63,316 nucleotides of DNA from a virus, in the IMG/VR virus record IMGVR_UViG_3300020474_000010, positions 1 to 63,316 of that record; one strand, 5' to 3'. The position numbers were made by a program, and so were the translations under genes. Below the pieces are notes generated by a model. It did not search any database, was not told where the DNA came from, and saw only the letters and a list, made by a program, of their open reading frames with translations. Positions 1 through 63,316 of this stretch are shown in pieces; position 1 is the first letter of the stretch, and every line of letters begins with the position of its first letter.

Positions 1-992
1 CATATGTGAATTCTTCCTTCTTCTAGATTAGAATTATACCTGAGCGCTCCTGGGAAGTTCCTCCTTGAACCTTGTGATTTATTACTATATGCTTCGTTTG
101 CTCCACCTGTTACAGCAAAGAGTCCAGTACCTGTTTGTCCAAATGTAGGTTTAAATCTTTCAGATACTTCACCACGGAATCCAACAATAACTCCAGTTCC
201 AATCCATTCATACCTATTGATAGGCATATCAGGGATTCCTGTAGCAGTAGTCCTTGTTTGATAGCGTAAACCAGTTTCCTTACGCTCACCTAATGTAAAC
301 TTACCTCTAGCTGCTTCTACTGTTTGTGTATCATGAACAGTTCTGCGTCTCTGTCCAAATACTATAGAACCGTGGTCGTCCTCTCCCTCGCTGAAAGGTT
401 CTGTAATGCTTCCGCTATCTGGAGTTGGAAATGGGTCTACACCTGTACCCAGAAGCGCTTTTTGATTTTGTAGATAACCCTCGTGTAAGGGTTCTATAGT
501 TCCATAGTCTTCATCTGATAATAGTAGATCAGAATCGGTATTATAAGATGCGTTGAATATTTCTACCGCCGCACCATCAAATGCAGGTCCACCTGAACCA
601 ACCCAGAATGCGGAACTTCGTTCCATACCATCAGACATCTCGAATATGGTTCCTGAACCAATCCAGATACGTTTGAGTGACTGCCCAGCGATACCAGACG
701 CTGCGATACTACCAGAACCGAGATAACTCGTCCTAGCAAATGCTTCGTTCGTTGTAGAGGTCATAGACGCAACAGCGCCCATAGGTGTAATACTTTGATT
801 TACAATCTCTCCTCTATCTCCATCAATATTACTTTCTGCTAGGAGGGGAGTATTTGTTAATAAATTTGTTGGTGTTGCTGTAAGGTCTCCGTAATCTGCT
901 GTAGTTCCAGACGCAGAAATTTGACCTAAGTTTTCTGTCTCAAACGTTAGGTCTAGATCTGTATTCGTATCAGCATATACGTAGTTCGCCAT
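1..992 (-). CDS. virion structural protein, N-terminal part (runs off left edge)
   Basis: The frame is open from ATG at 992 to the window edge (330 residues), so only the N-terminal part is seen. It starts MANYVYADTNTDLDLTFETE and is rich in Gly, Ser and Thr, with several GSG turns and no membrane segment, as in secreted or virion beta-proteins. It is the last gene visible in the baseplate/fibre block and follows a strong terminator at 1001-1032. I do not recognise a named family; a virion component is inferred from context and composition. Confidence 0.75.
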   Translation of the reverse strand, partial: MANYVYADTNTDLDLTFETENLGQISASGTTADYGDLTATPTNLLTNTPLLAESNIDGDRGEIVNQSITPMGAVASMTSTTNEAFARTSYLGSGSIAASGIAGQSLKRIWIGSGTIFEMSDGMERSSAFWVGSGGPAFDGAAVEIFNASYNTDSDLLLSDEDYGTIEPLHEGYLQNQKALLGTGVDPFPTPDSGSITEPFSEGEDDHGSIVFGQRRRTVHDTQTVEAARGKFTLGERKETGLRYQTRTTATGIPDMPINRYEWIGTGVIVGFRGEVSERFKPTFGQTGTGLFAVTGGANEAYSNKSQGSRRNFPGALRYNSNLEEGRIHI

Positions 993-1000
993 ACAGTATC

Positions 1001-1032
1001 AAAAAAATAGGGGGACTATAAACAAGTCCCCC
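1001..1032 (-). terminator. intrinsic terminator after the 344-residue gene
   Basis: A perfect 8-bp stem (1010-1017 with 1025-1032, GGGGGACT/AGTCCCCC) with a 7-base loop is followed on the minus strand by a run of seven T. It lies between the stop at 1065 and the ATG at 992, so the 992 gene needs its own promoter or read-through. A weak late-like CATAAATT lies at about 1037-1044. Confidence 0.85.
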
Positions 1033-1064
1033 ACTGAATTTATGATATAAAGAAAAGTCAGATA

Positions 1065-2099
1065 TCAGTCGAGACTGATGTTTAGAGTAACTTTAATTTG
1101 GTCACCGTTGTTCTGAATTGGATATGGACCATTTGTAAATCTTTCAGCGAACATTATGCTGCTATAAAGAGTTAGGTTACCAGTTCCATCAAGAGCAGGT
1201 GTAGTCTCGAATGTAGTACCTGAAGGAGTACTAAAGATAGTGTATGTATTTTCTGTAGTTGTAGTATTAGAAGAACCACGAGCAACGTAAATAACGTCTC
1301 CTGCCTGTAAACTATGCGCTGCACTTGTAGTGACTACAGTATAGTTTAGGTTGATTGTAGGATCAGTCGCTGCCTGAATGTTATCAGTAAGAAGAACAGC
1401 AACGTTACTAGAATCGCAAAGATAGATTCTACGAGTTGCACGGTCAATTCCTCCAACAAATACACCACTTGCTGCAATAGCACTAGTTGTTGCTGCACTA
1501 ACTTGCATACCAAGAGTAACATTGTCCATGATGGATGCAGTGTTAGGCAATGTGATGTAATCTTGTCCGATAACACCGATACATGGAGAACCAGAACTAC
1601 CTTTGTTGATAGTAGCGGCAGCAGCACCAGAAGCAGCATCAACAACACCATGTACTGAAACAGGCATGTCGTTTGCTCTTACAATATAGTAACCGTAGAT
1701 ATTACCAGCGGCACTAGTGAAGGTAAATGTCTGTTCGGGATATGTAGCAGTAGTTACAACGTTAGCAGAAGAGTCTTGGTTGATTTTCCAGCGAGCACCG
1801 TTTAGGAGAATACCATACTGAGCAGTGTAGTCGTAGCGAGCTTCAGTTCTGTTGTTAACAGCTAAAGGATAACCAGTTGAAGATGCACTACCGTACCCGT
1901 TGGTATTACCATTAGCATATGGTTCATAGTATGCAGTTGCAGAAGGAACGTCTCCCTCAGCAGGTGTTGTGTCGCTGCTATACAGCTTTAGAATTAGATC
2001 ACGGGGAGCATTATCCTCACGATCAAGAACATGATTGTTGTTATTAATTAGATAACGAAGCGACTCAAGTTCGCCAATATTAGGTACTAGCAGTGCCAT
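1065..2099 (-). CDS. virion structural protein, 344 aa
   Basis: The N-terminus reads VPNIGELESLRYLINN, then a long Ser/Thr/Ala-rich beta-type body. There is no membrane segment or enzyme motif. It is preceded by a late promoter TATAAATA (2140-2147) about 40 bases before the ATG and followed by a strong terminator, so it seems to be a separate late unit. I take it as a virion protein from composition and position beside the baseplate genes; exact role unknown. Confidence 0.8.
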   Translation of the reverse strand: MALLVPNIGELESLRYLINNNNHVLDREDNAPRDLILKLYSSDTTPAEGDVPSATAYYEPYANGNTNGYGSASSTGYPLAVNNRTEARYDYTAQYGILLNGARWKINQDSSANVVTTATYPEQTFTFTSAAGNIYGYYIVRANDMPVSVHGVVDAASGAAAATINKGSSGSPCIGVIGQDYITLPNTASIMDNVTLGMQVSAATTSAIAASGVFVGGIDRATRRIYLCDSSNVAVLLTDNIQAATDPTINLNYTVVTTSAAHSLQAGDVIYVARGSSNTTTTENTYTIFSTPSGTTFETTPALDGTGNLTLYSSIMFAERFTNGPYPIQNNGDQIKVTLNISLD

Positions 2100-2139
2100 T
2101 TAACTTAACTCCGATGTTTGTGTTGTGCTTGCTTACGTT

Positions 2140-2147
2140 TATTTATA
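2140..2147 (-). promoter_or_regulatory. late promoter TATAAATA
   Basis: This is an exact T4-type late promoter core on the minus strand, about 40 bases before the ATG at 2099. A second variant, GATAAATA, lies at 2166-2173 over the end of the upstream gene. Confidence 0.75.
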
Positions 2148-2171
2148 AATCTTTCAACCGTAAATTATTTA

Positions 2172-2882
2172 TCATAACAAGACTTTCAGACCGACCATAA
2201 ATCTTCTAATGATCGTCACGCCTTGTACTTTGAATCTTAGGATGTCTCCTGCGATCAAATTTTTGTCCCATAATGTTAGGTTATCGTTAGTTCCTTTTAA
2301 ATTTCCTGCAATGATAGTAGGATAGTCCGTACTAACAATTGAAGAAAAACCATTTGGATAATCGTTATAACTGCATTTCTCAATATCTAATCTGAGAAAT
2401 CCAACGACATCACCAACGACAGTCCATGTATCGATTTGTCCTGTAACATCTATTTGTAATTCACCTTTGGTTCCAGCAGTCATATCCATAGATCCACTAC
2501 TATGAACAAAATTAATTGTTCTCGTTAGATCTGCAGTTGTTGCTAAAGCAACAATGAAAACTTTATCTCCTACAGAAGGAGCAGTACTAAAAGCAATTTG
2601 ATTGTTAGTTACTGAATAATCAACACCTGGGTGTTGAACTGCACCATTTACAGAAACAATGATTTGACTAGAGTCAGTTGGAACATATGTCTCGTTACTA
2701 GCTGTTAAATTAAAAACAGTTTGAGAATTGTTGAACTGACTAGTAAAGTCATCCAGAACAATATTATTATTCTGTAGATATTTAGCGGGTATATCATAGG
2801 TAACACCAACCGCATACTTTTTCTGCGCAGGAGTAACTACATTGTAGTTAGAATTCTGTACACTGACGTTATACGTAGGCAT
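2172..2882 (-). CDS. virion/tail-fibre-type structural protein, 236 aa
   Basis: Residues about 55-110 carry a motif common in phage tail proteins: F-N-L, then VSVNGAVQHPGVDYSV, then FSTAPSVGDKVFIVAL. The rest is beta-rich without enzyme motifs. The start at 2882 shares one base with the stop of the 111-residue gene (TAATG-type junction), implying translational coupling. Role inferred: a small tail or fibre component. Confidence 0.8.
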   Translation of the reverse strand: MPTYNVSVQNSNYNVVTPAQKKYAVGVTYDIPAKYLQNNNIVLDDFTSQFNNSQTVFNLTASNETYVPTDSSQIIVSVNGAVQHPGVDYSVTNNQIAFSTAPSVGDKVFIVALATTADLTRTINFVHSSGSMDMTAGTKGELQIDVTGQIDTWTVVGDVVGFLRLDIEKCSYNDYPNGFSSIVSTDYPTIIAGNLKGTNDNLTLWDKNLIAGDILRFKVQGVTIIRRFMVGLKVLL

Positions 2883-3217
2883 CAGGATACTCCTGGGGTT
2901 ACTTCTATAATTCCTTCAATGACTCTTGACTTAGTTCCTGATGGAGCAGTCAAAAGTATATCATAAACATATCTTCGGGCTTCTAATGCAGCAGTTGTTG
3001 CATTTGCTAAAGATATTGATAAGGCACCATTATATCTATCTGGGTAATCGACAACAAAGTCAGTTGCAGTAGATGATGTGTAACTTCTTCTTAGCTTAGC
3101 AACAGCGGTATATCCAGTAAGATTCAAAGGGGTAGTGTTCGCTTCGTTCTGGATGTTGAACGTTGCAGCGAAATCTGTACCCTTCTCGCAAATCAAATTT
3201 ATAGGTATTGCCGCCAT
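2882..3217 (-). CDS. virion structural protein, 111 aa
   Basis: A small soluble protein with the pattern LNLTGYTAVAKLRRS, then RRYVYDILL and EGIIEVTPGV. This single beta-sandwich-like pattern recurs in virion proteins of T4-like cyanophages as I remember them. It is coupled to the 236-residue gene downstream and preceded by a terminator whose loop contains a late-promoter-like CTAAATA. Exact function unknown. Confidence 0.75.
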   Translation of the reverse strand: MAAIPINLICEKGTDFAATFNIQNEANTTPLNLTGYTAVAKLRRSYTSSTATDFVVDYPDRYNGALSISLANATTAALEARRYVYDILLTAPSGTKSRVIEGIIEVTPGVS

Positions 3218-3223
3218 TAGTCT

Positions 3224-3254
3224 AAAATAAAACCCCCCACTATTTAGCGAGGGG
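3224..3254 (-). terminator. terminator with late-promoter core in its loop
   Basis: An 8-bp stem (3233-3240 with 3247-3254) includes two G-U pairs that are valid only on the minus-strand RNA. The loop is 6 bases and the 3' side is a TTTTATTTT tract. CTAAATA (3241-3247) overlaps the loop, about 24 bases before the ATG at 3217, so the site may both end one transcript and start the next. Confidence 0.7.
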
Positions 3255-3262
3255 AAAACTCG

Positions 3263-3490
3263 TTATGCTGGTTCTACACTTGCTGGTGTACCTGCTGCCT
3301 CTCCGTCTGTGTGTTCATGATCTTTGTTCTGTTCTTCTAACAGAGCAAGAGTTTCTAAACCACCAACTAGTTTTGTGCGGTACTCGTTAAGTTTAACCAG
3401 TTCTTCTTTTACTTTCGTAATTTTTGTATCGGCATCTTTGAGTTGTGCCTCAAATTCACCTTTCAGTTTTGTTGTATCTGTGCAAGACAT
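3263..3490 (-). CDS. small coiled-coil protein, 75 aa
   Basis: Residues about 8-55 form a heptad-rich helix with many Lys and Glu (from KLKGEFEAQLKDADTKITKV onward), followed by an acidic, His-containing disordered tail. It sits between the giant DUF4815-type gene's small partner and the terminator at 3224-3254. A structural or chaperone role is possible, but no family is recognised. Confidence 0.7.
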   Translation of the reverse strand: MSCTDTTKLKGEFEAQLKDADTKITKVKEELVKLNEYRTKLVGGLETLALLEEQNKDHEHTDGEAAGTPASVEPA

Positions 3491-3496
3491 AATAAT

Positions 3497-3703
3497 TCAT
3501 GAATAGTCTGATCTATTTATTATAGCACGTAAAAGCGATCTGAGCTCAGTTATTTCATCTTTGAGATTTTTTAGTTCCTGATCCTGAAGTTCCTGTCTAA
3601 CTCTAGAAGCTCTTACTTTTTCAAATAACTTTGTATCTTTATTAACTATAGCATTTGTATTGGGGTCTCTATACAGACCATCTTCGCCTTCAACCTTGTA
3701 CAT
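3497..3703 (-). CDS. small conserved coiled-coil protein, 68 aa
   Basis: It begins MYKVEGEDGLYRDPNTNAI and continues with a charged coiled coil (residues about 28-60). The ATG at 3703 overlaps the end of the 2,717-residue gene, so it is translationally coupled to that virion protein and may assist or decorate it. A TATAAT/AATAAATA element (3514-3521) inside its 3' end may drive the 75-residue gene. Confidence 0.75.
   Translation of the reverse strand: MYKVEGEDGLYRDPNTNAIVNKDTKLFEKVRASRVRQELQDQELKNLKDEITELRSLLRAIINRSDYS
3514..3521 (-). promoter_or_regulatory. candidate promoter (AATAAATA within TATAATAAATAG)
   Basis: The minus strand reads CTATAATAAATAG, combining a sigma70 -10 and a late-type core, 23 bases before the ATG at 3490 and inside the end of the upstream coding region. 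Confidence 0.4.
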
Positions 3704-6700
3704 TAGAAACTCGCCACCGCTCTCAGGTCTTGTACCTTAGGTACGTATGCTGGATTATCAGATTCCATAATAACTTTAACTGCAAATGATGTAAACTCTG
3801 GTAAATTACTTACACTGAATGGTAATTGTTGATAAGAATCTTGTTTTTCAAAGAGACCTGAGATCTCATTTTCTGCAGATGCTTCAATATCAATATCTGG
3901 TATACCTGTAATGTTAAAGAATGCCCACTCAATATCATCAAAGTTCTGTTCACTAGATGATTCTTTAATTTTGTAAAGGACTTTAATATTAGATACTTCT
4001 CTAATATTTGCTGTTAATTTAACATCAATAGTTGTTCCTGGATTCTCTAGAGAAATTTCTTTTGTTATGTACTTAGAAACACCAGATGTATTTTTAGATC
4101 TGTTTTCAGCAACAAATTCAACACCAGCAGTATAACCTACCGTCTTAACAATCCACCAATCATTTGTATTTGATGCTTGATTTACATACTGAACTGCATC
4201 TCCAACACGGAAAACGTCAGGTAACTGACTTGTAGGTGTTGCGTTTCTAGTAAATGCAGAACCACCTGTTACAGCAGCAGTGAAATCTCCATTGATTGCT
4301 TCTTTATCATTGAATACAGTCAATACCTGTGACTGTGCATCCCAGTCAACAATGTTACCACTTATCTTATCAAGATATAATTCATCATCAGCGATAGAAG
4401 AACTTTGTGATAGGTTGTATGCATTCAATGTAGTATTGATACTAAAGGATGGTTTAACTTCAGTTGCTCCAGAGTTTGTGATTGTAACACCAGTTAAAGA
4501 AGTCTGAGTAGAGAAAGTCAATGCTTCAGATGCTTTGAATTGTCCGCTATTTCTTAACTGTACAGTTACAGTATTAGTAGATGTATCCCATGCTAGGACT
4601 TTACCACTACCACCTTTCAAACCAGCAACCTCAGATGTATTAGTATTTGTTGTAGAATCAACTGTCTGACCTACATCTATATCAGTACCACTGTTTCCAG
4701 TAATAGCAAATTCATAAATTTTATAGAACTCTAAGAGTTGATTCTGTCTACCATATCTCTTTTCAGTTCCTACAGCAGATTCGATTCTATTACTAATAGT
4801 TTTAACAGAACTAGTTCTTAGATCAATAACTGGAGATAGATTAGATATATCAGATGATAGATCTAGTTTGTATACTAGTGAATTGGATAGACCATTGTAT
4901 AGTTCATTAACACGAGAAGCAACTACTTTTTGATTGATAAAGTAATGCTCTTGTTTGATGAAAGTTTTTTCGTATCCAGTTTGTGAATATGATGCATAGT
5001 TTACAGGTCCATTATCAATAGGAATAATATTAGTTGTTTTTACAGAAGAACTAATCTTAGTCTCTTTAAATGAAAGGTAACCAATATCAGCATATAGTTT
5101 TTCAAACTTTCTGTTATTAGAAACTAAACCTGCAACACCACCACCAATATCGTTAGAACTTGCTTCTGTAGGTGATACAATATTGAAACTATCAACACCA
5201 ACATTTTCTACTTGGAATAGATTAGTATTAATTGTAGACGCTGCAACACCACCTGTATCGCCTACACCTTTAAAGAATACGTAAGACTTACCACCTTCTT
5301 CAAAACCATGATCTCTATGATGGACACGAACATACTTATTGTTTCCTCTAAATTTCTTCAGTGTAGCACTACTGAACGCTTCACTACTTGTAGAAACAGG
5401 ATCAAGACTCATTGTTTCAAATCCAAGTTGATCGTTTGTTAGTAAGACACTAGCAGTTCTAGAATTATCAAACTCTGCACGCATTAAAGTAAACTTAATA
5501 TCTTCTCTAAGATCTTCTGTCCAACTTTCTACGTTTTGAGATCTGAATACAGATCCAAGACCAGAGATAGGAGTAACAGTTCCAGATCCAGAAACAGCAC
5601 CAACTTCTGATGCCCAAACTTCATACTCAGTAGAATCAGTTTCTACAACAAATGCATACTCAGCATTATTTTGTAAATATACTGGATATTCAAAATTAAA
5701 TACAGTTCCTATACTTCCTTGTACATCTGTTGAAAGATTTGTAGCAACACCCATTGATACACCAGGAGTATCGATATCAACAACACTTTGAATAGAGGCA
5801 CCTGCATTTCCTGAACCAGTACCATTGATTACAATAGATGGAGCACTAGTATATCCAGAACCAGAAATTGATACTTCTGAATTATAAATTTTACCACCAG
5901 AAACACCTAGACTGCCTGTAGCAGTTGTACCACCTGGTAATTGAGGACTTTCAATAACCATTGAAGCAGTATCATAATTTGTACCAGTTGCTAGAACTTT
6001 AAGATCAACCAACTTACCAGAGTCTCTAGCAATAGTCAGAGAAATTGTAGTGTTGTTTGTATTGTTTGCTAGTGTTAAAGATGGTACAGTTAATACTTCT
6101 CCAGCACTAAAGTTTGAACCATTATTATTAGAAAGAACTAAGGTATAAACCTGATCTGCAGAAAGAGGAATCTTATCTGCTGACCCTGGTAGTACTTCTG
6201 TACCAGTCCTATCAAATACTTTATAGACAGGACCAGATGCACCAGAAATAGATCCAATAATAGTTTCTGCAATTTCAATAGATGCATCTTGAGAAATGAA
6301 TACTTTTAATTTTGTTTCTGGAGCAATAGTAGATTCAGTACCAGGAATAATTGATTTCCCTGGTTTTCCACTAGCAGTGTTTGTTAGATATGTTCTAACT
6401 GGAACTTTAAGATCTTTTTTGTTAAAGAACAGTTTGATACCAGTTACAAAACATCCACCGTCTAAATTTTCAACCTTAAAGGTTTGTGTTAACGGAGAAG
6501 GTTTCTTACTTGATCCAGTGTCTGTATCAACAATTTGTTTTCCTTCATTTGTTTTGAGATTTGCAGGGAGTGTAGAAGTAACTGTAGATGTACTTGTAGG
6601 AAGGACTCCTGTTGGGTAATATTTGACTTCGGTAAATGTTTCGACATTCTCCTTAGGTTGGTCAGTTGAACTAGATGTGAATCTAATGGTTTTTTCGCCC

Positions 6701-9700
6701 ACAGTAAACTGCAGTTGTTCTGCATTTGTGTCGTACTGTGTATTGTAGATATAATTATTCCAAGTGCTACCTTGAACTGGTGGGTATCCATTTGGTATTA
6801 GAATTAATCCACTAGCATTACCAGCATCATCTGTGGTAATAGCAGAACCAAATGTAGACAATGAGTTACCAGCAACTCCACTATATCTAAGATCAGCATT
6901 AGTCCACCTAGAAATATCTCTTCCTTCAAGGAAAGGATATATTCTAGTATTAGGTTTCATTCTACGAACATTAAATTTAATTGCTTTAGATCTAGCAAAC
7001 TGTTGTAGAGAACTAGCAATAGCAGTTTCACCAATTACTTTGGTTTGTATACCTTTACCAGTCTCATTATTTTGAGGACTAATATTAGATGAACTTCCTA
7101 CATTAGCAATCTGTACAGAAGAAGTAACTGCATCAGAGTTTATTTCTGATAGAGAATTAATATTAAAGAAGTTTTGATCAGATCCTACCCAATTAACAGC
7201 ATAAGAATTATAGATGCTGGAATACGCTTCCCTTACATTATCCTTTGCTAAGAAAATTGTATAGAGTTGTGTATTATTATCTGTAATTAAAGGAGCATCA
7301 GTATTTTCATACCAAGAATCAACAGGTGCATCTAGAGATGCGTCACCCACATATTGAATAACAACAAATGGATTTGGATTGATCTTCTTAGTTGCGAATG
7401 GGTTTTCGAGGAGAGTTAATTCACTGTAAGGTAGAGTTAGAACGTCACCGTTTCTAACATAACCTGCTACAACTCTCTCATCTTCCTTAGTATTAACTTC
7501 TGTTAGATCAATACTATCTTCTCTTGCTTGTGATCTTAGTACAGACTGTTTAGTATCAATAGAACACTTATAGTCAATAGAACTTACTTTACCAACTTTA
7601 TGAGTTTCAAAATTATCTACAACAAAACCACTTTTAAATCTTTCAAATCCACTAGCATCTTTGATCTGCATGTTTAATGCTTGCTGCTCAAGAACACTAA
7701 GAAGTGTGTAATATTCTAGTCTTTCTACACGCTTTTCTAGTTTGCCGATATCACGCATTGTATAACGCTTGTTATCAACAGGTATAGTACGAACATCTTT
7801 GCTAGTAGTTGTGTACGCAGGGATATAAAGATATGCAAGTGCAATTGCATCATCTACCAATTCAGGTTTAGATGGGTTAAGTGATGAGTTACCTTCTTTA
7901 ACTAAGAATTCTCCCTTCTTGTTTAAGAATAGACCATCTATTCTATCTAAGTATTGACTCTGATAGAATGAAATTGTATATTGTAAATTAGTATCTGCTG
8001 CTGGGCATGCTGTTACAACACCACCCTCTCCATTGAATTCATTAAAGATATTTCTAGCAAAGTTAGACTGATCTTGGAATCCAGTGATTGTTGCTGCAGT
8101 ATCAACTTTTGGTCTGAAATCAATAACATCTCTTAGGTTTGTTACACCATAAACAGAAGAGTTGAATGTTGGAATCTCATCTGCAGTAACACCTGCCTCA
8201 TGAATATAAGAATCAACAACACAGAAATCTCCAGAAGAATGATCAAAATAATCAAACGAAATTAATATCTGACCTGTTGGATTATTAAATCCAGGTTTTA
8301 GAACAATTCTAGAAACATCATAGAAAGTGTCTCTTTGACCATCGTCAAATGTATATCTGTTTGTAACGTCAGTACCACTAATCAATGTACCTGCACTATC
8401 AATCTGTGGAGGTGCAGTAGTAGAACCTTCGTAAATGTAGTTAAGTTTAATTACATCAGAATATGAGATTGTATTAATCTCTGATGCATCCTGATCCTGT
8501 CCTCTGATAGGAATGACTCTATCACCAGCAGGAGTAATTACAACTTTTTTATTTCTAATAACAGTCTTTAGTCTAGGACGTGCCTTAGTAACTTCTAAAG
8601 TTGCTGTTAATTTTAGTTTAGGATATGTAGATCCACCAGACAATGAACCAAAGTAAGTAGATGATAGAGTAACTGTAACACTACCTGCAGTTAGACCTGT
8701 AGTTGTATCTGTAGAAGCTGCTACAGAAACTGCATCGGTTGGAACATAAACAACATCACCAGTTTCAACAGAGGTTGCATTACCTTTGTCTAGTACAGTA
8801 AGAAGGAAATGTTCTTCACTGAAAGATACAAATTTTTGAGTACCAAATTCAAGTTGTGCTTTAAATGTAATTTGACCACCTGAAGTAGAAGAATCTAATA
8901 CAAAATCTTTTCTAGCATAATACTTGAGAGCAGTATCATCAGTTCCTTTAACAAGAGACTTAATTTGCTTACTACCAGTTGGGAAAATTAAAGAAGACTT
9001 GGATACATTGTCTACTTTGGGTCTCACTCTGAGAACAGTAGTAGACGCAACGTTTTCTGGAAGTAAAGAATCTAAGTAAACTCTAGATTTTTTAACACCT
9101 TCAGGTTTTGTTGCTTGCTGTACAACTGCTTTTACTAGATTATTGTTAGTATCAGAGAATTGTACAATATCACCTTGTATTAAGAATTTGGATGCATCTC
9201 CTCCAAAACCTGTACACTCAACAAATGAATTACCTTGAGAACCACTGAATGTAAAGTCAGTTACGTTAGTAGATGTAATGTAAGAAGATCTAGTAAACTC
9301 AATATCAGAAGTAAACAGATTAGGTGCTTGTGCCCCTGCAGGAGCAACACCAAATCTAGAACTCATTGACTTAACATTTTGTGGTGTATAAGTTAGTACA
9401 ACATCTTGGAATAAAACTGCTCTAATAACAGCAGCATTACTGGAAGAAAATGTAGTAGATGTAGTTGTGATAGCTACAGAAGGTGGTTGAGCATACTCAA
9501 CTGAAACTCCTCCTCTATCTTCAATAGAGAGTTTGTAAATACCATTACTAGGATCTAGATTTGGTTTTATAATTGCTGGATCATATTTAACACCATCTAT
9601 AACTGCAGCAGTAAGACCACCATAGTTAATACCTCTAGAATCAACAACAAAATGAGATACTGTATTTTCTTTTGCAATTCTTAGAGAGTTACCTGCTTCA

Positions 9701-11856
9701 TCTACAATGGTTTCTCCCTCTTGGAATGTACCAGAAAGAGATTGACAGTAAATTTTATTACCAGAAGTTAAATATCCATTAGGAGATCCTTCGATAACAG
9801 CATATGCTCCACTTCTAGCTCCAGTAATATACTTACCAGTTTCAAATTGTCCTTGTGGAATTGTAGAATCAACAGTAAGTCTTGTTAAGAATGTTGGATT
9901 GAAATACGACATTTTGAAAGTCGCATTATATGCTGGGGTAGATCCAACTCTACCTTTAGATAAAATTCTATCTGAGTTTGGATCAAAACCAATACCTCTA
10001 GAAGCAAGAGAAATATTTTTTGGTTTTGCTAAACCAATTGTAGGAACAATAGATTCTTGATAACTAATAATATCTCCAAATAAATCTCCTGCAGTAGAAG
10101 ATTCTGCCCCACTCTCAGAGAAATATAATTGTGTTCTCTTGTTAGTATTAAATTCGCTATACTCTTTTAACAGTTCATCTACAACATCTCTTCTACCAAC
10201 AACAGTTAGTTCTAGGTAATTTCCTGATCCTAAGAAAGTATTACCATTAAATTTAGAAAATGCTAGAGTTGTTATTTGCTGAACATCATTGCTTTGAGAT
10301 GCTATTCTTAACCAGAAAGAACCGAATGTAGTTCCAATAGTAGTATCATCTATATCAGCATAAGTTTTACCAGTAGTACCAGAAGTAACACTTATAAGAA
10401 GAGTTTTGATTGCTTGATCTGCAGAAAACTCAGATGTTCTTCTAGAACGAGTTTGTTTATGTGCAGTAGTGGACTCTGTATCATTTGTACCAATAGATCC
10501 ATCACTAAATGTTTGATTTAATAATAGTGTTGGGTATGCGGTTAAATCTGCATCAAATGAATTTAACGGAATAGTATTATATGTGTTAGTGAGATAGAAA
10601 CTAGAAAGGTCACCATGCTTCAGTGTAATATTATCTCTTTCTAGAGACTCACGAGACTTATTGACAGTGAGATACTTACTTTCCTTATTGAGGATTTCAT
10701 ATCCCTTAATATATGCTTTACCAGTTCCAACAGAAAGAATCATCTTCTGTGCTGCTTCTGTTTCTGCTAGTCCATTTACTAAACCAGTCTCTTCATTCTT
10801 TTTGTAAATTCCTTTATTAGAACCAGACTGTATATACTCTCTTACTTCAGTATCAAATGGTTCTACAACATAATCACCAGACTCATCAAATGTTCTCCTT
10901 GCTAGAGTCTCTTCAATAATATTATAATCTGCCTGTACAATCTTTCTTTGAACAGATCCATTCTTAACAGAAATTAGTTGAATAAAATTACTGTCTGTTG
11001 TAGCATCTAAATCATATTTTGCTAGAGCTAGATCAACAGAAAGTCTATGTGCTCCAGGAGCACTAAAGTTAGCAAATCCTCTTGCTTGATCATATAATGT
11101 AGAATCTTCTTCAGGTGTAACTAAATCTTCTGTAATTTTAAAACCAACTTTTGCAGATGGTGAATTACTATATGAATCTAAAATTAAAAGTTCTGCGTTA
11201 TTGCGGACAAAATGTCCGTTTACAAAGTAAATACCTTCTTCTACCTTAACAGCAGATGCAAATCCCATTGCAGGACTTGTCTGTGATGTCTCTACGCCTG
11301 TATCAGGGTCCTTAAGAGTTACCGAGGTTGGTAAGACACTTCCGTCTGTTCCAACCACTAGAAGCGGCGTATTAACGCCATCTACAACTTCTAGAGTTTC
11401 ACCTTGACGGAAAGTAGATTCATTACTAGAGTTACCACTACTAGTATAGTTTACATAAACTGTATCTGCAGATGTTAAAGTTGAAAAACGTGTAGATACA
11501 ACAACACCCGTAACACCAGACGTTATGCCCTGAAGCGTCTGACCTACGAGTTGTGAAATATCATATTTTTTATAGACAATAGTATTCCCTTCCGCTACAG
11601 CAACTTCTGTAACAGATGATAACTTAACATAATCAAGTTTGTTATTTAATCCAACTTCTCCAGGAATTACTAAATCACCCTGTTTAAATTGACGTCTACC
11701 AAGAGACTCAATCTGATTTTGTAGGATGGATTGTAGTTGTGTTAATTCTCTAGCTTGGATTGAATATCCAGGACGGAAAAGAACTCTATAAAAGTTCTTC
11801 GCCGCATCGTAGTCATCGTAGTATGGGGATACGTTTAAATTCGTCTTTTGGGGCAT
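3703..11856 (-). CDS. giant virion protein with DUF4815-type N-terminus, 2717 aa
   Basis: The N-terminus (PQKTNLNVSPYYDDYDAAKN, then NFYRVLFRPGYSIQARELTQ) is what I recognise as the start of the DUF4815 family of T4-like cyanophage virion proteins. The long remainder is beta-rich and Ser/Thr/Gly-rich, with GxGY-type repeats (such as ISGSGYTSAPSIVING, about residues 1990-2010). It follows gp8, the place where T4 has gp9-gp12, so a baseplate-attached or short-fibre role is inferred. No catalytic motif seen. It ends overlapping the 68-residue coiled-coil gene. Confidence 0.85.
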   Translation of the reverse strand: MPQKTNLNVSPYYDDYDAAKNFYRVLFRPGYSIQARELTQLQSILQNQIESLGRRQFKQGDLVIPGEVGLNNKLDYVKLSSVTEVAVAEGNTIVYKKYDISQLVGQTLQGITSGVTGVVVSTRFSTLTSADTVYVNYTSSGNSSNESTFRQGETLEVVDGVNTPLLVVGTDGSVLPTSVTLKDPDTGVETSQTSPAMGFASAVKVEEGIYFVNGHFVRNNAELLILDSYSNSPSAKVGFKITEDLVTPEEDSTLYDQARGFANFSAPGAHRLSVDLALAKYDLDATTDSNFIQLISVKNGSVQRKIVQADYNIIEETLARRTFDESGDYVVEPFDTEVREYIQSGSNKGIYKKNEETGLVNGLAETEAAQKMILSVGTGKAYIKGYEILNKESKYLTVNKSRESLERDNITLKHGDLSSFYLTNTYNTIPLNSFDADLTAYPTLLLNQTFSDGSIGTNDTESTTAHKQTRSRRTSEFSADQAIKTLLISVTSGTTGKTYADIDDTTIGTTFGSFWLRIASQSNDVQQITTLAFSKFNGNTFLGSGNYLELTVVGRRDVVDELLKEYSEFNTNKRTQLYFSESGAESSTAGDLFGDIISYQESIVPTIGLAKPKNISLASRGIGFDPNSDRILSKGRVGSTPAYNATFKMSYFNPTFLTRLTVDSTIPQGQFETGKYITGARSGAYAVIEGSPNGYLTSGNKIYCQSLSGTFQEGETIVDEAGNSLRIAKENTVSHFVVDSRGINYGGLTAAVIDGVKYDPAIIKPNLDPSNGIYKLSIEDRGGVSVEYAQPPSVAITTTSTTFSSSNAAVIRAVLFQDVVLTYTPQNVKSMSSRFGVAPAGAQAPNLFTSDIEFTRSSYITSTNVTDFTFSGSQGNSFVECTGFGGDASKFLIQGDIVQFSDTNNNLVKAVVQQATKPEGVKKSRVYLDSLLPENVASTTVLRVRPKVDNVSKSSLIFPTGSKQIKSLVKGTDDTALKYYARKDFVLDSSTSGGQITFKAQLEFGTQKFVSFSEEHFLLTVLDKGNATSVETGDVVYVPTDAVSVAASTDTTTGLTAGSVTVTLSSTYFGSLSGGSTYPKLKLTATLEVTKARPRLKTVIRNKKVVITPAGDRVIPIRGQDQDASEINTISYSDVIKLNYIYEGSTTAPPQIDSAGTLISGTDVTNRYTFDDGQRDTFYDVSRIVLKPGFNNPTGQILISFDYFDHSSGDFCVVDSYIHEAGVTADEIPTFNSSVYGVTNLRDVIDFRPKVDTAATITGFQDQSNFARNIFNEFNGEGGVVTACPAADTNLQYTISFYQSQYLDRIDGLFLNKKGEFLVKEGNSSLNPSKPELVDDAIALAYLYIPAYTTTSKDVRTIPVDNKRYTMRDIGKLEKRVERLEYYTLLSVLEQQALNMQIKDASGFERFKSGFVVDNFETHKVGKVSSIDYKCSIDTKQSVLRSQAREDSIDLTEVNTKEDERVVAGYVRNGDVLTLPYSELTLLENPFATKKINPNPFVVIQYVGDASLDAPVDSWYENTDAPLITDNNTQLYTIFLAKDNVREAYSSIYNSYAVNWVGSDQNFFNINSLSEINSDAVTSSVQIANVGSSSNISPQNNETGKGIQTKVIGETAIASSLQQFARSKAIKFNVRRMKPNTRIYPFLEGRDISRWTNADLRYSGVAGNSLSTFGSAITTDDAGNASGLILIPNGYPPVQGSTWNNYIYNTQYDTNAEQLQFTVGEKTIRFTSSSTDQPKENVETFTEVKYYPTGVLPTSTSTVTSTLPANLKTNEGKQIVDTDTGSSKKPSPLTQTFKVENLDGGCFVTGIKLFFNKKDLKVPVRTYLTNTASGKPGKSIIPGTESTIAPETKLKVFISQDASIEIAETIIGSISGASGPVYKVFDRTGTEVLPGSADKIPLSADQVYTLVLSNNNGSNFSAGEVLTVPSLTLANNTNNTTISLTIARDSGKLVDLKVLATGTNYDTASMVIESPQLPGGTTATGSLGVSGGKIYNSEVSISGSGYTSAPSIVINGTGSGNAGASIQSVVDIDTPGVSMGVATNLSTDVQGSIGTVFNFEYPVYLQNNAEYAFVVETDSTEYEVWASEVGAVSGSGTVTPISGLGSVFRSQNVESWTEDLREDIKFTLMRAEFDNSRTASVLLTNDQLGFETMSLDPVSTSSEAFSSATLKKFRGNNKYVRVHHRDHGFEEGGKSYVFFKGVGDTGGVAASTINTNLFQVENVGVDSFNIVSPTEASSNDIGGGVAGLVSNNRKFEKLYADIGYLSFKETKISSSVKTTNIIPIDNGPVNYASYSQTGYEKTFIKQEHYFINQKVVASRVNELYNGLSNSLVYKLDLSSDISNLSPVIDLRTSSVKTISNRIESAVGTEKRYGRQNQLLEFYKIYEFAITGNSGTDIDVGQTVDSTTNTNTSEVAGLKGGSGKVLAWDTSTNTVTVQLRNSGQFKASEALTFSTQTSLTGVTITNSGATEVKPSFSINTTLNAYNLSQSSSIADDELYLDKISGNIVDWDAQSQVLTVFNDKEAINGDFTAAVTGGSAFTRNATPTSQLPDVFRVGDAVQYVNQASNTNDWWIVKTVGYTAGVEFVAENRSKNTSGVSKYITKEISLENPGTTIDVKLTANIREVSNIKVLYKIKESSSEQNFDDIEWAFFNITGIPDIDIEASAENEISGLFEKQDSYQQLPFSVSNLPEFTSFAVKVIMESDNPAYVPKVQDLRAVASF

Positions 11857-11879
11857 CGTAAACCAAACCTAACATGGAA

Positions 11880-13697
11880 TTAGAATTCAATTACTAGTTT
11901 AATATCCTCGATTTGATCAGATGCTCTAGTAATAAGCCTTCTGTTCTCTATGTATACGAGTTCTCCTGAGTTCGCTTTGATCTCAGGGTATGCTAAACCT
12001 GATGCAAAAGTAACTCCGTTGAGTGTTTGACTGTATGTACCATCAACTGTGACTGATACACTTGTACTACCGTCTGTAATAGGATTAGCACCACCAGCAA
12101 AATCTCTTACGATTCCACTATCAGTATGTGACTCAGGTGATTGGAAGTAACGAAGCACTCCAGCAGTAGCACTTTCTCTTTCCCAAGCAACTACAGTTCC
12201 TTTAGCAGTACCACCAGTTACAGTTTGACTGATTTGGTTATCGTTTCCAAAACTACTATCAGTAAGTCCTGTACCAGTAACTCTAACTGCATATGTACCA
12301 GTTAAAGTATTGGAAGTTGCAAATGAAGTAGAACCCCACTGAAGAGGATCTTTAACAAGACCAATTCTACGGAAATCATTACTTACAGGGAAGTCACCTT
12401 GTCCTTCATTATATGTTAAGCGGACATTAACCATAATGCGTTTAGCATTTAGTTCTTGTGCTAAATCAGCACCATGTCCACCTTGAGGAGGAATAATAAC
12501 TTCTACTGCTGCTTTAGCAGATCCAGCAATAGTCTCACTAGTAGCAAGAGTATTGTCCGCAAATAGACCGTAAGCATCTCCACCTGCACCAGTACCAGTA
12601 CCAGTTACAAGTGCTACACTAGCATAAGTGTATCCAGTTCCTGCTGTCTCTACAGTTGCAGATGTGATAGTACCAGTACCATCAGTCTCAATCTTTGCGA
12701 CTCCACCAGTTCCATCACCTAAGATAGGACCATAAAGTGCAGAAGCACCAGTTTTGTTAGCAGGAAGACCTGTTCCAGCGTCTTTAACAAATACAGTATC
12801 AATTGCACCATCAACTACTGCAGGACCAGCATATGCACCAACAGGCATAAAGTCACTGGATAAGAAATCCATAACTTGTGCAGTAGTCATAGTATAAAGA
12901 TACTTCCAAACGTAACCGTCAGCAGGACCTGTATAAACACCATTAGCATAGTTATTTGCTGTTGTAGGCATATTCTGTGCATTGTTAGCACCAGGAGCGA
13001 GGTCTTCTTTATTGTATAAACACTTGAAGACTTCATAGTTGGTGTTCATCACATACAATTTCGCTGCACCAAGACTATTAAAGTTATTAGTAGTTTGTTT
13101 TGCAGTACCACCAGTAGAAGGTGCAGCACTGTAATCTGGTTTGTACATATCGAACGTTGGGTTCAATGCTGTATTCCAGTTTAAACGAGGTATAACAGAA
13201 ATAACATTAGATGATTCAACTCTCTTAGCAGCAATAATTTCTTTGTAGATTCTAAACTTTTCTTCTTGGTTATCTAGAGGAGCAGGAGCACTGTTCTCGT
13301 CGGCTTTACGATATACTCCACATAGTGCCTCAGCACCAGTATCAGATCCAGATCCATATCCTTTTAATACGTTTCCTGGTGTTGGGTTAGCAGACACAGG
13401 GTTAGGCGAAGAAATTAATACGTAGTTAGGAAATACCTTTTCAATCGTAGCTTTGAAAGTGGTTGCTCCGTATGCAGTAGCGCCACTTGCGCCTGCGTCA
13501 TAGATCTCGTTACCTACTGCTAGTGCTGTAGCGTTACCCGAGTAGTATTCAAGAATACCATACCACGCATCAGAGCGTCCGACGAAGAAGTACATCCTCG
13601 TTCTTTCGGTTGATGTATCGCTGGGTCCCTCAGTTAGAGACTCCAAAAATTGTTGTGCGTTGAAAATGCGAAACTTTTCAGAAATGATTGCCGACAT
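11880..13697 (-). CDS. 8: baseplate wedge protein gp8-like, 605 aa
   Basis: The landmarks of T4 gp8 appear in order: KFRIFNAQQFLES, FFVGRSDAW, VIPRLNW, YVMNTNYEVFKCLYN, PADGYVWKYLY and a C-terminal ELVYIENRRLITRASDQIED. T4 gp8 is 334 residues; the extra length lies mostly in the middle (about residues 300-420), where GTGYT and GTGTG repeats occur. It would form part of the six wedges around the hub. A tandem late promoter (13739-13752) precedes it. Confidence 0.9.
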   Translation of the reverse strand: MSAIISEKFRIFNAQQFLESLTEGPSDTSTERTRMYFFVGRSDAWYGILEYYSGNATALAVGNEIYDAGASGATAYGATTFKATIEKVFPNYVLISSPNPVSANPTPGNVLKGYGSGSDTGAEALCGVYRKADENSAPAPLDNQEEKFRIYKEIIAAKRVESSNVISVIPRLNWNTALNPTFDMYKPDYSAAPSTGGTAKQTTNNFNSLGAAKLYVMNTNYEVFKCLYNKEDLAPGANNAQNMPTTANNYANGVYTGPADGYVWKYLYTMTTAQVMDFLSSDFMPVGAYAGPAVVDGAIDTVFVKDAGTGLPANKTGASALYGPILGDGTGGVAKIETDGTGTITSATVETAGTGYTYASVALVTGTGTGAGGDAYGLFADNTLATSETIAGSAKAAVEVIIPPQGGHGADLAQELNAKRIMVNVRLTYNEGQGDFPVSNDFRRIGLVKDPLQWGSTSFATSNTLTGTYAVRVTGTGLTDSSFGNDNQISQTVTGGTAKGTVVAWERESATAGVLRYFQSPESHTDSGIVRDFAGGANPITDGSTSVSVTVDGTYSQTLNGVTFASGLAYPEIKANSGELVYIENRRLITRASDQIEDIKLVIEF

Positions 13698-13738
13698 AAT
13701 TGTACGTAAGAATTGCTACGAAAGGATTGAATCCAAGT

Positions 13739-13752
13739 TATTTATATTTATA
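13739..13752 (-). promoter_or_regulatory. tandem overlapping late promoters
   Basis: The minus strand reads TATAAATATAAATA: two exact TATAAATA cores overlapping by two bases, about 42 bases before the gp8 ATG. The first core covers the stop codon of the upstream 3,160-residue gene. Confidence 0.8.
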
Positions 13753-16700
13753 CCAGTCTAATTACACTACTTGCGGTAACTGTTCCACCTGTTGTAGGTT
13801 GGGTTGTACTACTGCTAGTATAATCAATGACGAAACGATCAGACAGTTTAGAACTATATTCTAGTTGATATAGACCTACCTGAATGATACCAGATGCAGG
13901 GAAACCACTAGTGGTTGCAAAGACATTCGGATCTGCTGCTGTATAATCAACATCCAAGACGGAAGCATTATAAACGTTTGCGGCAGCTACGCTTCCCATA
14001 CTAATTGCAGGGGGAGTGAAGGTTGGAAGATGTACTGTGGTCGCGGAACTTGTGGAGATTCCTTGAGTTAAAGTAATCTGTTTGATGTTATTTAACAACG
14101 TTACACTACCAGTTGCTAGAGTAGAAGTCTGTGGAGGTCTCTGTGTGGTGAGAGTCACAGCATGAGTCGTTGTTATAGCAGATGCATCTCTATGTAGAGA
14201 CTTTGTGAGTAAAACCTCGCGGAGTGAATTATAAGGACTTGATAATACTTCAGTCTGTTCAATTCTCTCATGCTTAAGTTCATCTACTACAACAGCAGAG
14301 GAAGCAAATGTTGCGAGTGCAGCAGGAGCAAGTCTATTGATCGTTTTCTGATACTTAGTATCAAACTGACGATGCTTCTTAATAATATTGTATCCACGAG
14401 TTATATTAACCTTAGGAGCAGTAGTATATCCACTACCACCTTGAGTCAAGATAACATCAATCACATCACCTCCCTCACAAATAACTTCTGCTTTTGCTCC
14501 ACCACCTGCTTGATCAACACTCTCAAACACCAACTGTGGTGCAATAGAGTAACCAGATGCAGTTGGGTTTTTAGTAATGTCTCTCTGATTCCAAGTCAAT
14601 GAAGTAACAACACCACCAACGATGTTTGCTACTACATCTAATCCTTCACCAGAAGTAACTCCATTATAGTTAGAAACAGATACAATACCAACAACATCAG
14701 AAAGTTGAGTGTTTGGATTGTACGCCAAACTTGCAAGTTCGTTTGGTACGTTTTTAACTATTCTATATTCTTCTTCACCATCAATCTGAATCCTGTCTCC
14801 AGGCTCTAGATCTTGGATGGTAGGCTTATCATGATGATATAACCAAGAAGCAGTGTTTTTTCTAAGATATCGTCTGTCATCTCTATCGTTGTATGTAATT
14901 GTTGCAGTTGCGCTAGACAAGTCAAGCAAATCAAATGCTCCACCAAAATCTAACCCCTTAGAAATTCTCAACGGTTCCGTCAAGTCAATCTCAGGGTTCA
15001 TACTAGTGAGCATTACAAACTTCCATCCAGTAGATGTTGTTTCCCAATATTTAACCTCACCAATAGTCTTAGTTATCACATTTGGTTGTCCTATGTTGAA
15101 CTTCTGATATACAGGAGCATTGTCCCTACCATTAATAAGTGATACAAATGTACTATATTGATCGGTACCAGTAATAGAAACAGTAACTTCATTATAGAAT
15201 GAATCAGTATCAACATTAAATGCATCGAGTAATTGATCTTGATTATCTCCAACTAATAACATCATATCAACACTTTGTCCTGCTCTTGGACCTTTAGAGA
15301 ATGTAATACTAGATTCATTAATACTGTATGCTTTTTCTCTCTCTTGTAAGACACCATCAACAAATACTAAAAGGAATCTATCATCATCAACAACAACAGC
15401 ATCTTTAGTCTCTTCATCTTTCATAATAAATGGTCCTCGTGCTTTACCATTAAGATTATTCTCATCAATTTGTAGACGTAAATATCTTCCAACATTATGT
15501 GCATAGAATTTCTCAACTGCTAGAGGTTCCTGTACAGTTAAAGTGTTTAGTTCTTGTTCCCACTTAGGTGCTTCTGCAAAAACAATTCTATCTGGATCTG
15601 ATCCATCTACTCTCTTGATGCTATAAGCATTAACTCTTGGGAAAGTATCATCATATTTTGCGTTTTGGAATACGCCATTAATAACTACAAATAAATCTTC
15701 TTTTGCAGATGTATTAACAATAGTATTATCATTGTAATACAATTCAAATTCAACGTTTTCTCCATTGAAATAATCAGGTAGAGATTTAGTAGCAGTACCA
15801 CCATTCAATACTGTCTCTATGTTAGAATATAAAGAGTCAAGTGCAGACTGAACATCACTACATTCTGCAAACAACCCAGGACCACCATCATAGTTGCCTG
15901 GAAGGATATTAAGATTAGAGAATGTTCTAGAAGTTGCCCAGTTACCAGTTCTCTGATTATTGTCTGGAGTCTTCTCAATAATATAAGGACCTTTGAGTAA
16001 TATCTCTTCTACAATATCAATGTAAGACTTAAGAGACTGCTCAACGTCAGCACACTGTGCTGCAAAAGATCCATTTGGATCGGGTAGTACAGTTGTATCA
16101 GTAAATGGTACAAATATAGTATGTTGACCTGTAGGTAGGTTCTGTCTCATAGCGAGAACCATGAGATCAGTTGCATACTTATATGCTGCAATACTTTCTG
16201 CCTTTTCAGATGAGATGTATGCTAGTTGACTCTTCTTAAAGTAAAACTCAGCAAAATCTACAACCTTAAAGTTTCCACCATATCTTAGATGATATACGAA
16301 TGCATCAACTAAGATACCAGTGTCTCTAACACACTTATCTTCATCAGGAATAGAAAGATTAGGATAAGTTTGTTTTGTCCACCCAATAGTTTCTTCTGTA
16401 ATATAAGATCTATTCTTCTCAATCAAACGTGCAGCATCCATATAGGTACCGTTATTGATTCTACTGAATGAGAATGTTACCTGATTAATGTTATTAACAG
16501 TATTGTAGATTGTAACAGTAGATCCAACACCAACATTTAATGTACCAGTATTGGTAACTTGAGTTGGACCATAGTTAGTTTGACCTGTAGTGGTGACTAC
16601 AGTACTAATAGTTTGTCCACTGTAATTAGAGTTTGCTGACCTACTGACTCTAACTTGATTACCAGATAAAATTTCTGTAATAATTGTTGGTTGATCAAAC

Positions 16701-19700
16701 TGACCACCACTAGAAACATTCATTCCTATACAGATACCTAACATAGAAGGTAATGTAATAACATCTGATCCAGGTGTTACTGTGCAATTTTGTAATGAGA
16801 TGTCCCAATTACGCATTGCTGCAACACATAGATTCATTGTATACTTGTAAGTTGCTAGACTCTCTGTTAGTTGTGCATTGATATATGCTAGAGCACCATT
16901 ATTATAATAAGACTCTGCTGCCTCTACAGTTTTTTGGTTTCCACCGTATCTCAAATCATGCTCAAATGAGTCTACAATGAGACCAATGTCTCTAACACAC
17001 TTAGTTTCTAAAGTATTCCATGATACTGATGGGTAAGTTGCTTTTGCATATCCAATTGCTTCTTCTTGAATGAATGCTCTATTAAATCTTAGTTGATTAG
17101 CAGCATCAATCCAAGTTCCTTCTTTCTGGAAGATCTGACGTACCTTCTTTAGATATTGTCCATTCTTAGCAGCGTCTTTATATTCAAATTGTCTACCAAT
17201 AAATTTTTGAGCAGGAATAGTTGCATTGTTTTCAGTGCGTGGACCAAGTGGTGCTTTAGCAAAACGAAGTGTATCACCTGATATAGTGTATGCAACTTCA
17301 GGTTCCTGAAGAACACCATCTAAGGTAATAGTCAACGCCATTGCATTATAAGGAGAAACTGATTGACCAGTCTTCTTATCTTTGATTACAAAGTCTCTAG
17401 TTCCTCGTTGTAATCCCATAAAATCAAAGATACCATCAAATGCTGGTTCTAATATAATTTCTTTAGCAGTTAGTCCCCTTGCATCGAATGCTTGTTCAAC
17501 AACAGAACCAGCACCACGAAGAATATTAATGTCTTTGTTAAGATTGATAGTATTAACTATCTGTCTAGTAGTATTAGTAACACTTGTATTGTTCTCATTT
17601 TCATTCCATAGATTAAGTTGTGATACTTGACCAGTGTTAGTATTATCATTAATACGAACAGATGCACTTATATCAAGATTCAATTCACCAAACATCTTAA
17701 ATCCTGCTGGGTGAACAGAATCTTTAATTAGATCTCTCCAATTATTAATACCAGTTGTAGATTCAATAACATATGAATAGTCTTGATAGAAATTATTATC
17801 TGCAACTTTATGAGTCTTAACACCAACCTTACCTTTATCAGAACCAAACTTACCTAAGTTATCGAAATATGAACGTGTGTCAACTGTGAATTCTGTTTCA
17901 AGTATGTCGTCGATGGCACCTATACTACCACTAGAAACACCAGTGATAGCAGCGCCTTTGACGAATTCACCTGTTAAAATTTTGACCTTGAGAACGTTTG
18001 AACCTTTTCTCCACCCTTTGTTAGAAACAATACCTGTTGTAGATCCTTGTGTGATTTGCTCACCTGATAGGAAGTCATCAGTAGTATTTAAAATTAATGC
18101 AATACTAGAAGAATGTCTTCTCTGTAAAGAAGAATCATTCCAAAGACCTGATCCACTAAATTCAATTTCTACATTTTTAGTAACACCAATAGAATTTGAT
18201 TTTGCATATACACGAAGATCACTCTCAATAACTTTTAATGTTGGTTTGTAAGTATAATTTTTACCTTTATTTGTAACAACAACATTAGCGAGACCATTTG
18301 CTGATGTTTTTAAAATATCAAATACTACCTCAGCACCGTCACCATCAGTAACAATAACTTTTGGTATAGAATAATTTCTACCAATAGTATTGATAGTAAC
18401 TCCAGCAATATTTTTGTTTACAGAATCCCATTGTGCTGTTACATGTGCTTCATCTAATGCTCTCATAGCAGCACCAAGAACTGCTGGAACTTTCTTGTAT
18501 CCAGTTCCTAAATTAGCAACAGAAACTTCAGCAACCTCACCAACTGCGTTTACACCAGATGTGGTGTATGATATACTTCCTGTACCATACCATCTAGGCA
18601 AAGTATCCATTGAGTATACAAATTGTGTAGGTGTAACAAATACAACTTCATGTTGACCTTGTAGAGGATCTTGTACAATCTCTACATAGTTGTCTTCATC
18701 TCTAATTACACTAGTAGGACCAATTCTAATAGACTGTACACCAGCAGATGTTGTAGTAACAATAGACTTATAATAATATCTTTGATATAACTGTTCTTTT
18801 CTATCTGTTAAAGTTCCTGCTAGATTGACTGTTCCTAATCTAGGACCATATCCAAACTTAGCGTATAGACATGCGTTTGCAGTACCTGGAGTTCCTTGTC
18901 TAACGAGTTCTGGAGCAATAATATTATCAGACTTACTTGGAGAGATTAAAAACTCAGAATGTACGTTTGTAAAATGACTTAAATCAAACTTATACTGATA
19001 ATGATCTTGGAACTGAATATTAGGAGAGATCTGATAAGGTCCATTTGCATTTTCAGAAATCTTTGTAACTATAATGTAATCAGATACTTGTTCTAGTTTT
19101 ACTAGTTTTTTAGGAACACTAGTATCAAAGAAACTAGCACCTAGACCAACTTTATAATCATCATATGTTCCAGTAGTAAAGAAGTTTTGATTATGCTCAA
19201 CAACTAGTTTACCATTGCTGTAAGATACAACAACAGGATCTAATGTACTATTACCAGTAATAGGAATACTGTCTCCTACAGTAAATCTGTAATCAGGAAC
19301 ATTTAGAGATACATCTACATTATGATAATGATCTTGTGCAGTTGTTCCTTTTTGTCCTCTGGTTACTACTAATTGTTTTGTTGTCTCTCTAACATCAGTA
19401 ACTTGTAATATTTCATCACCAATACTGAGATAATCGTTATCTGCAATATTAGATACGTCAAGTACAGTTAAAAGATTCTCTCCAGCACCAAAACCAATAT
19501 GCTCTATTCTAATCTGAACATCTTGAGAATCTGCAGGAGCACTACCACTCTTAGATAGAGCAACATCAGGCACTGAAAGAATGTCTCCTAGTTTATAACC
19601 AGTTCCTTTATCAACTAGTACAATTGTACTAACTTTACCATCTGAATTTGTAGTGATGTTTGCTGTTGCACCAGTTCCAGATCCACCAGACAGTGCTACT

Positions 19701-22700
19701 GCAGCAACAGTGTTGCTTGCTTGATAATCAGCACCACTATTTTGAATAGTAAACCTACCAATACCCTGATCATTAATTTTAGTAGTGAATGATAATGGAA
19801 TGATATCAATTTCTTGTATAGCACCTAGTTGTACATAATAATTTTTTGTAGTAAGACTATCATCTGGATCAATCTTAACAGTAACTAAATTTCCAATGGA
19901 AAGATCGTGATTAGTTGATGTTGTTACTAGAGCAACTTTAGTATCTACTTTAAAAGGAACTAGTCCTGTGCTCAAACTTTGTGTAGATAGAATCTCAGCA
20001 CCAATAGTGTTGAGTAAGTTGTTACTTCTTAAATAATAACTTGATGTGATAGTGAATGTGCCAGTTAATACTTTGACCTTTACAGAGTTTCTTCTATCAG
20101 TAGTTTCAATTACTTCTCCAGTAGCAATAACAGTAGTTCCATCAGTGTATTCTAAAATTGCACCTTTAGTAAAGGTAGCGTTTGTATTAAGAACAATATT
20201 TAATGATACTGTAGATGAATCAAATAAACCAGTAGAGTCAAATGTTCCACCGACAATATTTTTAAGTACAATAAACTTAGCATCTAATACATCACCAACA
20301 GCAGTACCAGAAACACCTGATGATGGTTGACTGATTGTATCTCCATCAAATATGTAACAATTCTCTGTGATTTGTAATGTAGCAACTTTTTGAGAAGCAA
20401 CTTCTTCGTTAGTTGCTTGTATAGTAGAAACAGTTTTTCCTTTGATCTGTGAAATAGATCCTCTAGCATCACGACCATTAGTATCAGTATTATCTAGTAC
20501 AACTGTACTACCTACTGAGAGGTTACTAGAAGACCCGTATACACTGAAAGACTCTACACTACCTGTTGATACATCTTTTGTTTTTGCTCTTGTTACAAGA
20601 CCGTTATCAGGGGTATTAGATCTTCTAATTCTAATAGATGCCTCTGGTAAATCAGCATGAGTTTGAAACTCATTATAATTTGCTGATAATGGAAGACTGT
20701 AAAAATTATCACCTAACAAATAAGGATATGCAGGATCTCCATTAACATCTTCAGTAGCAAAGTATGCATAGACACCATTAGGATATTCTGGTGTTACACA
20801 AAATCTACCATTGTTTCTATCAACATCACCAAGTCTATCTGCATAGTAGTAATCCTGAATAAAAGAACCTAAAGGATAAGTTACAACAGAAGGTCCATTG
20901 GAACGTGTAGTTCTCTTCCTGAAACCAGATTCAATCCTTTTAATTGCAGAAGTGTTATCAACTGGATCAGTGTAACCATAAGGACCGTAGATTGGATTAC
21001 CATCATAAGCAAAACCAATAATAGGAGAATGATTAGAACTAGTATCATTGAGACTAGTCTTTAAAGAAGGTGGATATGCAACTACACCATAATTTCTAAA
21101 CCCTCTAGAATTTAAGAATGAAAATCCATACTCTGTATCTTTATCATTACCTACAGTTTCATATCTGTTCTTGATCCATTCAAAAATAGATGCTGTTGCT
21201 GTTGCAGCAGATCCAGATGGAATTATTTCAATTAGAACTTCACCAGCAGTATAAAAAGAACCACCATTAGTTTTAACTAACTCTGTAATCTGTCCAGTAG
21301 CAGACACTGTTGCATGATAGTCTGCAAATCTACCTCTACCCTTTCTATCAGTAATTCTAATTGTAGGAGGAGCAGAATAATATTCACCAGGATCTGTAAT
21401 TGTAATGCTTGTAATTTCACCCGCAGTTACAACAGCATTCAATACAGCATTTCTACCAGATACAATATCTACAGTAGGTGCTGTTGTGTAACTACCAGGT
21501 GTATCAATTGTTACAGACTCTACAACTAAACCAGACATATTAGCTGTTGCTAAGTATGGTGTATTATTAACTAGAACAAATGGAGGTCTAGTATATCCAG
21601 TTCCTTGATTGTCTACCTTAATAGAAGTAATAGGTCCTGTGAGTACACTGTCCTCATGTTTATGGCTATATGCTAGTACACCATCAATAAAAATACCAAC
21701 ATCTTTTCTACTTGTCTCATAAGTCTCAGTTGTAGTCTCAGGAGACTTGCGAATGGTTCTCAATAAGGGTTGGTCTACTGGAGTATCACTAGCAGGAATA
21801 GTTTGATTGAAGAATACAGTTCTTCCTACAGGGAATCCGCTAGAGCAGATATAGTAATTATTATCATCCTCAAAAATCTCAGTGATACCAGGGATTGTCT
21901 TAGTATTAGCATTAGTAGTTCTAGTATCTCCACTTTGTACAACATCAGTTGAAATAGGAAACTTCCATCTAATAGTATTACTAGATGTCTTAATGATAGG
22001 ATCTACAGTATCAAAACCAGATTTCTCTACATTGATTACTTCATTCTCAATACCATATGGTGTAGATGTTTTAGGAATTAAGTTGTATACAACACCTAAA
22101 GGTATTAAAGATACATCACCAGATTTAATTACTGTATTACTATAAATTCTTGAACTAACAGCATGTGCAGTAGAAAGAGATCTATTCTTAATAACAAACT
22201 TTCTAGCAGTTTTTGATGCATAATTAATAAGTTCGTTATTAATATAAAAAGATCCTTCTTTATCCCAATCAAATGTTGAATCTACTTCAATAGTATCACC
22301 AACAGTATCTGAAGTAGAAATAATTTTTGTTAGAGTAGTTTTATTAGCAAGAGAGAATGTATTATTGATTGTTTCTCTATTGAGAATCACATCCCACATC
22401 TGTACACCATCTACAACCTGCTCTTTGATAACATTCTCAACAACAGCAGATGCATTACCTTCTGTAATAGTTTGACCAATCACATCTTCTGGGTTTCCAC
22501 TTAGAGCAGCAACTCTAAGAGAATAAACGTTAGTCCAATCAGATTCAGATGCTTTTAGTGTAGTTTCTTTTGGATAGTAAACATCTGTATCACCACTATT
22601 GATTAGAGCGTTGAATAGGAACTGTATAGAACGCTTTGTACCTTTTGCTTTATAGAAAGATCCAATGTTCTTGATAAGAGTTCTTTTATCAATCTCACCT

Positions 22701-23230
22701 CTTAGATACTTTTCTGGAATCCCTGCAAGATATTCTGACTCAAATCCTTGAATCAGACTATATAAGAACAAATTGCTTAAATTTTGTACTGGTGAATCTA
22801 CAGCATGATTGTCCGCTACCGTAGAAACAAAATTAGATGTATTGTATAGGTCTCCAAGTTTTATATTGCCATGTACACCTCGTCTTAGACCATCTAGAGA
22901 TGTCTCAGTCTTCGACGTATAAAAAATAATCTCATCATCAATTTTTACTAGTCCTTGATCAGGATACCCTTCTGTGGATAGTACATTTATACTAGTCTGT
23001 GAATTGCTAATAGCAGATGATAGAGTTGTTGTAGCAAATACTGACTTATCATAAAAGTTAATATCACGATAAGTAGACAGATTATTAATAATGTCTAGAA
23101 TACCACCTCTTACTTCCTGTTGCCCATAGTAAGACTTAAGAAAACTACCAAATAACTGATAATCCTCTACAATGAAATTAGGTAACTGACTTTCAATCAG
23201 ATATGATATATTTCTAGACTTTAAGTTCAT
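13748..23230 (-). CDS. giant baseplate/virion protein in gp7 position, 3160 aa
   Basis: Encoded exactly between gp6 and gp8, where T4 has wedge initiator gp7 (1,032 aa), so it is the positional gp7 equivalent; I cannot show homology. The N-terminus (YLIESQLPNFIVEDYQLFGS) is followed by a YHYH-type domain at about residues 730-845 (IGFAYDGNPIYGPYGY, then NGRFCVTPEYPNGVYAYF). There are many GxGYxxxP beta repeats and two copies of a helical domain (about 2045-2145 and 2265-2365) also found in the 3,473-residue protein. Its ATG overlaps the gp6 stop by four bases. Confidence 0.85.
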   Translation of the reverse strand: MNLKSRNISYLIESQLPNFIVEDYQLFGSFLKSYYGQQEVRGGILDIINNLSTYRDINFYDKSVFATTTLSSAISNSQTSINVLSTEGYPDQGLVKIDDEIIFYTSKTETSLDGLRRGVHGNIKLGDLYNTSNFVSTVADNHAVDSPVQNLSNLFLYSLIQGFESEYLAGIPEKYLRGEIDKRTLIKNIGSFYKAKGTKRSIQFLFNALINSGDTDVYYPKETTLKASESDWTNVYSLRVAALSGNPEDVIGQTITEGNASAVVENVIKEQVVDGVQMWDVILNRETINNTFSLANKTTLTKIISTSDTVGDTIEVDSTFDWDKEGSFYINNELINYASKTARKFVIKNRSLSTAHAVSSRIYSNTVIKSGDVSLIPLGVVYNLIPKTSTPYGIENEVINVEKSGFDTVDPIIKTSSNTIRWKFPISTDVVQSGDTRTTNANTKTIPGITEIFEDDNNYYICSSGFPVGRTVFFNQTIPASDTPVDQPLLRTIRKSPETTTETYETSRKDVGIFIDGVLAYSHKHEDSVLTGPITSIKVDNQGTGYTRPPFVLVNNTPYLATANMSGLVVESVTIDTPGSYTTAPTVDIVSGRNAVLNAVVTAGEITSITITDPGEYYSAPPTIRITDRKGRGRFADYHATVSATGQITELVKTNGGSFYTAGEVLIEIIPSGSAATATASIFEWIKNRYETVGNDKDTEYGFSFLNSRGFRNYGVVAYPPSLKTSLNDTSSNHSPIIGFAYDGNPIYGPYGYTDPVDNTSAIKRIESGFRKRTTRSNGPSVVTYPLGSFIQDYYYADRLGDVDRNNGRFCVTPEYPNGVYAYFATEDVNGDPAYPYLLGDNFYSLPLSANYNEFQTHADLPEASIRIRRSNTPDNGLVTRAKTKDVSTGSVESFSVYGSSSNLSVGSTVVLDNTDTNGRDARGSISQIKGKTVSTIQATNEEVASQKVATLQITENCYIFDGDTISQPSSGVSGTAVGDVLDAKFIVLKNIVGGTFDSTGLFDSSTVSLNIVLNTNATFTKGAILEYTDGTTVIATGEVIETTDRRNSVKVKVLTGTFTITSSYYLRSNNLLNTIGAEILSTQSLSTGLVPFKVDTKVALVTTSTNHDLSIGNLVTVKIDPDDSLTTKNYYVQLGAIQEIDIIPLSFTTKINDQGIGRFTIQNSGADYQASNTVAAVALSGGSGTGATANITTNSDGKVSTIVLVDKGTGYKLGDILSVPDVALSKSGSAPADSQDVQIRIEHIGFGAGENLLTVLDVSNIADNDYLSIGDEILQVTDVRETTKQLVVTRGQKGTTAQDHYHNVDVSLNVPDYRFTVGDSIPITGNSTLDPVVVSYSNGKLVVEHNQNFFTTGTYDDYKVGLGASFFDTSVPKKLVKLEQVSDYIIVTKISENANGPYQISPNIQFQDHYQYKFDLSHFTNVHSEFLISPSKSDNIIAPELVRQGTPGTANACLYAKFGYGPRLGTVNLAGTLTDRKEQLYQRYYYKSIVTTTSAGVQSIRIGPTSVIRDEDNYVEIVQDPLQGQHEVVFVTPTQFVYSMDTLPRWYGTGSISYTTSGVNAVGEVAEVSVANLGTGYKKVPAVLGAAMRALDEAHVTAQWDSVNKNIAGVTINTIGRNYSIPKVIVTDGDGAEVVFDILKTSANGLANVVVTNKGKNYTYKPTLKVIESDLRVYAKSNSIGVTKNVEIEFSGSGLWNDSSLQRRHSSSIALILNTTDDFLSGEQITQGSTTGIVSNKGWRKGSNVLKVKILTGEFVKGAAITGVSSGSIGAIDDILETEFTVDTRSYFDNLGKFGSDKGKVGVKTHKVADNNFYQDYSYVIESTTGINNWRDLIKDSVHPAGFKMFGELNLDISASVRINDNTNTGQVSQLNLWNENENNTSVTNTTRQIVNTINLNKDINILRGAGSVVEQAFDARGLTAKEIILEPAFDGIFDFMGLQRGTRDFVIKDKKTGQSVSPYNAMALTITLDGVLQEPEVAYTISGDTLRFAKAPLGPRTENNATIPAQKFIGRQFEYKDAAKNGQYLKKVRQIFQKEGTWIDAANQLRFNRAFIQEEAIGYAKATYPSVSWNTLETKCVRDIGLIVDSFEHDLRYGGNQKTVEAAESYYNNGALAYINAQLTESLATYKYTMNLCVAAMRNWDISLQNCTVTPGSDVITLPSMLGICIGMNVSSGGQFDQPTIITEILSGNQVRVSRSANSNYSGQTISTVVTTTGQTNYGPTQVTNTGTLNVGVGSTVTIYNTVNNINQVTFSFSRINNGTYMDAARLIEKNRSYITEETIGWTKQTYPNLSIPDEDKCVRDTGILVDAFVYHLRYGGNFKVVDFAEFYFKKSQLAYISSEKAESIAAYKYATDLMVLAMRQNLPTGQHTIFVPFTDTTVLPDPNGSFAAQCADVEQSLKSYIDIVEEILLKGPYIIEKTPDNNQRTGNWATSRTFSNLNILPGNYDGGPGLFAECSDVQSALDSLYSNIETVLNGGTATKSLPDYFNGENVEFELYYNDNTIVNTSAKEDLFVVINGVFQNAKYDDTFPRVNAYSIKRVDGSDPDRIVFAEAPKWEQELNTLTVQEPLAVEKFYAHNVGRYLRLQIDENNLNGKARGPFIMKDEETKDAVVVDDDRFLLVFVDGVLQEREKAYSINESSITFSKGPRAGQSVDMMLLVGDNQDQLLDAFNVDTDSFYNEVTVSITGTDQYSTFVSLINGRDNAPVYQKFNIGQPNVITKTIGEVKYWETTSTGWKFVMLTSMNPEIDLTEPLRISKGLDFGGAFDLLDLSSATATITYNDRDDRRYLRKNTASWLYHHDKPTIQDLEPGDRIQIDGEEEYRIVKNVPNELASLAYNPNTQLSDVVGIVSVSNYNGVTSGEGLDVVANIVGGVVTSLTWNQRDITKNPTASGYSIAPQLVFESVDQAGGGAKAEVICEGGDVIDVILTQGGSGYTTAPKVNITRGYNIIKKHRQFDTKYQKTINRLAPAALATFASSAVVVDELKHERIEQTEVLSSPYNSLREVLLTKSLHRDASAITTTHAVTLTTQRPPQTSTLATGSVTLLNNIKQITLTQGISTSSATTVHLPTFTPPAISMGSVAAANVYNASVLDVDYTAADPNVFATTSGFPASGIIQVGLYQLEYSSKLSDRFVIDYTSSSTTQPTTGGTVTASSVIRLV
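16140..16435 (-). repeat. helical domain copy 2 in the gp7-position protein
   Basis: Encodes about residues 2265-2363: EETIGWTKQTYP, then CVRDTGILVDAFVYHLRYGG, then YISSEKAESIAAYKYA and LAMRQN. It is clearly related to copy 1, about 650 bases away. Confidence 0.7.
16801..17095 (-). repeat. helical domain copy 1 in the gp7-position protein
   Basis: Encodes about residues 2045-2143: an EEAIGYAKATYP start, then CVRDIGLIVDSFEHDLRYGG, AAESYYNNGALAYI and a final AAMRNWD. The same order of motifs recurs at 16140-16435, 59311-59615 and, diverged, 58545-58815. Confidence 0.7.
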
Positions 23231-25029
23231 TCTGCAACAGCATTAAAGTTGGACTTTGAGATATCAACATCAAGATAAACTTCACGCATAGCATTTACAT
23301 CCTTAGATGCAGGTTCTACACGAATTTCAATTTTGTTATCAGAATAACTACCTGAGATAATGGTTAAGTTGTACAGTTGAATTTCACCTTTAGCATAATT
23401 AATTTCACCGACTTCTTTCTGTACGTATACCTTTTCACCAGTTAGAGAATTCAGTCTATATAGGTCAATTTTACCAAATGTATCGTCTTCCAAATACACG
23501 GTAAATGTTGGGTATTCAGAAACAACAAATCCAGTAGACTTCATGACTGAATTATCACAAGAAGTTTTAAACTCATTTAAAAAACACAACTCATAGTAGA
23601 ACGTAGAGTTGAGTGTTGGATAGAAGTCTTTTCTTAATGTAACATTTGTTACATTTGATGTAATTGAAGAATCTGCACCATCAATCACTGCAGCATATCT
23701 AGAATGACGGAATCTACCGTTAAACTTCTCAGTTTGACTAGATGCAGTATATTCATCGACTGCTGTTGTAACTTTTTTACTAATCTCAGATTTAGTCTCA
23801 GTAGTCTTAGAAGAATTGTAACTTACAGTAGAGTTTAGTTCAATGTATAGAATAGAAGGGTCAATTATCTCAGGTGTAACTGATGCAATCACATAATCCT
23901 TCAATTTATTTTTAATGCTTTGTTTTGTATATGAAGATAGAAAACTTCCTACCTTTGGTTTGATAGCAATCTTAACTTTACCAAACTCAGGAGGATCATC
24001 TTGCTCTCCACCAAATGTAATAATGTCTGAGGTTGCTGGATATACCTTTCTAATTACAGATGCGTAATCATCGCTTGTAACTGCCCTGTCTTGAGCAGCA
24101 AATGTTTTAGGAGCAGAATACTTAATAGAAGACACAGACTCAATTGCAGCACCTCCTTGTGCCTCTGCAGAGGTTGTTACGGTTGGAGTAAACTGAAACT
24201 GTGATCCTGACTTATTTGTTACTATACCAGAAAATGTAAATGTCTTAGCACCGTTTGCATCTTCACCATCAGTCACAACATAAGTAACTTCTACAAAATT
24301 ATTGTGTAATAATTTCTTACCATATACTCCATCACCAAAGAATACCTCATATTGTTCATCAAGACCTTCTTCAACAAAGAAAACCTTAGAAGTTCCGTCC
24401 AAGTCTAAAATATTCTCTGCAACGTCATATGTCTCATAAGATGTGCTACTCTCAGTTTCATATACTCTAATTCTGATTGTAGATGTATCAAGACCAGGAT
24501 TATTAAGAATAAACTTCTGTTTTTTAAGTCCAGTATTAATTGTAAACGATTGCTTAATTAAATTTCCTTCATAAGCATCAACTACACCAAAATTAGCAAC
24601 GTTACCACTAAGAGGTGCTTCGTGATCATCAATTACTACAAACTGATAGATAGCATCATCAAATGCTGTACTAAAACCAGTTCCTCTTTGTAGTAAAACT
24701 GTACTAGGTGCTGTTCCTCCTCCTTGATACGTTAAAGAGAAATCTAACTTAGCAATAGGTGCAGTAGTAGACCTAGGTCGATATCCAATCTGTTTCGCTA
24801 ATGATATTACGTTGTCCCTGAGAGATGCAGAGTCCAAGAACATCTCATTGATCACCATGTTCGTATTGAACGCAGTGTAATAGGTATTGTATGCTAGTAC
24901 ATCTAGCATTGTGCTCATAGTTGATCCTTCAAAGTCGTAATCAGTGAAATCACTGTTCGCTCTAAGATAGTCAACTAGAGATGATTTGATGTCTGCGAAG
25001 TCTAGATTCGCAAGTTGAGTATAAGGCAT
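23227..25029 (-). CDS. 6: baseplate wedge protein gp6-like, 600 aa
   Basis: It has the typical cyanophage gp6 start (DFADIKSSLVDYLRANSDFT, then STMLDVLAYNTYYTAFNTNM, then ISLAKQIGYRPRSTTAPIAK) and a baseplate_J-like body with VTSDDYASVIRKVYPA at about residue 330. T4 gp6 is 660 residues, so it is close to full length. gp6 dimers form the ring that joins the wedges. The ATG overlaps the gp25 stop by one base and the 3' end overlaps the next ATG by four. Confidence 0.92.
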   Translation of the reverse strand: MPYTQLANLDFADIKSSLVDYLRANSDFTDYDFEGSTMSTMLDVLAYNTYYTAFNTNMVINEMFLDSASLRDNVISLAKQIGYRPRSTTAPIAKLDFSLTYQGGGTAPSTVLLQRGTGFSTAFDDAIYQFVVIDDHEAPLSGNVANFGVVDAYEGNLIKQSFTINTGLKKQKFILNNPGLDTSTIRIRVYETESSTSYETYDVAENILDLDGTSKVFFVEEGLDEQYEVFFGDGVYGKKLLHNNFVEVTYVVTDGEDANGAKTFTFSGIVTNKSGSQFQFTPTVTTSAEAQGGAAIESVSSIKYSAPKTFAAQDRAVTSDDYASVIRKVYPATSDIITFGGEQDDPPEFGKVKIAIKPKVGSFLSSYTKQSIKNKLKDYVIASVTPEIIDPSILYIELNSTVSYNSSKTTETKSEISKKVTTAVDEYTASSQTEKFNGRFRHSRYAAVIDGADSSITSNVTNVTLRKDFYPTLNSTFYYELCFLNEFKTSCDNSVMKSTGFVVSEYPTFTVYLEDDTFGKIDLYRLNSLTGEKVYVQKEVGEINYAKGEIQLYNLTIISGSYSDNKIEIRVEPASKDVNAMREVYLDVDISKSNFNAVAE

Positions 25030-25424
25030 TACTGACTACGATTTAAAAAGAATTCTATGGATATTGCTGGTATATCAGCACGACTTAAAACTAGAAAGTC
25101 AAGTCGCACGTCAAAACCATTAGCATCAAAATTAGGTTCGACTAAGCATCTCTCTACAGAGACTCTTGGTTCGTAAGTATCTATTGTCCTAATAATATTA
25201 TCTTTAATACTACCAGCAGTACCAAAATCTAGAGGTTCAAATAAATGACTCTTAAGATCAGATCCATATTGAGCATCGTATAATCTTTCGCCTTTTTCAG
25301 TTAGTAATAAATTTAAAATTGCCTGTTTTACTGCAGCATCTTCCTTCTTTACCAAAAGGTCATCAGTGACCTTATTTTTGGCGAAAGAAAGAGAAAGATC
25401 TTTAAACGGTACAGTCGAAGGCAT
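25029..25424 (-). CDS. 25: baseplate wedge protein gp25-like, 131 aa
   Basis: A GPW/gp25 family protein: KQAILNLLLTEKGERLY, then YGSDLKSHLFEPLD, then IRTIDTYEPRVSVERC. T4 gp25 is 132 residues. It is the central wedge component that begins sheath assembly. It is coupled to gp6 (one-base overlap) and preceded by a CTAAATA late-type element at 25447-25453. Confidence 0.93.
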   Translation of the reverse strand: MPSTVPFKDLSLSFAKNKVTDDLLVKKEDAAVKQAILNLLLTEKGERLYDAQYGSDLKSHLFEPLDFGTAGSIKDNIIRTIDTYEPRVSVERCLVEPNFDANGFDVRLDFLVLSRADIPAISIEFFLNRSQ

Positions 25425-25446
25425 TAAGTGATTGCTAGTATCACTT

Positions 25447-25453
25447 TATTTAG
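25447..25453 (-). promoter_or_regulatory. late-type promoter CTAAATA before gp25
   Basis: GCTAAATAAAG lies about 23 bases before the gp25 ATG. The same GCTAAATA variant occurs at 3241-3248. Confidence 0.5.
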
Positions 25454-25455
25454 CG

Positions 25456-25587
25456 TTATTCCGCCAAGTGTTGCGGAACCTCTTTTTCCTTCTTAAGTTC
25501 TTCTAACCATTTCTCACCTTCGTATTCTGAGATGAGTTTCTTCCCACTCTTTTTAAACTCTTCACTTTTGTCCACTTTAATTACCAT
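25456..25587 (-). CDS. small charged protein, 43 aa
   Basis: ATG at 25587 gives a Lys/Glu-rich helical protein (MVIKVDKSEEFKKSGKKLIS, then WLEELKKEKEVPQHLAE). This start is preferred over one further upstream because it follows the stop of the 243-residue oxygenase gene and a late promoter GATAAATA at 25598-25605. It sits directly before gp25. No family recognised. Confidence 0.6.
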   Translation of the reverse strand: MVIKVDKSEEFKKSGKKLISEYEGEKWLEELKKEKEVPQHLAE

Positions 25588-25597
25588 TGCTTTTCTA

Positions 25598-25605
25598 CTA
25601 TTTAT
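25598..25605 (-). promoter_or_regulatory. late promoter GATAAATA
   Basis: GGATAAATAG on the minus strand overlaps the stop codon of the upstream gene and lies about 11-18 bases before the ATG at 25587. It probably also serves gp25 and gp6. Confidence 0.6.
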
Positions 25606-26329
25606 CCCTCTTAGGAGCATCATGGAAAAAGAACCCGACATTCATTCGAGTATCATTATCATTGGTATCTTCAAACCTCCAATCCTCAACATGCATACCA
25701 TGATGATACCTTTGCGCATCAAATACAATACAACGATTAAATTCTGCATCAAAGTTCATTAACTTCTCATATCTCTCTTTTGGACGCCATGGTTCCTCAT
25801 GCTCTCTTACATCATCCTCATAATCAGGTTCCAAACATTTGTAGACATTTGTGCCCGTATTATCATTATGATTCAAATATACTAACGCGGAATACCCGTG
25901 ATCACGATGTGGCCACCAATAGTTATTCTCAAAGTCATTAAAAGGATTTCGACTCATTGTAAAACAATTTGAAAGAACTGCTCTACGATCCATGGGAATT
26001 TGATGTACACCCATATACTTTAATACATGAAACAGATGTTCATAAGTAGGGAGAATCATATCACTGTAGAACTCGTGACGCATGTCTTTAAAGTGCTCAC
26101 CGTTATAGTTCTTGATATGACTACGATCTTCCTCCTTTGGTCCTTCGTATTGATTCAATGATGTATTACTGTTACCACTCTCTTTATGAAAGTTTGGTGC
26201 AACGTGATGTAAAAGCGTAATCACATCATCAGGATTCTGAAAGAAGTTATCTATTACACAATATGGAGAATCCTCTAACATTCCATACTGAATGAGTTGA
26301 TTTGGATTGACCTCAAAGAAATTACGCAT
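25598..26329 (-). CDS. 2OG-Fe(II) oxygenase-type protein, 243 aa
   Basis: Core metal-binding pattern: H141-R-D143 in PHRDHGYSALVYLN, a distal His at 209-213 in YHHGMH and a 2OG-binding Arg near 228 in TRMNVGFFF. This is the double-stranded beta-helix iron/2-oxoglutarate oxygenase layout. Substrate unknown. It is the last of three adjacent genes of this type (27455-25598) just before gp25; its ATG overlaps the preceding stop (TAATG). Confidence 0.75.
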   Translation of the reverse strand: MRNFFEVNPNQLIQYGMLEDSPYCVIDNFFQNPDDVITLLHHVAPNFHKESGNSNTSLNQYEGPKEEDRSHIKNYNGEHFKDMRHEFYSDMILPTYEHLFHVLKYMGVHQIPMDRRAVLSNCFTMSRNPFNDFENNYWWPHRDHGYSALVYLNHNDNTGTNVYKCLEPDYEDDVREHEEPWRPKERYEKLMNFDAEFNRCIVFDAQRYHHGMHVEDWRFEDTNDNDTRMNVGFFFHDAPKRDK

Positions 26330-26919
26330 TATGCTAATACTAAATTAAATGAAAATGTTAATCGACCCTTTGGTTTCTGATGTTCCTGTCGATTGAGGAC
26401 TTCATGCTCCAAATAAGGAGGAAACAGAATGATTTGCCCTTCAGTTGGGTGAAAATGGTATAAGTCATACATTGACTCACGAATTCCACTTCTCTCAATA
26501 CCACGATACCTGATTGAACGGAAATGTGTTGAGATTGGATAGAAAGTTGTCGGAGTCGGGTTCTTACTGTAGTAAACACCACTCAGAAACACTGGACGTC
26601 TTCCATCCATGTGATCATGCCTCTCCTGAGACTGATCGTCATGATACATGTTATACCAGAACGTACAAATGTTACAAGGAAGCAATCCTTCTCGAGCAAG
26701 TTCAGTATTACATGCATTCTCTATATCTATCTTCAAACGATCACGCACTTCTGTCGTCACAAAGGAGTCATCGTCAGGAATATGAGGAAATGTGCTATTC
26801 ACCTTACACTTCCACCCTGCAGGTGTGTTATCTACCTTTCCTGGGTCTCTAAAAAAATACTTGCTATGCTTGTTGAAGTTAAAGCATATAATTTGGGTTG
26901 GAAAGATATCAATAATCAT
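26329..26919 (-). CDS. 2OG-Fe(II) oxygenase-type protein, 196 aa
   Basis: It resembles the putative 2OG-Fe(II) oxygenase family common in marine phages: QERHDHMDG (H101, H103), then LSGVYYSKN, HPTEGQIILFPPYLEHEV (H172) and RLTFSFN (R186). The second metal ligand is probably His rather than Asp. The start overlaps the upstream stop as ATGA. Substrate unknown. Confidence 0.75.
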   Translation of the reverse strand: MIIDIFPTQIICFNFNKHSKYFFRDPGKVDNTPAGWKCKVNSTFPHIPDDDSFVTTEVRDRLKIDIENACNTELAREGLLPCNICTFWYNMYHDDQSQERHDHMDGRRPVFLSGVYYSKNPTPTTFYPISTHFRSIRYRGIERSGIRESMYDLYHFHPTEGQIILFPPYLEHEVLNRQEHQKPKGRLTFSFNLVLA

Positions 26920-27455
26920 TTCAATTTAAACATCACGGGGTTATTCTTGCGAACATGTATATCAGTCGCCATCGTCACTCTTACATCGTCTCCTTCATAT
27001 GATTCAGTCCAGTGAGAGATACCTGCATGAAAGATCAACAACTCACCAACGTGATTCTCATAAGTCTTACCTTCATATATGGTACCACTGCTGGTATCGC
27101 CACCTAGGTATAAATTACATGACGTAAAGGGATGCATATTCACTTGTAATGGATCTCTTCGATCAAAATGCTTATGTGGTTCAATTCGATCTCCTTTTCG
27201 GAAAGCATTGAACCATGCTTGTAACCATTTCCCTCTACCAAACAGAACAAGATACTTCGGAAGTATAATCGGTCCGACGACCTCATCCTGCAACGCATTA
27301 TAATACTGGTAACGTCCAGTTAACTTATCTCCCTTGACGCTAGGGTAATTATGTTCCCCTAACGCCATCAGTTCATCTTCTCTTTCTAATACCCTCTCAT
27401 AACATATAGATGCTTCCCCTTCGGAGAGAAACTCAGGTATTCTAAATACATCCAT
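26916..27455 (-). CDS. 2OG-Fe(II) oxygenase/cupin-type protein, 179 aa
   Basis: EPHKHFDRRD gives H94-x-H96, GELLIFHAGISHWTES gives H148, and VRVTMATDIHV gives R159, matching the beta-helix oxygenase order. It heads the three-gene oxygenase run and lies three bases after the 24-residue membrane peptide gene. Substrate unknown; a plain cupin is an alternative. Confidence 0.7.
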   Translation of the reverse strand: MDVFRIPEFLSEGEASICYERVLEREDELMALGEHNYPSVKGDKLTGRYQYYNALQDEVVGPIILPKYLVLFGRGKWLQAWFNAFRKGDRIEPHKHFDRRDPLQVNMHPFTSCNLYLGGDTSSGTIYEGKTYENHVGELLIFHAGISHWTESYEGDDVRVTMATDIHVRKNNPVMFKLK

Positions 27456-27457
27456 TT

Positions 27458-27532
27458 CTAATGCGGATCAAAGTATCTTATAAGTGCTCCAGTTCCAACT
27501 ATGAGCACGACTATTATGGTAAGTGCAATCAT
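27458..27532 (-). CDS. single-span membrane peptide, 24 aa
   Basis: ATG at 27532 gives MIALTIIVVLIVGTGALIRY then FDPH: one hydrophobic span with a short polar tail. It sits five bases after the EF-hand gene and ends two bases before the next ATG, so the packing leaves room for exactly this reading frame. Very short, so tentative. Confidence 0.4.
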   Translation of the reverse strand: MIALTIIVVLIVGTGALIRYFDPH

Positions 27533-27537
27533 ACAGA

Positions 27538-27669
27538 CTATTCAGAGCTTTCGGCGCTAGCTGCTGCCTCTCTTTCTTCCTTATCAATGTTTCCATCATT
27601 ATCTGTGTCCCAGTCACTACGATACTGTAAGTTCTTTGGTTTCCCAACAGTATAATTAAACTCGGTCAT
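27538..27669 (-). CDS. EF-hand microprotein, 43 aa
   Basis: ATG at 27669 overlaps the stop of the preceding basic protein as ATGA. The 43-residue product contains DTDNDGNIDKEE (residues 21-32), a complete 12-residue EF-hand loop: Asp at 1, 3, 5 and 9, Gly at 6, Ile at 8, Glu at 12. It is followed by an Ala/Glu/Ser tail. Calcium binding is a strong prediction from the motif; the role in the phage is unknown. Confidence 0.7.
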   Translation of the reverse strand: MTEFNYTVGKPKNLQYRSDWDTDNDGNIDKEEREAAASAESSE

Positions 27670-27806
27670 TTGCCTTGTCCTCGATATGGTTTACGCTTCC
27701 CATTACGGGAGCTTGCACTGTATTTAGTATGCTTACCGTTTCCTTGACGTGTCTTCTTTGGTTGCGCTTCAATTGTCGCAATACCCGATGAAAATCTAAC
27801 TGCCAT
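27666..27806 (-). CDS. small basic protein, 46 aa
   Basis: MAVRFSSGIATIEAQPKKTR is followed by a Lys/Arg/Gly/Ser-rich tail (KYSASSRNGKRKPYRGQGK). The high positive charge suggests nucleic-acid or acidic-protein binding. Its stop overlaps the EF-hand gene start, so the two are probably made together. The leader (27807-27926) carries two TATAAT hexamers. Confidence 0.65.
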   Translation of the reverse strand: MAVRFSSGIATIEAQPKKTRQGNGKHTKYSASSRNGKRKPYRGQGK

Positions 27807-27908
27807 ATTGTATTATCTCTATAGAAAAGTGAGCAACACATTTACTTATCCGCTAGTCTTCGAGATGACAGATTGCTTTCAATCAAAGAGGTCGTGTTAC
27901 TCAATGAT

Positions 27909-27931
27909 ATTATATCACAAAATCAATTATA
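27909..27931 (-). promoter_or_regulatory. two sigma70-like -10 elements
   Basis: TATAAT occurs at 27926-27931 and again at 27909-27914 on the minus strand, with a leader of about 100 bases to the ATG at 27806. The 85 bases between the PAAR-like gene and this promoter region hold no other gene. Confidence 0.45.
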
Positions 27932-28262
27932 CTGCAAAAACTTTTGGTGATGCTGCAGAAGGACCAATCATAAGTCCTGTTGCTGCATTAAGGGGATCTC
28001 CAACAAAGCAAACCCTTCGACCACCAAAGCGAACTTTTGCACTCGAGGAAACTGCAATACGAGGAGTAGTGCAAGGAGTACCTCCAGGTGTAGTTCCAGG
28101 TGCAGGAGTCATGGTGTCTCCTTCTAATACAGGAGGAACACCTCCAATTAAATATTTTGGATTTGGTGGTATGGGGGCAAGAGGTGTTGGGGGTGTATTA
28201 CAAACACCTGCTCCACCAGTATCTGATGCTCCAGGGCGATAAACTGCGATTGCTCCAGCCAT
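27927..28262 (-). CDS. PAAR-like spike-tip protein, 111 aa
   Basis: Gly/Pro/Thr-rich, with KYLIGGVPPVLEGDTMTPAP, then CTTPRIAVSSSAKVRFGG, then RRVCFVGDPL, resembling PAAR repeats that cap contractile-tail spikes. T4 has PAAR protein gp5.4 next to gene 6, and this gene lies near gp25/gp6, which supports the call. Conserved Cys at about 21, 64 and 80 could bind metal. A plus-strand open frame opposite it is rejected. Confidence 0.65.
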   Translation of the reverse strand: MAGAIAVYRPGASDTGGAGVCNTPPTPLAPIPPNPKYLIGGVPPVLEGDTMTPAPGTTPGGTPCTTPRIAVSSSAKVRFGGRRVCFVGDPLNAATGLMIGPSAASPKVFAV

Positions 28263-28585
28263 TATCCTATATCCTCGGGTGATGGAATACCTTTACTCTT
28301 AATAAAGGAATCTCCTTCTATGTATTTCATTAACTCATCATTCTGGAAAACCTTCTCCCAGATCTGATTCAATGCCTCGGTCAACTTCAAATGTTCTTTC
28401 GCGTTCGGGGGACGGTAATACAGTTGCATCTTTTTCAATCTCATTAATTCGATCTCCTGCTGTTCCACTCGGGTGCGTAGGGCGAGAAGTTCGTTCTGCA
28501 GCGCTACTACTTGCTGCGTCGAAATAGTTGCAGAATTCATCAAAATTGTTGAGAGCGTCTTCGTAGCTCCAGGTTCTTGGGTCAT
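28262..28585 (-). CDS. coiled-coil protein, 107 aa (start uncertain)
   Basis: From ATG at 28585 (or 28540) the frame has a clear coiled coil (ALQNELLALRTRVEQQEIEL) followed by a helical C-terminus ending in PSPEDIG. Its stop overlaps the PAAR-like ATG by one base, so the C-terminal part looks real. The first 25 residues look less protein-like than the other frame (28338-28595), so a +1 frameshift between them is possible. Confidence 0.6.
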   Translation of the reverse strand: MTQEPGATKTLSTILMNSATISTQQVVALQNELLALRTRVEQQEIELMRLKKMQLYYRPPNAKEHLKLTEALNQIWEKVFQNDELMKYIEGDSFIKSKGIPSPEDIG

Positions 28586-28595
28586 TTTTTTCCAC
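28338..28595 (-). CDS. alternative overlapping frame, 85 aa, GTG start
   Basis: GTG at 28595 gives a convincing acidic start (MEKNDPRTWSYEDALNNFDE, then FCNYFD) that degrades into Ser/Arg/Pro-rich sequence after about residue 30. It lies about 45 bases after a late promoter, the expected spacing. Either a nested gene or the true N-terminus of the coiled-coil protein, joined by a +1 shift near 28520. Confidence 0.4.
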   Translation of the reverse strand: MEKNDPRTWSYEDALNNFDEFCNYFDAASSSAAERTSRPTHPSGTAGDRINEIEKDATVLPSPERERTFEVDRGIESDLGEGFPE

Positions 28596-28642
28596 GGGAA
28601 ATTTTTTGATATTGAAGGTTTAGTAAAGTGACTTTCCAAATA

Positions 28643-28650
28643 TATTTATC
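28643..28650 (-). promoter_or_regulatory. late promoter GATAAATA
   Basis: GATAAATATA on the minus strand opens the late block running from the coiled-coil and PAAR-like genes toward gp25. It marks the border between the small-gene island and the late genes. Confidence 0.65.
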
Positions 28651-28700
28651 GGTCGTCTGGATACTTTTGTAGGTTAGCGATGCCTAGGAGTCCCAACCCG

Positions 28701-28727
28701 CATTAAGAAGGGGCATTTTACTGCCCC
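28701..28727 (-). terminator. terminator ending the small-gene island
   Basis: A GGGGCA/TGCCCC stem (28722-28727 with 28710-28715), a 6-base loop and a following TTCTTAAT tract on the minus strand, 9 bases after the stop at 28736. Nothing else is seen between 28596 and 28735 besides this and the late promoter. Confidence 0.7.
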
Positions 28728-28735
28728 CTGTGTCA

Positions 28736-29014
28736 TTAGCGTGCTGCTTCCATGGCAGCGTCTATGCTTTCGTCTTCGTCTACTCTGACCCACTTGATCG
28801 GATCACCTGCTGTCATCTTCCAGATCATTTGATCACCACCGCCAAAGATTGAATGGCAGATACGGTATGCTGTCTCTATGTCTGCACAGTATACACAACC
28901 GTCTGGATCAAAGTTGAACCATGCTGCTGGTTGTACTGCCCAACCTCTTGGATCTGTTTTCATTGCTTCACGCTCTGCTGCTATTCTGTCGAAGGCTTCT
29001 TTTTTTAGTGGCAT
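28736..29014 (-). CDS. hypothetical protein, 92 aa
   Basis: MPLKKEAFDRIAAEREAMKT, then AWFNFDPDGCVYCADIETAY with two nearby Cys (CVYC), then an acidic end. Function unknown. It has its own TATAAT (29038-29043) with the shared AAACTAAACA leader and its own terminator, so it is an independent early-type unit. Confidence 0.75.
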   Translation of the reverse strand: MPLKKEAFDRIAAEREAMKTDPRGWAVQPAAWFNFDPDGCVYCADIETAYRICHSIFGGGDQMIWKMTAGDPIKWVRVDEDESIDAAMEAAR

Positions 29015-29037
29015 GTGTTTAGTTTGTTTATATTATT

Positions 29038-29043
29038 ATTATA
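29038..29043 (-). promoter_or_regulatory. early-type promoter, TATAAT
   Basis: CTATAATAATAATATAAAC lies 24-29 bases before the ATG at 29014 and is followed by the recurrent AAACAAACTAAACA leader. Confidence 0.65.
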
Positions 29044-29048
29044 GTGTA

Positions 29049-29804
29049 TCATGACGCATATGTCAAGATCATTCGATTTGGATCTGTGGTCACGAACTGT
29101 CTCACGTTATCCTGTTGTATTTTGATTACGACCTGAGATGATTTATTTGCTTTGCTGAGTCCTAAGAATGCCTTGATACCGTTATTACTTGTTACTCTCA
29201 CTCTCAACCCTAGATCCACAGAACAAAATGATCCATTCAATAACATACGTCTGCTGCTCTTACCCTTACCTCTCACCAGTTGTGGTATGTGGTCTGCTTC
29301 TATGCATTGAGTCATAGTCAAGCGATCTGCTTCCATAATATGTAGCATCTCGTGCTTGGTGTCGTTGATTACAATTCCATATCCTCGCTGCTTCTCTACT
29401 ACGTGTGTCCTCATAAAGTCGAGCATCATATATGGATCGATTGTGTTTAATGCTTTCTCACAACAGTCGTTGAAGAGGTCGCGTGCTTGGTCGATAAGTG
29501 CTTTCCTATCTTCCTTAGGTAGCATATGAGCACCCTTAAGGAATGTGAAGAAGTTTTCAAAACAGGTTCGGTCAATGACGTCATTAATTTGTGAGGTGTT
29601 AACCCAATCGAAAGATCCATTTTTTAAACCTGCCTTATGCTTGATTGAAATTCCTTTCTCTCCTGCTACTGCATCTGCCTTATGTTTCGTTCCTCCCTTA
29701 TGAGTAACGTTTGTATGATAGACTGCGAACTCGTTTAAAATATCAATTGTGGCGTGCTCGTTTGATACGCCTTGATGATGTGTGCTTCCGTTGGTTTTGA
29801 ACAT
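29049..29804 (-). CDS. possible PD-(D/E)xK-type nuclease, 251 aa
   Basis: ATG at 29804 is chosen because it follows a TATAAT promoter and a 34-base leader; the open frame upstream is promoter sequence. Residues 16-57 hold E16, then GGTKHKADAVAG (D44), then GISIKHKAG (S53-I-K55), resembling the D-Xn-(S/E)-x-K core of restriction-enzyme-like folds, followed by GSFDWVNTS. The C-terminal half is basic. Nuclease activity is inferred from pattern only. It is the largest gene of the early island. Confidence 0.5.
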   Translation of the reverse strand: MFKTNGSTHHQGVSNEHATIDILNEFAVYHTNVTHKGGTKHKADAVAGEKGISIKHKAGLKNGSFDWVNTSQINDVIDRTCFENFFTFLKGAHMLPKEDRKALIDQARDLFNDCCEKALNTIDPYMMLDFMRTHVVEKQRGYGIVINDTKHEMLHIMEADRLTMTQCIEADHIPQLVRGKGKSSRRMLLNGSFCSVDLGLRVRVTSNNGIKAFLGLSKANKSSQVVIKIQQDNVRQFVTTDPNRMILTYAS

Positions 29805-29900
29805 ATTGTTTGGGGTGATCGACACCCTGATTGTGTATACTATAATTATAAAGGATATCACCCGCTGTATGCATATGGGGTGTGCCAGTTCTATAACTGG
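29805..29900 (-). promoter_or_regulatory. early promoter cassette with two stem-loops
   Basis: In transcription order: dyad CCAGTTATAGAACTGG (29885-29900) whose loop contains the stop codon of the 57-residue gene, TATAAT at 29845-29850, then a leader hairpin GGGTG-TCGAT-CACCC just before the ATG at 29804. The leader hairpin could mask the ribosome-binding region. Confidence 0.6.
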
Positions 29901-30064
29901 TTCTCCCATACTGTTGTTTTAAATCTTTTGACTGCCTTGTCAAGTAATTTCATGTCACCGTCGCATATGTCGGCGCAATCCTCATCTTCCACATGGCAGA
30001 AGGCATTATTGATGTCACCGATTAGTGTGAGTAATGCGGTGTAATTGCTTGCGGGTGTTACCAT
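29891..30064 (-). CDS. hypothetical protein, 57 aa
   Basis: MVTPASNYTALLTLIGDINN, then an acidic Cys-containing middle (CHVEDEDCADIC) and a basic end. The start overlaps the upstream stop (TAATG) and its stop codon lies inside the dyad loop at 29885-29900. The three Cys could bind metal. No family recognised. Confidence 0.65.
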   Translation of the reverse strand: MVTPASNYTALLTLIGDINNAFCHVEDEDCADICDGDMKLLDKAVKRFKTTVWENQL

Positions 30065-30222
30065 TAGAATTCGTCCCTAAAAAGTTGATAATAAAAGTCG
30101 TCAAAGATTTTGAACTGGTAAGCGGTGTCACTCAGTGTCTCGTCTTGATTCCATCCCCTGCCAACTGTGGCGGGGGTGTGATTGTAACAGTCGAGGACTG
30201 CTTGATATGTGGTCTCGTTCAT
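30064..30222 (-). CDS. hypothetical protein, 52 aa
   Basis: ATG at 30222 (TAATG overlap with the upstream stop) gives MNETTYQAVLDCYNHTPATV and an aromatic, acidic end (KIFDDFYYQLFRDEF). It is the middle of a three-gene coupled set (30389-29891). Function unknown. Confidence 0.65.
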   Translation of the reverse strand: MNETTYQAVLDCYNHTPATVGRGWNQDETLSDTAYQFKIFDDFYYQLFRDEF

Positions 30223-30389
30223 TAGTGTCTGTCCGAGATGTACCATGTTCCACCAGTAGGAACTTCGAGTGCTTGGAACTGACGTTTTTCCATTGCATCA
30301 AGTGCCATTCTTACAACGGGGTCGTTTGCTGCTGTCTCATTCATGAGTACTGCACCGTTGTAATAAGAAGAGAGTTGTTTGTTGTTCAT
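30222..30389 (-). CDS. hypothetical protein, 55 aa, predicted leaderless
   Basis: ATG at 30389 gives MNNKQLSSYYNGAVLMNETA and ends TGGTWYISDRH. The promoter TATAAT ends seven bases before the ATG, so transcription should begin at or next to the start codon. The MNET motif recurs at the start of the next gene. Function unknown. Confidence 0.65.
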   Translation of the reverse strand: MNNKQLSSYYNGAVLMNETAANDPVVRMALDAMEKRQFQALEVPTGGTWYISDRH

Positions 30390-30453
30390 GTACTTATTAT
30401 AATGGAGCGGTGGCAGTGTTGCCACCACTTGTAGACAGTTTGTGAAGTGTCAC
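30390..30453 (-). promoter_or_regulatory. promoter-stem-loop cassette (leaderless type)
   Basis: In transcription order: dyad GACA..TGTC (30434-30451) just after or over the stop of the 83-residue gene, a 7-bp hairpin GGTGGCA/TGCCACC (30409-30426), TATAAT at 30396-30401, six bases, then ATG at 30389. Confidence 0.6.
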
Positions 30454-30701
30454 AGCTCCTCTAGCATTTCGTCCATCTCGACCGCGTTGATCTTTGGATT
30501 GTCCCATCTTACACCGTCTCCTGTGTTTGGGATGTCGTAGTTCATGAAGATCTCAAGAAGGTGTTCCCAATCCATTGCCTGACGTGCTATGTCATAAAGA
30601 CCACTGTCAGATCCGATCCATAGTGCTGCGTTCCATGTCTCGTAGTTAGTCCAACCGTTGTATTCTGTGTCGGTTAGATTTGCTTGATAAGTTGCGGTCA
30701 T
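30450..30701 (-). CDS. conserved NGWTNYETWNAALWI-type protein, 83 aa
   Basis: The segment NGWTNYETWNAALWIGSD (residues about 15-32) is a motif I recognise in small phage and prokaryotic proteins of unknown function. The rest is acidic. Own promoter at 30728-30733 and a leader with AAAGG before the ATG. Confidence 0.75.
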   Translation of the reverse strand: MTATYQANLTDTEYNGWTNYETWNAALWIGSDSGLYDIARQAMDWEHLLEIFMNYDIPNTGDGVRWDNPKINAVEMDEMLEEL

Positions 30702-30786
30702 GAATACCTTTGTTTGTTTATACTATTATTATAGCAGTGGCAGTTGCCACCGCAACGTACTATGTGCCACTAGTTGAACTGGTACA
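30702..30786 (-). promoter_or_regulatory. promoter-stem-loop cassette
   Basis: Dyad TGTACCA...TGGCACA (30763-30785) spans the 3' end of the 97-residue gene; hairpin GTGGCA/TGCCAC (30737-30750) follows; then TATAAT at 30728-30733 and a leader containing TATAAACAAAGG. Confidence 0.6.
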
Positions 30787-31053
30787 CTTCCATGCAGCTC
30801 CATGTGTTTGTTTGTTCCATGTGATTTTACCCATACGATCCATAGAATTGAAACAACGTTGGCACATGCATGTGACATCATCACCTTCCGAGTTGGTCAG
30901 CTGCCCCCAGTCATAGTCGCACCAATCTTTCCCCATCACCTCTATGCTATAATAATAATCATATGTTGGTTTGTACCATCGCCCCCGTTGCATATCAGGC
31001 TCGCCATCTGTATGCTCATCGTCATACACATGGCATAGGTCACAGTATGCCAT
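30760..31053 (-). CDS. putative zinc-binding protein, 97 aa
   Basis: ATG at 31053 overlaps the upstream stop (TAATG). MAYCDLCH gives C4 and C7; CMCQRCF gives C62, C64 and C67, a likely zinc site. The centre is Tyr/Trp-rich. The coding end (TSGT-stop) runs into the repeated dyad at 30763-30785. Possible nucleic-acid or host-protein binder; unproven. Confidence 0.7.
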   Translation of the reverse strand: MAYCDLCHVYDDEHTDGEPDMQRGRWYKPTYDYYYSIEVMGKDWCDYDWGQLTNSEGDDVTCMCQRCFNSMDRMGKITWNKQTHGAAWKCTSSTSGT

Positions 31054-31265
31054 TATATGATACCTACTGCACCGAGGTCGCCATAGCAACCCTCAACAAC
31101 TCTCTTACCATTGAGAGCATACCAAACAACCTCGGCATATCCGTAGTCGTCTGCAATCTGTAAGCATAGTTCATCTGCCCATTGATTGTTTAGGACTGGT
31201 TCCTTAATGTTTGTGTTTGGAACTTCAATAAATCTTTCGATATTGAATGGATAATTTTTGATCAT
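31053..31265 (-). CDS. hypothetical protein, 70 aa
   Basis: MIKNYPFNIERFIEVPNTNI, then ELCLQIADDYGYAEVVWYAL. It is followed in a TAATG overlap by the zinc-site protein, and two bases separate it from the gene before, so all are co-transcribed. The start region carries the AAACTAAACA leader motif. Function unknown. Confidence 0.7.
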   Translation of the reverse strand: MIKNYPFNIERFIEVPNTNIKEPVLNNQWADELCLQIADDYGYAEVVWYALNGKRVVEGCYGDLGAVGII

Positions 31266-31267
31266 GT

Positions 31268-31501
31268 TTAGTTTTGAATTAACTCTGTATTAACTTCATT
31301 ATAAACCCTTACAGACAACTCTGCATCACCTGATGTGTCAATATTATTTCTGTCACACGCTTTCCCCACTATGCCCCATATAGTGTTAACTTCATCATCA
31401 GTGAGGAACTGTGCCATGCTGTAGTAAATTTCAACTTTATCATCATGTGTGCATTCCCCATAGGGATTGTCCTCTGGATACTCCCAACCTTTAACTAGCA
31501 T
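31268..31501 (-). CDS. hypothetical protein, 77 aa
   Basis: MLVKGWEYPEDNPYGECTHD, then a hydrophilic helical remainder. It overlaps the preceding gene by 11 bases. Part of the contiguous set from 32505 down to 30760. Function unknown. Confidence 0.7.
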   Translation of the reverse strand: MLVKGWEYPEDNPYGECTHDDKVEIYYSMAQFLTDDEVNTIWGIVGKACDRNNIDTSGDAELSVRVYNEVNTELIQN

Positions 31502-31730
31502 AGTCCTCCTTCTTTGGGTATTGTCCCTGTTCGATCCAATGTGCTAAGGCATCAATCTCTTTGCCAATTGCGTGACCATCCCAAAATTCAAACGGTTCCC
31601 ATAGATGGTCGCCCATGAACCCCTCCTGTCCATTGTCTGTCCAGTCAAAAAACTTGTCTGGTACATGCTCTGTGAGATAGAATCCAGACGCCCACTGGAA
31701 ACACGCTTCTGCATATGTTAGTTTTCTCAT
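31491..31730 (-). CDS. hypothetical protein, 79 aa
   Basis: Trp/Phe-rich and acidic: AEACFQWASGFYLTEHVPDK, then FEFWDGHAIGKEIDALAHWI. ATGA overlap with the gene before. Function unknown. Confidence 0.7.
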   Translation of the reverse strand: MRKLTYAEACFQWASGFYLTEHVPDKFFDWTDNGQEGFMGDHLWEPFEFWDGHAIGKEIDALAHWIEQGQYPKKEDYAS

Positions 31731-31939
31731 ACTGCTAATGATAGTTGAAATGGTTCTGGATCTTTTTCCTCGGTGATGTTGGTGATGACTTCATCATACC
31801 AACCATAGTCTGACTCCATGTCATCCCATGTCCCGTTGTTAAACTGTTCGATAGCATGCTCTTTGGATCTTGCCATGATTGTATAATCTGTATAAGTCCA
31901 GTGCTTTGCTTCGATGTAAAATGCTTTCTCGTCTACCAT
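31727..31939 (-). CDS. hypothetical protein, 70 aa
   Basis: MVDEKAFYIEAKHWTYTDYT, then an acidic middle with WDDMESDYGWYDEV. The start overlaps the previous stop (TAATG). Function unknown; the acid/aromatic pattern is typical of small phage early proteins. Confidence 0.7.
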   Translation of the reverse strand: MVDEKAFYIEAKHWTYTDYTIMARSKEHAIEQFNNGTWDDMESDYGWYDEVITNITEEKDPEPFQLSLAV

Positions 31940-32100
31940 TAGTAATCCTCCCTTAGAAATCCGTATGCATCATAGATTGCCGAGTATTTACGCCCAATGC
32001 TGATAGCGTGTAAATACTGTTCAAATGTGGGTGTGGTGTGGTCGTCATCATCACACCTCTTAAACCATTCGGTTTTGTAGTCTGAAAAACTAATCATCAT
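31939..32100 (-). CDS. hypothetical protein, 53 aa
   Basis: ATG at 32100 (or 32097) gives MMISFSDYKTEWFKRCDDDD, then HTTPTFEQYLHAISIGRKYS. It overlaps the upstream gene by about 11 bases and ends in a TAATG junction with the next. Function unknown. Confidence 0.65.
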   Translation of the reverse strand: MMISFSDYKTEWFKRCDDDDHTTPTFEQYLHAISIGRKYSAIYDAYGFLREDY

Positions 32101-32308
32101 TAAGTACCTCTCGTGCTGCTGCTAGGATCTGATCTTGAAACCAGTCTGAGTCTGTGATCACATCAACCTCGTGCTGGACAAGTTGTTTAATGTAACGCTG
32201 CATCATGTGTGCTGATGTCTCCCAAATGAGAGGTGATTTTAAATTATCACCCATTGCTTCAATGAAAGCATCATCAACATCATTTCTCATTGGATCACTC
32301 ATAGTCAT
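32090..32308 (-). CDS. hypothetical protein, 72 aa
   Basis: Acidic and helical: MTMSDPMRNDVDDAFIEAMG, then HMMQRYIKQLVQHEVDVITD. ATGA junction with the preceding gene. Function unknown. Confidence 0.7.
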   Translation of the reverse strand: MTMSDPMRNDVDDAFIEAMGDNLKSPLIWETSAHMMQRYIKQLVQHEVDVITDSDWFQDQILAAAREVLNDD

Positions 32309-32505
32309 GCTACCCCCTGTGGGTCAATTGAATAATCCCACGGTGCGGGTTCGCAGATCTTCTCGACTAGAGAATGAAATGCTGGTAGATCTGATAATGG
32401 GTTATCAGAATCAACGAGAGATGTTGCCATCTTAACGAGGATCTTTTCCTCTGGTTCAGTCATTTCAAGAGACCTTAACCAATTTGTGTTTAGTTTGTTT
32501 TCCAT
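32305..32505 (-). CDS. hypothetical protein, 66 aa, predicted leaderless
   Basis: MENKLNTNWLRSLEMTEPEE followed by a helical acidic region. TATAAT (32512-32517) is separated from the ATG by exactly six bases. The AAACTAAACA motif found in other leaders is here inside codons 4-7. First gene of the 32505-30760 set. Function unknown. Confidence 0.7.
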   Translation of the reverse strand: MENKLNTNWLRSLEMTEPEEKILVKMATSLVDSDNPLSDLPAFHSLVEKICEPAPWDYSIDPQGVA

Positions 32506-32567
32506 GTCTTTATTATAAAGGATGATGTTGCCACTGTAAGGGGTTAGTAGACACTTTATAAATTGTC
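32506..32567 (-). promoter_or_regulatory. promoter-stem-loop cassette (leaderless type)
   Basis: Near-palindrome GACAATTTATAAAGTGTC (32550-32567) contains the TAA stop of the 75-residue gene at its centre; TATAAT at 32512-32517 is followed by AAAGAC and ATG. Confidence 0.6.
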
Positions 32568-32783
32568 ACTCTCTATTCGGTATTCCAACTCAGCTTGTTC
32601 TTCCCATTTCAACGCATTATCGCTAAACTCCATAAGGCGGTCCAATACTTCAACCATTGAATAGTCTCTGTTGATTGCATCATCACCAAAGGCAATTTCA
32701 TAAACTTCCTCTATGAATTGTTCCTGTGTGGTCACGTAGTCATAAGACCACGTGCCATCCAGTTTCTCATGTGGAACACCCAT
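32556..32783 (-). CDS. hypothetical protein, 75 aa
   Basis: MGVPHEKLDGTWSYDYVTTQ, then a long acidic helix (EQFIEEVYEIAFGDDAINRD). It starts in a TAATG junction with the 49-residue gene and ends inside the dyad at 32550-32567. Function unknown. Confidence 0.7.
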   Translation of the reverse strand: MGVPHEKLDGTWSYDYVTTQEQFIEEVYEIAFGDDAINRDYSMVEVLDRLMEFSDNALKWEEQAELEYRIESDNL

Positions 32784-32932
32784 TACCCCATTTCCTCGAG
32801 GATCTGGTATGCTCTGATTGATGCAACTTCCTGTGCATTCTCTGACTGTGGATCAAATCCCGCTTCTTCTAATTGAGTTAGAAGATCCTCGAAAATGCCT
32901 TCGAGGATTGATTCGTTAGTTAAGCAACTCAT
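32783..32932 (-). CDS. hypothetical protein, 49 aa
   Basis: ATG at 32932 (ATGA overlap) gives MSCLTNESILEGIFEDLLTQ, then an acidic helical remainder. Both ends are coupled to neighbours, which supports a real gene. Function unknown. Confidence 0.65.
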   Translation of the reverse strand: MSCLTNESILEGIFEDLLTQLEEAGFDPQSENAQEVASIRAYQILEEMG

Positions 32933-33114
32933 GAGAATAAAGGTCTCATGTAGTTTTTGAACTCTTCACATCTGTGAGATGCTAGGACTCTCATTTCCTT
33001 TTCTGTGATTACTATGTCGTAACCCTCTGCTCTCATTTCATCGTAGCATGCCTGAGATACTCCCTTGTCTGTTAGGTCGTATTTGTGAAGTTCAATGTGT
33101 TTGAAAAAACTCAT
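32929..33114 (-). CDS. hypothetical protein, 61 aa
   Basis: MSFFKHIELHKYDLTDKGVS, then EGYDIVITEKEMRVLASHRC. It has its own promoter TATAAT (33140-33145) and the ACTAAACA leader. Function unknown. Confidence 0.7.
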   Translation of the reverse strand: MSFFKHIELHKYDLTDKGVSQACYDEMRAEGYDIVITEKEMRVLASHRCEEFKNYMRPLFS

Positions 33115-33200
33115 GTTGTTTAGTTTTGTTTATACTATTATTATACACACGCAGGGTGACAGATGCCACCCAGTGTGTACCACTTTCTAAACTGTCACAC
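33115..33200 (-). promoter_or_regulatory. promoter-stem-loop cassette
   Basis: Imperfect dyad GTGTGACAG...GTGGTACAC (33173-33200) just after the stop at 33203, hairpin GGGTG/CACCC (33154-33171), TATAAT at 33140-33145, then a leader with TATAAACAAAACTAAACA before ATG 33114. Confidence 0.6.
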
Positions 33201-33202
33201 CC

Positions 33203-33631
33203 CTACTCGTTGGGGATAGTGACTGGTTCTATAATACTATCTGTGATGTTATAATCATCATCATATTTGTGATCTAAACTAAACCCGTTCCATTCGCCAT
33301 GATCAAATATGTATAGAAACTCTTCACATGCCTTTGCGTTCTTAGCAAATGACCTGAAATCCTTGTCAAGTCGTGGTGCTTCACTGTCACCCCCGTAGTA
33401 ACTAGGTTGTGGATCTCTTTTCACATATTCTTGCTTCTCGAAATCAAATTCATTATCTGAGTAGCATGATGACATGTTGCCACCGTCTAGTAACTCAGCT
33501 ATCTTTTCATATGTGTTGTAGTGTTCTTTAAGAACTACACCCAACCACTCGGGATAACCGTCCCAATGATGATAAGCTGATAATACTGAGCCGTCTTGTA
33601 GTTTAAGACCAATGCGTGAACGTGTTCCCAT
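33203..33631 (-). CDS. conserved phage protein MGTRSRIGLKL-type, 142 aa
   Basis: The start MGTRSRIGLKLQDGSVLSAY followed by HHWDGYPEWLGVVL is a pattern I recall from many T4-like phage proteins of unknown function. Soluble, with no membrane segment. It is preceded by the 239-base stretch with a structured RNA-like segment, so its expression may be controlled at the RNA level (inference). Confidence 0.75.
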   Translation of the reverse strand: MGTRSRIGLKLQDGSVLSAYHHWDGYPEWLGVVLKEHYNTYEKIAELLDGGNMSSCYSDNEFDFEKQEYVKRDPQPSYYGGDSEAPRLDKDFRSFAKNAKACEEFLYIFDHGEWNGFSLDHKYDDDYNITDSIIEPVTIPNE

Positions 33632-33660
33632 GTTTGTTTAGTTTTGAGAGAATAGGGTGC

Positions 33661-33819
33661 GGAAAACAAAATGGATGGCGGTAGATTGGTGGCGATTTGC
33701 GTTATCTACCTTTAATAATAATGTGCTTGGTTATCTTCTGATTAACTGGACTAGTCTATTAATCAGTAGGGACTTTCACCTCTTCGGTCTTACACCTAAT
33801 TAACCATCATTTGTTTTCC
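33661..33819 (-). ncRNA. candidate structured leader RNA
   Basis: The 239 bases between 33632 and 33870 hold no gene. A 16-bp closing stem with two single-base bulges pairs 33661-33678 with 33804-33819. Inside are a 7-bp hairpin (GGTAGAT/ATCTACC, 33680-33710), an 8-bp hairpin (CTGATTAA/TTAATCAG, 33738-33766) whose loop holds self-complementary GACTAGTC, and the minus-strand segment GAAGAGGTGAAAGTCC. A TATATT -10-like element lies just upstream. Strand and class are inferred from gene direction; it matches no RNA family I can name with confidence. Confidence 0.5.
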
Positions 33820-33862
33820 CATTCTTAATATAACAGAATGGACCAGGGAATGCAACCCTGTG

Positions 33863-33886
33863 TGTGCCACTTAATAACGTGGCACA
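33863..33886 (-). repeat. stop-codon dyad, strongest copy
   Basis: TGTGCCAC/GTGGCACA, an 8-bp stem, with the TAA stop of the 96-residue gene in the loop; outer ACCC/GGGT arms extend it with a bulge. Likely a terminator-like or processing structure at the gene end. Confidence 0.65.
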
Positions 33887-34161
33887 GGGTTTGGGTTTCC
33901 ATTGTGATCCCGTGGTAATCTCAACGTATGTGTCCCCTCGGTGAAGTTATCAACCGTGAACTTAATTTCCTTGTATAAACCACGGATTGCATCCTTACCG
34001 AAATAATCATGTTCAATGGTATCATGACCAGTGCATGAAGATCCCCATGATGTAACATCTGAATCGATCCTCGCAAAGAGTCCACGAACCATGTAATTCA
34101 GTAAACCGAGTTCACGTTTAGAAACTCTGATGTTGATGAATTTAGGATTATTCTCGTCCAA
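33871..34161 (-). CDS. hypothetical protein, 96 aa, TTG start
   Basis: The start is TTG (34161) with a GGAGG eight bases before it, overlapping the upstream gene by 14 bases. The product, ENNPKFINIRVSKRELGLLN onward, contains KRELGLLNYMVRGLF and a polar middle. Function unknown. Its stop sits in the dyad loop at 33863-33886. Confidence 0.65.
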   Translation of the reverse strand: MDENNPKFINIRVSKRELGLLNYMVRGLFARIDSDVTSWGSSCTGHDTIEHDYFGKDAIRGLYKEIKFTVDNFTEGTHTLRLPRDHNGNPNPVPRY

Positions 34162-34288
34162 GTGTAATTCCCTCCAATTGGTTTAAGATTGTTTGATACT
34201 GTTCATTATACTGTCTTTGCAACCTAGCATCAACTAGGTCTATGACACTTTGTAATTCGGCATCAGTTAAAAAGATTGCGTGTCTCAT
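34148..34288 (-). CDS. hypothetical protein, 46 aa
   Basis: ATG at 34288 (ATGA overlap) gives MRHAIFLTDAELQSVIDLVD then ARLQRQYNEQYQTILNQLEG: one long amphipathic helix. Function unknown; possibly a small binding or coiled-coil protein. Confidence 0.65.
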   Translation of the reverse strand: MRHAIFLTDAELQSVIDLVDARLQRQYNEQYQTILNQLEGITLGRE

Positions 34289-34545
34289 TTTTTAAAATCG
34301 CATTTCATGTACTCTTTGACCTCTTCAACCACATCATCGAAGTGGTCATCCCAGTAGTCGCGGGCATCATTAAGGAAATCTTCATCGAACTGCGTTTCCA
34401 CATAGTGTGTCATATCACTATAAACGTATTCCATGAGATCTTCGGTGGTCATGTTATCGACATACCTTTCAACAAAGAATGCCTTTAACTCATCGATCAC
34501 CTCGGGGGTGAGTTCTTCCCCCGACTTCATTCTGTATTTTATCAT
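34285..34545 (-). CDS. hypothetical acidic protein, 86 aa
   Basis: MIKYRMKSGEELTPEVIDEL, then a very acidic stretch (DEDFLNDARDYWDDHFDDVV) and a basic C-terminus (CDFKK). The strong negative charge could mimic DNA, but this is speculative. Coupled to its neighbours by overlaps. Confidence 0.7.
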   Translation of the reverse strand: MIKYRMKSGEELTPEVIDELKAFFVERYVDNMTTEDLMEYVYSDMTHYVETQFDEDFLNDARDYWDDHFDDVVEEVKEYMKCDFKK

Positions 34546-35012
34546 TAGAGGTAACCTGCGAATTCCATGGCAGGTTCATCATAGAACCATGATATGCTCA
34601 ACTCGGGAAACTTCTCTCGTAGTGCTGATACAATTCCCTCGGGTGGCGACCATGCTGTATCAAATGCGAACTGGACATAATCCTCGTGATCGTCTGACCA
34701 CTCAATATCCTTTTCTGAAATGTCCCATTTAGTTCCCCAATTCTGCACTCGCCAGTTATACCAGCGATCATCTTGCCTACCATCTGAGAATTCAAGTGCT
34801 GTATGTACATACTCACCATTAGGGTTCTTGTATGTTTTCTCAATTGGTAACTCACCACGATCAGGGCATTTGATCTTAGAGAAGTCAGGTTGTGGATATA
34901 TCACATTGAAAGGATTATCCTTAGAGAAGATCTCTTTTAACTCAGCGAGTTGCTTTTCTTCTTCTTCGTTACCAGCAGATGCTGTAACTCTGTTTTCACA
35001 CCAGTTAGGCAT
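34545..35012 (-). CDS. api92/DUF1281-like protein, 155 aa
   Basis: MPNWCENRVTASAG at the start, WGTKWDISEKDI in the middle and FAFDTAWSPPEGIVSALREK then FPELSISWFYDEPAMEFAGY at the end match the api92-like family with a ferredoxin-like fold. Its biochemical role is unknown. It starts a coupled set of four genes (35012-33871) driven from 35042-35047. Confidence 0.8.
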   Translation of the reverse strand: MPNWCENRVTASAGNEEEEKQLAELKEIFSKDNPFNVIYPQPDFSKIKCPDRGELPIEKTYKNPNGEYVHTALEFSDGRQDDRWYNWRVQNWGTKWDISEKDIEWSDDHEDYVQFAFDTAWSPPEGIVSALREKFPELSISWFYDEPAMEFAGYL

Positions 35013-35099
35013 AATTCTGTTGTTTAGTTTGGTATGTACTAATTATAGTATATTTCCAGCACACATCAACACACCCTGTGCCAGAAATATAACTGGCAC
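35013..35099 (-). promoter_or_regulatory. promoter-stem-loop cassette
   Basis: Perfect 7-bp stem GTGCCAG/CTGGCAC (35078-35099) after the stop at 35113, then TATAAT at 35042-35047 and a leader with CCAAACTAAACA before ATG 35012. Confidence 0.65.
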
Positions 35100-35112
35100 T
35101 GGTCGCGTAACG

Positions 35113-35298
35113 TTAATGATATCCTCCCTTATCATTGAAACAATCTTCATTCCAATGCTCATCCTCTTCGAGGACCCCTAGGTATTGCATAATCTCATCG
35201 TAGCATTGCATACCTGAGCGGGACATGCGCCCCGCTGTATAATCCCAACCGAGATCTGATAGTTTGTCCAGCAGCACGGACATCTTAATTTTTCTCAT
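35113..35298 (-). CDS. hypothetical protein, 61 aa
   Basis: MRKIKMSVLLDKLSDLGWDY, then an acidic end EEDEHWNEDCFNDKGGYH. Start overlaps the preceding stop (ATGA). Function unknown. Confidence 0.65.
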   Translation of the reverse strand: MRKIKMSVLLDKLSDLGWDYTAGRMSRSGMQCYDEIMQYLGVLEEDEHWNEDCFNDKGGYH

Positions 35299-35510
35299 TT
35301 GGATACATCTCCATACATATGGTTCATAGTATCTCTCACACGCTCACGGTCGAGACTGTCCCCGTTACCCCATGTAACGACGTCATTACAACCATCGAGA
35401 TAATCAAGAGTTGCGTAAGCAATTTGCTCGCGGGTGCGTTTTTGATCGTAGAGACCGCCATCTCCATAGAATGAGTAAACATACTCGATAAATTCGTTAA
35501 ATGAGTTCAT
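35295..35510 (-). CDS. hypothetical protein, 71 aa, predicted leaderless
   Basis: ATG at 35510 (not the longer frame) gives MNSFNEFIEYVYSFYGDGGL and ends MNHMYGDVSK. TATAAT (35517-35522) is exactly six bases before this ATG. Function unknown. Confidence 0.65.
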   Translation of the reverse strand: MNSFNEFIEYVYSFYGDGGLYDQKRTREQIAYATLDYLDGCNDVVTWGNGDSLDRERVRDTMNHMYGDVSK

Positions 35511-35576
35511 GTATACATTATAACCATATACATGCACGTAATGCATTCAACCAGTGCCACTAATTAAACTGGCACT
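35511..35576 (-). promoter_or_regulatory. promoter-stem-loop cassette (leaderless type)
   Basis: Perfect 7-bp dyad AGTGCCA/TGGCACT (35553-35576) with the TAG stop of the 56-residue gene in its loop, then TATAAT at 35517-35522, GTATAC, ATG at 35510. Confidence 0.65.
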
Positions 35577-35730
35577 CCATGGTCTCCCTTTCAAGCTTGC
35601 CCAGGATAGAATCCCTGGTATTGCGTCGATCGCTGGTTTGGTCCATGGTCCTAGTGAACCAGTGGACTGCTTCCTGGATCAGATACAGCTCATCTTCCTG
35701 GATATAAGTCTTCATGAAATACTTCTTCAT
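35560..35730 (-). CDS. hypothetical protein, 56 aa
   Basis: MKKYFMKTYIQEDELYLIQE, then AVHWFTRTMDQTSDRRNTRD; it ends CQFN with the stop in the dyad loop. ATGA overlap with the upstream gene. Function unknown. Confidence 0.65.
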   Translation of the reverse strand: MKKYFMKTYIQEDELYLIQEAVHWFTRTMDQTSDRRNTRDSILGKLERETMECQFN

Positions 35731-35900
35731 TTCTTATATGCTTCCTTGAGTCTTTTGTTAAAGGTCCTAGACTCTGATGGTGTCATACCACAAAAGTAAT
35801 TCATAAGGTTGCCATCATAGTCATCGAAGAGATCATCTAAGTCAGATCCTATGTTAATAGTATCTCTAGCTTTGATGTCATTATAATCTGAAAGGTTCAT
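35727..35900 (-). CDS. hypothetical acidic protein, 57 aa
   Basis: ATG at 35900 gives MNLSDYNDIKARDTINIGSD, then DLDDLFDDYDGNLMNYFCGM. This start is chosen because upstream lies a T-rich leader after a strong hairpin. Function unknown. Confidence 0.6.
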   Translation of the reverse strand: MNLSDYNDIKARDTINIGSDLDDLFDDYDGNLMNYFCGMTPSESRTFNKRLKEAYKK

Positions 35901-35936
35901 TAAATTGAAAAAATTGAAGATTTTAAAAAAAGTGAT

Positions 35937-35982
35937 AAATCCCACTTTCTGAGACTAAACAAAAACTCAAAAAGTGGGATTT
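35937..35982 (-). terminator. long hairpin with T tract before the 57-aa gene
   Basis: 12 bp of AAATCCCACTTT/AAAGTGGGATTT plus TGAG/CTCA (one mismatch) with a 12-base loop, followed on the minus strand by a TTTTTTT tract. It lies in the 133-base gap 35901-36033 and could end the upstream unit or attenuate the 57-residue gene. I see no clear promoter between it and ATG 35900. Confidence 0.7.
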
Positions 35983-36033
35983 TTAAAGGGGCGCTGTTTC
36001 TACAATACAGATCTTTTGTACTCCCCAGGGGAC

Positions 36034-36363
36034 CTATTGAAATAGGTATCCCTTAGAACTGTCGAATTGGTGAGTGTGACCTCTGTCAGATACGTACCAT
36101 GTGAAGTCTTTCTGATATACCCCGCAGGTGAATGCATCACAAAACTCATTGATGAGTGCATTTAACCTGGACTTGGTAGTAACTGACTGCCACCCGCCGT
36201 CGAAGATGTGTAAGAAGTTGGATCCAACGGTTGCTATATGGTTCCCGTGTAGATAAACGTTTGAGTAATCGTTATCTTCATCATAACTTACACCTGTGTT
36301 TGCCTTAGCGAAGTTGATTTTGCTCTTCACCGCTGCATTCATTTGTGCTTCAATCTTGCGCAT
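36034..36363 (-). CDS. conserved small phage protein, 109 aa
   Basis: MRKIEAQMNAAVKSKINFAK, then VYLHGNHIATVGSNFLHIFD, then TTKSRLNALINEFC, a pattern recurring in phage proteins of unknown function. Own promoter at 36393-36398. Confidence 0.75.
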   Translation of the reverse strand: MRKIEAQMNAAVKSKINFAKANTGVSYDEDNDYSNVYLHGNHIATVGSNFLHIFDGGWQSVTTKSRLNALINEFCDAFTCGVYQKDFTWYVSDRGHTHQFDSSKGYLFQ

Positions 36364-36450
36364 TCTGGGTTGCCTGTTTTGTTTACTCTTCTATTATGCA
36401 TCATCTGCATAACGATTGCAACCCACCTTGTGCCACTAGTTAAACTGTCC
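36364..36450 (-). promoter_or_regulatory. promoter-stem-loop cassette
   Basis: A degenerate dyad ACAGTTTAACTAGTGGCAC (36430-36449) follows the stop of the 47-residue gene; palindromic ATGCAGATGATGCAT overlaps the -10 CATAAT (36393-36398); the leader contains GTAAACAAAACAGG. Confidence 0.5.
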
Positions 36451-36455
36451 TTATT

Positions 36456-36599
36456 TTAACCATTCCCCTTTCCAGGATGGTATTCTTTAAACTTACGGAC
36501 ATTCTTCCTCTTATCACGTTGAAGATTCTTGATATCATAACCATAAAGGTCCCCTGACTCATCATGGTTCTTGAAATCGCCTTTGTAACTTTTAGACAT
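36456..36599 (-). CDS. small basic protein, 47 aa
   Basis: ATG at 36599 gives MSKSYKGDFKNHDESGDLYG, then a Lys/Arg-rich stretch (NLQRDKRKNVRKFKEYHPGK). Basic and without a membrane span, so a nucleic-acid binding role is possible. No family recognised. Confidence 0.6.
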   Translation of the reverse strand: MSKSYKGDFKNHDESGDLYGYDIKNLQRDKRKNVRKFKEYHPGKGNG

Positions 36600-36628
36600 A
36601 GCTTAATGACTACTGTACAATATTTAGA

Positions 36629-36889
36629 TTAGACTGTATCCTTAATAATAAGGGTCTTATCCTTAATTGATGCATTAATATATGCTCCAATGGACTTTTC
36701 AGGGTCATTTAGTATTATTTGCACGTTTTTTGCAAATCTTTCAAGATTTTCGCAGTTATATGCGTATTCTTTGATGTTTTTGCCCCTAAATGTGACAAAT
36801 ACGCCCTCATCATTGCCTTTCAGTGACAAAATAGCTGATGAATCAACGTCTTCATAAGTAAATGCGCTGCTCAATCTCATTGTGGTCAT
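36629..36889 (-). CDS. possible KTSC-like protein, 86 aa
   Basis: ATG at 36889 (or 36880) gives RLSSAFTYEDVDSSAILSLK, then GVFVTFRGKNIKEYAYNCEN, then SIGAYINASIKDK, faintly resembling KTSC domains (SS..I, F..G..Y.Y, G.Y.N..I). The call is weak. It has an unusual 100-base leader of A/T repeats. Confidence 0.6.
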   Translation of the reverse strand: MTTMRLSSAFTYEDVDSSAILSLKGNDEGVFVTFRGKNIKEYAYNCENLERFAKNVQIILNDPEKSIGAYINASIKDKTLIIKDTV

Positions 36890-36900
36890 AAAATAGTTTC

Positions 36901-36990
36901 TGAACTTTTTTAAAAATCTTAAAAAGTCATTTTTTTAAAAAAGTCATTTTTTTGTTTTTTTGACTTTTTCAGTTTTCTGACTTTCTCGGA
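36901..36990 (-). repeat. A/T-rich leader with competing hairpin arms
   Basis: Two direct copies of AAAAAGTCATTTTTTT in the plus-strand text, plus the inverted partner TTTTTTTGACTTTTT, lie between TATAAT (36998-37003) and the ATG at 36889. On the minus RNA, AAAAAGTCA can pair with either of two TGACTTTTT arms. Confidence 0.6.
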
Positions 36991-36997
36991 TATCTGA

Positions 36998-37056
36998 ATT
37001 ATAGCAAATCTCGGCATTCTTGGTGGGTCTCTGTGTGCCACTTTGGGAACTGGCAC
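36998..37056 (-). promoter_or_regulatory. promoter-stem-loop cassette
   Basis: Perfect GTGCCA/TGGCAC dyad (37035-37056) upstream of GCTATAAT (-10 at 36998-37003). Unlike the other copies there is no recognised gene stop within it. Confidence 0.55.
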
Positions 37057-37264
37057 ATTCGGGGTTGACTTTTCATACATAGCAGCCTAAGACAACATCG
37101 ACACCGCCCCTTTACCTATTTGTCTCAATCTATACACAGAACCTATACACATTTATTTACATATTTTAAATGTTTTCTCAGTCGAACTCCACACCCCCCG
37201 AGAACCCTTGCTATCACTCACGCGGAAGGATACTATCCTATACACACTTTAAGTACACTTTGGT
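37057..37264. other. non-coding stretch with CTATACACA repeats
   Basis: No gene recognised here. (C)CTATACACA occurs at 37130-37138, 37142-37151 and 37237-37246 (TGTGTATAG on the minus strand). A short AGGAT/ATCCT inverted repeat lies near 37226-37238. A plus-strand open frame of 89 residues across it has no convincing features. Confidence 0.5.
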
Positions 37265-37429
37265 TCAACTCCAATACTCATCCAATACATCAAAAACTCT
37301 GTTCAAAGATTCGTTCGCTCCTACACATTCCCACTTACCTTTCTCTCCTATTTCACACTTATAATGTAGTTCTCTCTTCAGTTGCATGAGTCTATTAGTC
37401 ATTGCAACTTTGTCTAGTCTACCGTTCAT
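37265..37429 (-). CDS. conserved small protein, 54 aa
   Basis: ATG at 37429 with AAGGAG nine bases before it. MNGRLDKVAMTNRLMQLKRE, then KWECVGANESLNRVFDVLDE. The segment KCEIGEKGKWEC has two Cys. The last gene of a dense set running from 39458. Function unknown. Confidence 0.7.
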   Translation of the reverse strand: MNGRLDKVAMTNRLMQLKRELHYKCEIGEKGKWECVGANESLNRVFDVLDEYWS

Positions 37430-37453
37430 GTGTATTCTCCTTAACCGTAGTCC

Positions 37454-37461
37454 TATTTATT
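37454..37461 (-). promoter_or_regulatory. late-like AATAAATA element
   Basis: AATAAATAGG lies 25 bases before the ATG at 37429, next to the stop of the 28-residue peptide. It resembles the late core, but it sits inside the early island, so it may be chance. Confidence 0.3.
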
Positions 37462-37548
37462 TTATGCAGGACATGTTGGTGGTGGTATTTTAGGCATTCG
37501 TAACTTCTTCTTCCATCTTTCGATAAAGTCTTTGATCTTCTTATCCAC
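37462..37548 (-). CDS. short basic peptide, 28 aa, GTG start
   Basis: GTG at 37548 follows the upstream TAA directly. MDKKIKDFIERWKKKLRMPK then IPPPTCPA: a basic amphipathic helix and a proline-rich tail. It fills the gap between two genes exactly. Tentative because of size. Confidence 0.4.
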   Translation of the reverse strand: MDKKIKDFIERWKKKLRMPKIPPPTCPA

Positions 37549-37845
37549 TTAAATTGTTCTCCTCTTGCTATTTTCTAACCCATCGTGTACACTAGGACGT
37601 GTGGTTACATATGTTAAATCCTTATAATCATGTGGGAAACATAGGATACATGTGTGTACTCGCTTATGTCTCCAAGTGGTTAGGTCACAGTCTGGTCTTG
37701 GTTTAGTTGATATTTCAATTGTGATGTACTGATCACTGACGAAATATACCCATCCTTCAAGATCTTGTCCTAGTTTAACCTTCCACTTGACGTAATCATT
37801 AAGTTGAGGTGTGTACAATGTTAGGTCCTCGAACTGTTCTCGCAT
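37549..37845 (-). CDS. hypothetical protein, 98 aa
   Basis: MREQFEDLTLYTPQLNDYVK, then a beta-type core (GWVYFVSDQYITIEISTKPR) and VHTCILCFPHDYKDLTYVTT with CILC. It overlaps the 67-residue gene by 47 bases. The core resembles a small KOW/SH3-like barrel in outline only. Confidence 0.7.
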   Translation of the reverse strand: MREQFEDLTLYTPQLNDYVKWKVKLGQDLEGWVYFVSDQYITIEISTKPRPDCDLTTWRHKRVHTCILCFPHDYKDLTYVTTRPSVHDGLENSKRRTI

Positions 37846-38002
37846 AACGTACTGGTCCTGTTAATGGATCAGACATTGGTACCGAGACGTAACACTGTAA
37901 TTTATAGTCTCTTGGATTGAGATTTAATGTTTCAACTATCTTAACTGCATGTTCGTAACAACTCACCCATGTAAGATTAAACTTCTTTGTTTTGGGTTCC
38001 AT
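37799..38002 (-). CDS. hypothetical protein, 67 aa
   Basis: ATG at 38002 gives MEPKTKKFNLTWVSCYEHAV, then KIVETLNLNPRDYKLQCYVS. The frame continues upstream to an ATG at 38176 in a TAATG junction, but that extension is low-complexity Ser/Lys and overlaps a better frame. It overlaps genes at both ends. Function unknown. Confidence 0.55.
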   Translation of the reverse strand: MEPKTKKFNLTWVSCYEHAVKIVETLNLNPRDYKLQCYVSVPMSDPLTGPVRYARTVRGPNIVHTST

Positions 38003-38186
38003 CCTCCATGGGAATGGATTGTGAGGAAATAGGTCTATGTCTTTTGTTCTTGTGAACTTGACTTTTAATTTTGATTGAGATTCCGAACTCTTGATAGAAC
38101 TCTTTTCTTTTGTTCTTGATGTACTCTTCGATAGAGTCTTCAAGTTCTTGTCCAGTGATCGTTGTGTTCTCGGCATTACTCCTCAT
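37977..38186 (-). CDS. hypothetical protein, 69 aa
   Basis: ATG at 38186 gives MRSNAENTTITGQELEDSIE, then EYIKNKRKEFYQEFGISIKI and a basic end. Chosen over the other frame because of its amphipathic helical pattern. Function unknown. Confidence 0.6.
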   Translation of the reverse strand: MRSNAENTTITGQELEDSIEEYIKNKRKEFYQEFGISIKIKSQVHKNKRHRPISSQSIPMEDGTQNKEV

Positions 38187-38340
38187 AGTACTTTTCATTT
38201 GGTGAATGGTACACTAATACAAATGCATCACACTTGGGACACGATAGATTAGTTACGATGTTATACTCTTCGTTGCAGTAATCCTCACCATTGTGATCAC
38301 CACCCCATATGAGTTCAGTTCCACATGCCCAACAGTTCAT
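38176..38340 (-). CDS. zinc-ribbon-like protein, 54 aa
   Basis: ATG at 38340 (ATGA overlap). MNCWACGTELIWGGDHNGED has C3 and C6; SCPKCDAFVLVYHSP has C34 and C37: a CxxC...CxxC zinc ribbon. Might bind DNA, RNA or polymerase. No further family assigned. Confidence 0.75.
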   Translation of the reverse strand: MNCWACGTELIWGGDHNGEDYCNEEYNIVTNLSCPKCDAFVLVYHSPNEKYYEE

Positions 38341-38474
38341 GATTGCATTTCCTTTAACTCATCATAGAGTCTTTGATTCTCAGCATCACGATCAAGTTGA
38401 AATGCTCCTCGAATGAGAGTCAGACCAACTACACCGATGATCACATATGCAAGTAATGGATACTTCTTATTCAT
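38337..38474 (-). CDS. single-span membrane protein, 45 aa
   Basis: ATG at 38474. MNKKYPLLAYVIIGVVGLTL has one hydrophobic span (residues about 6-22), followed by a charged helix (RGAFQLDRDAENQRLYDELK). It overlaps the 58-residue gene by 8 bases. Inner-membrane location is likely; role unknown. Confidence 0.65.
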   Translation of the reverse strand: MNKKYPLLAYVIIGVVGLTLIRGAFQLDRDAENQRLYDELKEMQS

Positions 38475-38643
38475 CTGCAACCATTTGAACTAAGTACATA
38501 TACCCAAATGATCTTCTCTCTTTGGGGTCTTTGAGCATACTCGTGACTTGTTTATCACTGAGTTTCATTTTCATCACTCGTCTCATACATGCACTCGACT
38601 TGTTCAACATGTACACGACTTCTGTTCCGACTTCAGTTTTCAT
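38467..38643 (-). CDS. small basic protein, 58 aa
   Basis: ATG at 38643. MKTEVGTEVVYMLNKSSACM, then RRVMKMKLSDKQVTSMLKDP and a methionine-rich end. Overlaps the 50-residue gene by 11 bases. Function unknown. Confidence 0.65.
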   Translation of the reverse strand: MKTEVGTEVVYMLNKSSACMRRVMKMKLSDKQVTSMLKDPKERRSFGYMYLVQMVADE

Positions 38644-38785
38644 TACATTTAGGGCAAAGTTTACGAATTGTTTCGAGGTGTGATTCCAACACCTTACGTT
38701 TTTCTACGTTCTGTTCCTTACAGATATCAATCAGTAGTTCACTGATCTGCTTCTCGTAAGCTGACGTAGAGTTTTCTGAGGGCAT
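38633..38785 (-). CDS. small CPKC-ended protein, 50 aa
   Basis: ATG at 38785 gives a helical protein (SAYEKQISELLIDICKEQNV, then EKRKVLESHLETIRKL) ending CPKCNEN. The single CxxC could form half of a zinc site in a dimer. It overlaps the 77-residue gene by 47 bases. Confidence 0.6.
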   Translation of the reverse strand: MPSENSTSAYEKQISELLIDICKEQNVEKRKVLESHLETIRKLCPKCNEN

Positions 38786-38972
38786 CTTCGTTATAGAAGT
38801 GTGTGGACTCATGTATGTAGTTCTCGGGATCTGCCCACTCAAAGAACTCATCACCGAGCGCCATTGCGTCTTCGATTCTTTTGTTCTCGAGGAGATATCT
38901 GAATCGCTCGACCATCCATCCACAGATGTCGTCGCGTTGCTCAGAGATTTGAAGAGTGAGTTCGTTGTTCAT
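38739..38972 (-). CDS. hypothetical protein, 77 aa
   Basis: MNNELTLQISEQRDDICGWM, then VERFRYLLENKRIEDAMALG and an acidic end. Overlaps genes on both sides. Function unknown. Confidence 0.65.
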   Translation of the reverse strand: MNNELTLQISEQRDDICGWMVERFRYLLENKRIEDAMALGDEFFEWADPENYIHESTHFYNEDALRKLYVSLREADQ

Positions 38973-39219
38973 AAGTCAGAATGTTTTGGAGATGATCGTA
39001 GGTTACGAATTTAAAGGATCTGGATTGCTTGAGCATTAATTTGTTAATTGCTCCTGCAAATTCATTGGGGAAACGTTTGTGATACTTCCAGTATCTTCTT
39101 GTTTCCTCCTCGTCTAAATCAGTTCTTGGAACTATCCACGTAGTGTGTGTACCATAGAACGGATTTACATATGGTGGTTGGATAAGATTATCCACTAGGT
39201 CATCAGTGACGATGCTCAT
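38941..39219 (-). CDS. hypothetical protein, 92 aa
   Basis: MSIVTDDLVDNLIQPPYVNP, then WIVPRTDLDEEETRRYWKYH and a basic C-terminal half. ATGA overlap with the preceding gene. Function unknown. Confidence 0.7.
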   Translation of the reverse strand: MSIVTDDLVDNLIQPPYVNPFYGTHTTWIVPRTDLDEEETRRYWKYHKRFPNEFAGAINKLMLKQSRSFKFVTYDHLQNILTYEQRTHSSNL

Positions 39220-39458
39220 TTAATAAAAACCTCTGAGTTTAAGTGTTCTACCGTCAGATCATGAATCTGTTGTAGGTGGAGTATAATGTGTGCTACGTAA
39301 TCTAGATCCTCTTCGCAGGGGTCGAGATCAAAGCAAACAGACCAGTCTACTGTCCCATCATTAAATACGGGAGCGCCGAAAGGTGTACCGTCATCATCAA
39401 GTGCATAAGCATTACCTTCAGCAACGAGATAATAGGTGGGTGGGATTGGTGCAGACAT
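39216..39458 (-). CDS. hypothetical protein, 80 aa
   Basis: MSAPIPPTYYLVAEGNAYAL, then DWSVCFDLDPCEEDLDYVAH. First gene of the 39458-37265 set, with a TATAGT -10-like element at 39476-39481. Function unknown. Confidence 0.7.
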   Translation of the reverse strand: MSAPIPPTYYLVAEGNAYALDDDGTPFGAPVFNDGTVDWSVCFDLDPCEEDLDYVAHIILHLQQIHDLTVEHLNSEVFIK

Positions 39459-39512
39459 GAGAGAAATGGTTGACTACTATACTAATTTAGCATATAATGC
39501 GATTGAAGTCAA

Positions 39513-39860
39513 TCACATGTACAGATATCCGCCTGCCCAGTCCGCATTCTCAAACAGATATTCTCTGTCTGCTATCAGACGTAGGTCAAAACGGACATGT
39601 TTAGCAGGTCCTCTCCAACTTGCTGCCTTATATACTTCTCCTGTTTTCTTGTCTACGAAGGCATGCACGGAACGTTGGTTTCCAGTGTTCATAATGATCT
39701 TGTAGTACTTCTTACCTGGGTCAATGGTGAAACTATAACCTGATGATGAATCCTTCTCAAAATCTCTCTGAAGTGCGTCACATAGTGATTGAGTGTGCTT
39801 AAATATATTATCCTCGATTGTTTTGCGTGCTCTTTCTGCGGAAGTAAGTGTTGAGGTCAT
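39513..39860 (-). CDS. conserved hypothetical protein, 115 aa
   Basis: A helical start, then a beta-type core: YYKIIMNTGNQRSVHAFVDK, then KTGEVYKAASWRGPAKHVRF. The middle pattern recurs in cyanophage proteins of unknown function as I recall. Own promoter cassette with a true terminator at 39861-39917. Confidence 0.75.
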   Translation of the reverse strand: MTSTLTSAERARKTIEDNIFKHTQSLCDALQRDFEKDSSSGYSFTIDPGKKYYKIIMNTGNQRSVHAFVDKKTGEVYKAASWRGPAKHVRFDLRLIADREYLFENADWAGGYLYM

Positions 39861-39940
39861 GGAGTTCCTTTGTTTATACTATTATTATAGCAATAAAAAA
39901 CCCCCTGTGAAGGGGGTGTGTGCAACTTGTTGAACTGTCC
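39861..39940 (-). promoter_or_regulatory. promoter preceded by terminator (full cassette)
   Basis: Order on the minus strand: stop of the 70-residue gene and a degenerate dyad (39918-39940), a terminator hairpin ACCCCC/GGGGGT (39900-39917) with a T6 tract (39895-39900), then TATAAT (39884-39889) and a leader TATAAACAAAGGAACTCC before ATG 39860. It is the clearest end-then-restart cassette in the window. Confidence 0.8.
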
Positions 39941-40152
39941 TAGAATGGACAATCATCTGGTATCACGTACGTAGGAATTTGAGGTGACTCTCCACCCATC
40001 CACTTCGCACGCTGTTCATCTTTCCATTGAAGATGACTCACACGTTTGATCATCTCATCAACGTGTTCTTTCTCCTGCATTTGTGCAGTGGTCAGTTCTT
40101 TCTCGTATTGGTAGTCTGTCCAAACGATGTCGTAGTAATACTTTTGGTTCAT
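39940..40152 (-). CDS. hypothetical protein, 70 aa
   Basis: MNQKYYYDIVWTDYQYEKEL, then a charged helical middle and TYVIPDDCPF end. A -10-like TAATAT is six bases before the ATG, like the leaderless set. Function unknown. Confidence 0.65.
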   Translation of the reverse strand: MNQKYYYDIVWTDYQYEKELTTAQMQEKEHVDEMIKRVSHLQWKDEQRAKWMGGESPQIPTYVIPDDCPF

Positions 40153-40214
40153 ATATCTATATTACACTAAATTCTCTCTCTTGTGTAATATAGTGGACAC
40201 TATCTCAACTGTCC
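40153..40214 (-). promoter_or_regulatory. promoter-stem-loop cassette (possible leaderless)
   Basis: GGACA/TGTCC dyad (40195-40214) with the TGA stop of the 48-residue gene in its loop; TAATAT then AGATAT then ATG 40152. The -10 match is weaker than in the other copies. Confidence 0.45.
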
Positions 40215-40351
40215 TCAGGGTGTTTACAATAACTTGGTTCTTCATCATACTTACGTTCATACTCAAATCCATCCACACTGATCACTGGTCCGATCACTGA
40301 ATGAAACTCACGAAAGTATTCTGCTCTGTCTTTTGCGTACTCTCTACCCAT
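40205..40351 (-). CDS. hypothetical protein, 48 aa
   Basis: ATG at 40351 gives MGREYAKDRAEYFREFHSVI, then GPVISVDGFEYERKYDEEPS, CKHPEDS end. Overlaps the stop of the 34-residue gene. Function unknown. Confidence 0.65.
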   Translation of the reverse strand: MGREYAKDRAEYFREFHSVIGPVISVDGFEYERKYDEEPSYCKHPEDS

Positions 40352-40448
40352 AGGTCATGATGTTATAGTGTTTACGAACTGGTTTCACCTCTTTAATAGG
40401 TTTAACTCTCACTGCCTTATATATTCTAAGTAGTGTCTCTGTTTTCAT
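40344..40448 (-). CDS. small basic protein, 34 aa
   Basis: ATG at 40448 (ATGA overlap) gives MKTETLLRIYKAVRVKPIKE then VKPVRKHYNIMTYG. Basic, with KP repeats. Preceded by AAAGGAG. Short but coupled at both ends. Confidence 0.55.
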   Translation of the reverse strand: MKTETLLRIYKAVRVKPIKEVKPVRKHYNIMTYG

Positions 40449-40552
40449 TTGCTCCTTTTGTTAACTGCTCTATAATCAATTTCAGTAGCAATCGCCATCC
40501 CTACTGTGTACAGTGCGTATGCACCTCCAAATATAATAAAAAGTTCCATCAT
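40445..40552 (-). CDS. single-span membrane peptide, 35 aa
   Basis: ATG at 40552 (ATGA overlap) gives MMELFIIFGGAYALYTVGMA then IATEIDYRAVNKRSK: one hydrophobic span and a basic tail. Downstream of another membrane protein, so both may act in the host envelope. Confidence 0.6.
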   Translation of the reverse strand: MMELFIIFGGAYALYTVGMAIATEIDYRAVNKRSK

Positions 40553-40839
40553 TCTATAATAGTCATACCATAATCTTCTGGTGTAGGTACAGGCATATAA
40601 TATCCTCCCCTATCAGGTATCACTGGAGTACCAGTTTTAGGTCTCGCAGGTATTTGTATGAGGTCAATAGTTTCTTCAAACCATCTGTTCATAGATTTCG
40701 CCATAGCACGATATGATGTACCAACATACAACTGTCCTCCTACAACTGCAACAGTTGCTGCTCCCCAGAACATATAATAGAATCTAGATTTCATTTGTGC
40801 TCGTATCTTAGCACGCTTTCTCATTAATTTGTTAGTCAT
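40549..40839 (-). CDS. membrane protein, 96 aa
   Basis: A basic N-terminus (KLMRKRAKIRAQMKSR), one hydrophobic span (MFWGAATVAVVGGQLYVG, about residues 23-40), then a Pro-rich tail. I recall similar proteins in cyanophages without known function. ATGA coupling to the P4H-type gene before it. Confidence 0.75.
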   Translation of the reverse strand: MTNKLMRKRAKIRAQMKSRFYYMFWGAATVAVVGGQLYVGTSYRAMAKSMNRWFEETIDLIQIPARPKTGTPVIPDRGGYYMPVPTPEDYGMTIIE

Positions 40840-41480
40840 CGTTTGTATGGTTTTCCATCTTTTTTAATTTGCATATCATCCTGTTCTGCAGCAATGAAAT
40901 TTGGTTCATAGAGGTGCATATCACCACATGGTTGAATCCATCCAGTGAGAATCTTTTTGGTCTTCTTCAATGGTGGATTACCTCTATGCATATGTGTGAT
41001 ACCACCTGGCCACACTACTCCTAGATTTTTTACTGGTTTGACTCTTCGACTTTGATATAAGAACTCGGTCTCACCACCATCATCCTCATCATTAAGGTCA
41101 TTCAAGTAAATCATCCATGCTAGGACACGAGTACTATTATACCATCCAGTTGCTTCCGCATGTAGAATATGATATCCACCTGTGGGTTCTGTCTTTTGAT
41201 ATAGAGTCGAACCACTAGTCCATCTTCCTTCCATTCTACTAGCAGGAAACTCAGCAAAATATGGTATAACCATACGATGCATCACTAGTTCCGTGATCTC
41301 ACGGGCAACCTCAGGATAGATTGGTTCTAACAGTAGTTGCATATCATTTACATGCTCCTGTTTTCTGTTAACAGAACGAGGAATTTGAAATGCTTTCTTT
41401 TGATCACAGATTGATATGACGTTATCGTATAACTGTCTCGTCAATACTTTATCATATGTTCTGATGAAATCTTCGCTCAT
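40836..41480 (-). CDS. prolyl-4-hydroxylase-type 2OG-Fe(II) oxygenase, 214 aa
   Basis: P4Hc-like core: YHILHAEATG (H107-x-E109 in place of HxD), VLAWMIYLND, DGGETEFLYQSRRVKPVKNL, then WPGGITHMHRG (distal His 163/165) and TKKILTGWI with the 2OG-binding Lys. It shares the GGETEFLYQ.RR.KP block with the 233-residue protein at 46657, so the two are paralogues. Substrate unknown. Confidence 0.8.
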   Translation of the reverse strand: MSEDFIRTYDKVLTRQLYDNVISICDQKKAFQIPRSVNRKQEHVNDMQLLLEPIYPEVAREITELVMHRMVIPYFAEFPASRMEGRWTSGSTLYQKTEPTGGYHILHAEATGWYNSTRVLAWMIYLNDLNDEDDGGETEFLYQSRRVKPVKNLGVVWPGGITHMHRGNPPLKKTKKILTGWIQPCGDMHLYEPNFIAAEQDDMQIKKDGKPYKR

Positions 41481-41665
41481 TTACCTGTAGATAGTTCAGC
41501 ATTCGCTGCATTTAAGTGTGCTTCAAGATGATTGTAAAGATCCTCTGCAATCACGTCATGTTGTCGTGAGTATGAACTTGTGTGTCCTAGAGGGCAACCC
41601 ATCATCATATCTAGAATAAATCTGATCTGATTTGTGTCTAACGGTACGTTTGTAGGAAGATCCAT
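41477..41665 (-). CDS. hypothetical protein, 62 aa
   Basis: MDLPTNVPLDTNQIRFILDM, then an amphipathic helical end. ATGA coupling to the P4H-type gene. A TACAAT -10-like element lies in the 48-base gap upstream. Function unknown. Confidence 0.65.
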   Translation of the reverse strand: MDLPTNVPLDTNQIRFILDMMMGCPLGHTSSYSRQHDVIAEDLYNHLEAHLNAANAELSTGK

Positions 41666-41713
41666 GATTAATAGGTTGTATAATCTCTATTGTAACTGAT
41701 AATGTGCATAAGG

Positions 41714-42331
41714 TCAAGCAAGATTTGTTCCTTGTAATGTATGTCCTTCCATACAGAAGTCTCCAGTGAGGAAAGTATTGAATGATACAGTGACTCTATC
41801 TCCATCAGAACGCATAGTAGAATGCTCTAACATTGAAGGGAATACAAGGATAGTGCCTGCTTGTGCAGTAATTTGTTGATGAGTATGCTTCCTGTAATAA
41901 TCATTATTATCTTTTGTTATCATATTAATAGGTAGCGTTGGATCATGCCATGGATCTGGTCTATGAAACATCAACTTATCATCATCGTCAAAGAATACTA
42001 CTCCACTAAACTGTGAGTTTGGATGTACATGTACCTGTGCCGCTTCCCCTTTATCATACTGGTTTGCCCATGAATCTAAGAATTTAAAACCTGCATTTTT
42101 AGAATCTTTGTCGAGATTGTGTATAAGATTTTCTATTGTACCTGTAATCGTAGCTTTTAATTCTCTCATGAAAGGGAGATCTAAGATACGAGTGTTCTTA
42201 GTTTGTCTCGGACTTGAAAGAAACTCTAGTTCTTGTATCTGTTTCTTTATCCTCCATGCCTTAGAGGGTGGAAATTTCTGTGTAATAATAAATGTAGGAC
42301 AAATATTAATTACTTGTGGGTCTATCTCCAT
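41714..42331 (-). CDS. 2OG-Fe(II) oxygenase-type protein, 205 aa
   Basis: Putative 2OG-Fe(II) family pattern: AAQVHVHPNSQFSGVVFF (H101, H103), LVFPSMLEHST (H170), DRVTVSFN (R179). It belongs to the same subgroup as the 206- and 233-residue proteins at 42655 and 43275. Substrate unknown. Confidence 0.8.
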   Translation of the reverse strand: MEIDPQVINICPTFIITQKFPPSKAWRIKKQIQELEFLSSPRQTKNTRILDLPFMRELKATITGTIENLIHNLDKDSKNAGFKFLDSWANQYDKGEAAQVHVHPNSQFSGVVFFDDDDKLMFHRPDPWHDPTLPINMITKDNNDYYRKHTHQQITAQAGTILVFPSMLEHSTMRSDGDRVTVSFNTFLTGDFCMEGHTLQGTNLA

Positions 42332-42621
42332 TTGTAATAATATGGTTTTTGATCGTTAACGTATTCTTTCTGCTCTTGTAACTTCGCTGCTTCTATTTCA
42401 TCACTCTCATCAGGATTAGTATGGTGTGTGACTTCCTTTAATGTTTTGAGATAGTCTAATACATGTGTCCTGATCTCCATGAGTTCATCGAAACATCCTT
42501 GGTTGTGAGCACAACCACGTAAATCAGCGTCAGGTTTCATTACTGACTCTGTGAATAGAGATAATGCTCTATCATACTTAATAGCAGAGGATTCATTCCC
42601 TACTGAACCTTGATCTTTCAT
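42322..42621 (-). CDS. hypothetical protein, 99 aa
   Basis: Hydrophilic and helical: SAIKYDRALSLFTESVMKPD, then CAHNQGCFDELMEIRTHVLD, Tyr-rich end. It overlaps the oxygenase gene by 10 bases. Own TATAAT at 42643-42648. Function unknown. Confidence 0.65.
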   Translation of the reverse strand: MKDQGSVGNESSAIKYDRALSLFTESVMKPDADLRGCAHNQGCFDELMEIRTHVLDYLKTLKEVTHHTNPDESDEIEAAKLQEQKEYVNDQKPYYYKWR

Positions 42622-42642
42622 ATTAATAAGTTACTTAATTTT

Positions 42643-42648
42643 ATTATA
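42643..42648 (-). promoter_or_regulatory. early-type promoter, TATAAT
   Basis: GCTATAATAAAATT lies 22 bases before ATG 42621, in the 33-base gap after the 206-residue oxygenase gene. Confidence 0.55.
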
Positions 42649-42654
42649 GCACAA

Positions 42655-43275
42655 TTACACAGCTTTTAGTTTTAAATTATACGAAATTGAGACTCTATCT
42701 TCATCTGATTCATTTCTGGATACCGAGTGAGGGAGTGATGACGGGTGTAACCATCCTTCTCTGACTTTTGGTGGTATGATATATTCTGACGCTGTAGAGA
42801 TTATATTTTCAATTCCATTTATATATGGTGACGGAATAAACAGATCTCCTGATCCCTCAGGTGCCTGTAGATAAAATGTACCACTTAAATTAGCGTTAGG
42901 ATGTGAATGTATCCTTTGATACCCTCCTGGGGGCATGACGTTAATCCAATATTCAGTTAGATCAATAGAGATAGGTGGTAATCCACCCTGCCCAGGTCCA
43001 TCTCCAAAACGATCGCCAACATTGCCTGCAGCATACTCTTGCATACAATATTGTTGTACTGCATCAACTACAACCTCATCCATAAATTTTCTCATCTCTT
43101 CATTACATATCTCATTAAGATATGCTTCACGTATTTGATATCCTCCTACCATGGTAGCGTTCTTAATACGTTTATCCCAACTTGTATCATAAATTGCATT
43201 AAGAATTTTTAACACATCAAATGTATGTGTAGTGTAATTAATGATACGACATCTAAAATCAAGAAACTGCTGCAT
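42655..43275 (-). CDS. 2OG-Fe(II) oxygenase-type protein, 206 aa
   Basis: Start at 43275 chosen for the TAATG junction. YQRIHSHPNANLSGTFYL (H123, H125), SSLPHSV (H183) and DRVSISYN (R194) give the oxygenase core. Typical of the putative 2OG-Fe(II) subgroup of marine phages. Substrate unknown. Confidence 0.8.
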   Translation of the reverse strand: MQQFLDFRCRIINYTTHTFDVLKILNAIYDTSWDKRIKNATMVGGYQIREAYLNEICNEEMRKFMDEVVVDAVQQYCMQEYAAGNVGDRFGDGPGQGGLPPISIDLTEYWINVMPPGGYQRIHSHPNANLSGTFYLQAPEGSGDLFIPSPYINGIENIISTASEYIIPPKVREGWLHPSSLPHSVSRNESDEDRVSISYNLKLKAV

Positions 43276-43976
43276 TAAAATGATCTCCAATGTGAAGGAT
43301 GAATAAGTCCTGTCTCTAGGTTAATATATTTTTCTTTCAATGATATCTTAATATCTCCTGCAATACTTCTTAAATACTTTCCTTTCTTATGTCCCTCTGG
43401 TGGTACTGAGTGACGCATGGACCCAGGAAATAATAATAGATCTCCTGCCTCTACTGGTAGGAATGTGCTACATGCATTAATAAAGTTATCCTCAAATGTA
43501 TGTGAACGTGGATCATCTTTAGGATCAAAGACTCCACCAAAATACTCATTTGGATTCTTTGGAACAGTAAATACTAGACCAGTTTTGTATGGTGTGTTAA
43601 CATAGTATACAAAGGATAGATCAGAACATGCATGGTTATGTTCAGACATAGTGTCTGTATACTCTTTGATAGTACACCACGACTTCATGAAGTGAACATC
43701 ATGCATGTCTGGTTTGATACCAGAACTAGTTAAGCATTCACGAACATTATCTGCTATAATAGTGAAGAACGAAGAGAGATCCTCATCTTTATGCATTACA
43801 CTCTTACCTCTTGCTTCACCAGTTAGATGATATCCTTTAGCATATTTGTCTGCAAATGTGCATGGGTCAAAATGATGTTCTGTTTTCGATTCCAACAATT
43901 CTTTCCATTTTTCATGTCCATCAACCTTACACTGGTAAATAACTGTAGGGAACAGCGGATGAATTTTATTAGTCAT
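43275..43976 (-). CDS. 2OG-Fe(II) oxygenase-type protein, 233 aa
   Basis: SEHNHACSDLSFVYYVNTPY (H113, H115), LLLFPGSMRHSV (H189) and YLRSIAGDIKIS (R203) match the same subgroup. Its ATG shares bases with the opposite-strand ATG of the 266-residue gene (CATG), so its promoter must lie within that gene. Confidence 0.8.
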   Translation of the reverse strand: MTNKIHPLFPTVIYQCKVDGHEKWKELLESKTEHHFDPCTFADKYAKGYHLTGEARGKSVMHKDEDLSSFFTIIADNVRECLTSSGIKPDMHDVHFMKSWCTIKEYTDTMSEHNHACSDLSFVYYVNTPYKTGLVFTVPKNPNEYFGGVFDPKDDPRSHTFEDNFINACSTFLPVEAGDLLLFPGSMRHSVPPEGHKKGKYLRSIAGDIKISLKEKYINLETGLIHPSHWRSF

Positions 43977-44775
43977 GAGTATTGAATCATATAATAATTA
44001 TCTCACTGAAGAGAGTGCTTTAGATCTACGTGTAGAAGCTAATACTATTCTAGCACAAGATCCAGAAGAAAAGTTAACTTGGTGGTATGAATTAAGCAAA
44101 CCACCATCAAATATAATTGAAAACTTTATATACAGATCTGCACATCAACATGGACTAGACGGATATCTAGGTGCTGAGTGGTGGATTAGATCACATGATA
44201 CTATTGATAGTCAATGGTATTTTCATGTAGACGGTGATGTCGATAGATTTAGACAAACTGGTGAGTATATTGCTGCACCTTTTTCTACTGTAACATATCT
44301 ATGTGACGGTGGACAACCCACTGTCGTATGTGACCAACATCATGATTGGTTAAAGAAAGACGGTGTGTATGTTACTGGTAATGATGATTGGACATTTTGG
44401 TCTTATCCAAAGATGGGTAAGCATATTTCTTGGACACTACCATACTTTCATGGAGTTCCCTCTGGTATGGGACATATACAACCTGGAGACAAAAGAGTTA
44501 CACTTATGTACAATTTATGGAACACTCGTCCATTTGAACCTGCATGTGTAGAATATAATTTACCACACAAAATTAAAGAAAGTGATGTATTATTGTATCC
44601 AAAGAAGCAAACTGATTTAGAATTTCGTAAACCTCATGGACACTTTACTGCTTGGTTAGAAGGTGTAGAGACTGCTATACAATTTCATGGGTTCCATGAG
44701 CCAGGAGATTCTTTTTTAGTTACTCAACTTCGTCCTTCTAACTTGTCGGAGGATCAGTATTTTCCCATACAATAA
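43975..44775 (+). CDS. 2OG-Fe(II) oxygenase-type protein, 266 aa, only plus-strand gene
   Basis: WYFHVDGDVD gives H84-x-D86; PYFHGVPSG gives H159; DKRVTLMYNLWN gives R174: a complete oxygenase core. It is the only gene I accept on the plus strand. Its ATG overlaps the divergent ATG at 43976 in a shared CATG, and its 3' end overlaps the convergent 121-residue gene by 38 bases. A GGTAAATAACTG late-like element lies about 34 bases upstream, inside the neighbour's coding region. Substrate unknown. Confidence 0.75.
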   Translation: MSIESYNNYLTEESALDLRVEANTILAQDPEEKLTWWYELSKPPSNIIENFIYRSAHQHGLDGYLGAEWWIRSHDTIDSQWYFHVDGDVDRFRQTGEYIAAPFSTVTYLCDGGQPTVVCDQHHDWLKKDGVYVTGNDDWTFWSYPKMGKHISWTLPYFHGVPSGMGHIQPGDKRVTLMYNLWNTRPFEPACVEYNLPHKIKESDVLLYPKKQTDLEFRKPHGHFTAWLEGVETAIQFHGFHEPGDSFLVTQLRPSNLSEDQYFPIQ

Positions 44776-45103
44776 CACCATTTTTATATACACACGCATA
44801 GACATAGTGATCAGAATCAACAGATAGTGCAGGACGTGGGAAATAGTCTTCAGCAAAATCTTGTGCTGAATATTCATCAGTGTAAGTTATACCACCAAAG
44901 GATGACTTAAAAAACTCTGCGTATAATCCATCAGGCATTAAATTTTTATAGAACTCATAAACTGTGTTGAGTTTAGTAGTATTACCTGTTGCTTCTAAGT
45001 CTCTAATATTAGATGCATTATAGAACAAAATTACTTTATCGTTAGCATAAGATTGTAGTGATGATAGAGAAATTAATTCTTGTAGTCCTAGAAAATTTTC
45101 CAT
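44738..45103 (-). CDS. hypothetical protein, 121 aa
   Basis: MENFLGLQELISLSSLQSYA, then a mixed alpha/beta body with HYVYACVYKNGVIVWENTDP end. Convergent overlap with the plus-strand oxygenase gene. No family recognised; it sits among oxygenase and fibre genes. Confidence 0.7.
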   Translation of the reverse strand: MENFLGLQELISLSSLQSYANDKVILFYNASNIRDLEATGNTTKLNTVYEFYKNLMPDGLYAEFFKSSFGGITYTDEYSAQDFAEDYFPRPALSVDSDHYVYACVYKNGVIVWENTDPPTS

Positions 45104-45106
45104 GAT

Positions 45107-45796
45107 TTATAGTGGGGTTGAATACTGACGTAGTATTTTTTGTCTGAGTGCTCCAAGGTATGTAGCAGGATCCATTTGATTTCCTTGCTCATACCATTTA
45201 TCTTGATCTATACTATTTAAACATCTTGCAGATACATCCATATAATCATAGAACATTTCTCTCATCCATGCGTCTCGGATGAGTGCTTCTCCCCAAATTA
45301 CACACATTCTACGATGTCCCTTAGTAACTGGGGACACTGTATGCCATAAATTAGGGTCGAATACAATACTTTGACCTGCCTGTAGTCGGAAACCTACATC
45401 AATATTACCAACTTTGATTGTTAAATCACCACCTTCATACTCACTCTCATCATTCATAGCAGTAAGAATAACTAGATCAGTACGTAATCCATTCATGATA
45501 GCATTATCACAATGAAAATTATATACTCCATTATTATCTTTTACTGCATCATATTCATTGAACATGGGCATAGTATGATGTCTAAGATGTAGAGAAGTAC
45601 ACCATGGATCTTCTCTAAATGCTTTCATGAATAACTCAGTAGCTGTATCAACTGCATCTCCATCTAGTTCTCTATTTCTTTTAATGTCTCTGTTGTGAGT
45701 ACCAGACTCTTTACCGTCTACAAAATTACCACTATTATAAAGATCATTAATATTTTTACAGATTACTTCACTTAACCATTTATATTGTCGAATCAT
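45107..45796 (-). CDS. PKHD-type 2OG-Fe(II) hydroxylase, 229 aa
   Basis: VYNFHCDNAIMNGLRTDLVI (H95-x-D97), YEGGDLTI, AGQSIVFDPNLWHTVSPVTK (H152), HRRMCVIWGE (R162): the PiuC/PKHD-type layout. It is coupled to the assembly-chaperone-like gene before it by a one-base overlap. Substrate unknown. Confidence 0.82.
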   Translation of the reverse strand: MIRQYKWLSEVICKNINDLYNSGNFVDGKESGTHNRDIKRNRELDGDAVDTATELFMKAFREDPWCTSLHLRHHTMPMFNEYDAVKDNNGVYNFHCDNAIMNGLRTDLVILTAMNDESEYEGGDLTIKVGNIDVGFRLQAGQSIVFDPNLWHTVSPVTKGHRRMCVIWGEALIRDAWMREMFYDYMDVSARCLNSIDQDKWYEQGNQMDPATYLGALRQKILRQYSTPL

Positions 45797-46653
45797 TAGC
45801 CCTCTGCTGCTTTTGCTTCATCTAGTAGTGCTTGTTCTCTCTCAATTTGTTTGATTAGAACTTCAACTGGATCAGTAAGATGTGAAATATCAGATACGTT
45901 GAACAATGGTGAAGGTCTTGATAGTTGTAATGCGATATCAACATATCTTCTCATTGCTTCTTCCATTGCACCACCTGGGATATCTTTTCCTGGGAATGTT
46001 ACCCACTGATCATCACTTCCAAGATATGTTGCTCCACTATTATAGGGTAGATAATTCTTTTTGTAAACAATAGGGTCGATAGGTACTTTAATCTCAGCAA
46101 GAACTTCAGTACCAGATGAAAACAGATCTGGAAGTTCACGACATTTTTGTCTATATGTTTTCCATTGTACTTTTTCATCAGCAGTAACGGGTGCATCTTC
46201 TAACATTGTCCAATCACTAGAATGTAAGAAGAAGTCTCTCCATGATTTAATTCTTGAGAGAGATAAACCTTTAGCTTCATCAATAACTTGATTCATTTTA
46301 AGACTTTGATGCTCAAATTCAGTTGAGAGTTGTGCATCAAATGCTTCATCTATATCAGTAACAAACTTCTGTACTACATCGATCTCTACTTCAGTAAAAA
46401 TATATGGTTTCCAAAAGTATTCTCCTGTAGTATGATTACGAACATACTTTTTCTTATCACATGACCATGTTTCTACTGGAGAGTCAACATAGTTAAATGA
46501 TACTAAAAGATCTTTATCACTATCCCATAATGGGTAGATAAGAGGAGTTATGAACGTAGTCCAGTCTTTATCTGTAAAAGTTCTAGAGAAACCACCACGA
46601 GTGATAGTCTTATTCAATCCACTGATTGAAATTGTTTTATTTGTGAGAGACAT
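45796..46653 (-). CDS. tail-fibre assembly chaperone-like protein, 285 aa
   Basis: Residues about 135-180 contain RDFFLHSSDWTMLEDAPV, then QWKTYRQKCRELP, the signature of the phage tail assembly chaperone family (SDWT...DAP...YRQ.LR.LP). The C-terminus is a charged helix. Its place after the collar-fibre genes suggests it helps fold or assemble those fibres. Confidence 0.7.
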   Translation of the reverse strand: MSLTNKTISISGLNKTITRGGFSRTFTDKDWTTFITPLIYPLWDSDKDLLVSFNYVDSPVETWSCDKKKYVRNHTTGEYFWKPYIFTEVEIDVVQKFVTDIDEAFDAQLSTEFEHQSLKMNQVIDEAKGLSLSRIKSWRDFFLHSSDWTMLEDAPVTADEKVQWKTYRQKCRELPDLFSSGTEVLAEIKVPIDPIVYKKNYLPYNSGATYLGSDDQWVTFPGKDIPGGAMEEAMRRYVDIALQLSRPSPLFNVSDISHLTDPVEVLIKQIEREQALLDEAKAAEG

Positions 46654-46656
46654 GTC

Positions 46657-47358
46657 TTAAACGGGTTGCTGATAGTACCATCCAGTTACAATATATTTAG
46701 TTCCTGAGAGTACTAAGTTTCCTTTATGTGTATGAGTATACCCTGCTGGCCATAGAACTACAGTGCCTGTGGTAGGTTTAATTCTACGCTTTTGATATAA
46801 AAATTCTGTTTCACCACCTTCAAATTCTTCGTTTAGATATATCATCCAAACAAGTTCCCTAGCAGTTTCACTCCATGAACCACGTTCATAATGATATACA
46901 TGATACCCACCACCCTCAGGAGTTTCTTGAAACTTAACTGCCCAAGAAGTTAGTGCTGTACCATTGAGTGTATTATATTGTTTACAGTAATCATTTACTA
47001 CAGATTGTAGATACTGATTAATTCTAGCAGTTAATGGTGTGTTGAGAGTCTCCAACATAATGGATAGATCTTTTCTCCCAAGTTCACCAGTAGCAAACTG
47101 ACCGTCTCCACTCATAGATTCTTCATAGTTATCAAATGCTTGACGACTACGAAGATCTTTTTCCATATGTTGCTTAACTGCCTGATCTTTCCATTGTTTA
47201 TAAAAACTTATAATATCATTACATACCGCAGAGGGCATAAAGTTTTTATAAACAGCAATAAAATCATCATATTCTGCTTTCCCACCCATCATATTAACAG
47301 GAATGATGGGACTGACCATCTCATTAAAATTCGATGATCCAGGAGTTGTAATCGCCAT
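46657..47358 (-). CDS. prolyl-4-hydroxylase-type 2OG-Fe(II) oxygenase, 233 aa
   Basis: YHVYHYERGS (H156-x-E158), LVWMIYLNEEFEGGETEFLY, KRRIKPTTGTVVLWPAG, YTHTHKG (His 209/211), TKYIVTGWY with Lys. Paralogue of the protein at 40836. It directly follows three tail-collar genes with 3-base spacing, so it is probably expressed with them. Confidence 0.82.
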   Translation of the reverse strand: MAITTPGSSNFNEMVSPIIPVNMMGGKAEYDDFIAVYKNFMPSAVCNDIISFYKQWKDQAVKQHMEKDLRSRQAFDNYEESMSGDGQFATGELGRKDLSIMLETLNTPLTARINQYLQSVVNDYCKQYNTLNGTALTSWAVKFQETPEGGGYHVYHYERGSWSETARELVWMIYLNEEFEGGETEFLYQKRRIKPTTGTVVLWPAGYTHTHKGNLVLSGTKYIVTGWYYQQPV

Positions 47359-47361
47359 AAT

Positions 47362-48435
47362 TTACCAAGCTTTAATTAAATATTTTACCCTAAAGTATTT
47401 TAGTACAAGTGGAACTGCAGTTTGTGGAATAATACCTGCAATTACACTAAGTTGCTCCCCAGGAGTCATAGTGATTGTCCCTTCATTAAGAGACATACCT
47501 GCCTGTGCAGGTGTAACTGCATTAGCACCAGTCAATGCTTGAGATTCAAACATATTAACTGTTTGTCCTCGTTGATTTACAACACCATCATTTACTTTTG
47601 TAGCACCATAGGCATTTGTATATGCATCAGGTGAATTTGTATATGGTGCAGAAGTACAGTAAGAATACTGTGAATCAGTTCCTGATTTAACAGGAGAATA
47701 TTCTGCTAAGTAATGAGTATGTTCTGCCTGTTGTCCATTTGTAGGATCAAACTGATCAATTGGTCCTGTGTTGGTGATATAGTTTGTAGACTTTTCACCA
47801 TCAGCAGGAGTACCATTTTGTCCTCCATTACGTTGATCCCTTTCAGAATTTAAAACAGTATGACCGTGTGCGGGTGGACCATTTATTATTCTTGATTGTA
47901 GAGGACCAATAGTAATTTCTGCTGTTCCTCCTAGTGTACCAGAAACAAATCCAATACAGTCACTATAACCTTGTACCCTTACTGATCCTACACCATATTC
48001 TTCGTTTTGTCTAGCTCTTGAAATATACCATTCACCACCAACATCACCTACGTTCATTGGTGCATTGTCTGGTGTGATAGATCCTACACCGTCTACACCA
48101 CCAGGACCTACAACTCTTTTCATTCTCATATCAGGTACATTAAATACAGCATTCTGTACACTACCTGCAGTGTTACCCCAATCAGATAATGTGACTGTAT
48201 TAGGAGCAGTACCACCATACTTATCCCCAATCACATCATATAACATTGGAAAATTATTAACACTATGTTGTGCTCCATCACAGTATAACCAGCCAGGATA
48301 GTTATTAGCAACATCGGCAGCACCATTTCCATTTGTATCTACAAAGACACACATGATAGTACCAATAGGTATTCCACTATCGTCATGCATATCACTATAA
48401 TGATGATTATATTTGTGTTCTAATCTTATAGCCAT
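47362..48435 (-). CDS. tail-collar fibre protein, 357 aa
   Basis: Phage tail collar pattern near the N-terminus: IPIGTIMCVF, YPGWLYCDGAQHSVNNFPML, VFNVPDMR. A Ca-binding-like loop DTNGNGAADVAN sits within it. HGHT and HTHY in the body are HxH motifs of the type that bind iron in trimeric T4 fibres. A receptor-binding or adaptor fibre is inferred. Confidence 0.8.
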   Translation of the reverse strand: MAIRLEHKYNHHYSDMHDDSGIPIGTIMCVFVDTNGNGAADVANNYPGWLYCDGAQHSVNNFPMLYDVIGDKYGGTAPNTVTLSDWGNTAGSVQNAVFNVPDMRMKRVVGPGGVDGVGSITPDNAPMNVGDVGGEWYISRARQNEEYGVGSVRVQGYSDCIGFVSGTLGGTAEITIGPLQSRIINGPPAHGHTVLNSERDQRNGGQNGTPADGEKSTNYITNTGPIDQFDPTNGQQAEHTHYLAEYSPVKSGTDSQYSYCTSAPYTNSPDAYTNAYGATKVNDGVVNQRGQTVNMFESQALTGANAVTPAQAGMSLNEGTITMTPGEQLSVIAGIIPQTAVPLVLKYFRVKYLIKAW

Positions 48436-48436
48436 G

Positions 48437-49582
48437 TTAATACTTAATTAGGAATTCCATAACAACATAAGGAGATACAATGTCGTCAAACTTAGTATCA
48501 GTATCAGTTCTTATATTTACAGACGCTTGTAATCCGTCTGGTCTAATAGTTTCGACATCAGTTGTAGCATTAAAAGCAGTATCACCGATTTCTTTTTCAA
48601 TTCTATGAGAATGTATAGTCAAGTTAGTAGTATCAGCACCTGGGGGAGACGACACTACCTGCTCAGTATTTCTTACAAGTGGATATGCATAAGCACCAGT
48701 ATTTGATACAACATCATATGGTCTTAGATTACCAACTTGTTGATTTACAAGTGATGGCCAACTATTTGCAGTTATGGTTGAGATGGTCTTAGTTACTGGC
48801 CAGTTTGAAACAGCACCACCATATGAACCAATAAAATAAGAACCAAACCCAGCACACCCAGCATTACAATTATTTGGTCCACCGCCTCCTTGTACAGTCT
48901 GTTGATAAAATGCTGCAGCAATTTGATTACAGTCTGGAGTAGCAGTTGTTGCGTCAGCAGTTCTCAAATAATATGGTCTAGATGTATTTCCATAAGCTCC
49001 TGCTGGTTGCCCAGGATCTTCCTTAACAGTCACACGAGAAGTAGAAGTATAGTGCATATGAGGACCAATTGCTGTTGCAGCAACCTGTTCACTCTCTGTG
49101 TTTGTTGGTACGGTCCACCCTACATTACCGTTCAAAGCAAAAGTTTGGGATGGTACGGTAAACACACCATTGAATCCAACGTTTGCTGTATTACCTACAT
49201 TTGATACTATTTCTACACCAACACCCGCTTTTGTAATAGTAGTATTAGCAGTGGTTTTTTCAATGTTTCTATATGTACCAACGTTAGCATTAACAGATGC
49301 TTCAATATGTTTAGATCCCATGTCTGGAACTTGAAACTGATCTGTTAGTAAAGTTACATCACTTTTTTTGTAAATACACGCAGCACCTGTACCGAGAATA
49401 CGTGCTAACTCAGGATATAATCTCTCTGTGTATATTGAACCATCACATTTAAGATACCCTGCAGGTAAATCCACAACATTTGTAGATCCATCTGGATCAC
49501 CATCTTGAATAGGTAAAGCCCACTGAATAATAGTCCCAGGTGCAGATCCTAATTTTGATCTTTCTCGTGTTAAAAACTTCAT
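48437..49582 (-). CDS. tail-collar fibre protein, 381 aa
   Basis: SAPGTIIQWALP, then AGYLKCDGSIYTERLYPELA, then FQVPDMGSKH: the collar domain. HMHY and HSHR are HxH motifs. It ends VVMEFLIKY, similar to the ends of the two neighbours. Second of three tandem relatives. Confidence 0.8.
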   Translation of the reverse strand: MKFLTRERSKLGSAPGTIIQWALPIQDGDPDGSTNVVDLPAGYLKCDGSIYTERLYPELARILGTGAACIYKKSDVTLLTDQFQVPDMGSKHIEASVNANVGTYRNIEKTTANTTITKAGVGVEIVSNVGNTANVGFNGVFTVPSQTFALNGNVGWTVPTNTESEQVAATAIGPHMHYTSTSRVTVKEDPGQPAGAYGNTSRPYYLRTADATTATPDCNQIAAAFYQQTVQGGGGPNNCNAGCAGFGSYFIGSYGGAVSNWPVTKTISTITANSWPSLVNQQVGNLRPYDVVSNTGAYAYPLVRNTEQVVSSPPGADTTNLTIHSHRIEKEIGDTAFNATTDVETIRPDGLQASVNIRTDTDTKFDDIVSPYVVMEFLIKY

Positions 49583-51126
49583 TAGTATGCTCTAATTAGG
49601 TAAATCATGGACAATGCTGGAGTCCTAACATCTACGTTAATATTTAGTGCTGACGGGATGTTTTGTACACCAATATTGGTTGGAGCACCAGTTAAATTAC
49701 TCTGAATTTGAATGTTATCTACGGGAACAATTGTGGGTGGTGAAACATAACCAGCATTCATAACAACTTCAAATGAATAATGGTTATGAGAATTAATTGA
49801 GTTACCAACACCAGTCATATTTTCTTTATTATGATTTAGTGTAGTAGGATATGTTAATGATGTACCAGTTGCTTGGTTAATTTGATCAGCAGTCTGATTA
49901 CCATACCAGTTCTTTTTATTTGCAAAGAAACCTGACTGAGAAGATTCACGATAGTTACATTCGTTAGGATATGTACCGTTTAATGCTCTAGGAACAGGAC
50001 CAGTCCAAGTAGGCATTGGAACTTGTGTACCAACACTTGCAACATTCTGTGTTGTAGGTTGGAACGTAGTCATTGTAGTCACGCCTTCTTCATAATATGT
50101 GACTAAGAGAGTTCCAGGGTCAACAGTATCAATATCACCACCTGCACCAGCATCCAATCGTTTTTGTTTTTGATTAGATTCAACAGCACCTACAAGTCCA
50201 GGGCATTGAAATCCCTCAACATAACCTGCATCAGAGTCACCACGACTATATCCTGCTGCTGAACCATCGGGTCCTACGTGCCTATGTGAAGGCATATGAT
50301 CCTTACTTAATTTTCTAGGGATAGTATAATAACTTTTAAAATATGCAGGAGGATTAATACTAAAGTTTCTAATCTGTGCAGTCATGTTCTGAGAGTCAGT
50401 CACAACAAAATTCAAATCAGCAGTAGCATTTAATGCTGTTGGTGGAGTGACGGTAGATCCATCACCATCAATTAATTTTGTTGTTCCTGCCGCTGTTGGT
50501 GTAAGTACATCAGCAACAGATGGTAATACCCATGCAACCTGAAGAACAACATCATCATTTCCAGAGAATACAGTTGCTGGGATTGTTAATTTATCTCCTG
50601 TAGCAAATCCACTACCTTTATTAACAATATTAGATACATCAACACGTCCGTTAACATCACAGTCAACTGTTAGTTGTAATGCTGATCCAGTTACACCAGT
50701 TCCAAGAACAAGTTGAGCAGTGTTGCTCGTTACGTTAACAGTTTGTGAAGTACGAGTAGTATCGCTTTCACCTTGAATGATAACTAAACCACCAACCGCA
50801 CCACTGGGATATGTTTGTCCCATCTGTAGATTAGATACGTTGACTAAACTTGGTTCATAATCAGTTAGAACTCTACCATTTAATGAAGGTAGTCTGAACT
50901 GATCACCAAGTATATAATTACCATATGTTCTATTATTGAGTCCATTAGCAGGACCGTATGTGTTACCAATAACTGAAGCAAGAACAGGATAGTCAGTTGC
51001 CTCTATTGTTTGTCCATTGCATTCTAACCATCCATCAGGTTGAGTAGATAAATCTCCAACCCAAGGCATAATGGTGCCGACTTGAGCAGCACGCATTTTT
51101 TTCTGTGTTTCGTAATTAGAAGCCAT
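49582..51126 (-). CDS. tail-collar fibre protein, 514 aa
   Basis: VGTIMPWVGD, then DGWLECNGQTIEATDYPVLA, then FRLPSLNGRV: the collar domain. HRHV and HNHY are HxH motifs; the C-terminus SMIYLIRAY resembles the others. First and longest of three tandem relatives, encoded just after the 3,473-residue protein. Confidence 0.82.
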   Translation of the reverse strand: MASNYETQKKMRAAQVGTIMPWVGDLSTQPDGWLECNGQTIEATDYPVLASVIGNTYGPANGLNNRTYGNYILGDQFRLPSLNGRVLTDYEPSLVNVSNLQMGQTYPSGAVGGLVIIQGESDTTRTSQTVNVTSNTAQLVLGTGVTGSALQLTVDCDVNGRVDVSNIVNKGSGFATGDKLTIPATVFSGNDDVVLQVAWVLPSVADVLTPTAAGTTKLIDGDGSTVTPPTALNATADLNFVVTDSQNMTAQIRNFSINPPAYFKSYYTIPRKLSKDHMPSHRHVGPDGSAAGYSRGDSDAGYVEGFQCPGLVGAVESNQKQKRLDAGAGGDIDTVDPGTLLVTYYEEGVTTMTTFQPTTQNVASVGTQVPMPTWTGPVPRALNGTYPNECNYRESSQSGFFANKKNWYGNQTADQINQATGTSLTYPTTLNHNKENMTGVGNSINSHNHYSFEVVMNAGYVSPPTIVPVDNIQIQSNLTGAPTNIGVQNIPSALNINVDVRTPALSMIYLIRAY

Positions 51127-51130
51127 ATAA

Positions 51131-54100
51131 TTAGATCTCTGTTAACCACCAACCACGGTATGTTGGAGGAATTACTGAACCGCCACCATCGTTAGTACCC
51201 ATGTAGACTAATCCAAATCCAGCATTTCTAGTTTGGATGATTAGTTCACCACCAGCATATGCAGTAGCAAGACCACCCGCATTAGTTCCAGTGCTATCAC
51301 CCATGATTGCAGTGCTTAGAGGAGCACGAATGATTAATGAAGTTTGATAGGATAGTGCTCCAGATACCTCAACAAATTTAATCATATCTCCTGTCTCAGC
51401 ATCACTTGGTAGAGTTAGAACAGTTGTCGCTGCTACAGCAACGATGTAGTTTCTACCACTACTTAGTGTTGTATCAGCATTAACGAAGTCCCATCTACGA
51501 CCACCGTTTCTATTAAAGAAGTTAGTGTTACCAAATGCATCAACAGCAGCATCCTGACGGATTCTAAAGTTTCTATCTGCACTGTTACCAAGATTGCTAA
51601 TATTAAGAGCGTAATCTGTAGCACTTGGAGTTGTAGTAGATGTGCTAACAATGTTAACATGACCACCATTGACTGTTAAATCACCATCACCTAGTGCAGA
51701 ACCAGCAACACCGATTCTTGTATCACCAGTTGACGCATCAACTTGGAATTTAGATGTAGAAGCAGAACCAAACTGAACACCAGTTGTTCCACTGAATACA
51801 TTAAAGTCATTGTCGATTGATAAAGAACCAGCAATCTCAGTATCACCAGATGTAGAGTTGACGTATAACGCCATATCTGCATCATCTACTGATGGAACTT
51901 TATCACCCAATAGAGTAATTCTTAAGTTACCTGCTAACCACTGGTTACCAGACTTATCAATTCTTGCTTTTGGATTAGTTTCAGTACCAGCTCCAACAAC
52001 ATTTAATTCACCATCACTATTGACTGTGAGTCTTGTGTTAGCAGTAGGTTGACCATTTACAATCTTAAACTGGTTATCAGTTGGAGCTGTAGCAGGATCA
52101 GATGTAAGGTTAATTGTAAAGTCTTGAGTATCAAGAATTGTAGAATCAACTCCACCATATACAGAATCAATAATGAATCTATCTTGGTTAGCACCATTGT
52201 TAACGATAAACTTCTCAGAGTTAGTATCGTTAACTGCAGTAATCTGTACAAATTCACCAGATGGGCAAGTAGAACCAGCACTTATTCTTAGATAGTCATT
52301 AACTTTAAATTGTCCACCAAATTCAGACAGTGCGACAAGAGTATCACTAAATGTGATAGTTGCACTGTTTACAGTACCTGCTAGAGGTAACGCTGCACCA
52401 CCTGGGTCAAGAGAAACATTAAATCTAGTGATGCTGTTAGGTGTATCATCGACTGCATTAACAACAAAGTATGTTGTGTTTGTGTTTACGCCAGTAATAC
52501 TACCAACACTACCGAATGTGATTGCATCACCCTCTTCTAGTTCACCGAGTGTAACTTCAATTACATCAGTTACATCAACAATTTGCTGTATAGCAATAGT
52601 ATTACTATTTTGTGGTACTCTACCAATTAAATGAGTCGCAGCTGCAGACTTACCAAGTTTAACGATAGGACTGTTATCATTGTGTTGTGTAACAGTTGTA
52701 CAATCAAAACCTCTAGTAACTTTAACAAGTCTATTGCTAGTATCAGCACCTGGGGATATAACTTGAACTAACTCATTATTGATGAGAAGAACGTCACCGA
52801 TCTCAATACCCTCTACGTTGTTAACAGGTAGATTAGTATATGATGCATCAACTGGGTTTGAAGTCCATGATGTAGTACCAGATCCAGTATCAACTAAAGT
52901 GTTTTGTAATGTGATACCAGTTGCAGTTCCAGGGGTTCCAGAAACAACGATTGGTGTACCACCTTCAGTTGAAGCAATCTGGAATGTACCACCAGCAACA
53001 CCAGTTGAATTAACAATGAAGTATGTTGTTACAGTATCAACGTTGTTTGAGAATCCAGTAGTGTCTGAGAATCTTACAGTGTTACCATCAAGGAAATAGT
53101 TATCAGGAACAGAGAATGTACCATTGACTGTATTCAATGCACTGATAATTTCAATACCATCAATATCGGCAATAAACTCGTAGAAGTCAACATTAAGGTT
53201 AGCAAGAGAACCCTTAGCGTGAGCAATCTTACTTGTACCAAATTTTGCTCTAGAAACTGTAACTGTACCACTGTTAGATCCACCATGCATGGTAACATCA
53301 CCGAACATATCGGTATCACCATTGACTTTAAGTGAGTTTCTAATAGTTGTTGAACCAGCAACACCACCAATATTAAATTGTGATGCTCTAGTAGCAAAGT
53401 TAACTGTAGAAGCAGTACCACCTCTTGTAAGAAGATTAATTATCTGAGAATCAGATTGAATATCTCCACCATTTACATCTAAATCACCATCTAAGATAGT
53501 CTGAGCATTCTTAACTGTTAATGTTGAATTAGCAGTATTACTAAATGCACCACCGATTGTGATAACAGATTTATTTGTAGCACCATCAGCAACAGTTCCA
53601 ATATTAACTATGGAATCAGTTGAACTAGTATGAAGATCAAAGATTGTTTGTGCAGTAACGTTAGTTCCAATACTAATTGATTGGGCGTTGACTGCTAGAT
53701 CAGCAATATGTAATGTAGTTGCCTGACCAAATGCATTGACTGTGAGTGCATTTCCTTGTAATAAGTTGAATACACCTGCATTTGTTGTGATATCACCGCC
53801 ATCAACATTAAGATCACCATCAATATCTAAGTTAGCACCTGATCCAAGCATTCTAACTGTACCTTGAACAGTCAGAGTATCAGTTAATTCACCTCTACTT
53901 ACATTAATACCAACTCTAGTATCTTGAGTAGAAACTCTAAGAAGTGCATTAGATTGTGGAGAATCGGAAGATCCACCAACTAAGAACGCCTCATCTAGGT
54001 TAGTCTCAGTCTTACTTGTAGTTGAGTTATTGAGGTAATCATTGATTGCCTTACCACTGATATATGCATTACCAACAACATCTAAGTTTGCTCTTGGTTC

Positions 54101-57100
54101 TTGCTGGTCATATGTGATACCACCAGCATTATAAGTTAAGAATCCATACTCATGTGCAGCATGTGCAGTACGTGCAAGTGTGTTAACGCCTAATTTGAAT
54201 TGACCATATGTATCTGTGGTTGTTCTAAGTGCTTCTGCACCAATAACGCCATACTCTTTGAAGTTTTCATCAGATCTTTCTAATACCGCTGTTGGTTCAG
54301 CAGCAGCAGTCCAGTTATATGTTGCAGCAGTGATAGCATTAGCAACAATAAATTCAATAAAGTCGTTATCAGTTCCAGTTAGATCTGCCTTAGTAATTAC
54401 CCACTTACCGTTAATTAAACTATTACTAAATCCTTGGATTCTAATTGTCTTACCAACACTAAGTCCAATACCTGTGCTTGCGTTAGTTAGAGAACCAGTC
54501 CAATTGATTCTGATCTTACTACTTCCATCTGTTACTAAATCAAGAATGCTTGACTCAGGAATATTAGTGTAGTAGTTAGCATACACCCAACCAAGAGAAC
54601 CACTTCTCTCAACAGAGTTACCCTTGAATAGGATATCACCCGCTTGTGGATTTGCTTCAACATCAGTAGAGTTGTAGTATCTTACAAACTGATCATTACT
54701 GAATGTTGTGTTCTGATCAGGAGTTCTGTTTGATGGGACATTCTCATTGAATGAGAAGTTAGAACGTAGACTGTATGCCTGTCCAGGGAATGCCGCAGTA
54801 CCACGACCTTTTACATGGAAAAGTGCAGCGGAAATTTTATTACGATCTATGGTAATGTCGCCTTCATTTCTGTTAGCGAAGTTACCTCTAGTTAGAGTAA
54901 GATCTTCAGCACCACCATCGTTCCTTGGGTTTGACTGAATAGTCAAAGCAGGATTTTCGTTAGGTGGTTGAGTGTTGATAATGACTCTATTATTAAAGAA
55001 TCCAACACCTTCAACTGTAATCTTATCTTTAAATGTAACAGGAGTATCGAAAGATGTAACCAGTGATGTAATTACATCGGTATCATCTTCAGATGCTGCA
55101 AGAACTGCTCTCTCGAGGAACTCTTCCTCACCAGTAATAGCATCAATCTTACGGTTACCAATATAAAGATCACCATTAGAGTTTAGACCAGTATAGAATA
55201 CGATACCACCATCTTCACGTTTTGCCTGTGCATAGTAATCTTGGAAGTCAGATAAAATAACTTCTTGACGTGCTGGTAGACCAGTAGAGTAGTTTCCTGG
55301 ACCAAATCCTAAGTATTCAAATGTATGGTTACCAGATCTAGCAATAGAAGGACGACGTAATTCAACGTAAACCTTCTGATCGTGGATAGATGCAGCATCA
55401 CCAGCGATAGAGATCTTTCTTTGTTCTGATCCAGATGTTGCATTACCTGTGGTTGCCTTGATCTCATTAGTACCAGTGTAGGTATAACCATCGAAGTATG
55501 CACTCTTAGTTAAATCTACAACAGCTTCCTTCGTCATCGAACGCTTGGCGTCGTTAACGTAAACTAAACCATGAGTATAGTTATCAGCATAAGAACTAGA
55601 CTCTTGAGGATCAGTAATTAATGTATCTTTTGTACCATTATTGTCTACAACCTGATACCAAGTTGGATCATTTTTGTAATCTAATGGATACAGAGAGGAT
55701 ATAGGTTGAGAGAACTTAAAGTTCTGGAAGTTGTTACCAATACCAGCACCACGAGGTAGAGGTGTGATATTACCACGAACAGCAGTTAGATAGTAAATAC
55801 CATCTTGCTGCCCTGAAACACGTTCTTGAATCTCTTCTGTGTTAAAGATATAGAATGTATCATCAATATCAGGAACATCATTTACAGAAATAACTTTATA
55901 TGTGTTACCAACTGAGTCATCTAAAGTATCACCAGGGGTTATAGTAAAGAGGTTAGCACCCTGTACAACATAAAGATAGTTATCTTTAACATCTCTACCA
56001 CCGTTAGCATCTTCCTGTAGATCAGCATATACTGAACCTTGTGTAAATCTAGTATTAGTTAAGGCATCAAAACTAGGACGAGCACTTACATCTTTTAAGA
56101 TGAGGTAATGTTCACTTCCTACAGAGAAGTATGCATGAATATAAGCAAAACCACTAGAGTATCCAGTCCACTCAACTCTATTAGTTGGAGTAGAAGTTGT
56201 CTTACTAGCAGTAAATGAACCTGCCTGAGGAGAGTTGATCTTAACTGTGTGGAATACAGTATTCTTTAATGAAGGAGCATTTGTATCATCAACAGAATGG
56301 TTGAATGCAGTAACTTCTAAAAGTTGCTGAGAACCAACAGTTTTTTCTCTAGCAGAACGAATACTGAAACGTAGATAGTTGCTAGTGTTAACAACTACTG
56401 GATTATTATCAGGATCATATACAAAATCAGGATCAATTGTACCTGCCTGTACTGCACTATCATATGCAGTTCTACTCATACCTAGAACTTCAGTTGCGTT
56501 GTTCTGTGTATATGGGTTACGGAATTCTGCCTTAGTAGGAGCACCACCAACAGGTTCTAGAACAATATTCTGAGGTAGAAGATTTCTCTTCTCGTCAGTT
56601 CTGATCTTAAGAACAAATCCGTTGTTTGGTTTTCTTACAGCACCAGGGAATTCCTTAGGTTGTACGTAACGTAAACGATATATTCTATCTTCTTTCTCTC
56701 TAGCATCAAGAAGTCTTCTGTAGTTAGAGTCTGTTGTCTGTGATTGACCAGATGCAGCATCATAGTCAGTCTGATTAAATCTAGAGAATATATTATCATC
56801 ATTAGTAGACTCGTCTTTAGTCTGTAGATACCATAGACCATCAGTGATAGCAGGCACTCTAGATGCACTAGTATCAACAAATGTAGGATCAAATTTTAGT
56901 GGAGATACACGCTTGTTAGCAAAGACATACCAGAACTGAGTTGTGCTATTAACAAGTGTTACCTCAGGAGATCCAGCGATCGCTTCCGCTGCAGTGTTGA
57001 ATATCTTAAATGTATCATCACTTGTATAACGTACAAAGAACTCTTTAGTTGCTGAGATCTGTTGACCACCAACACCTGAGAGTGTAGGAAGTGTTCCTAC

Positions 57101-60100
57101 CTGACCATCAGAACCTTCTGCTCTAAAGAATACTTTCTGTAGATATGCAGCTCCTAGTCCTGTTGTTGGTTTATCAAAGATGTGTGCAACATCAGTCTTC
57201 ATGACTGTACCGCTGCTACCATCAAAAGTTACACGATACTCAGTAAGATCAAATCTCTCATCAAGAACATACTGTTGAAGTAAAATCTCAACATCATCTT
57301 CAATTGACTCAGTTTCAGGTGAGTAGATATAGATACCTGCTGCAGCATTTTCTTTTGTGTTTGCAAGCATCAGTTTAGTTTGATCACCACCGTCAAAGAT
57401 ACCGTTGTATACACTTGCTTGGTTATAGTTGAATGGTTGTGTGTCTCTACCTGGGGCAATTACATAGTATACTCTGTTTGGTTGGAATCCTATTGGTAGA
57501 CGAACGTCTCTCTCATCAGGAGTCATTCCTGATTTTGGTCTAGCAACTAAACGAACTGGAGTTCCAGTCTCAAACTTATGTGGGTTACTACCACCAGCAT
57601 TGACTGTAAATAATGTCGCACGATTAGCAAACTGAGAACTATCAACAGTTGGATTCAATCTAGGAATGATTGTCTGTTGTGGTGAAGTTTTAGTTATAGC
57701 AGCGAACACACCAGCATTTGTGCTATTGACTGTACCAGCATTATCAATACCTGCTTCAATGATATTAAATAAAGTATTTTGCGCAGAAAGAACGTTAGCA
57801 CAGTAGTAAGTAGCAGAACCAGCAGCACCAACATTAACTGTAATTGTGTCTGCACCTACTGAATCAATATTGATAGCAGTATCATATGCAGGGTCACCTG
57901 ATCTAGGATAAGTATGCTGAGTTGCATTGTTATCCATTCCACAAGTGAATGTTAATGAGTTAGCAGCGATCTTAATACTTGTTCCTGTTGTTAAGGAATG
58001 AGTACCAATTGTTAGTACCATTACACCTGTTGCAGGATCATAAGCTGCATTTGTAACATCATGATTGACGATAGGTGATCCACCTACGTTTACAGTGATT
58101 GTATCAGTAGTGACTGAACTAATATTCAGTGCCTGTCCAGATGAAGGGTCAGTAGATCTTGGATATGTCTTAGTTGCAGTATTACCATCCATTGTACATG
58201 TGAATGATAATGCGTTATCAGCAATAGAAAGTGTGTTTGATGTACTTAATCCATGACCAGCAGAGGTAATAACCATCTCACCAGTTGATGCATTATATGT
58301 TGCATTTGTAACTGGGTTTGGTAAGTTACCTGAATTTGATGTAACTCCATTTCCTACAGCAGATACAAATGTATGTGCATAGTTACCACCAGACTGAACT
58401 GCACTAGTTGCTGTGCCTCCTGCCCATGTATGTGGAGTGTTACCACCAACAGGATTAGGATCTGTGGTGATAGTTAAATCTTTTTGTTGAGAGTATGTTG
58501 TAGTTACACCAGCACGAGGAGTGTAAGTAAGATTTTGAATTACTTTCTCGGCAATCTGTTTAGCAATACCAAAGGCATATACAGATTGTGCTTCTTCACC
58601 AGCAACGTGAGCACCTAAAACATAGAAGTTAGCAGCATCATATACTTGGTTGTTAGAACCATACTTAACGTTATATGCAATTGCTTCTATAACATCTACA
58701 ATATCATCAAAACAGTTAACAGAACCACCAGGGACATTGAATGTAGGATACTGAATTTCCATGTCCTTGACTGCTACATCAGCAATCCAGTTCTTGTTAG
58801 CAAGTAATAGATCATGTGCATCAGCAAAACGATCAGCAACAGGACTAAGACCATTGTTGATGATAGTTTTAATGTTACTAAAGAATGTAGTGATTGCATT
58901 AGCAGTTCCAGAACACTCAGGATATACAGTGTCTGTAGTAATAGATGCATCAATAGTTCCTGTTAAACCAGACCAGATACCCTTACGATCACCATTAGTA
59001 TCTTCTAGTTTGAATAATAGTTTACCAGCACTAGTTGTACCAGTTGCATTCTGAGCAACACCAACACCAAGATAACTTCTAGCATTAGCAACAACACCAC
59101 CAAGTTCAATCGTAGTTGCGTTAACGATGCTCTTAATATATGTGTTTGCTGGAATGTTAGATGTGATTAAAGAAGATGGATCAACTGTAGTATTATTAGC
59201 ATTTACAGTTGTATACTCCTCAACCTTCATACCGATTGATAGACCTTCAGTTGTAGGCACAGTAACATTTGGAGATCCATTAGTGATTACACAACCAGTC
59301 TGTAGGAAATCCCAGTTACGCATTGCTGCGATTGCTAAGTCACGAGCATATTCAAAACCTTCAATAGTTTCAAATAATTCTCCATCAATATAATTGAGTT
59401 GACCAGATGAGAAATAAGATTCTGCTGCCTGAACAGTATTGATGTTACCACCAAGTCTTAAGTCAGCAATAACTGCATCTAAAATATATCCAATATCTCT
59501 CTTACACTTAGTAATAGTAATATTCTTACTGAGAAGTGCAGGATACTTAGTAGTAATATATCCATATGCTTCCTCAGCAATTAAATCTTTATTCTCTTCA
59601 ATTCTGTTAGCAGCATCCTGATTCTTATTATCAACAACCACAGTTGTAGGGTTGAGGATCTGCATTGAACTACTGTATGATTTGAATCCAGATGGTTCTA
59701 GAGTCGCATTAAATACAGAATTTGCAGGAGTTGTCTTACCAGATGCAGCATCATATGGATCTAGTTCAACGAAAATCTTTTCATTTGACTTAGCACCGAT
59801 TCTATATCCATCAAGAGTAACAGCAGGACGTTTCTTAGGATCAGTAATACCAGATCCAGCATAGTATAATTTTGTATTTGTACCACGAGATCCTTGAACA
59901 TCAAATGTGTAGTAATCAATCTCGTCTTCGTTAGCAGCAGACTCAATAAGTTTCTCAGGTGGAATGATATCAGTAATGAATCCACCCTTATCCTGATTGA
60001 ATGCATAACCCTTATGTCCAATTGCATGGAGTGAAGTGTTACCAAAGTTAGAGTTAGAGTTGGTGATACTCATATCACCACCAGACTCCATCAAGAAGTG

Positions 60101-61552
60101 ATCAGCGAAACCAACAGCGAATATACTAACGCACTGAACGAATGAGTCATTAGACGCACGGATGTGGAAGTTTCTCCAGTCATCCTTCCAGTATGCATCA
60201 CCTTTTGTATGATATGGAACTGTTGCGAAGGCATCAGAGAATGATGCTTGGTTCCAAGTGTTAGTAAATCTATCGTAACGAATGAATGCTCTATCGTCTT
60301 TCTGTAGAGAAACACCAGTATACTGAGCACAAACCATTGATTTGAAACCAGATGCCTTGCTACCATCAGCATGTAGACCACAAATACCCCAAGTCGAACG
60401 AATCGACAAGTTAAACATATAAGGAGACGCAGACTCTACAGAGTCAACTTCTGCCTGTACAAATGCATTGGTAGATAGACCATTAGCAGTGGTATATGTC
60501 TGGTTATTTTGTAAACCTAAACCAGCAACACTGCCTGGGAGTTCAAACGTAAACTTTCTACGGTTATTACTATCAATAGCAGTAACATCAAACGTACCAT
60601 TTAGTCCATCATCTAGACCATTCTCTTGTATAGCAATGTATTGCCCTTTAATATACCCGTGAGCAATCTTAGTTGTTACATTAACAGTAACAGTACCAAC
60701 AGGAGAAGAGTTAACAACCTGAATCGATTCAATAGTTCTTAAGTCAGAAAGAGGTCCAACAATTCTAGTCTCTTGAACCTTAGTACCGAACTCATCAGCA
60801 TCATCAATAGTTGGTTGATATTGTGAGAATGCTTTAGCAATTTTCTCATAGTAAAGATCAAGATCTTTCTTTTGAGCATACTCAAATACAGTAATCTTAT
60901 GGTGAGAATACTCAGGAATTTCTAGTTTAGCAACATCTCCCTTACGTGCGTATACTTTACCGACACCATTAGTGGTATCATATAGAGGAGATTTACTTGT
61001 AGTATCACCATCTTTAATTGTAAACTGCCAGATATATGCACCACCAGTTACATTGAAGATAGATGTTCTCGCACACTCTTTATTAGCAGGATCGGGAACA
61101 TATAGAGGACGAAGAATTGTACGACGAAGATCGTAACCAATTAAAGAACAACCACGAGGAACGATTAGACCGCCATCTGAACCGTTAAATCTGTAGAGAA
61201 CATTATTAGAGTTAGACAGATCCAAAACCGAAGAATCTGCCCAAGCATTATTTTGCTGATCAAAACCGAATACGTCAATCAATGATGTATTTTCAAGACC
61301 TGGACGGTTATCAATGTAGTGGTCACCAGGCATTAGCATGATGGTGAACTCATCAAATCTATCGTTATCTACCCCAGGCAAATATGAATAACGTGCAACT
61401 TCTAGAAATGCTCTCTGAATAGTCACAAATGGGCGACTTGGAGAGTTACCTCTATTGTCTAGTTCATCACTAGCGTTAAAATCATCGGGGGATACATAAA
61501 GATATCGACCTGTCTTACTCGAAATCAGGTTATCTAGTCTTGTTAGCGGCAT
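51131..61552 (-). CDS. giant virion/fibre protein, 3473 aa
   Basis: MPLTRLDNLISSKTGRYLYV opens a beta-rich protein whose N-terminal part (RPFVTIQRAFLEVARYSYLP, MLMPGDHYIDN) resembles a beta-helix start. It holds two helical domain copies (about residues 646-747 and 912-1002) shared with the gp7-position giant, and a tandem beta repeat (about 1075-1240). The C-terminal third is a repetitive fibre-like region (VNGGDI, DLNVDGGDI). Likely a long fibre or baseplate-attached adhesin; exact role unknown. Late promoter at 61591-61598. Confidence 0.85.
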   Translation of the reverse strand: MPLTRLDNLISSKTGRYLYVSPDDFNASDELDNRGNSPSRPFVTIQRAFLEVARYSYLPGVDNDRFDEFTIMLMPGDHYIDNRPGLENTSLIDVFGFDQQNNAWADSSVLDLSNSNNVLYRFNGSDGGLIVPRGCSLIGYDLRRTILRPLYVPDPANKECARTSIFNVTGGAYIWQFTIKDGDTTSKSPLYDTTNGVGKVYARKGDVAKLEIPEYSHHKITVFEYAQKKDLDLYYEKIAKAFSQYQPTIDDADEFGTKVQETRIVGPLSDLRTIESIQVVNSSPVGTVTVNVTTKIAHGYIKGQYIAIQENGLDDGLNGTFDVTAIDSNNRRKFTFELPGSVAGLGLQNNQTYTTANGLSTNAFVQAEVDSVESASPYMFNLSIRSTWGICGLHADGSKASGFKSMVCAQYTGVSLQKDDRAFIRYDRFTNTWNQASFSDAFATVPYHTKGDAYWKDDWRNFHIRASNDSFVQCVSIFAVGFADHFLMESGGDMSITNSNSNFGNTSLHAIGHKGYAFNQDKGGFITDIIPPEKLIESAANEDEIDYYTFDVQGSRGTNTKLYYAGSGITDPKKRPAVTLDGYRIGAKSNEKIFVELDPYDAASGKTTPANSVFNATLEPSGFKSYSSSMQILNPTTVVVDNKNQDAANRIEENKDLIAEEAYGYITTKYPALLSKNITITKCKRDIGYILDAVIADLRLGGNINTVQAAESYFSSGQLNYIDGELFETIEGFEYARDLAIAAMRNWDFLQTGCVITNGSPNVTVPTTEGLSIGMKVEEYTTVNANNTTVDPSSLITSNIPANTYIKSIVNATTIELGGVVANARSYLGVGVAQNATGTTSAGKLLFKLEDTNGDRKGIWSGLTGTIDASITTDTVYPECSGTANAITTFFSNIKTIINNGLSPVADRFADAHDLLLANKNWIADVAVKDMEIQYPTFNVPGGSVNCFDDIVDVIEAIAYNVKYGSNNQVYDAANFYVLGAHVAGEEAQSVYAFGIAKQIAEKVIQNLTYTPRAGVTTTYSQQKDLTITTDPNPVGGNTPHTWAGGTATSAVQSGGNYAHTFVSAVGNGVTSNSGNLPNPVTNATYNASTGEMVITSAGHGLSTSNTLSIADNALSFTCTMDGNTATKTYPRSTDPSSGQALNISSVTTDTITVNVGGSPIVNHDVTNAAYDPATGVMVLTIGTHSLTTGTSIKIAANSLTFTCGMDNNATQHTYPRSGDPAYDTAINIDSVGADTITVNVGAAGSATYYCANVLSAQNTLFNIIEAGIDNAGTVNSTNAGVFAAITKTSPQQTIIPRLNPTVDSSQFANRATLFTVNAGGSNPHKFETGTPVRLVARPKSGMTPDERDVRLPIGFQPNRVYYVIAPGRDTQPFNYNQASVYNGIFDGGDQTKLMLANTKENAAAGIYIYSPETESIEDDVEILLQQYVLDERFDLTEYRVTFDGSSGTVMKTDVAHIFDKPTTGLGAAYLQKVFFRAEGSDGQVGTLPTLSGVGGQQISATKEFFVRYTSDDTFKIFNTAAEAIAGSPEVTLVNSTTQFWYVFANKRVSPLKFDPTFVDTSASRVPAITDGLWYLQTKDESTNDDNIFSRFNQTDYDAASGQSQTTDSNYRRLLDAREKEDRIYRLRYVQPKEFPGAVRKPNNGFVLKIRTDEKRNLLPQNIVLEPVGGAPTKAEFRNPYTQNNATEVLGMSRTAYDSAVQAGTIDPDFVYDPDNNPVVVNTSNYLRFSIRSAREKTVGSQQLLEVTAFNHSVDDTNAPSLKNTVFHTVKINSPQAGSFTASKTTSTPTNRVEWTGYSSGFAYIHAYFSVGSEHYLILKDVSARPSFDALTNTRFTQGSVYADLQEDANGGRDVKDNYLYVVQGANLFTITPGDTLDDSVGNTYKVISVNDVPDIDDTFYIFNTEEIQERVSGQQDGIYYLTAVRGNITPLPRGAGIGNNFQNFKFSQPISSLYPLDYKNDPTWYQVVDNNGTKDTLITDPQESSSYADNYTHGLVYVNDAKRSMTKEAVVDLTKSAYFDGYTYTGTNEIKATTGNATSGSEQRKISIAGDAASIHDQKVYVELRRPSIARSGNHTFEYLGFGPGNYSTGLPARQEVILSDFQDYYAQAKREDGGIVFYTGLNSNGDLYIGNRKIDAITGEEEFLERAVLAASEDDTDVITSLVTSFDTPVTFKDKITVEGVGFFNNRVIINTQPPNENPALTIQSNPRNDGGAEDLTLTRGNFANRNEGDITIDRNKISAALFHVKGRGTAAFPGQAYSLRSNFSFNENVPSNRTPDQNTTFSNDQFVRYYNSTDVEANPQAGDILFKGNSVERSGSLGWVYANYYTNIPESSILDLVTDGSSKIRINWTGSLTNASTGIGLSVGKTIRIQGFSNSLINGKWVITKADLTGTDNDFIEFIVANAITAATYNWTAAAEPTAVLERSDENFKEYGVIGAEALRTTTDTYGQFKLGVNTLARTAHAAHEYGFLTYNAGGITYDQQEPRANLDVVGNAYISGKAINDYLNNSTTSKTETNLDEAFLVGGSSDSPQSNALLRVSTQDTRVGINVSRGELTDTLTVQGTVRMLGSGANLDIDGDLNVDGGDITTNAGVFNLLQGNALTVNAFGQATTLHIADLAVNAQSISIGTNVTAQTIFDLHTSSTDSIVNIGTVADGATNKSVITIGGAFSNTANSTLTVKNAQTILDGDLDVNGGDIQSDSQIINLLTRGGTASTVNFATRASQFNIGGVAGSTTIRNSLKVNGDTDMFGDVTMHGGSNSGTVTVSRAKFGTSKIAHAKGSLANLNVDFYEFIADIDGIEIISALNTVNGTFSVPDNYFLDGNTVRFSDTTGFSNNVDTVTTYFIVNSTGVAGGTFQIASTEGGTPIVVSGTPGTATGITLQNTLVDTGSGTTSWTSNPVDASYTNLPVNNVEGIEIGDVLLINNELVQVISPGADTSNRLVKVTRGFDCTTVTQHNDNSPIVKLGKSAAATHLIGRVPQNSNTIAIQQIVDVTDVIEVTLGELEEGDAITFGSVGSITGVNTNTTYFVVNAVDDTPNSITRFNVSLDPGGAALPLAGTVNSATITFSDTLVALSEFGGQFKVNDYLRISAGSTCPSGEFVQITAVNDTNSEKFIVNNGANQDRFIIDSVYGGVDSTILDTQDFTINLTSDPATAPTDNQFKIVNGQPTANTRLTVNSDGELNVVGAGTETNPKARIDKSGNQWLAGNLRITLLGDKVPSVDDADMALYVNSTSGDTEIAGSLSIDNDFNVFSGTTGVQFGSASTSKFQVDASTGDTRIGVAGSALGDGDLTVNGGHVNIVSTSTTTPSATDYALNISNLGNSADRNFRIRQDAAVDAFGNTNFFNRNGGRRWDFVNADTTLSSGRNYIVAVAATTVLTLPSDAETGDMIKFVEVSGALSYQTSLIIRAPLSTAIMGDSTGTNAGGLATAYAGGELIIQTRNAGFGLVYMGTNDGGGSVIPPTYRGWWLTEI
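57835..58325 (-). repeat. tandem beta repeat, two copies of about 80 aa
   Basis: Copy A (58086-58325) reads VTNATYNASTGEMVITSAGH, then CTMDGNTATKTYPRS, then DTITVNVGGSP; copy B (57835-58060) reads VTNAAYDPATGVMVLTIGTH, then CGMDNNATQHTYPRS, then DTITVNVGAAG. Same order throughout, so an internal duplication. Confidence 0.8.
58545..58815 (-). repeat. helical domain copy 2 in the 3473-aa protein (diverged)
   Basis: NKNWIADVAVKDMEIQYP, then CFDDIVDVIEAIAYNVKYGS and FYVLGAHVAGEEAQSVYAFG keep the spacing of the other copies, but identity is low. Confidence 0.5.
59311..59615 (-). repeat. helical domain copy 1 in the 3473-aa protein
   Basis: ENKDLIAEEAYGYITTKYP, then CKRDIGYILDAVIADLRLGG, AAESYFSSGQLNYIDGELFE and AAMRNWD. 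It closely matches copy 1 of the gp7-position protein at 16801-17095. Confidence 0.7.
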
Positions 61553-61590
61553 ATCAGCTTACCAAAGCGGTTTTAATTGGTCCTCTGGGT

Positions 61591-61598
61591 TATTTATC
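61591..61598 (-). promoter_or_regulatory. late promoter GATAAATA
   Basis: CTGATAAATAACC lies about 40 bases before ATG 61552, the same spacing as the gp8 and 344-residue gene late promoters. Confidence 0.7.
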
Positions 61599-61617
61599 AG
61601 AGTTATTACCCGTCTCT

Positions 61618-61755
61618 TTAGTCAGACGAATCTTTTTCTAGGTCGTGAATGCGGTTTGTAATGTCTTCATGCAATCGTTGAATTGCTTTTTTAGCTTCAG
61701 AAGTTTCTTCCCACTCCCAAGTATCGCCTTTTTTGCTTACAAATTGTTTCTTCAT
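61618..61755 (-). CDS. small charged protein, 45 aa
   Basis: ATG at 61755 overlaps the end of the glutaredoxin-like gene. MKKQFVSKKGDTWEWEETSE, then a coiled-coil-like helix (AIQRLHEDITNRIHDLEKDS). Function unknown. Confidence 0.65.
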   Translation of the reverse strand: MKKQFVSKKGDTWEWEETSEAKKAIQRLHEDITNRIHDLEKDSSD

Positions 61756-62012
61756 AACATTCCTTCCTTATTCATATAGTGTAGTGTTTCTTTCATGCTA
61801 CCGATATGTTTAGTATCAATAGCAACTTGTGGATATGATGCATCACCGCCGAACTCCATCTCAAATTGATATTGTTCAAATTCTTTTCCAACTGTATATA
61901 GATGAAATTCAGATACTTCTGGTAATGCTTTAAGTAATTGTGCAATGCGTTCACATTCTTGACTACCATTACTATAAATTACCGCTGTTCTAGTCACGCT
62001 GCCTCCAATCAT
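61752..62012 (-). CDS. glutaredoxin-like protein with SxxC site, 86 aa
   Basis: Start at ATG 62012 overlaps the upstream gene by 22 bases; a GTG nearer 61996 is an alternative. TAVIYSNGSQECERIAQLLK aligns with the glutaredoxin active site, with SQEC where CPYC is usual; the cis-Pro block YPQVAIDTKHIGSMKETLHY matches thioredoxin-fold glutaredoxins. Loss of the nucleophilic Cys suggests no ordinary disulfide reductase activity. Confidence 0.65.
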   Translation of the reverse strand: MIGGSVTRTAVIYSNGSQECERIAQLLKALPEVSEFHLYTVGKEFEQYQFEMEFGGDASYPQVAIDTKHIGSMKETLHYMNKEGML

Positions 62013-62304
62013 CAGGTCTATCTGGTCTGAACCAGTCATTTATATCATCAGCACCTTCAAATCTATTTCTGTATCTGGATGGGTCAGGGTCTCCGAGTCC
62101 CATCCTATTGAGAAAATCCTCGGTACTTCCTTTCTCAATGTCTTGCGACGATTGCCGACGTGCTTGTTGTAACCAATTTCTAGCAGTTGTGTTTGCTTTA
62201 GACAATTTCTCTGCCCATATCATATCTTCTAGAGAGACTTCTTCATTGTTAACAATCTGCTTACATATTCCATCTAATCTGAGTCGATACTTGGTTGATA
62301 GCAT
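61990..62304 (-). CDS. hypothetical protein, 104 aa
   Basis: MLSTKYRLRLDGICKQIVNN, then a helical middle and an Asp/Arg-rich end (RFEGADDINDWFRPDRPDDW). It lies one base after the 64-residue gene. No family recognised. Confidence 0.7.
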   Translation of the reverse strand: MLSTKYRLRLDGICKQIVNNEEVSLEDMIWAEKLSKANTTARNWLQQARRQSSQDIEKGSTEDFLNRMGLGDPDPSRYRNRFEGADDINDWFRPDRPDDWRQRD

Positions 62305-62305
62305 A

Positions 62306-62500
62306 TTACTCTCGTAATTTGGTTTCCAGGTCTGCGAGTCTCAAGGACTCAGCATGTGCCGCTTCTTGACGGTCACTTACTATATTTAGAATGTCTGCAA
62401 GGATAACTTCATTTTCTATCCCGTCATCAAGATACTTAAAGATTGCTTCTTTCAAATACCTGTGTCTATGCCACTCTGCTGAATATGGTTTGTAGTGCAT
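62306..62500 (-). CDS. conserved small helical protein, 64 aa
   Basis: MHYKPYSAEWHRHRYLKEAI, then FKYLDDGIENEVILADILNI and a charged helix. The start pattern seems common in cyanophages from memory. TATAAT at 62523-62528 precedes it. Function unknown. Confidence 0.7.
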   Translation of the reverse strand: MHYKPYSAEWHRHRYLKEAIFKYLDDGIENEVILADILNIVSDRQEAAHAESLRLADLETKLRE

Positions 62501-62522
62501 GATGTATAGTATACGATTCTAT

Positions 62523-62528
62523 ATTATA
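62523..62528 (-). promoter_or_regulatory. early-type promoter, TATAAT
   Basis: GTCTATAATATAG lies 23 bases before ATG 62500; a second -10-like TATACT is seven bases before the ATG. Confidence 0.5.
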
Positions 62529-62540
62529 GACTAAATTTGT

Positions 62541-63176
62541 TCAAACGTCAAGTTTGTAGATCACATGCATCTCGTTACGATTAAGTTGCATCATGTCTTT
62601 AATAGTGTAGTTAGAAAGAAACTCATTAACTGTTCGTAATGTGGAACTACTCTGATATCTTTCTGCATTAATATCAACTTCACAGTATATGGTTTTGACG
62701 TTTTTTAATTTATCTTTAAAACTACGAAGAACATTTATTTCTGCTCCTTGAACATCTATCCAGACTAGATCAATGGGTCGATCATCCAGATATTCATCCA
62801 TAGTTGTTGTAGGAACAAATGTTACACTATGATTAAAGTAAGGGAAGTTCATAGAAGATTCTCCACCATCACAGACGTAAAACGTGCTGTCTTCTGGTGT
62901 ATCAGTTACTAACTTCTCTACTAATGTAATTCTATCAGACTTCCTACTGTTATCTCTACATGTAGGTAGTAATACTGGATTACATTCAAATGCTGTAATA
63001 TGTGCGTTGGGGAATAGTCTGGTAAAAGTTAGAGACTCTTCACAATTATACGCACCTATTTCAAAAATATTCTTAAACTCATCAGGATTTTCTTTTTTAA
63101 GGTATCTCTCTAAAAAGAAAGTTTTATTCCAATCAATCCATTCAAGTTTATTATTAATAAGAACATGTTTTAGCAT
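62541..63176 (-). CDS. FkbM-family methyltransferase, 211 aa
   Basis: FEIGAYNCEESLTFTRLFPN, then AHITAFECNP (SAM-binding strands), then VPTTTMDEYL and DLVWIDVQGAEINVLRSF match the FkbM methyltransferase family. ATG at 63176 is chosen because a terminator and late promoter lie directly upstream, although the frame stays open to the window edge. FkbM enzymes often methylate sugars or small molecules; substrate unknown. Confidence 0.78.
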   Translation of the reverse strand: MLKHVLINNKLEWIDWNKTFFLERYLKKENPDEFKNIFEIGAYNCEESLTFTRLFPNAHITAFECNPVLLPTCRDNSRKSDRITLVEKLVTDTPEDSTFYVCDGGESSMNFPYFNHSVTFVPTTTMDEYLDDRPIDLVWIDVQGAEINVLRSFKDKLKNVKTIYCEVDINAERYQSSSTLRTVNEFLSNYTIKDMMQLNRNEMHVIYKLDV

Positions 63177-63181
63177 AGAAA

Positions 63182-63189
63182 TATTTATG
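63182..63189 (-). promoter_or_regulatory. late promoter CATAAATA
   Basis: CATAAATATTTCT runs directly into ATG 63176, only five bases after the core, so a transcript from it would begin at or next to the start codon. Confidence 0.6.
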
Positions 63190-63193
63190 GTAC

Positions 63194-63219
63194 AAAAAAA
63201 GAGAGGATTTCCTCTCTTT
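63194..63219 (-). terminator. strong intrinsic terminator
   Basis: 9-bp stem AAAGAGAGG/CCTCTCTTT (63198-63206 with 63211-63219), 4-base loop, T7 tract on the minus strand. It overlaps the TAA at 63218-63220. Confidence 0.88.
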
Positions 63220-63316
63220 ACCATAATATAAAAGGGGGAGGTTGGATTCCTGTATACCAACAAAGAACGGGCATTACTACAGTAGTAAAAACGTCCTTGC
63301 CTGAGACCCGACTGGT
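63218..63316 (-). CDS. C-terminal end of an upstream gene
   Basis: The frame is open from the right edge to TAA at 63218-63220: 32 residues ending YTGIQPPPFILW, with GKDVFTTVVMPVLCWYTG before it. The terminator begins at its stop codon, which supports it. Too short to name. Confidence 0.45.
   Translation of the reverse strand, partial: TSRVSGKDVFTTVVMPVLCWYTGIQPPPFILW

Follow-up and report, generated by a model that had tools for sequence, protein, structure and literature searches.

The window analysed here is a 63,316-nucleotide stretch of DNA from an uncultured cyanobacterial virus (IMG/VR record IMGVR_UViG_3300020474_000010, positions 1 to 63,316). A 239-base gap at 33632-33870 lies between two minus-strand open reading frames (33203-33631 and 33871-34161) and contains an element that the original prediction, made from the sequence, described as a structured RNA candidate in a gene-free gap directly before a 142-residue MGTRSRIG gene. 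The gap and the position upstream of that gene agree with this description, and all of the stems that it listed (including a 7-bp and an 8-bp hairpin) and its minus-strand motif GAGGTGAAAGTCC (33782-33770) are present. The features of the locus are:

33203-33631, minus strand: next downstream gene, 142 aa, MGTRSRIG, phrog_1987 (unknown function)
33661-33678, minus strand: closing stem P1, 3' side; the family conserves just its inner ~4 bp, and the outer pairs are window-specific
33677-33805, minus strand: conserved RNA, a three-way-junction core plus an optional arm; the core spans GGUUAAUUAGG to ACCGCC
33680-33710, minus strand: P3 hairpin GGUAGA/UCUACC (in DNA, 7-bp GGTAGAT/ATCTACC) with the conserved loop UAACGCAAAUCGCCACCAA
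33709-33722, minus strand: AUUAUUAUUAAAGG, nearly invariant, with the P2 3' side (33719-33716), J2/3 UUAAA (33715-33711) and the start of P3
33723-33794, minus strand: optional arm inserted in L2
33738-33766, minus strand: 8-bp arm hairpin CUGAUUAA/UUAAUCAG (stem 33738-33745/33759-33766) with loop GACUAGUC
33770-33782, minus strand: T-loop-like hairpin GG-UGAAAGU-CC in the arm (GAGGTGAAAGTCC)
33794-33798, minus strand: start of L2, UAGGU, nearly invariant
33799-33805, minus strand: GGU (P1 5' side) then UAAU (P2 5' side), paired in 13/13 distinct sequences, with two-sided changes at two P2 pairs
33804-33819, minus strand: closing stem P1, 5' side; the family conserves just its inner ~4 bp, and the outer pairs are window-specific
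33827-33832, minus strand: possible -10 element TATATT immediately before the long closing stem (from sequence inspection only)

Read on the minus strand, 33661-33819 folds more stably than each of 500 dinucleotide shuffles (z -4.5). Stability on the plus strand (z -3.5, 2/500 shuffles) comes as no surprise, since a stem read on the other strand is still a stem; over the whole gap (33632-33870), the z values are -2.95 for the minus strand versus -1.16 for the plus strand. The functional strand is the minus strand, in sense with the flanking genes. Covariance-model matches at the RNA extend over 33669-33814 (72.6 bits) and 33675-33749 (53.9 bits). A separate strong inverted repeat at 33854-33891 (AACCCTGTG...CCAC / GTGG...CACAGGGTT) runs across the stop codon that ends the gene preceding the RNA; it has no T-run.

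Members of the family occur in 16 records, including the window. A sensitive nucleotide search across phage genomes found intergenic matches in P-HM1, MED4-213, and P-RSM6, the first two being isolated phages of Prochlorococcus MED4, and pattern scans of IMG/VR added eleven records (L007, L008, L010, L011, L013, L014, L016, L017, L018, L021, and L022) and recovered P-HM1 again as L012. A relaxed scan yielded one real but diverged member, L149 (47.6 bits, E 2.5e-7); the other relaxed-pattern matches were mostly judged to be chance. The L149 contig carries exonuclease VIII, RecT, and SSB genes, and its exonuclease is closest to those of the cyanosiphoviruses S-CBS1 and KBS-S-2A, which suggests a cyanosiphovirus-like phage as its source. 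Each record searched holds one real copy, and no further member was found in ~55 other cyanophage records searched in full. Weak matches in MED4-213, G015, and P-SSM3 were judged to be chance on inspection, as were three viral matches to an exact search with GAGGTGAAAGTCCCTA, which lie in apparent coding sequence and lack the rest of the core. In 84,980 prokaryote species genomes, pattern scanning gave six matches, all of them lacking the remainder of the core. The RNA is absent from P-HM2, a close relative of P-HM1 with the same flanking genes. The family is thus sporadic, being found in a few marine cyanophages, once per genome, and always between genes.

The core shared by all members is a three-way junction made up of P1, P2, J2/3 (UUAAA), and P3, with the near-invariant loops UAGGU and UAAYGCAA-N2-CGCCACC. 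Among 13 distinct sequences, 208 of 208 pair cells hold standard pairs and six core pairs change on both sides, counts that lean towards the structure since it guided the alignment of the L149 row and of the trimmed arms; the changes in P2 and P3 can be read directly from the raw sequences. Covariation scores 0.335 versus 0.119 in shuffles, and slid registers come nowhere near this value. P2 is UAAU/AUUA in most sequences and UGAC/GUCA in L007 and L017, while L149 has UGAC with a bulged partner strand. In P3, both partners change at three pairs (sequence types CAG, AGA, CCG, and AAG), giving the variants GGUCAG/CUGACC, GGUAGA/UCUACC, GGUCCG/CGGACC, and GGU(U)AAG/CUUACC. P1 has the form xGGU/GCCx, its outer pair being G-C, A-U, or U-A, and its U-G pair, kept in 12 of the 13 sequences and replaced by U-A in the other (L007), favors an RNA. 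Compensatory change among cyanophage homologs was the test proposed for the predicted structured RNA, and it came out in favor of one. For the closing stem itself (33661-33678/33804-33819), the prediction stands for the inner P1 pairs, which covary, and fails beyond ~4 bp, where the pairing is unique to this contig. The L2 sequence UAGGU could also pair with the ACC of L3, both being almost invariant and hence lacking covariation. The suggestion that there is no functional RNA here, only a chance fold or a DNA element, could appeal to the shortness of the conserved helices and to the outer part of P1, which was weak outside the window in an earlier version with a longer P1; the compensatory changes in three core helices and the arm, the behavior of the U-G pair, and the conservation across unrelated gene contexts make it highly improbable.

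The arm inserted in L2 is present in the window, L010, L013, and L018, where its base is UGU/GCA; the arm of MED4-213 is of another kind, and P-HM1, P-RSM6, and the remaining members have none. Three pairs of its 8-bp hairpin change on both sides among the four sequences. The loop of this hairpin contains the palindrome GACTAGTC (33749-33756), from which a kissing dimer had been proposed, a proposal that is not supported, since the loop reads GACAAGUC in L010, L013, and L018 and is not self-complementary there. The second arm hairpin has the loop UGAAAGU, UGAGAGU, or UGUAAGU across the four members (GG-UGNRAGU-CC); it explains the GAGGTGAAAGTCC motif that had been singled out at the start, which is peripheral to the family. 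A likeness was considered between this hairpin and cobalamin or FMN riboswitches, as well as the RNase P motif GAGGAAAGUCC, and set aside, with no Rfam match. T-loops have been described as a U-A pair around a GNR triloop followed by two bulged 3' bases (PMC2258182), and the pattern UG[A/U][A/G]A-GU between GG and CC in all four members is, as far as sequence can tell, that of a putative T-loop. The arm hairpin (GG-U-GNR-A-GU-CC) thereby resembles the T-loop modules of the AdoCbl and FMN riboswitches (PMC2258182), although here it is a single peripheral module missing in most members, and the rest of those aptamers is absent.

None of the 4,227 Rfam 15 models matched the window region or L001-L006 at the gathering score, and E-value searches of four members (for the window up to E 10) gave unrelated weak matches or none. 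The models without a match include those of the glutamine riboswitch (glnA/Downstream-peptide) and the self-cleaving ribozymes (hammerhead, twister, and others). The compact junction fold with its near-invariant unpaired residues, and the sporadic, single-copy, phage-borne occurrence, would suit a new class of self-cleaving ribozyme, but all Rfam ribozyme families are without a match, and this reading is considered improbable. Three-way-junction riboswitch aptamers such as the purine type share the P1-P2-P3 layout and a possible L2-L3 contact (here GGU with ACC), but their junction residues differ, there is no covariance match, and covariation support for the contact is lacking here. The closest parallels in kind are manA (RF01745) and wcaG (RF01761), orphan riboswitch candidates from marine samples and cyanophages (PMC2864571). 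Like the present RNA, they are structured RNAs of marine cyanophages found upstream of varied genes and with ligand unknown; unlike it, they have folds of their own and precede recognizable metabolic genes, and their models gave neither a sequence nor a covariance match at this RNA. Among the open-licence papers that literature searches listed, no title or abstract describes such a motif, though a sequence motif is not searchable as text. The family and its fold therefore appear to be new; the kind, orphan structured RNAs of cyanophages, is already known from manA and wcaG.

The RNA occurs in ten gene contexts (the window; P-HM1/MED4-213/L010; P-RSM6; L007/L017; L008/L011; L013; L014/L016; L018; L021/L022; and L149), and in all of them it is intergenic and in sense with neighboring, co-directional genes. 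In six contexts (P-RSM6, L007, L008/L011, L013, L018, and L149), a start codon follows the end of the core at 22-30 nt; the distance is 45 nt in the window and at least 59 nt in the remaining contexts. In P-HM1, the RNA directly follows the upstream stop codon, 213 nt before the next start. Short distances of this kind are weak evidence alone because phage intergenic regions are compact. A gene of the phrog_1987 family also lies downstream of the RNA in P-HM1, MED4-213, and L010. The downstream genes otherwise differ between contexts, nearly all of them lacking a known function (one encodes a 2OG-Fe(II) oxygenase), and no downstream gene common to all members was found across the ten contexts. 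After the RNA, P-HM1 has a terminator-like hairpin (L004 1570-1594, 10 pairs then TTTGTTATAA), L021 has another (by inspection), and L014/L016 have a U-run. A possible promoter follows the P-HM1 hairpin, and the same sequence is found in MED4-213 and L010. The upstream gene is of the Kyano_Gp96 family (MRKIE...) in three otherwise different contexts (L008/L011, L014/L016, and L021/L022), and in the window the gene of this family stands elsewhere (36034-36363); 80 loci around the Kyano_Gp96 gene held no further member of the RNA family.

The varied downstream genes keep alive, besides the ribozyme reading, two others in which the RNA does not control the next gene. A trans-acting small RNA or decoy, processed from the polycistronic phage transcript and binding a host or phage protein or RNA, would make the gene position incidental. 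A single sporadic copy per record, spread over unrelated contexts and two kinds of cyanophage and sharing no downstream gene, is consistent with such an RNA, as is the P-HM1 copy, set between a stop codon and a terminator-like hairpin; a promoter of its own is missing in several contexts, however, and the RNA is always sense to the genes and often very near the next start codon, so that this explanation is judged unlikely, if reasonable. An element governing the processing, stability, or polarity of polycistronic phage transcripts, for example a folded barrier between genes or a site for a nuclease or for antitermination, accords with the constant placement between co-directional genes, but the near-invariant loops exceed the needs of a simple barrier and a single copy per genome is odd given the many operons, making such an element quite unlikely.

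No alternative pairing common to the members, coupling the core to a start site or a terminator, was found, and sequestration of the ribosome-binding site was dropped because no such pairing is common to them. The TGGTTA/TAACCA switch of the original prediction does not survive comparison, the TAACCA bases varying in the homologs (e.g., CATCCA). Single contexts do show possible alternative pairings: in L008/L011, GACCUAA in the 5' flank, ~20 nt upstream of the core, pairs perfectly with UUAGGUC of the core as an alternative to P2 (shuffle p ~0.002). As a family trait this flank-L2 pairing was rejected, being strong only in L008/L011, marginal in P-HM1, L007, and L149, and absent elsewhere.

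The best guess, to which we give a probability of roughly 45%, is a control element acting in cis, either riboswitch-like or protein-binding. The small size, the conserved loops, the removable arm, and the position in sense near start codons point this way, and the terminator-like hairpins after the RNA in P-HM1 and L021 are counted in its favor; aptamers typically combine a conserved core with a peripheral arm that can be lost. Counted against it are the varied downstream genes, mostly of unknown function, the lack of a member-wide alternative pairing, and the placement in P-HM1. As a control element, the RNA would lie within a phage transcript, flanked by two co-directional genes, and its folded core, placed beside the start region or, in certain members, immediately ahead of a terminator, would gate expression of the next gene during infection; we infer the presence in mRNA, the action in cis, and the existence of a ligand or protein partner. 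The aptamer-like conserved structure in a gene's 5' region that marks a riboswitch is matched in position and fold only. Of the role first proposed (a riboswitch, a ribozyme, or another RNA), the structured RNA has held up, and neither an Rfam match, a common downstream gene, nor a conserved switching partner was found to narrow it. A more speculative reading, less likely than not, sees the family as a new class of aptamer or ribozyme borne by phages: it would travel as a single-copy cassette between cyanomyoviruses and cyanosiphovirus-like phages and sense a host factor or an infection-state molecule, with a response modified by the optional T-loop domain. Cyanophages infect the most abundant photosynthesizers of the ocean and few of their regulatory RNAs are known; with a compact core supported by covariation, two members in MED4 phages, and P-HM2 as a natural RNA-free relative, the role of this RNA is directly testable.

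The window also carries a manA RNA (RF01745, 73.8 bits) on the minus strand at 63231-63316, cut by the window end. It lies directly upstream of a gene at 62541-63263, which we take to encode a predicted FkbM-like methyltransferase.
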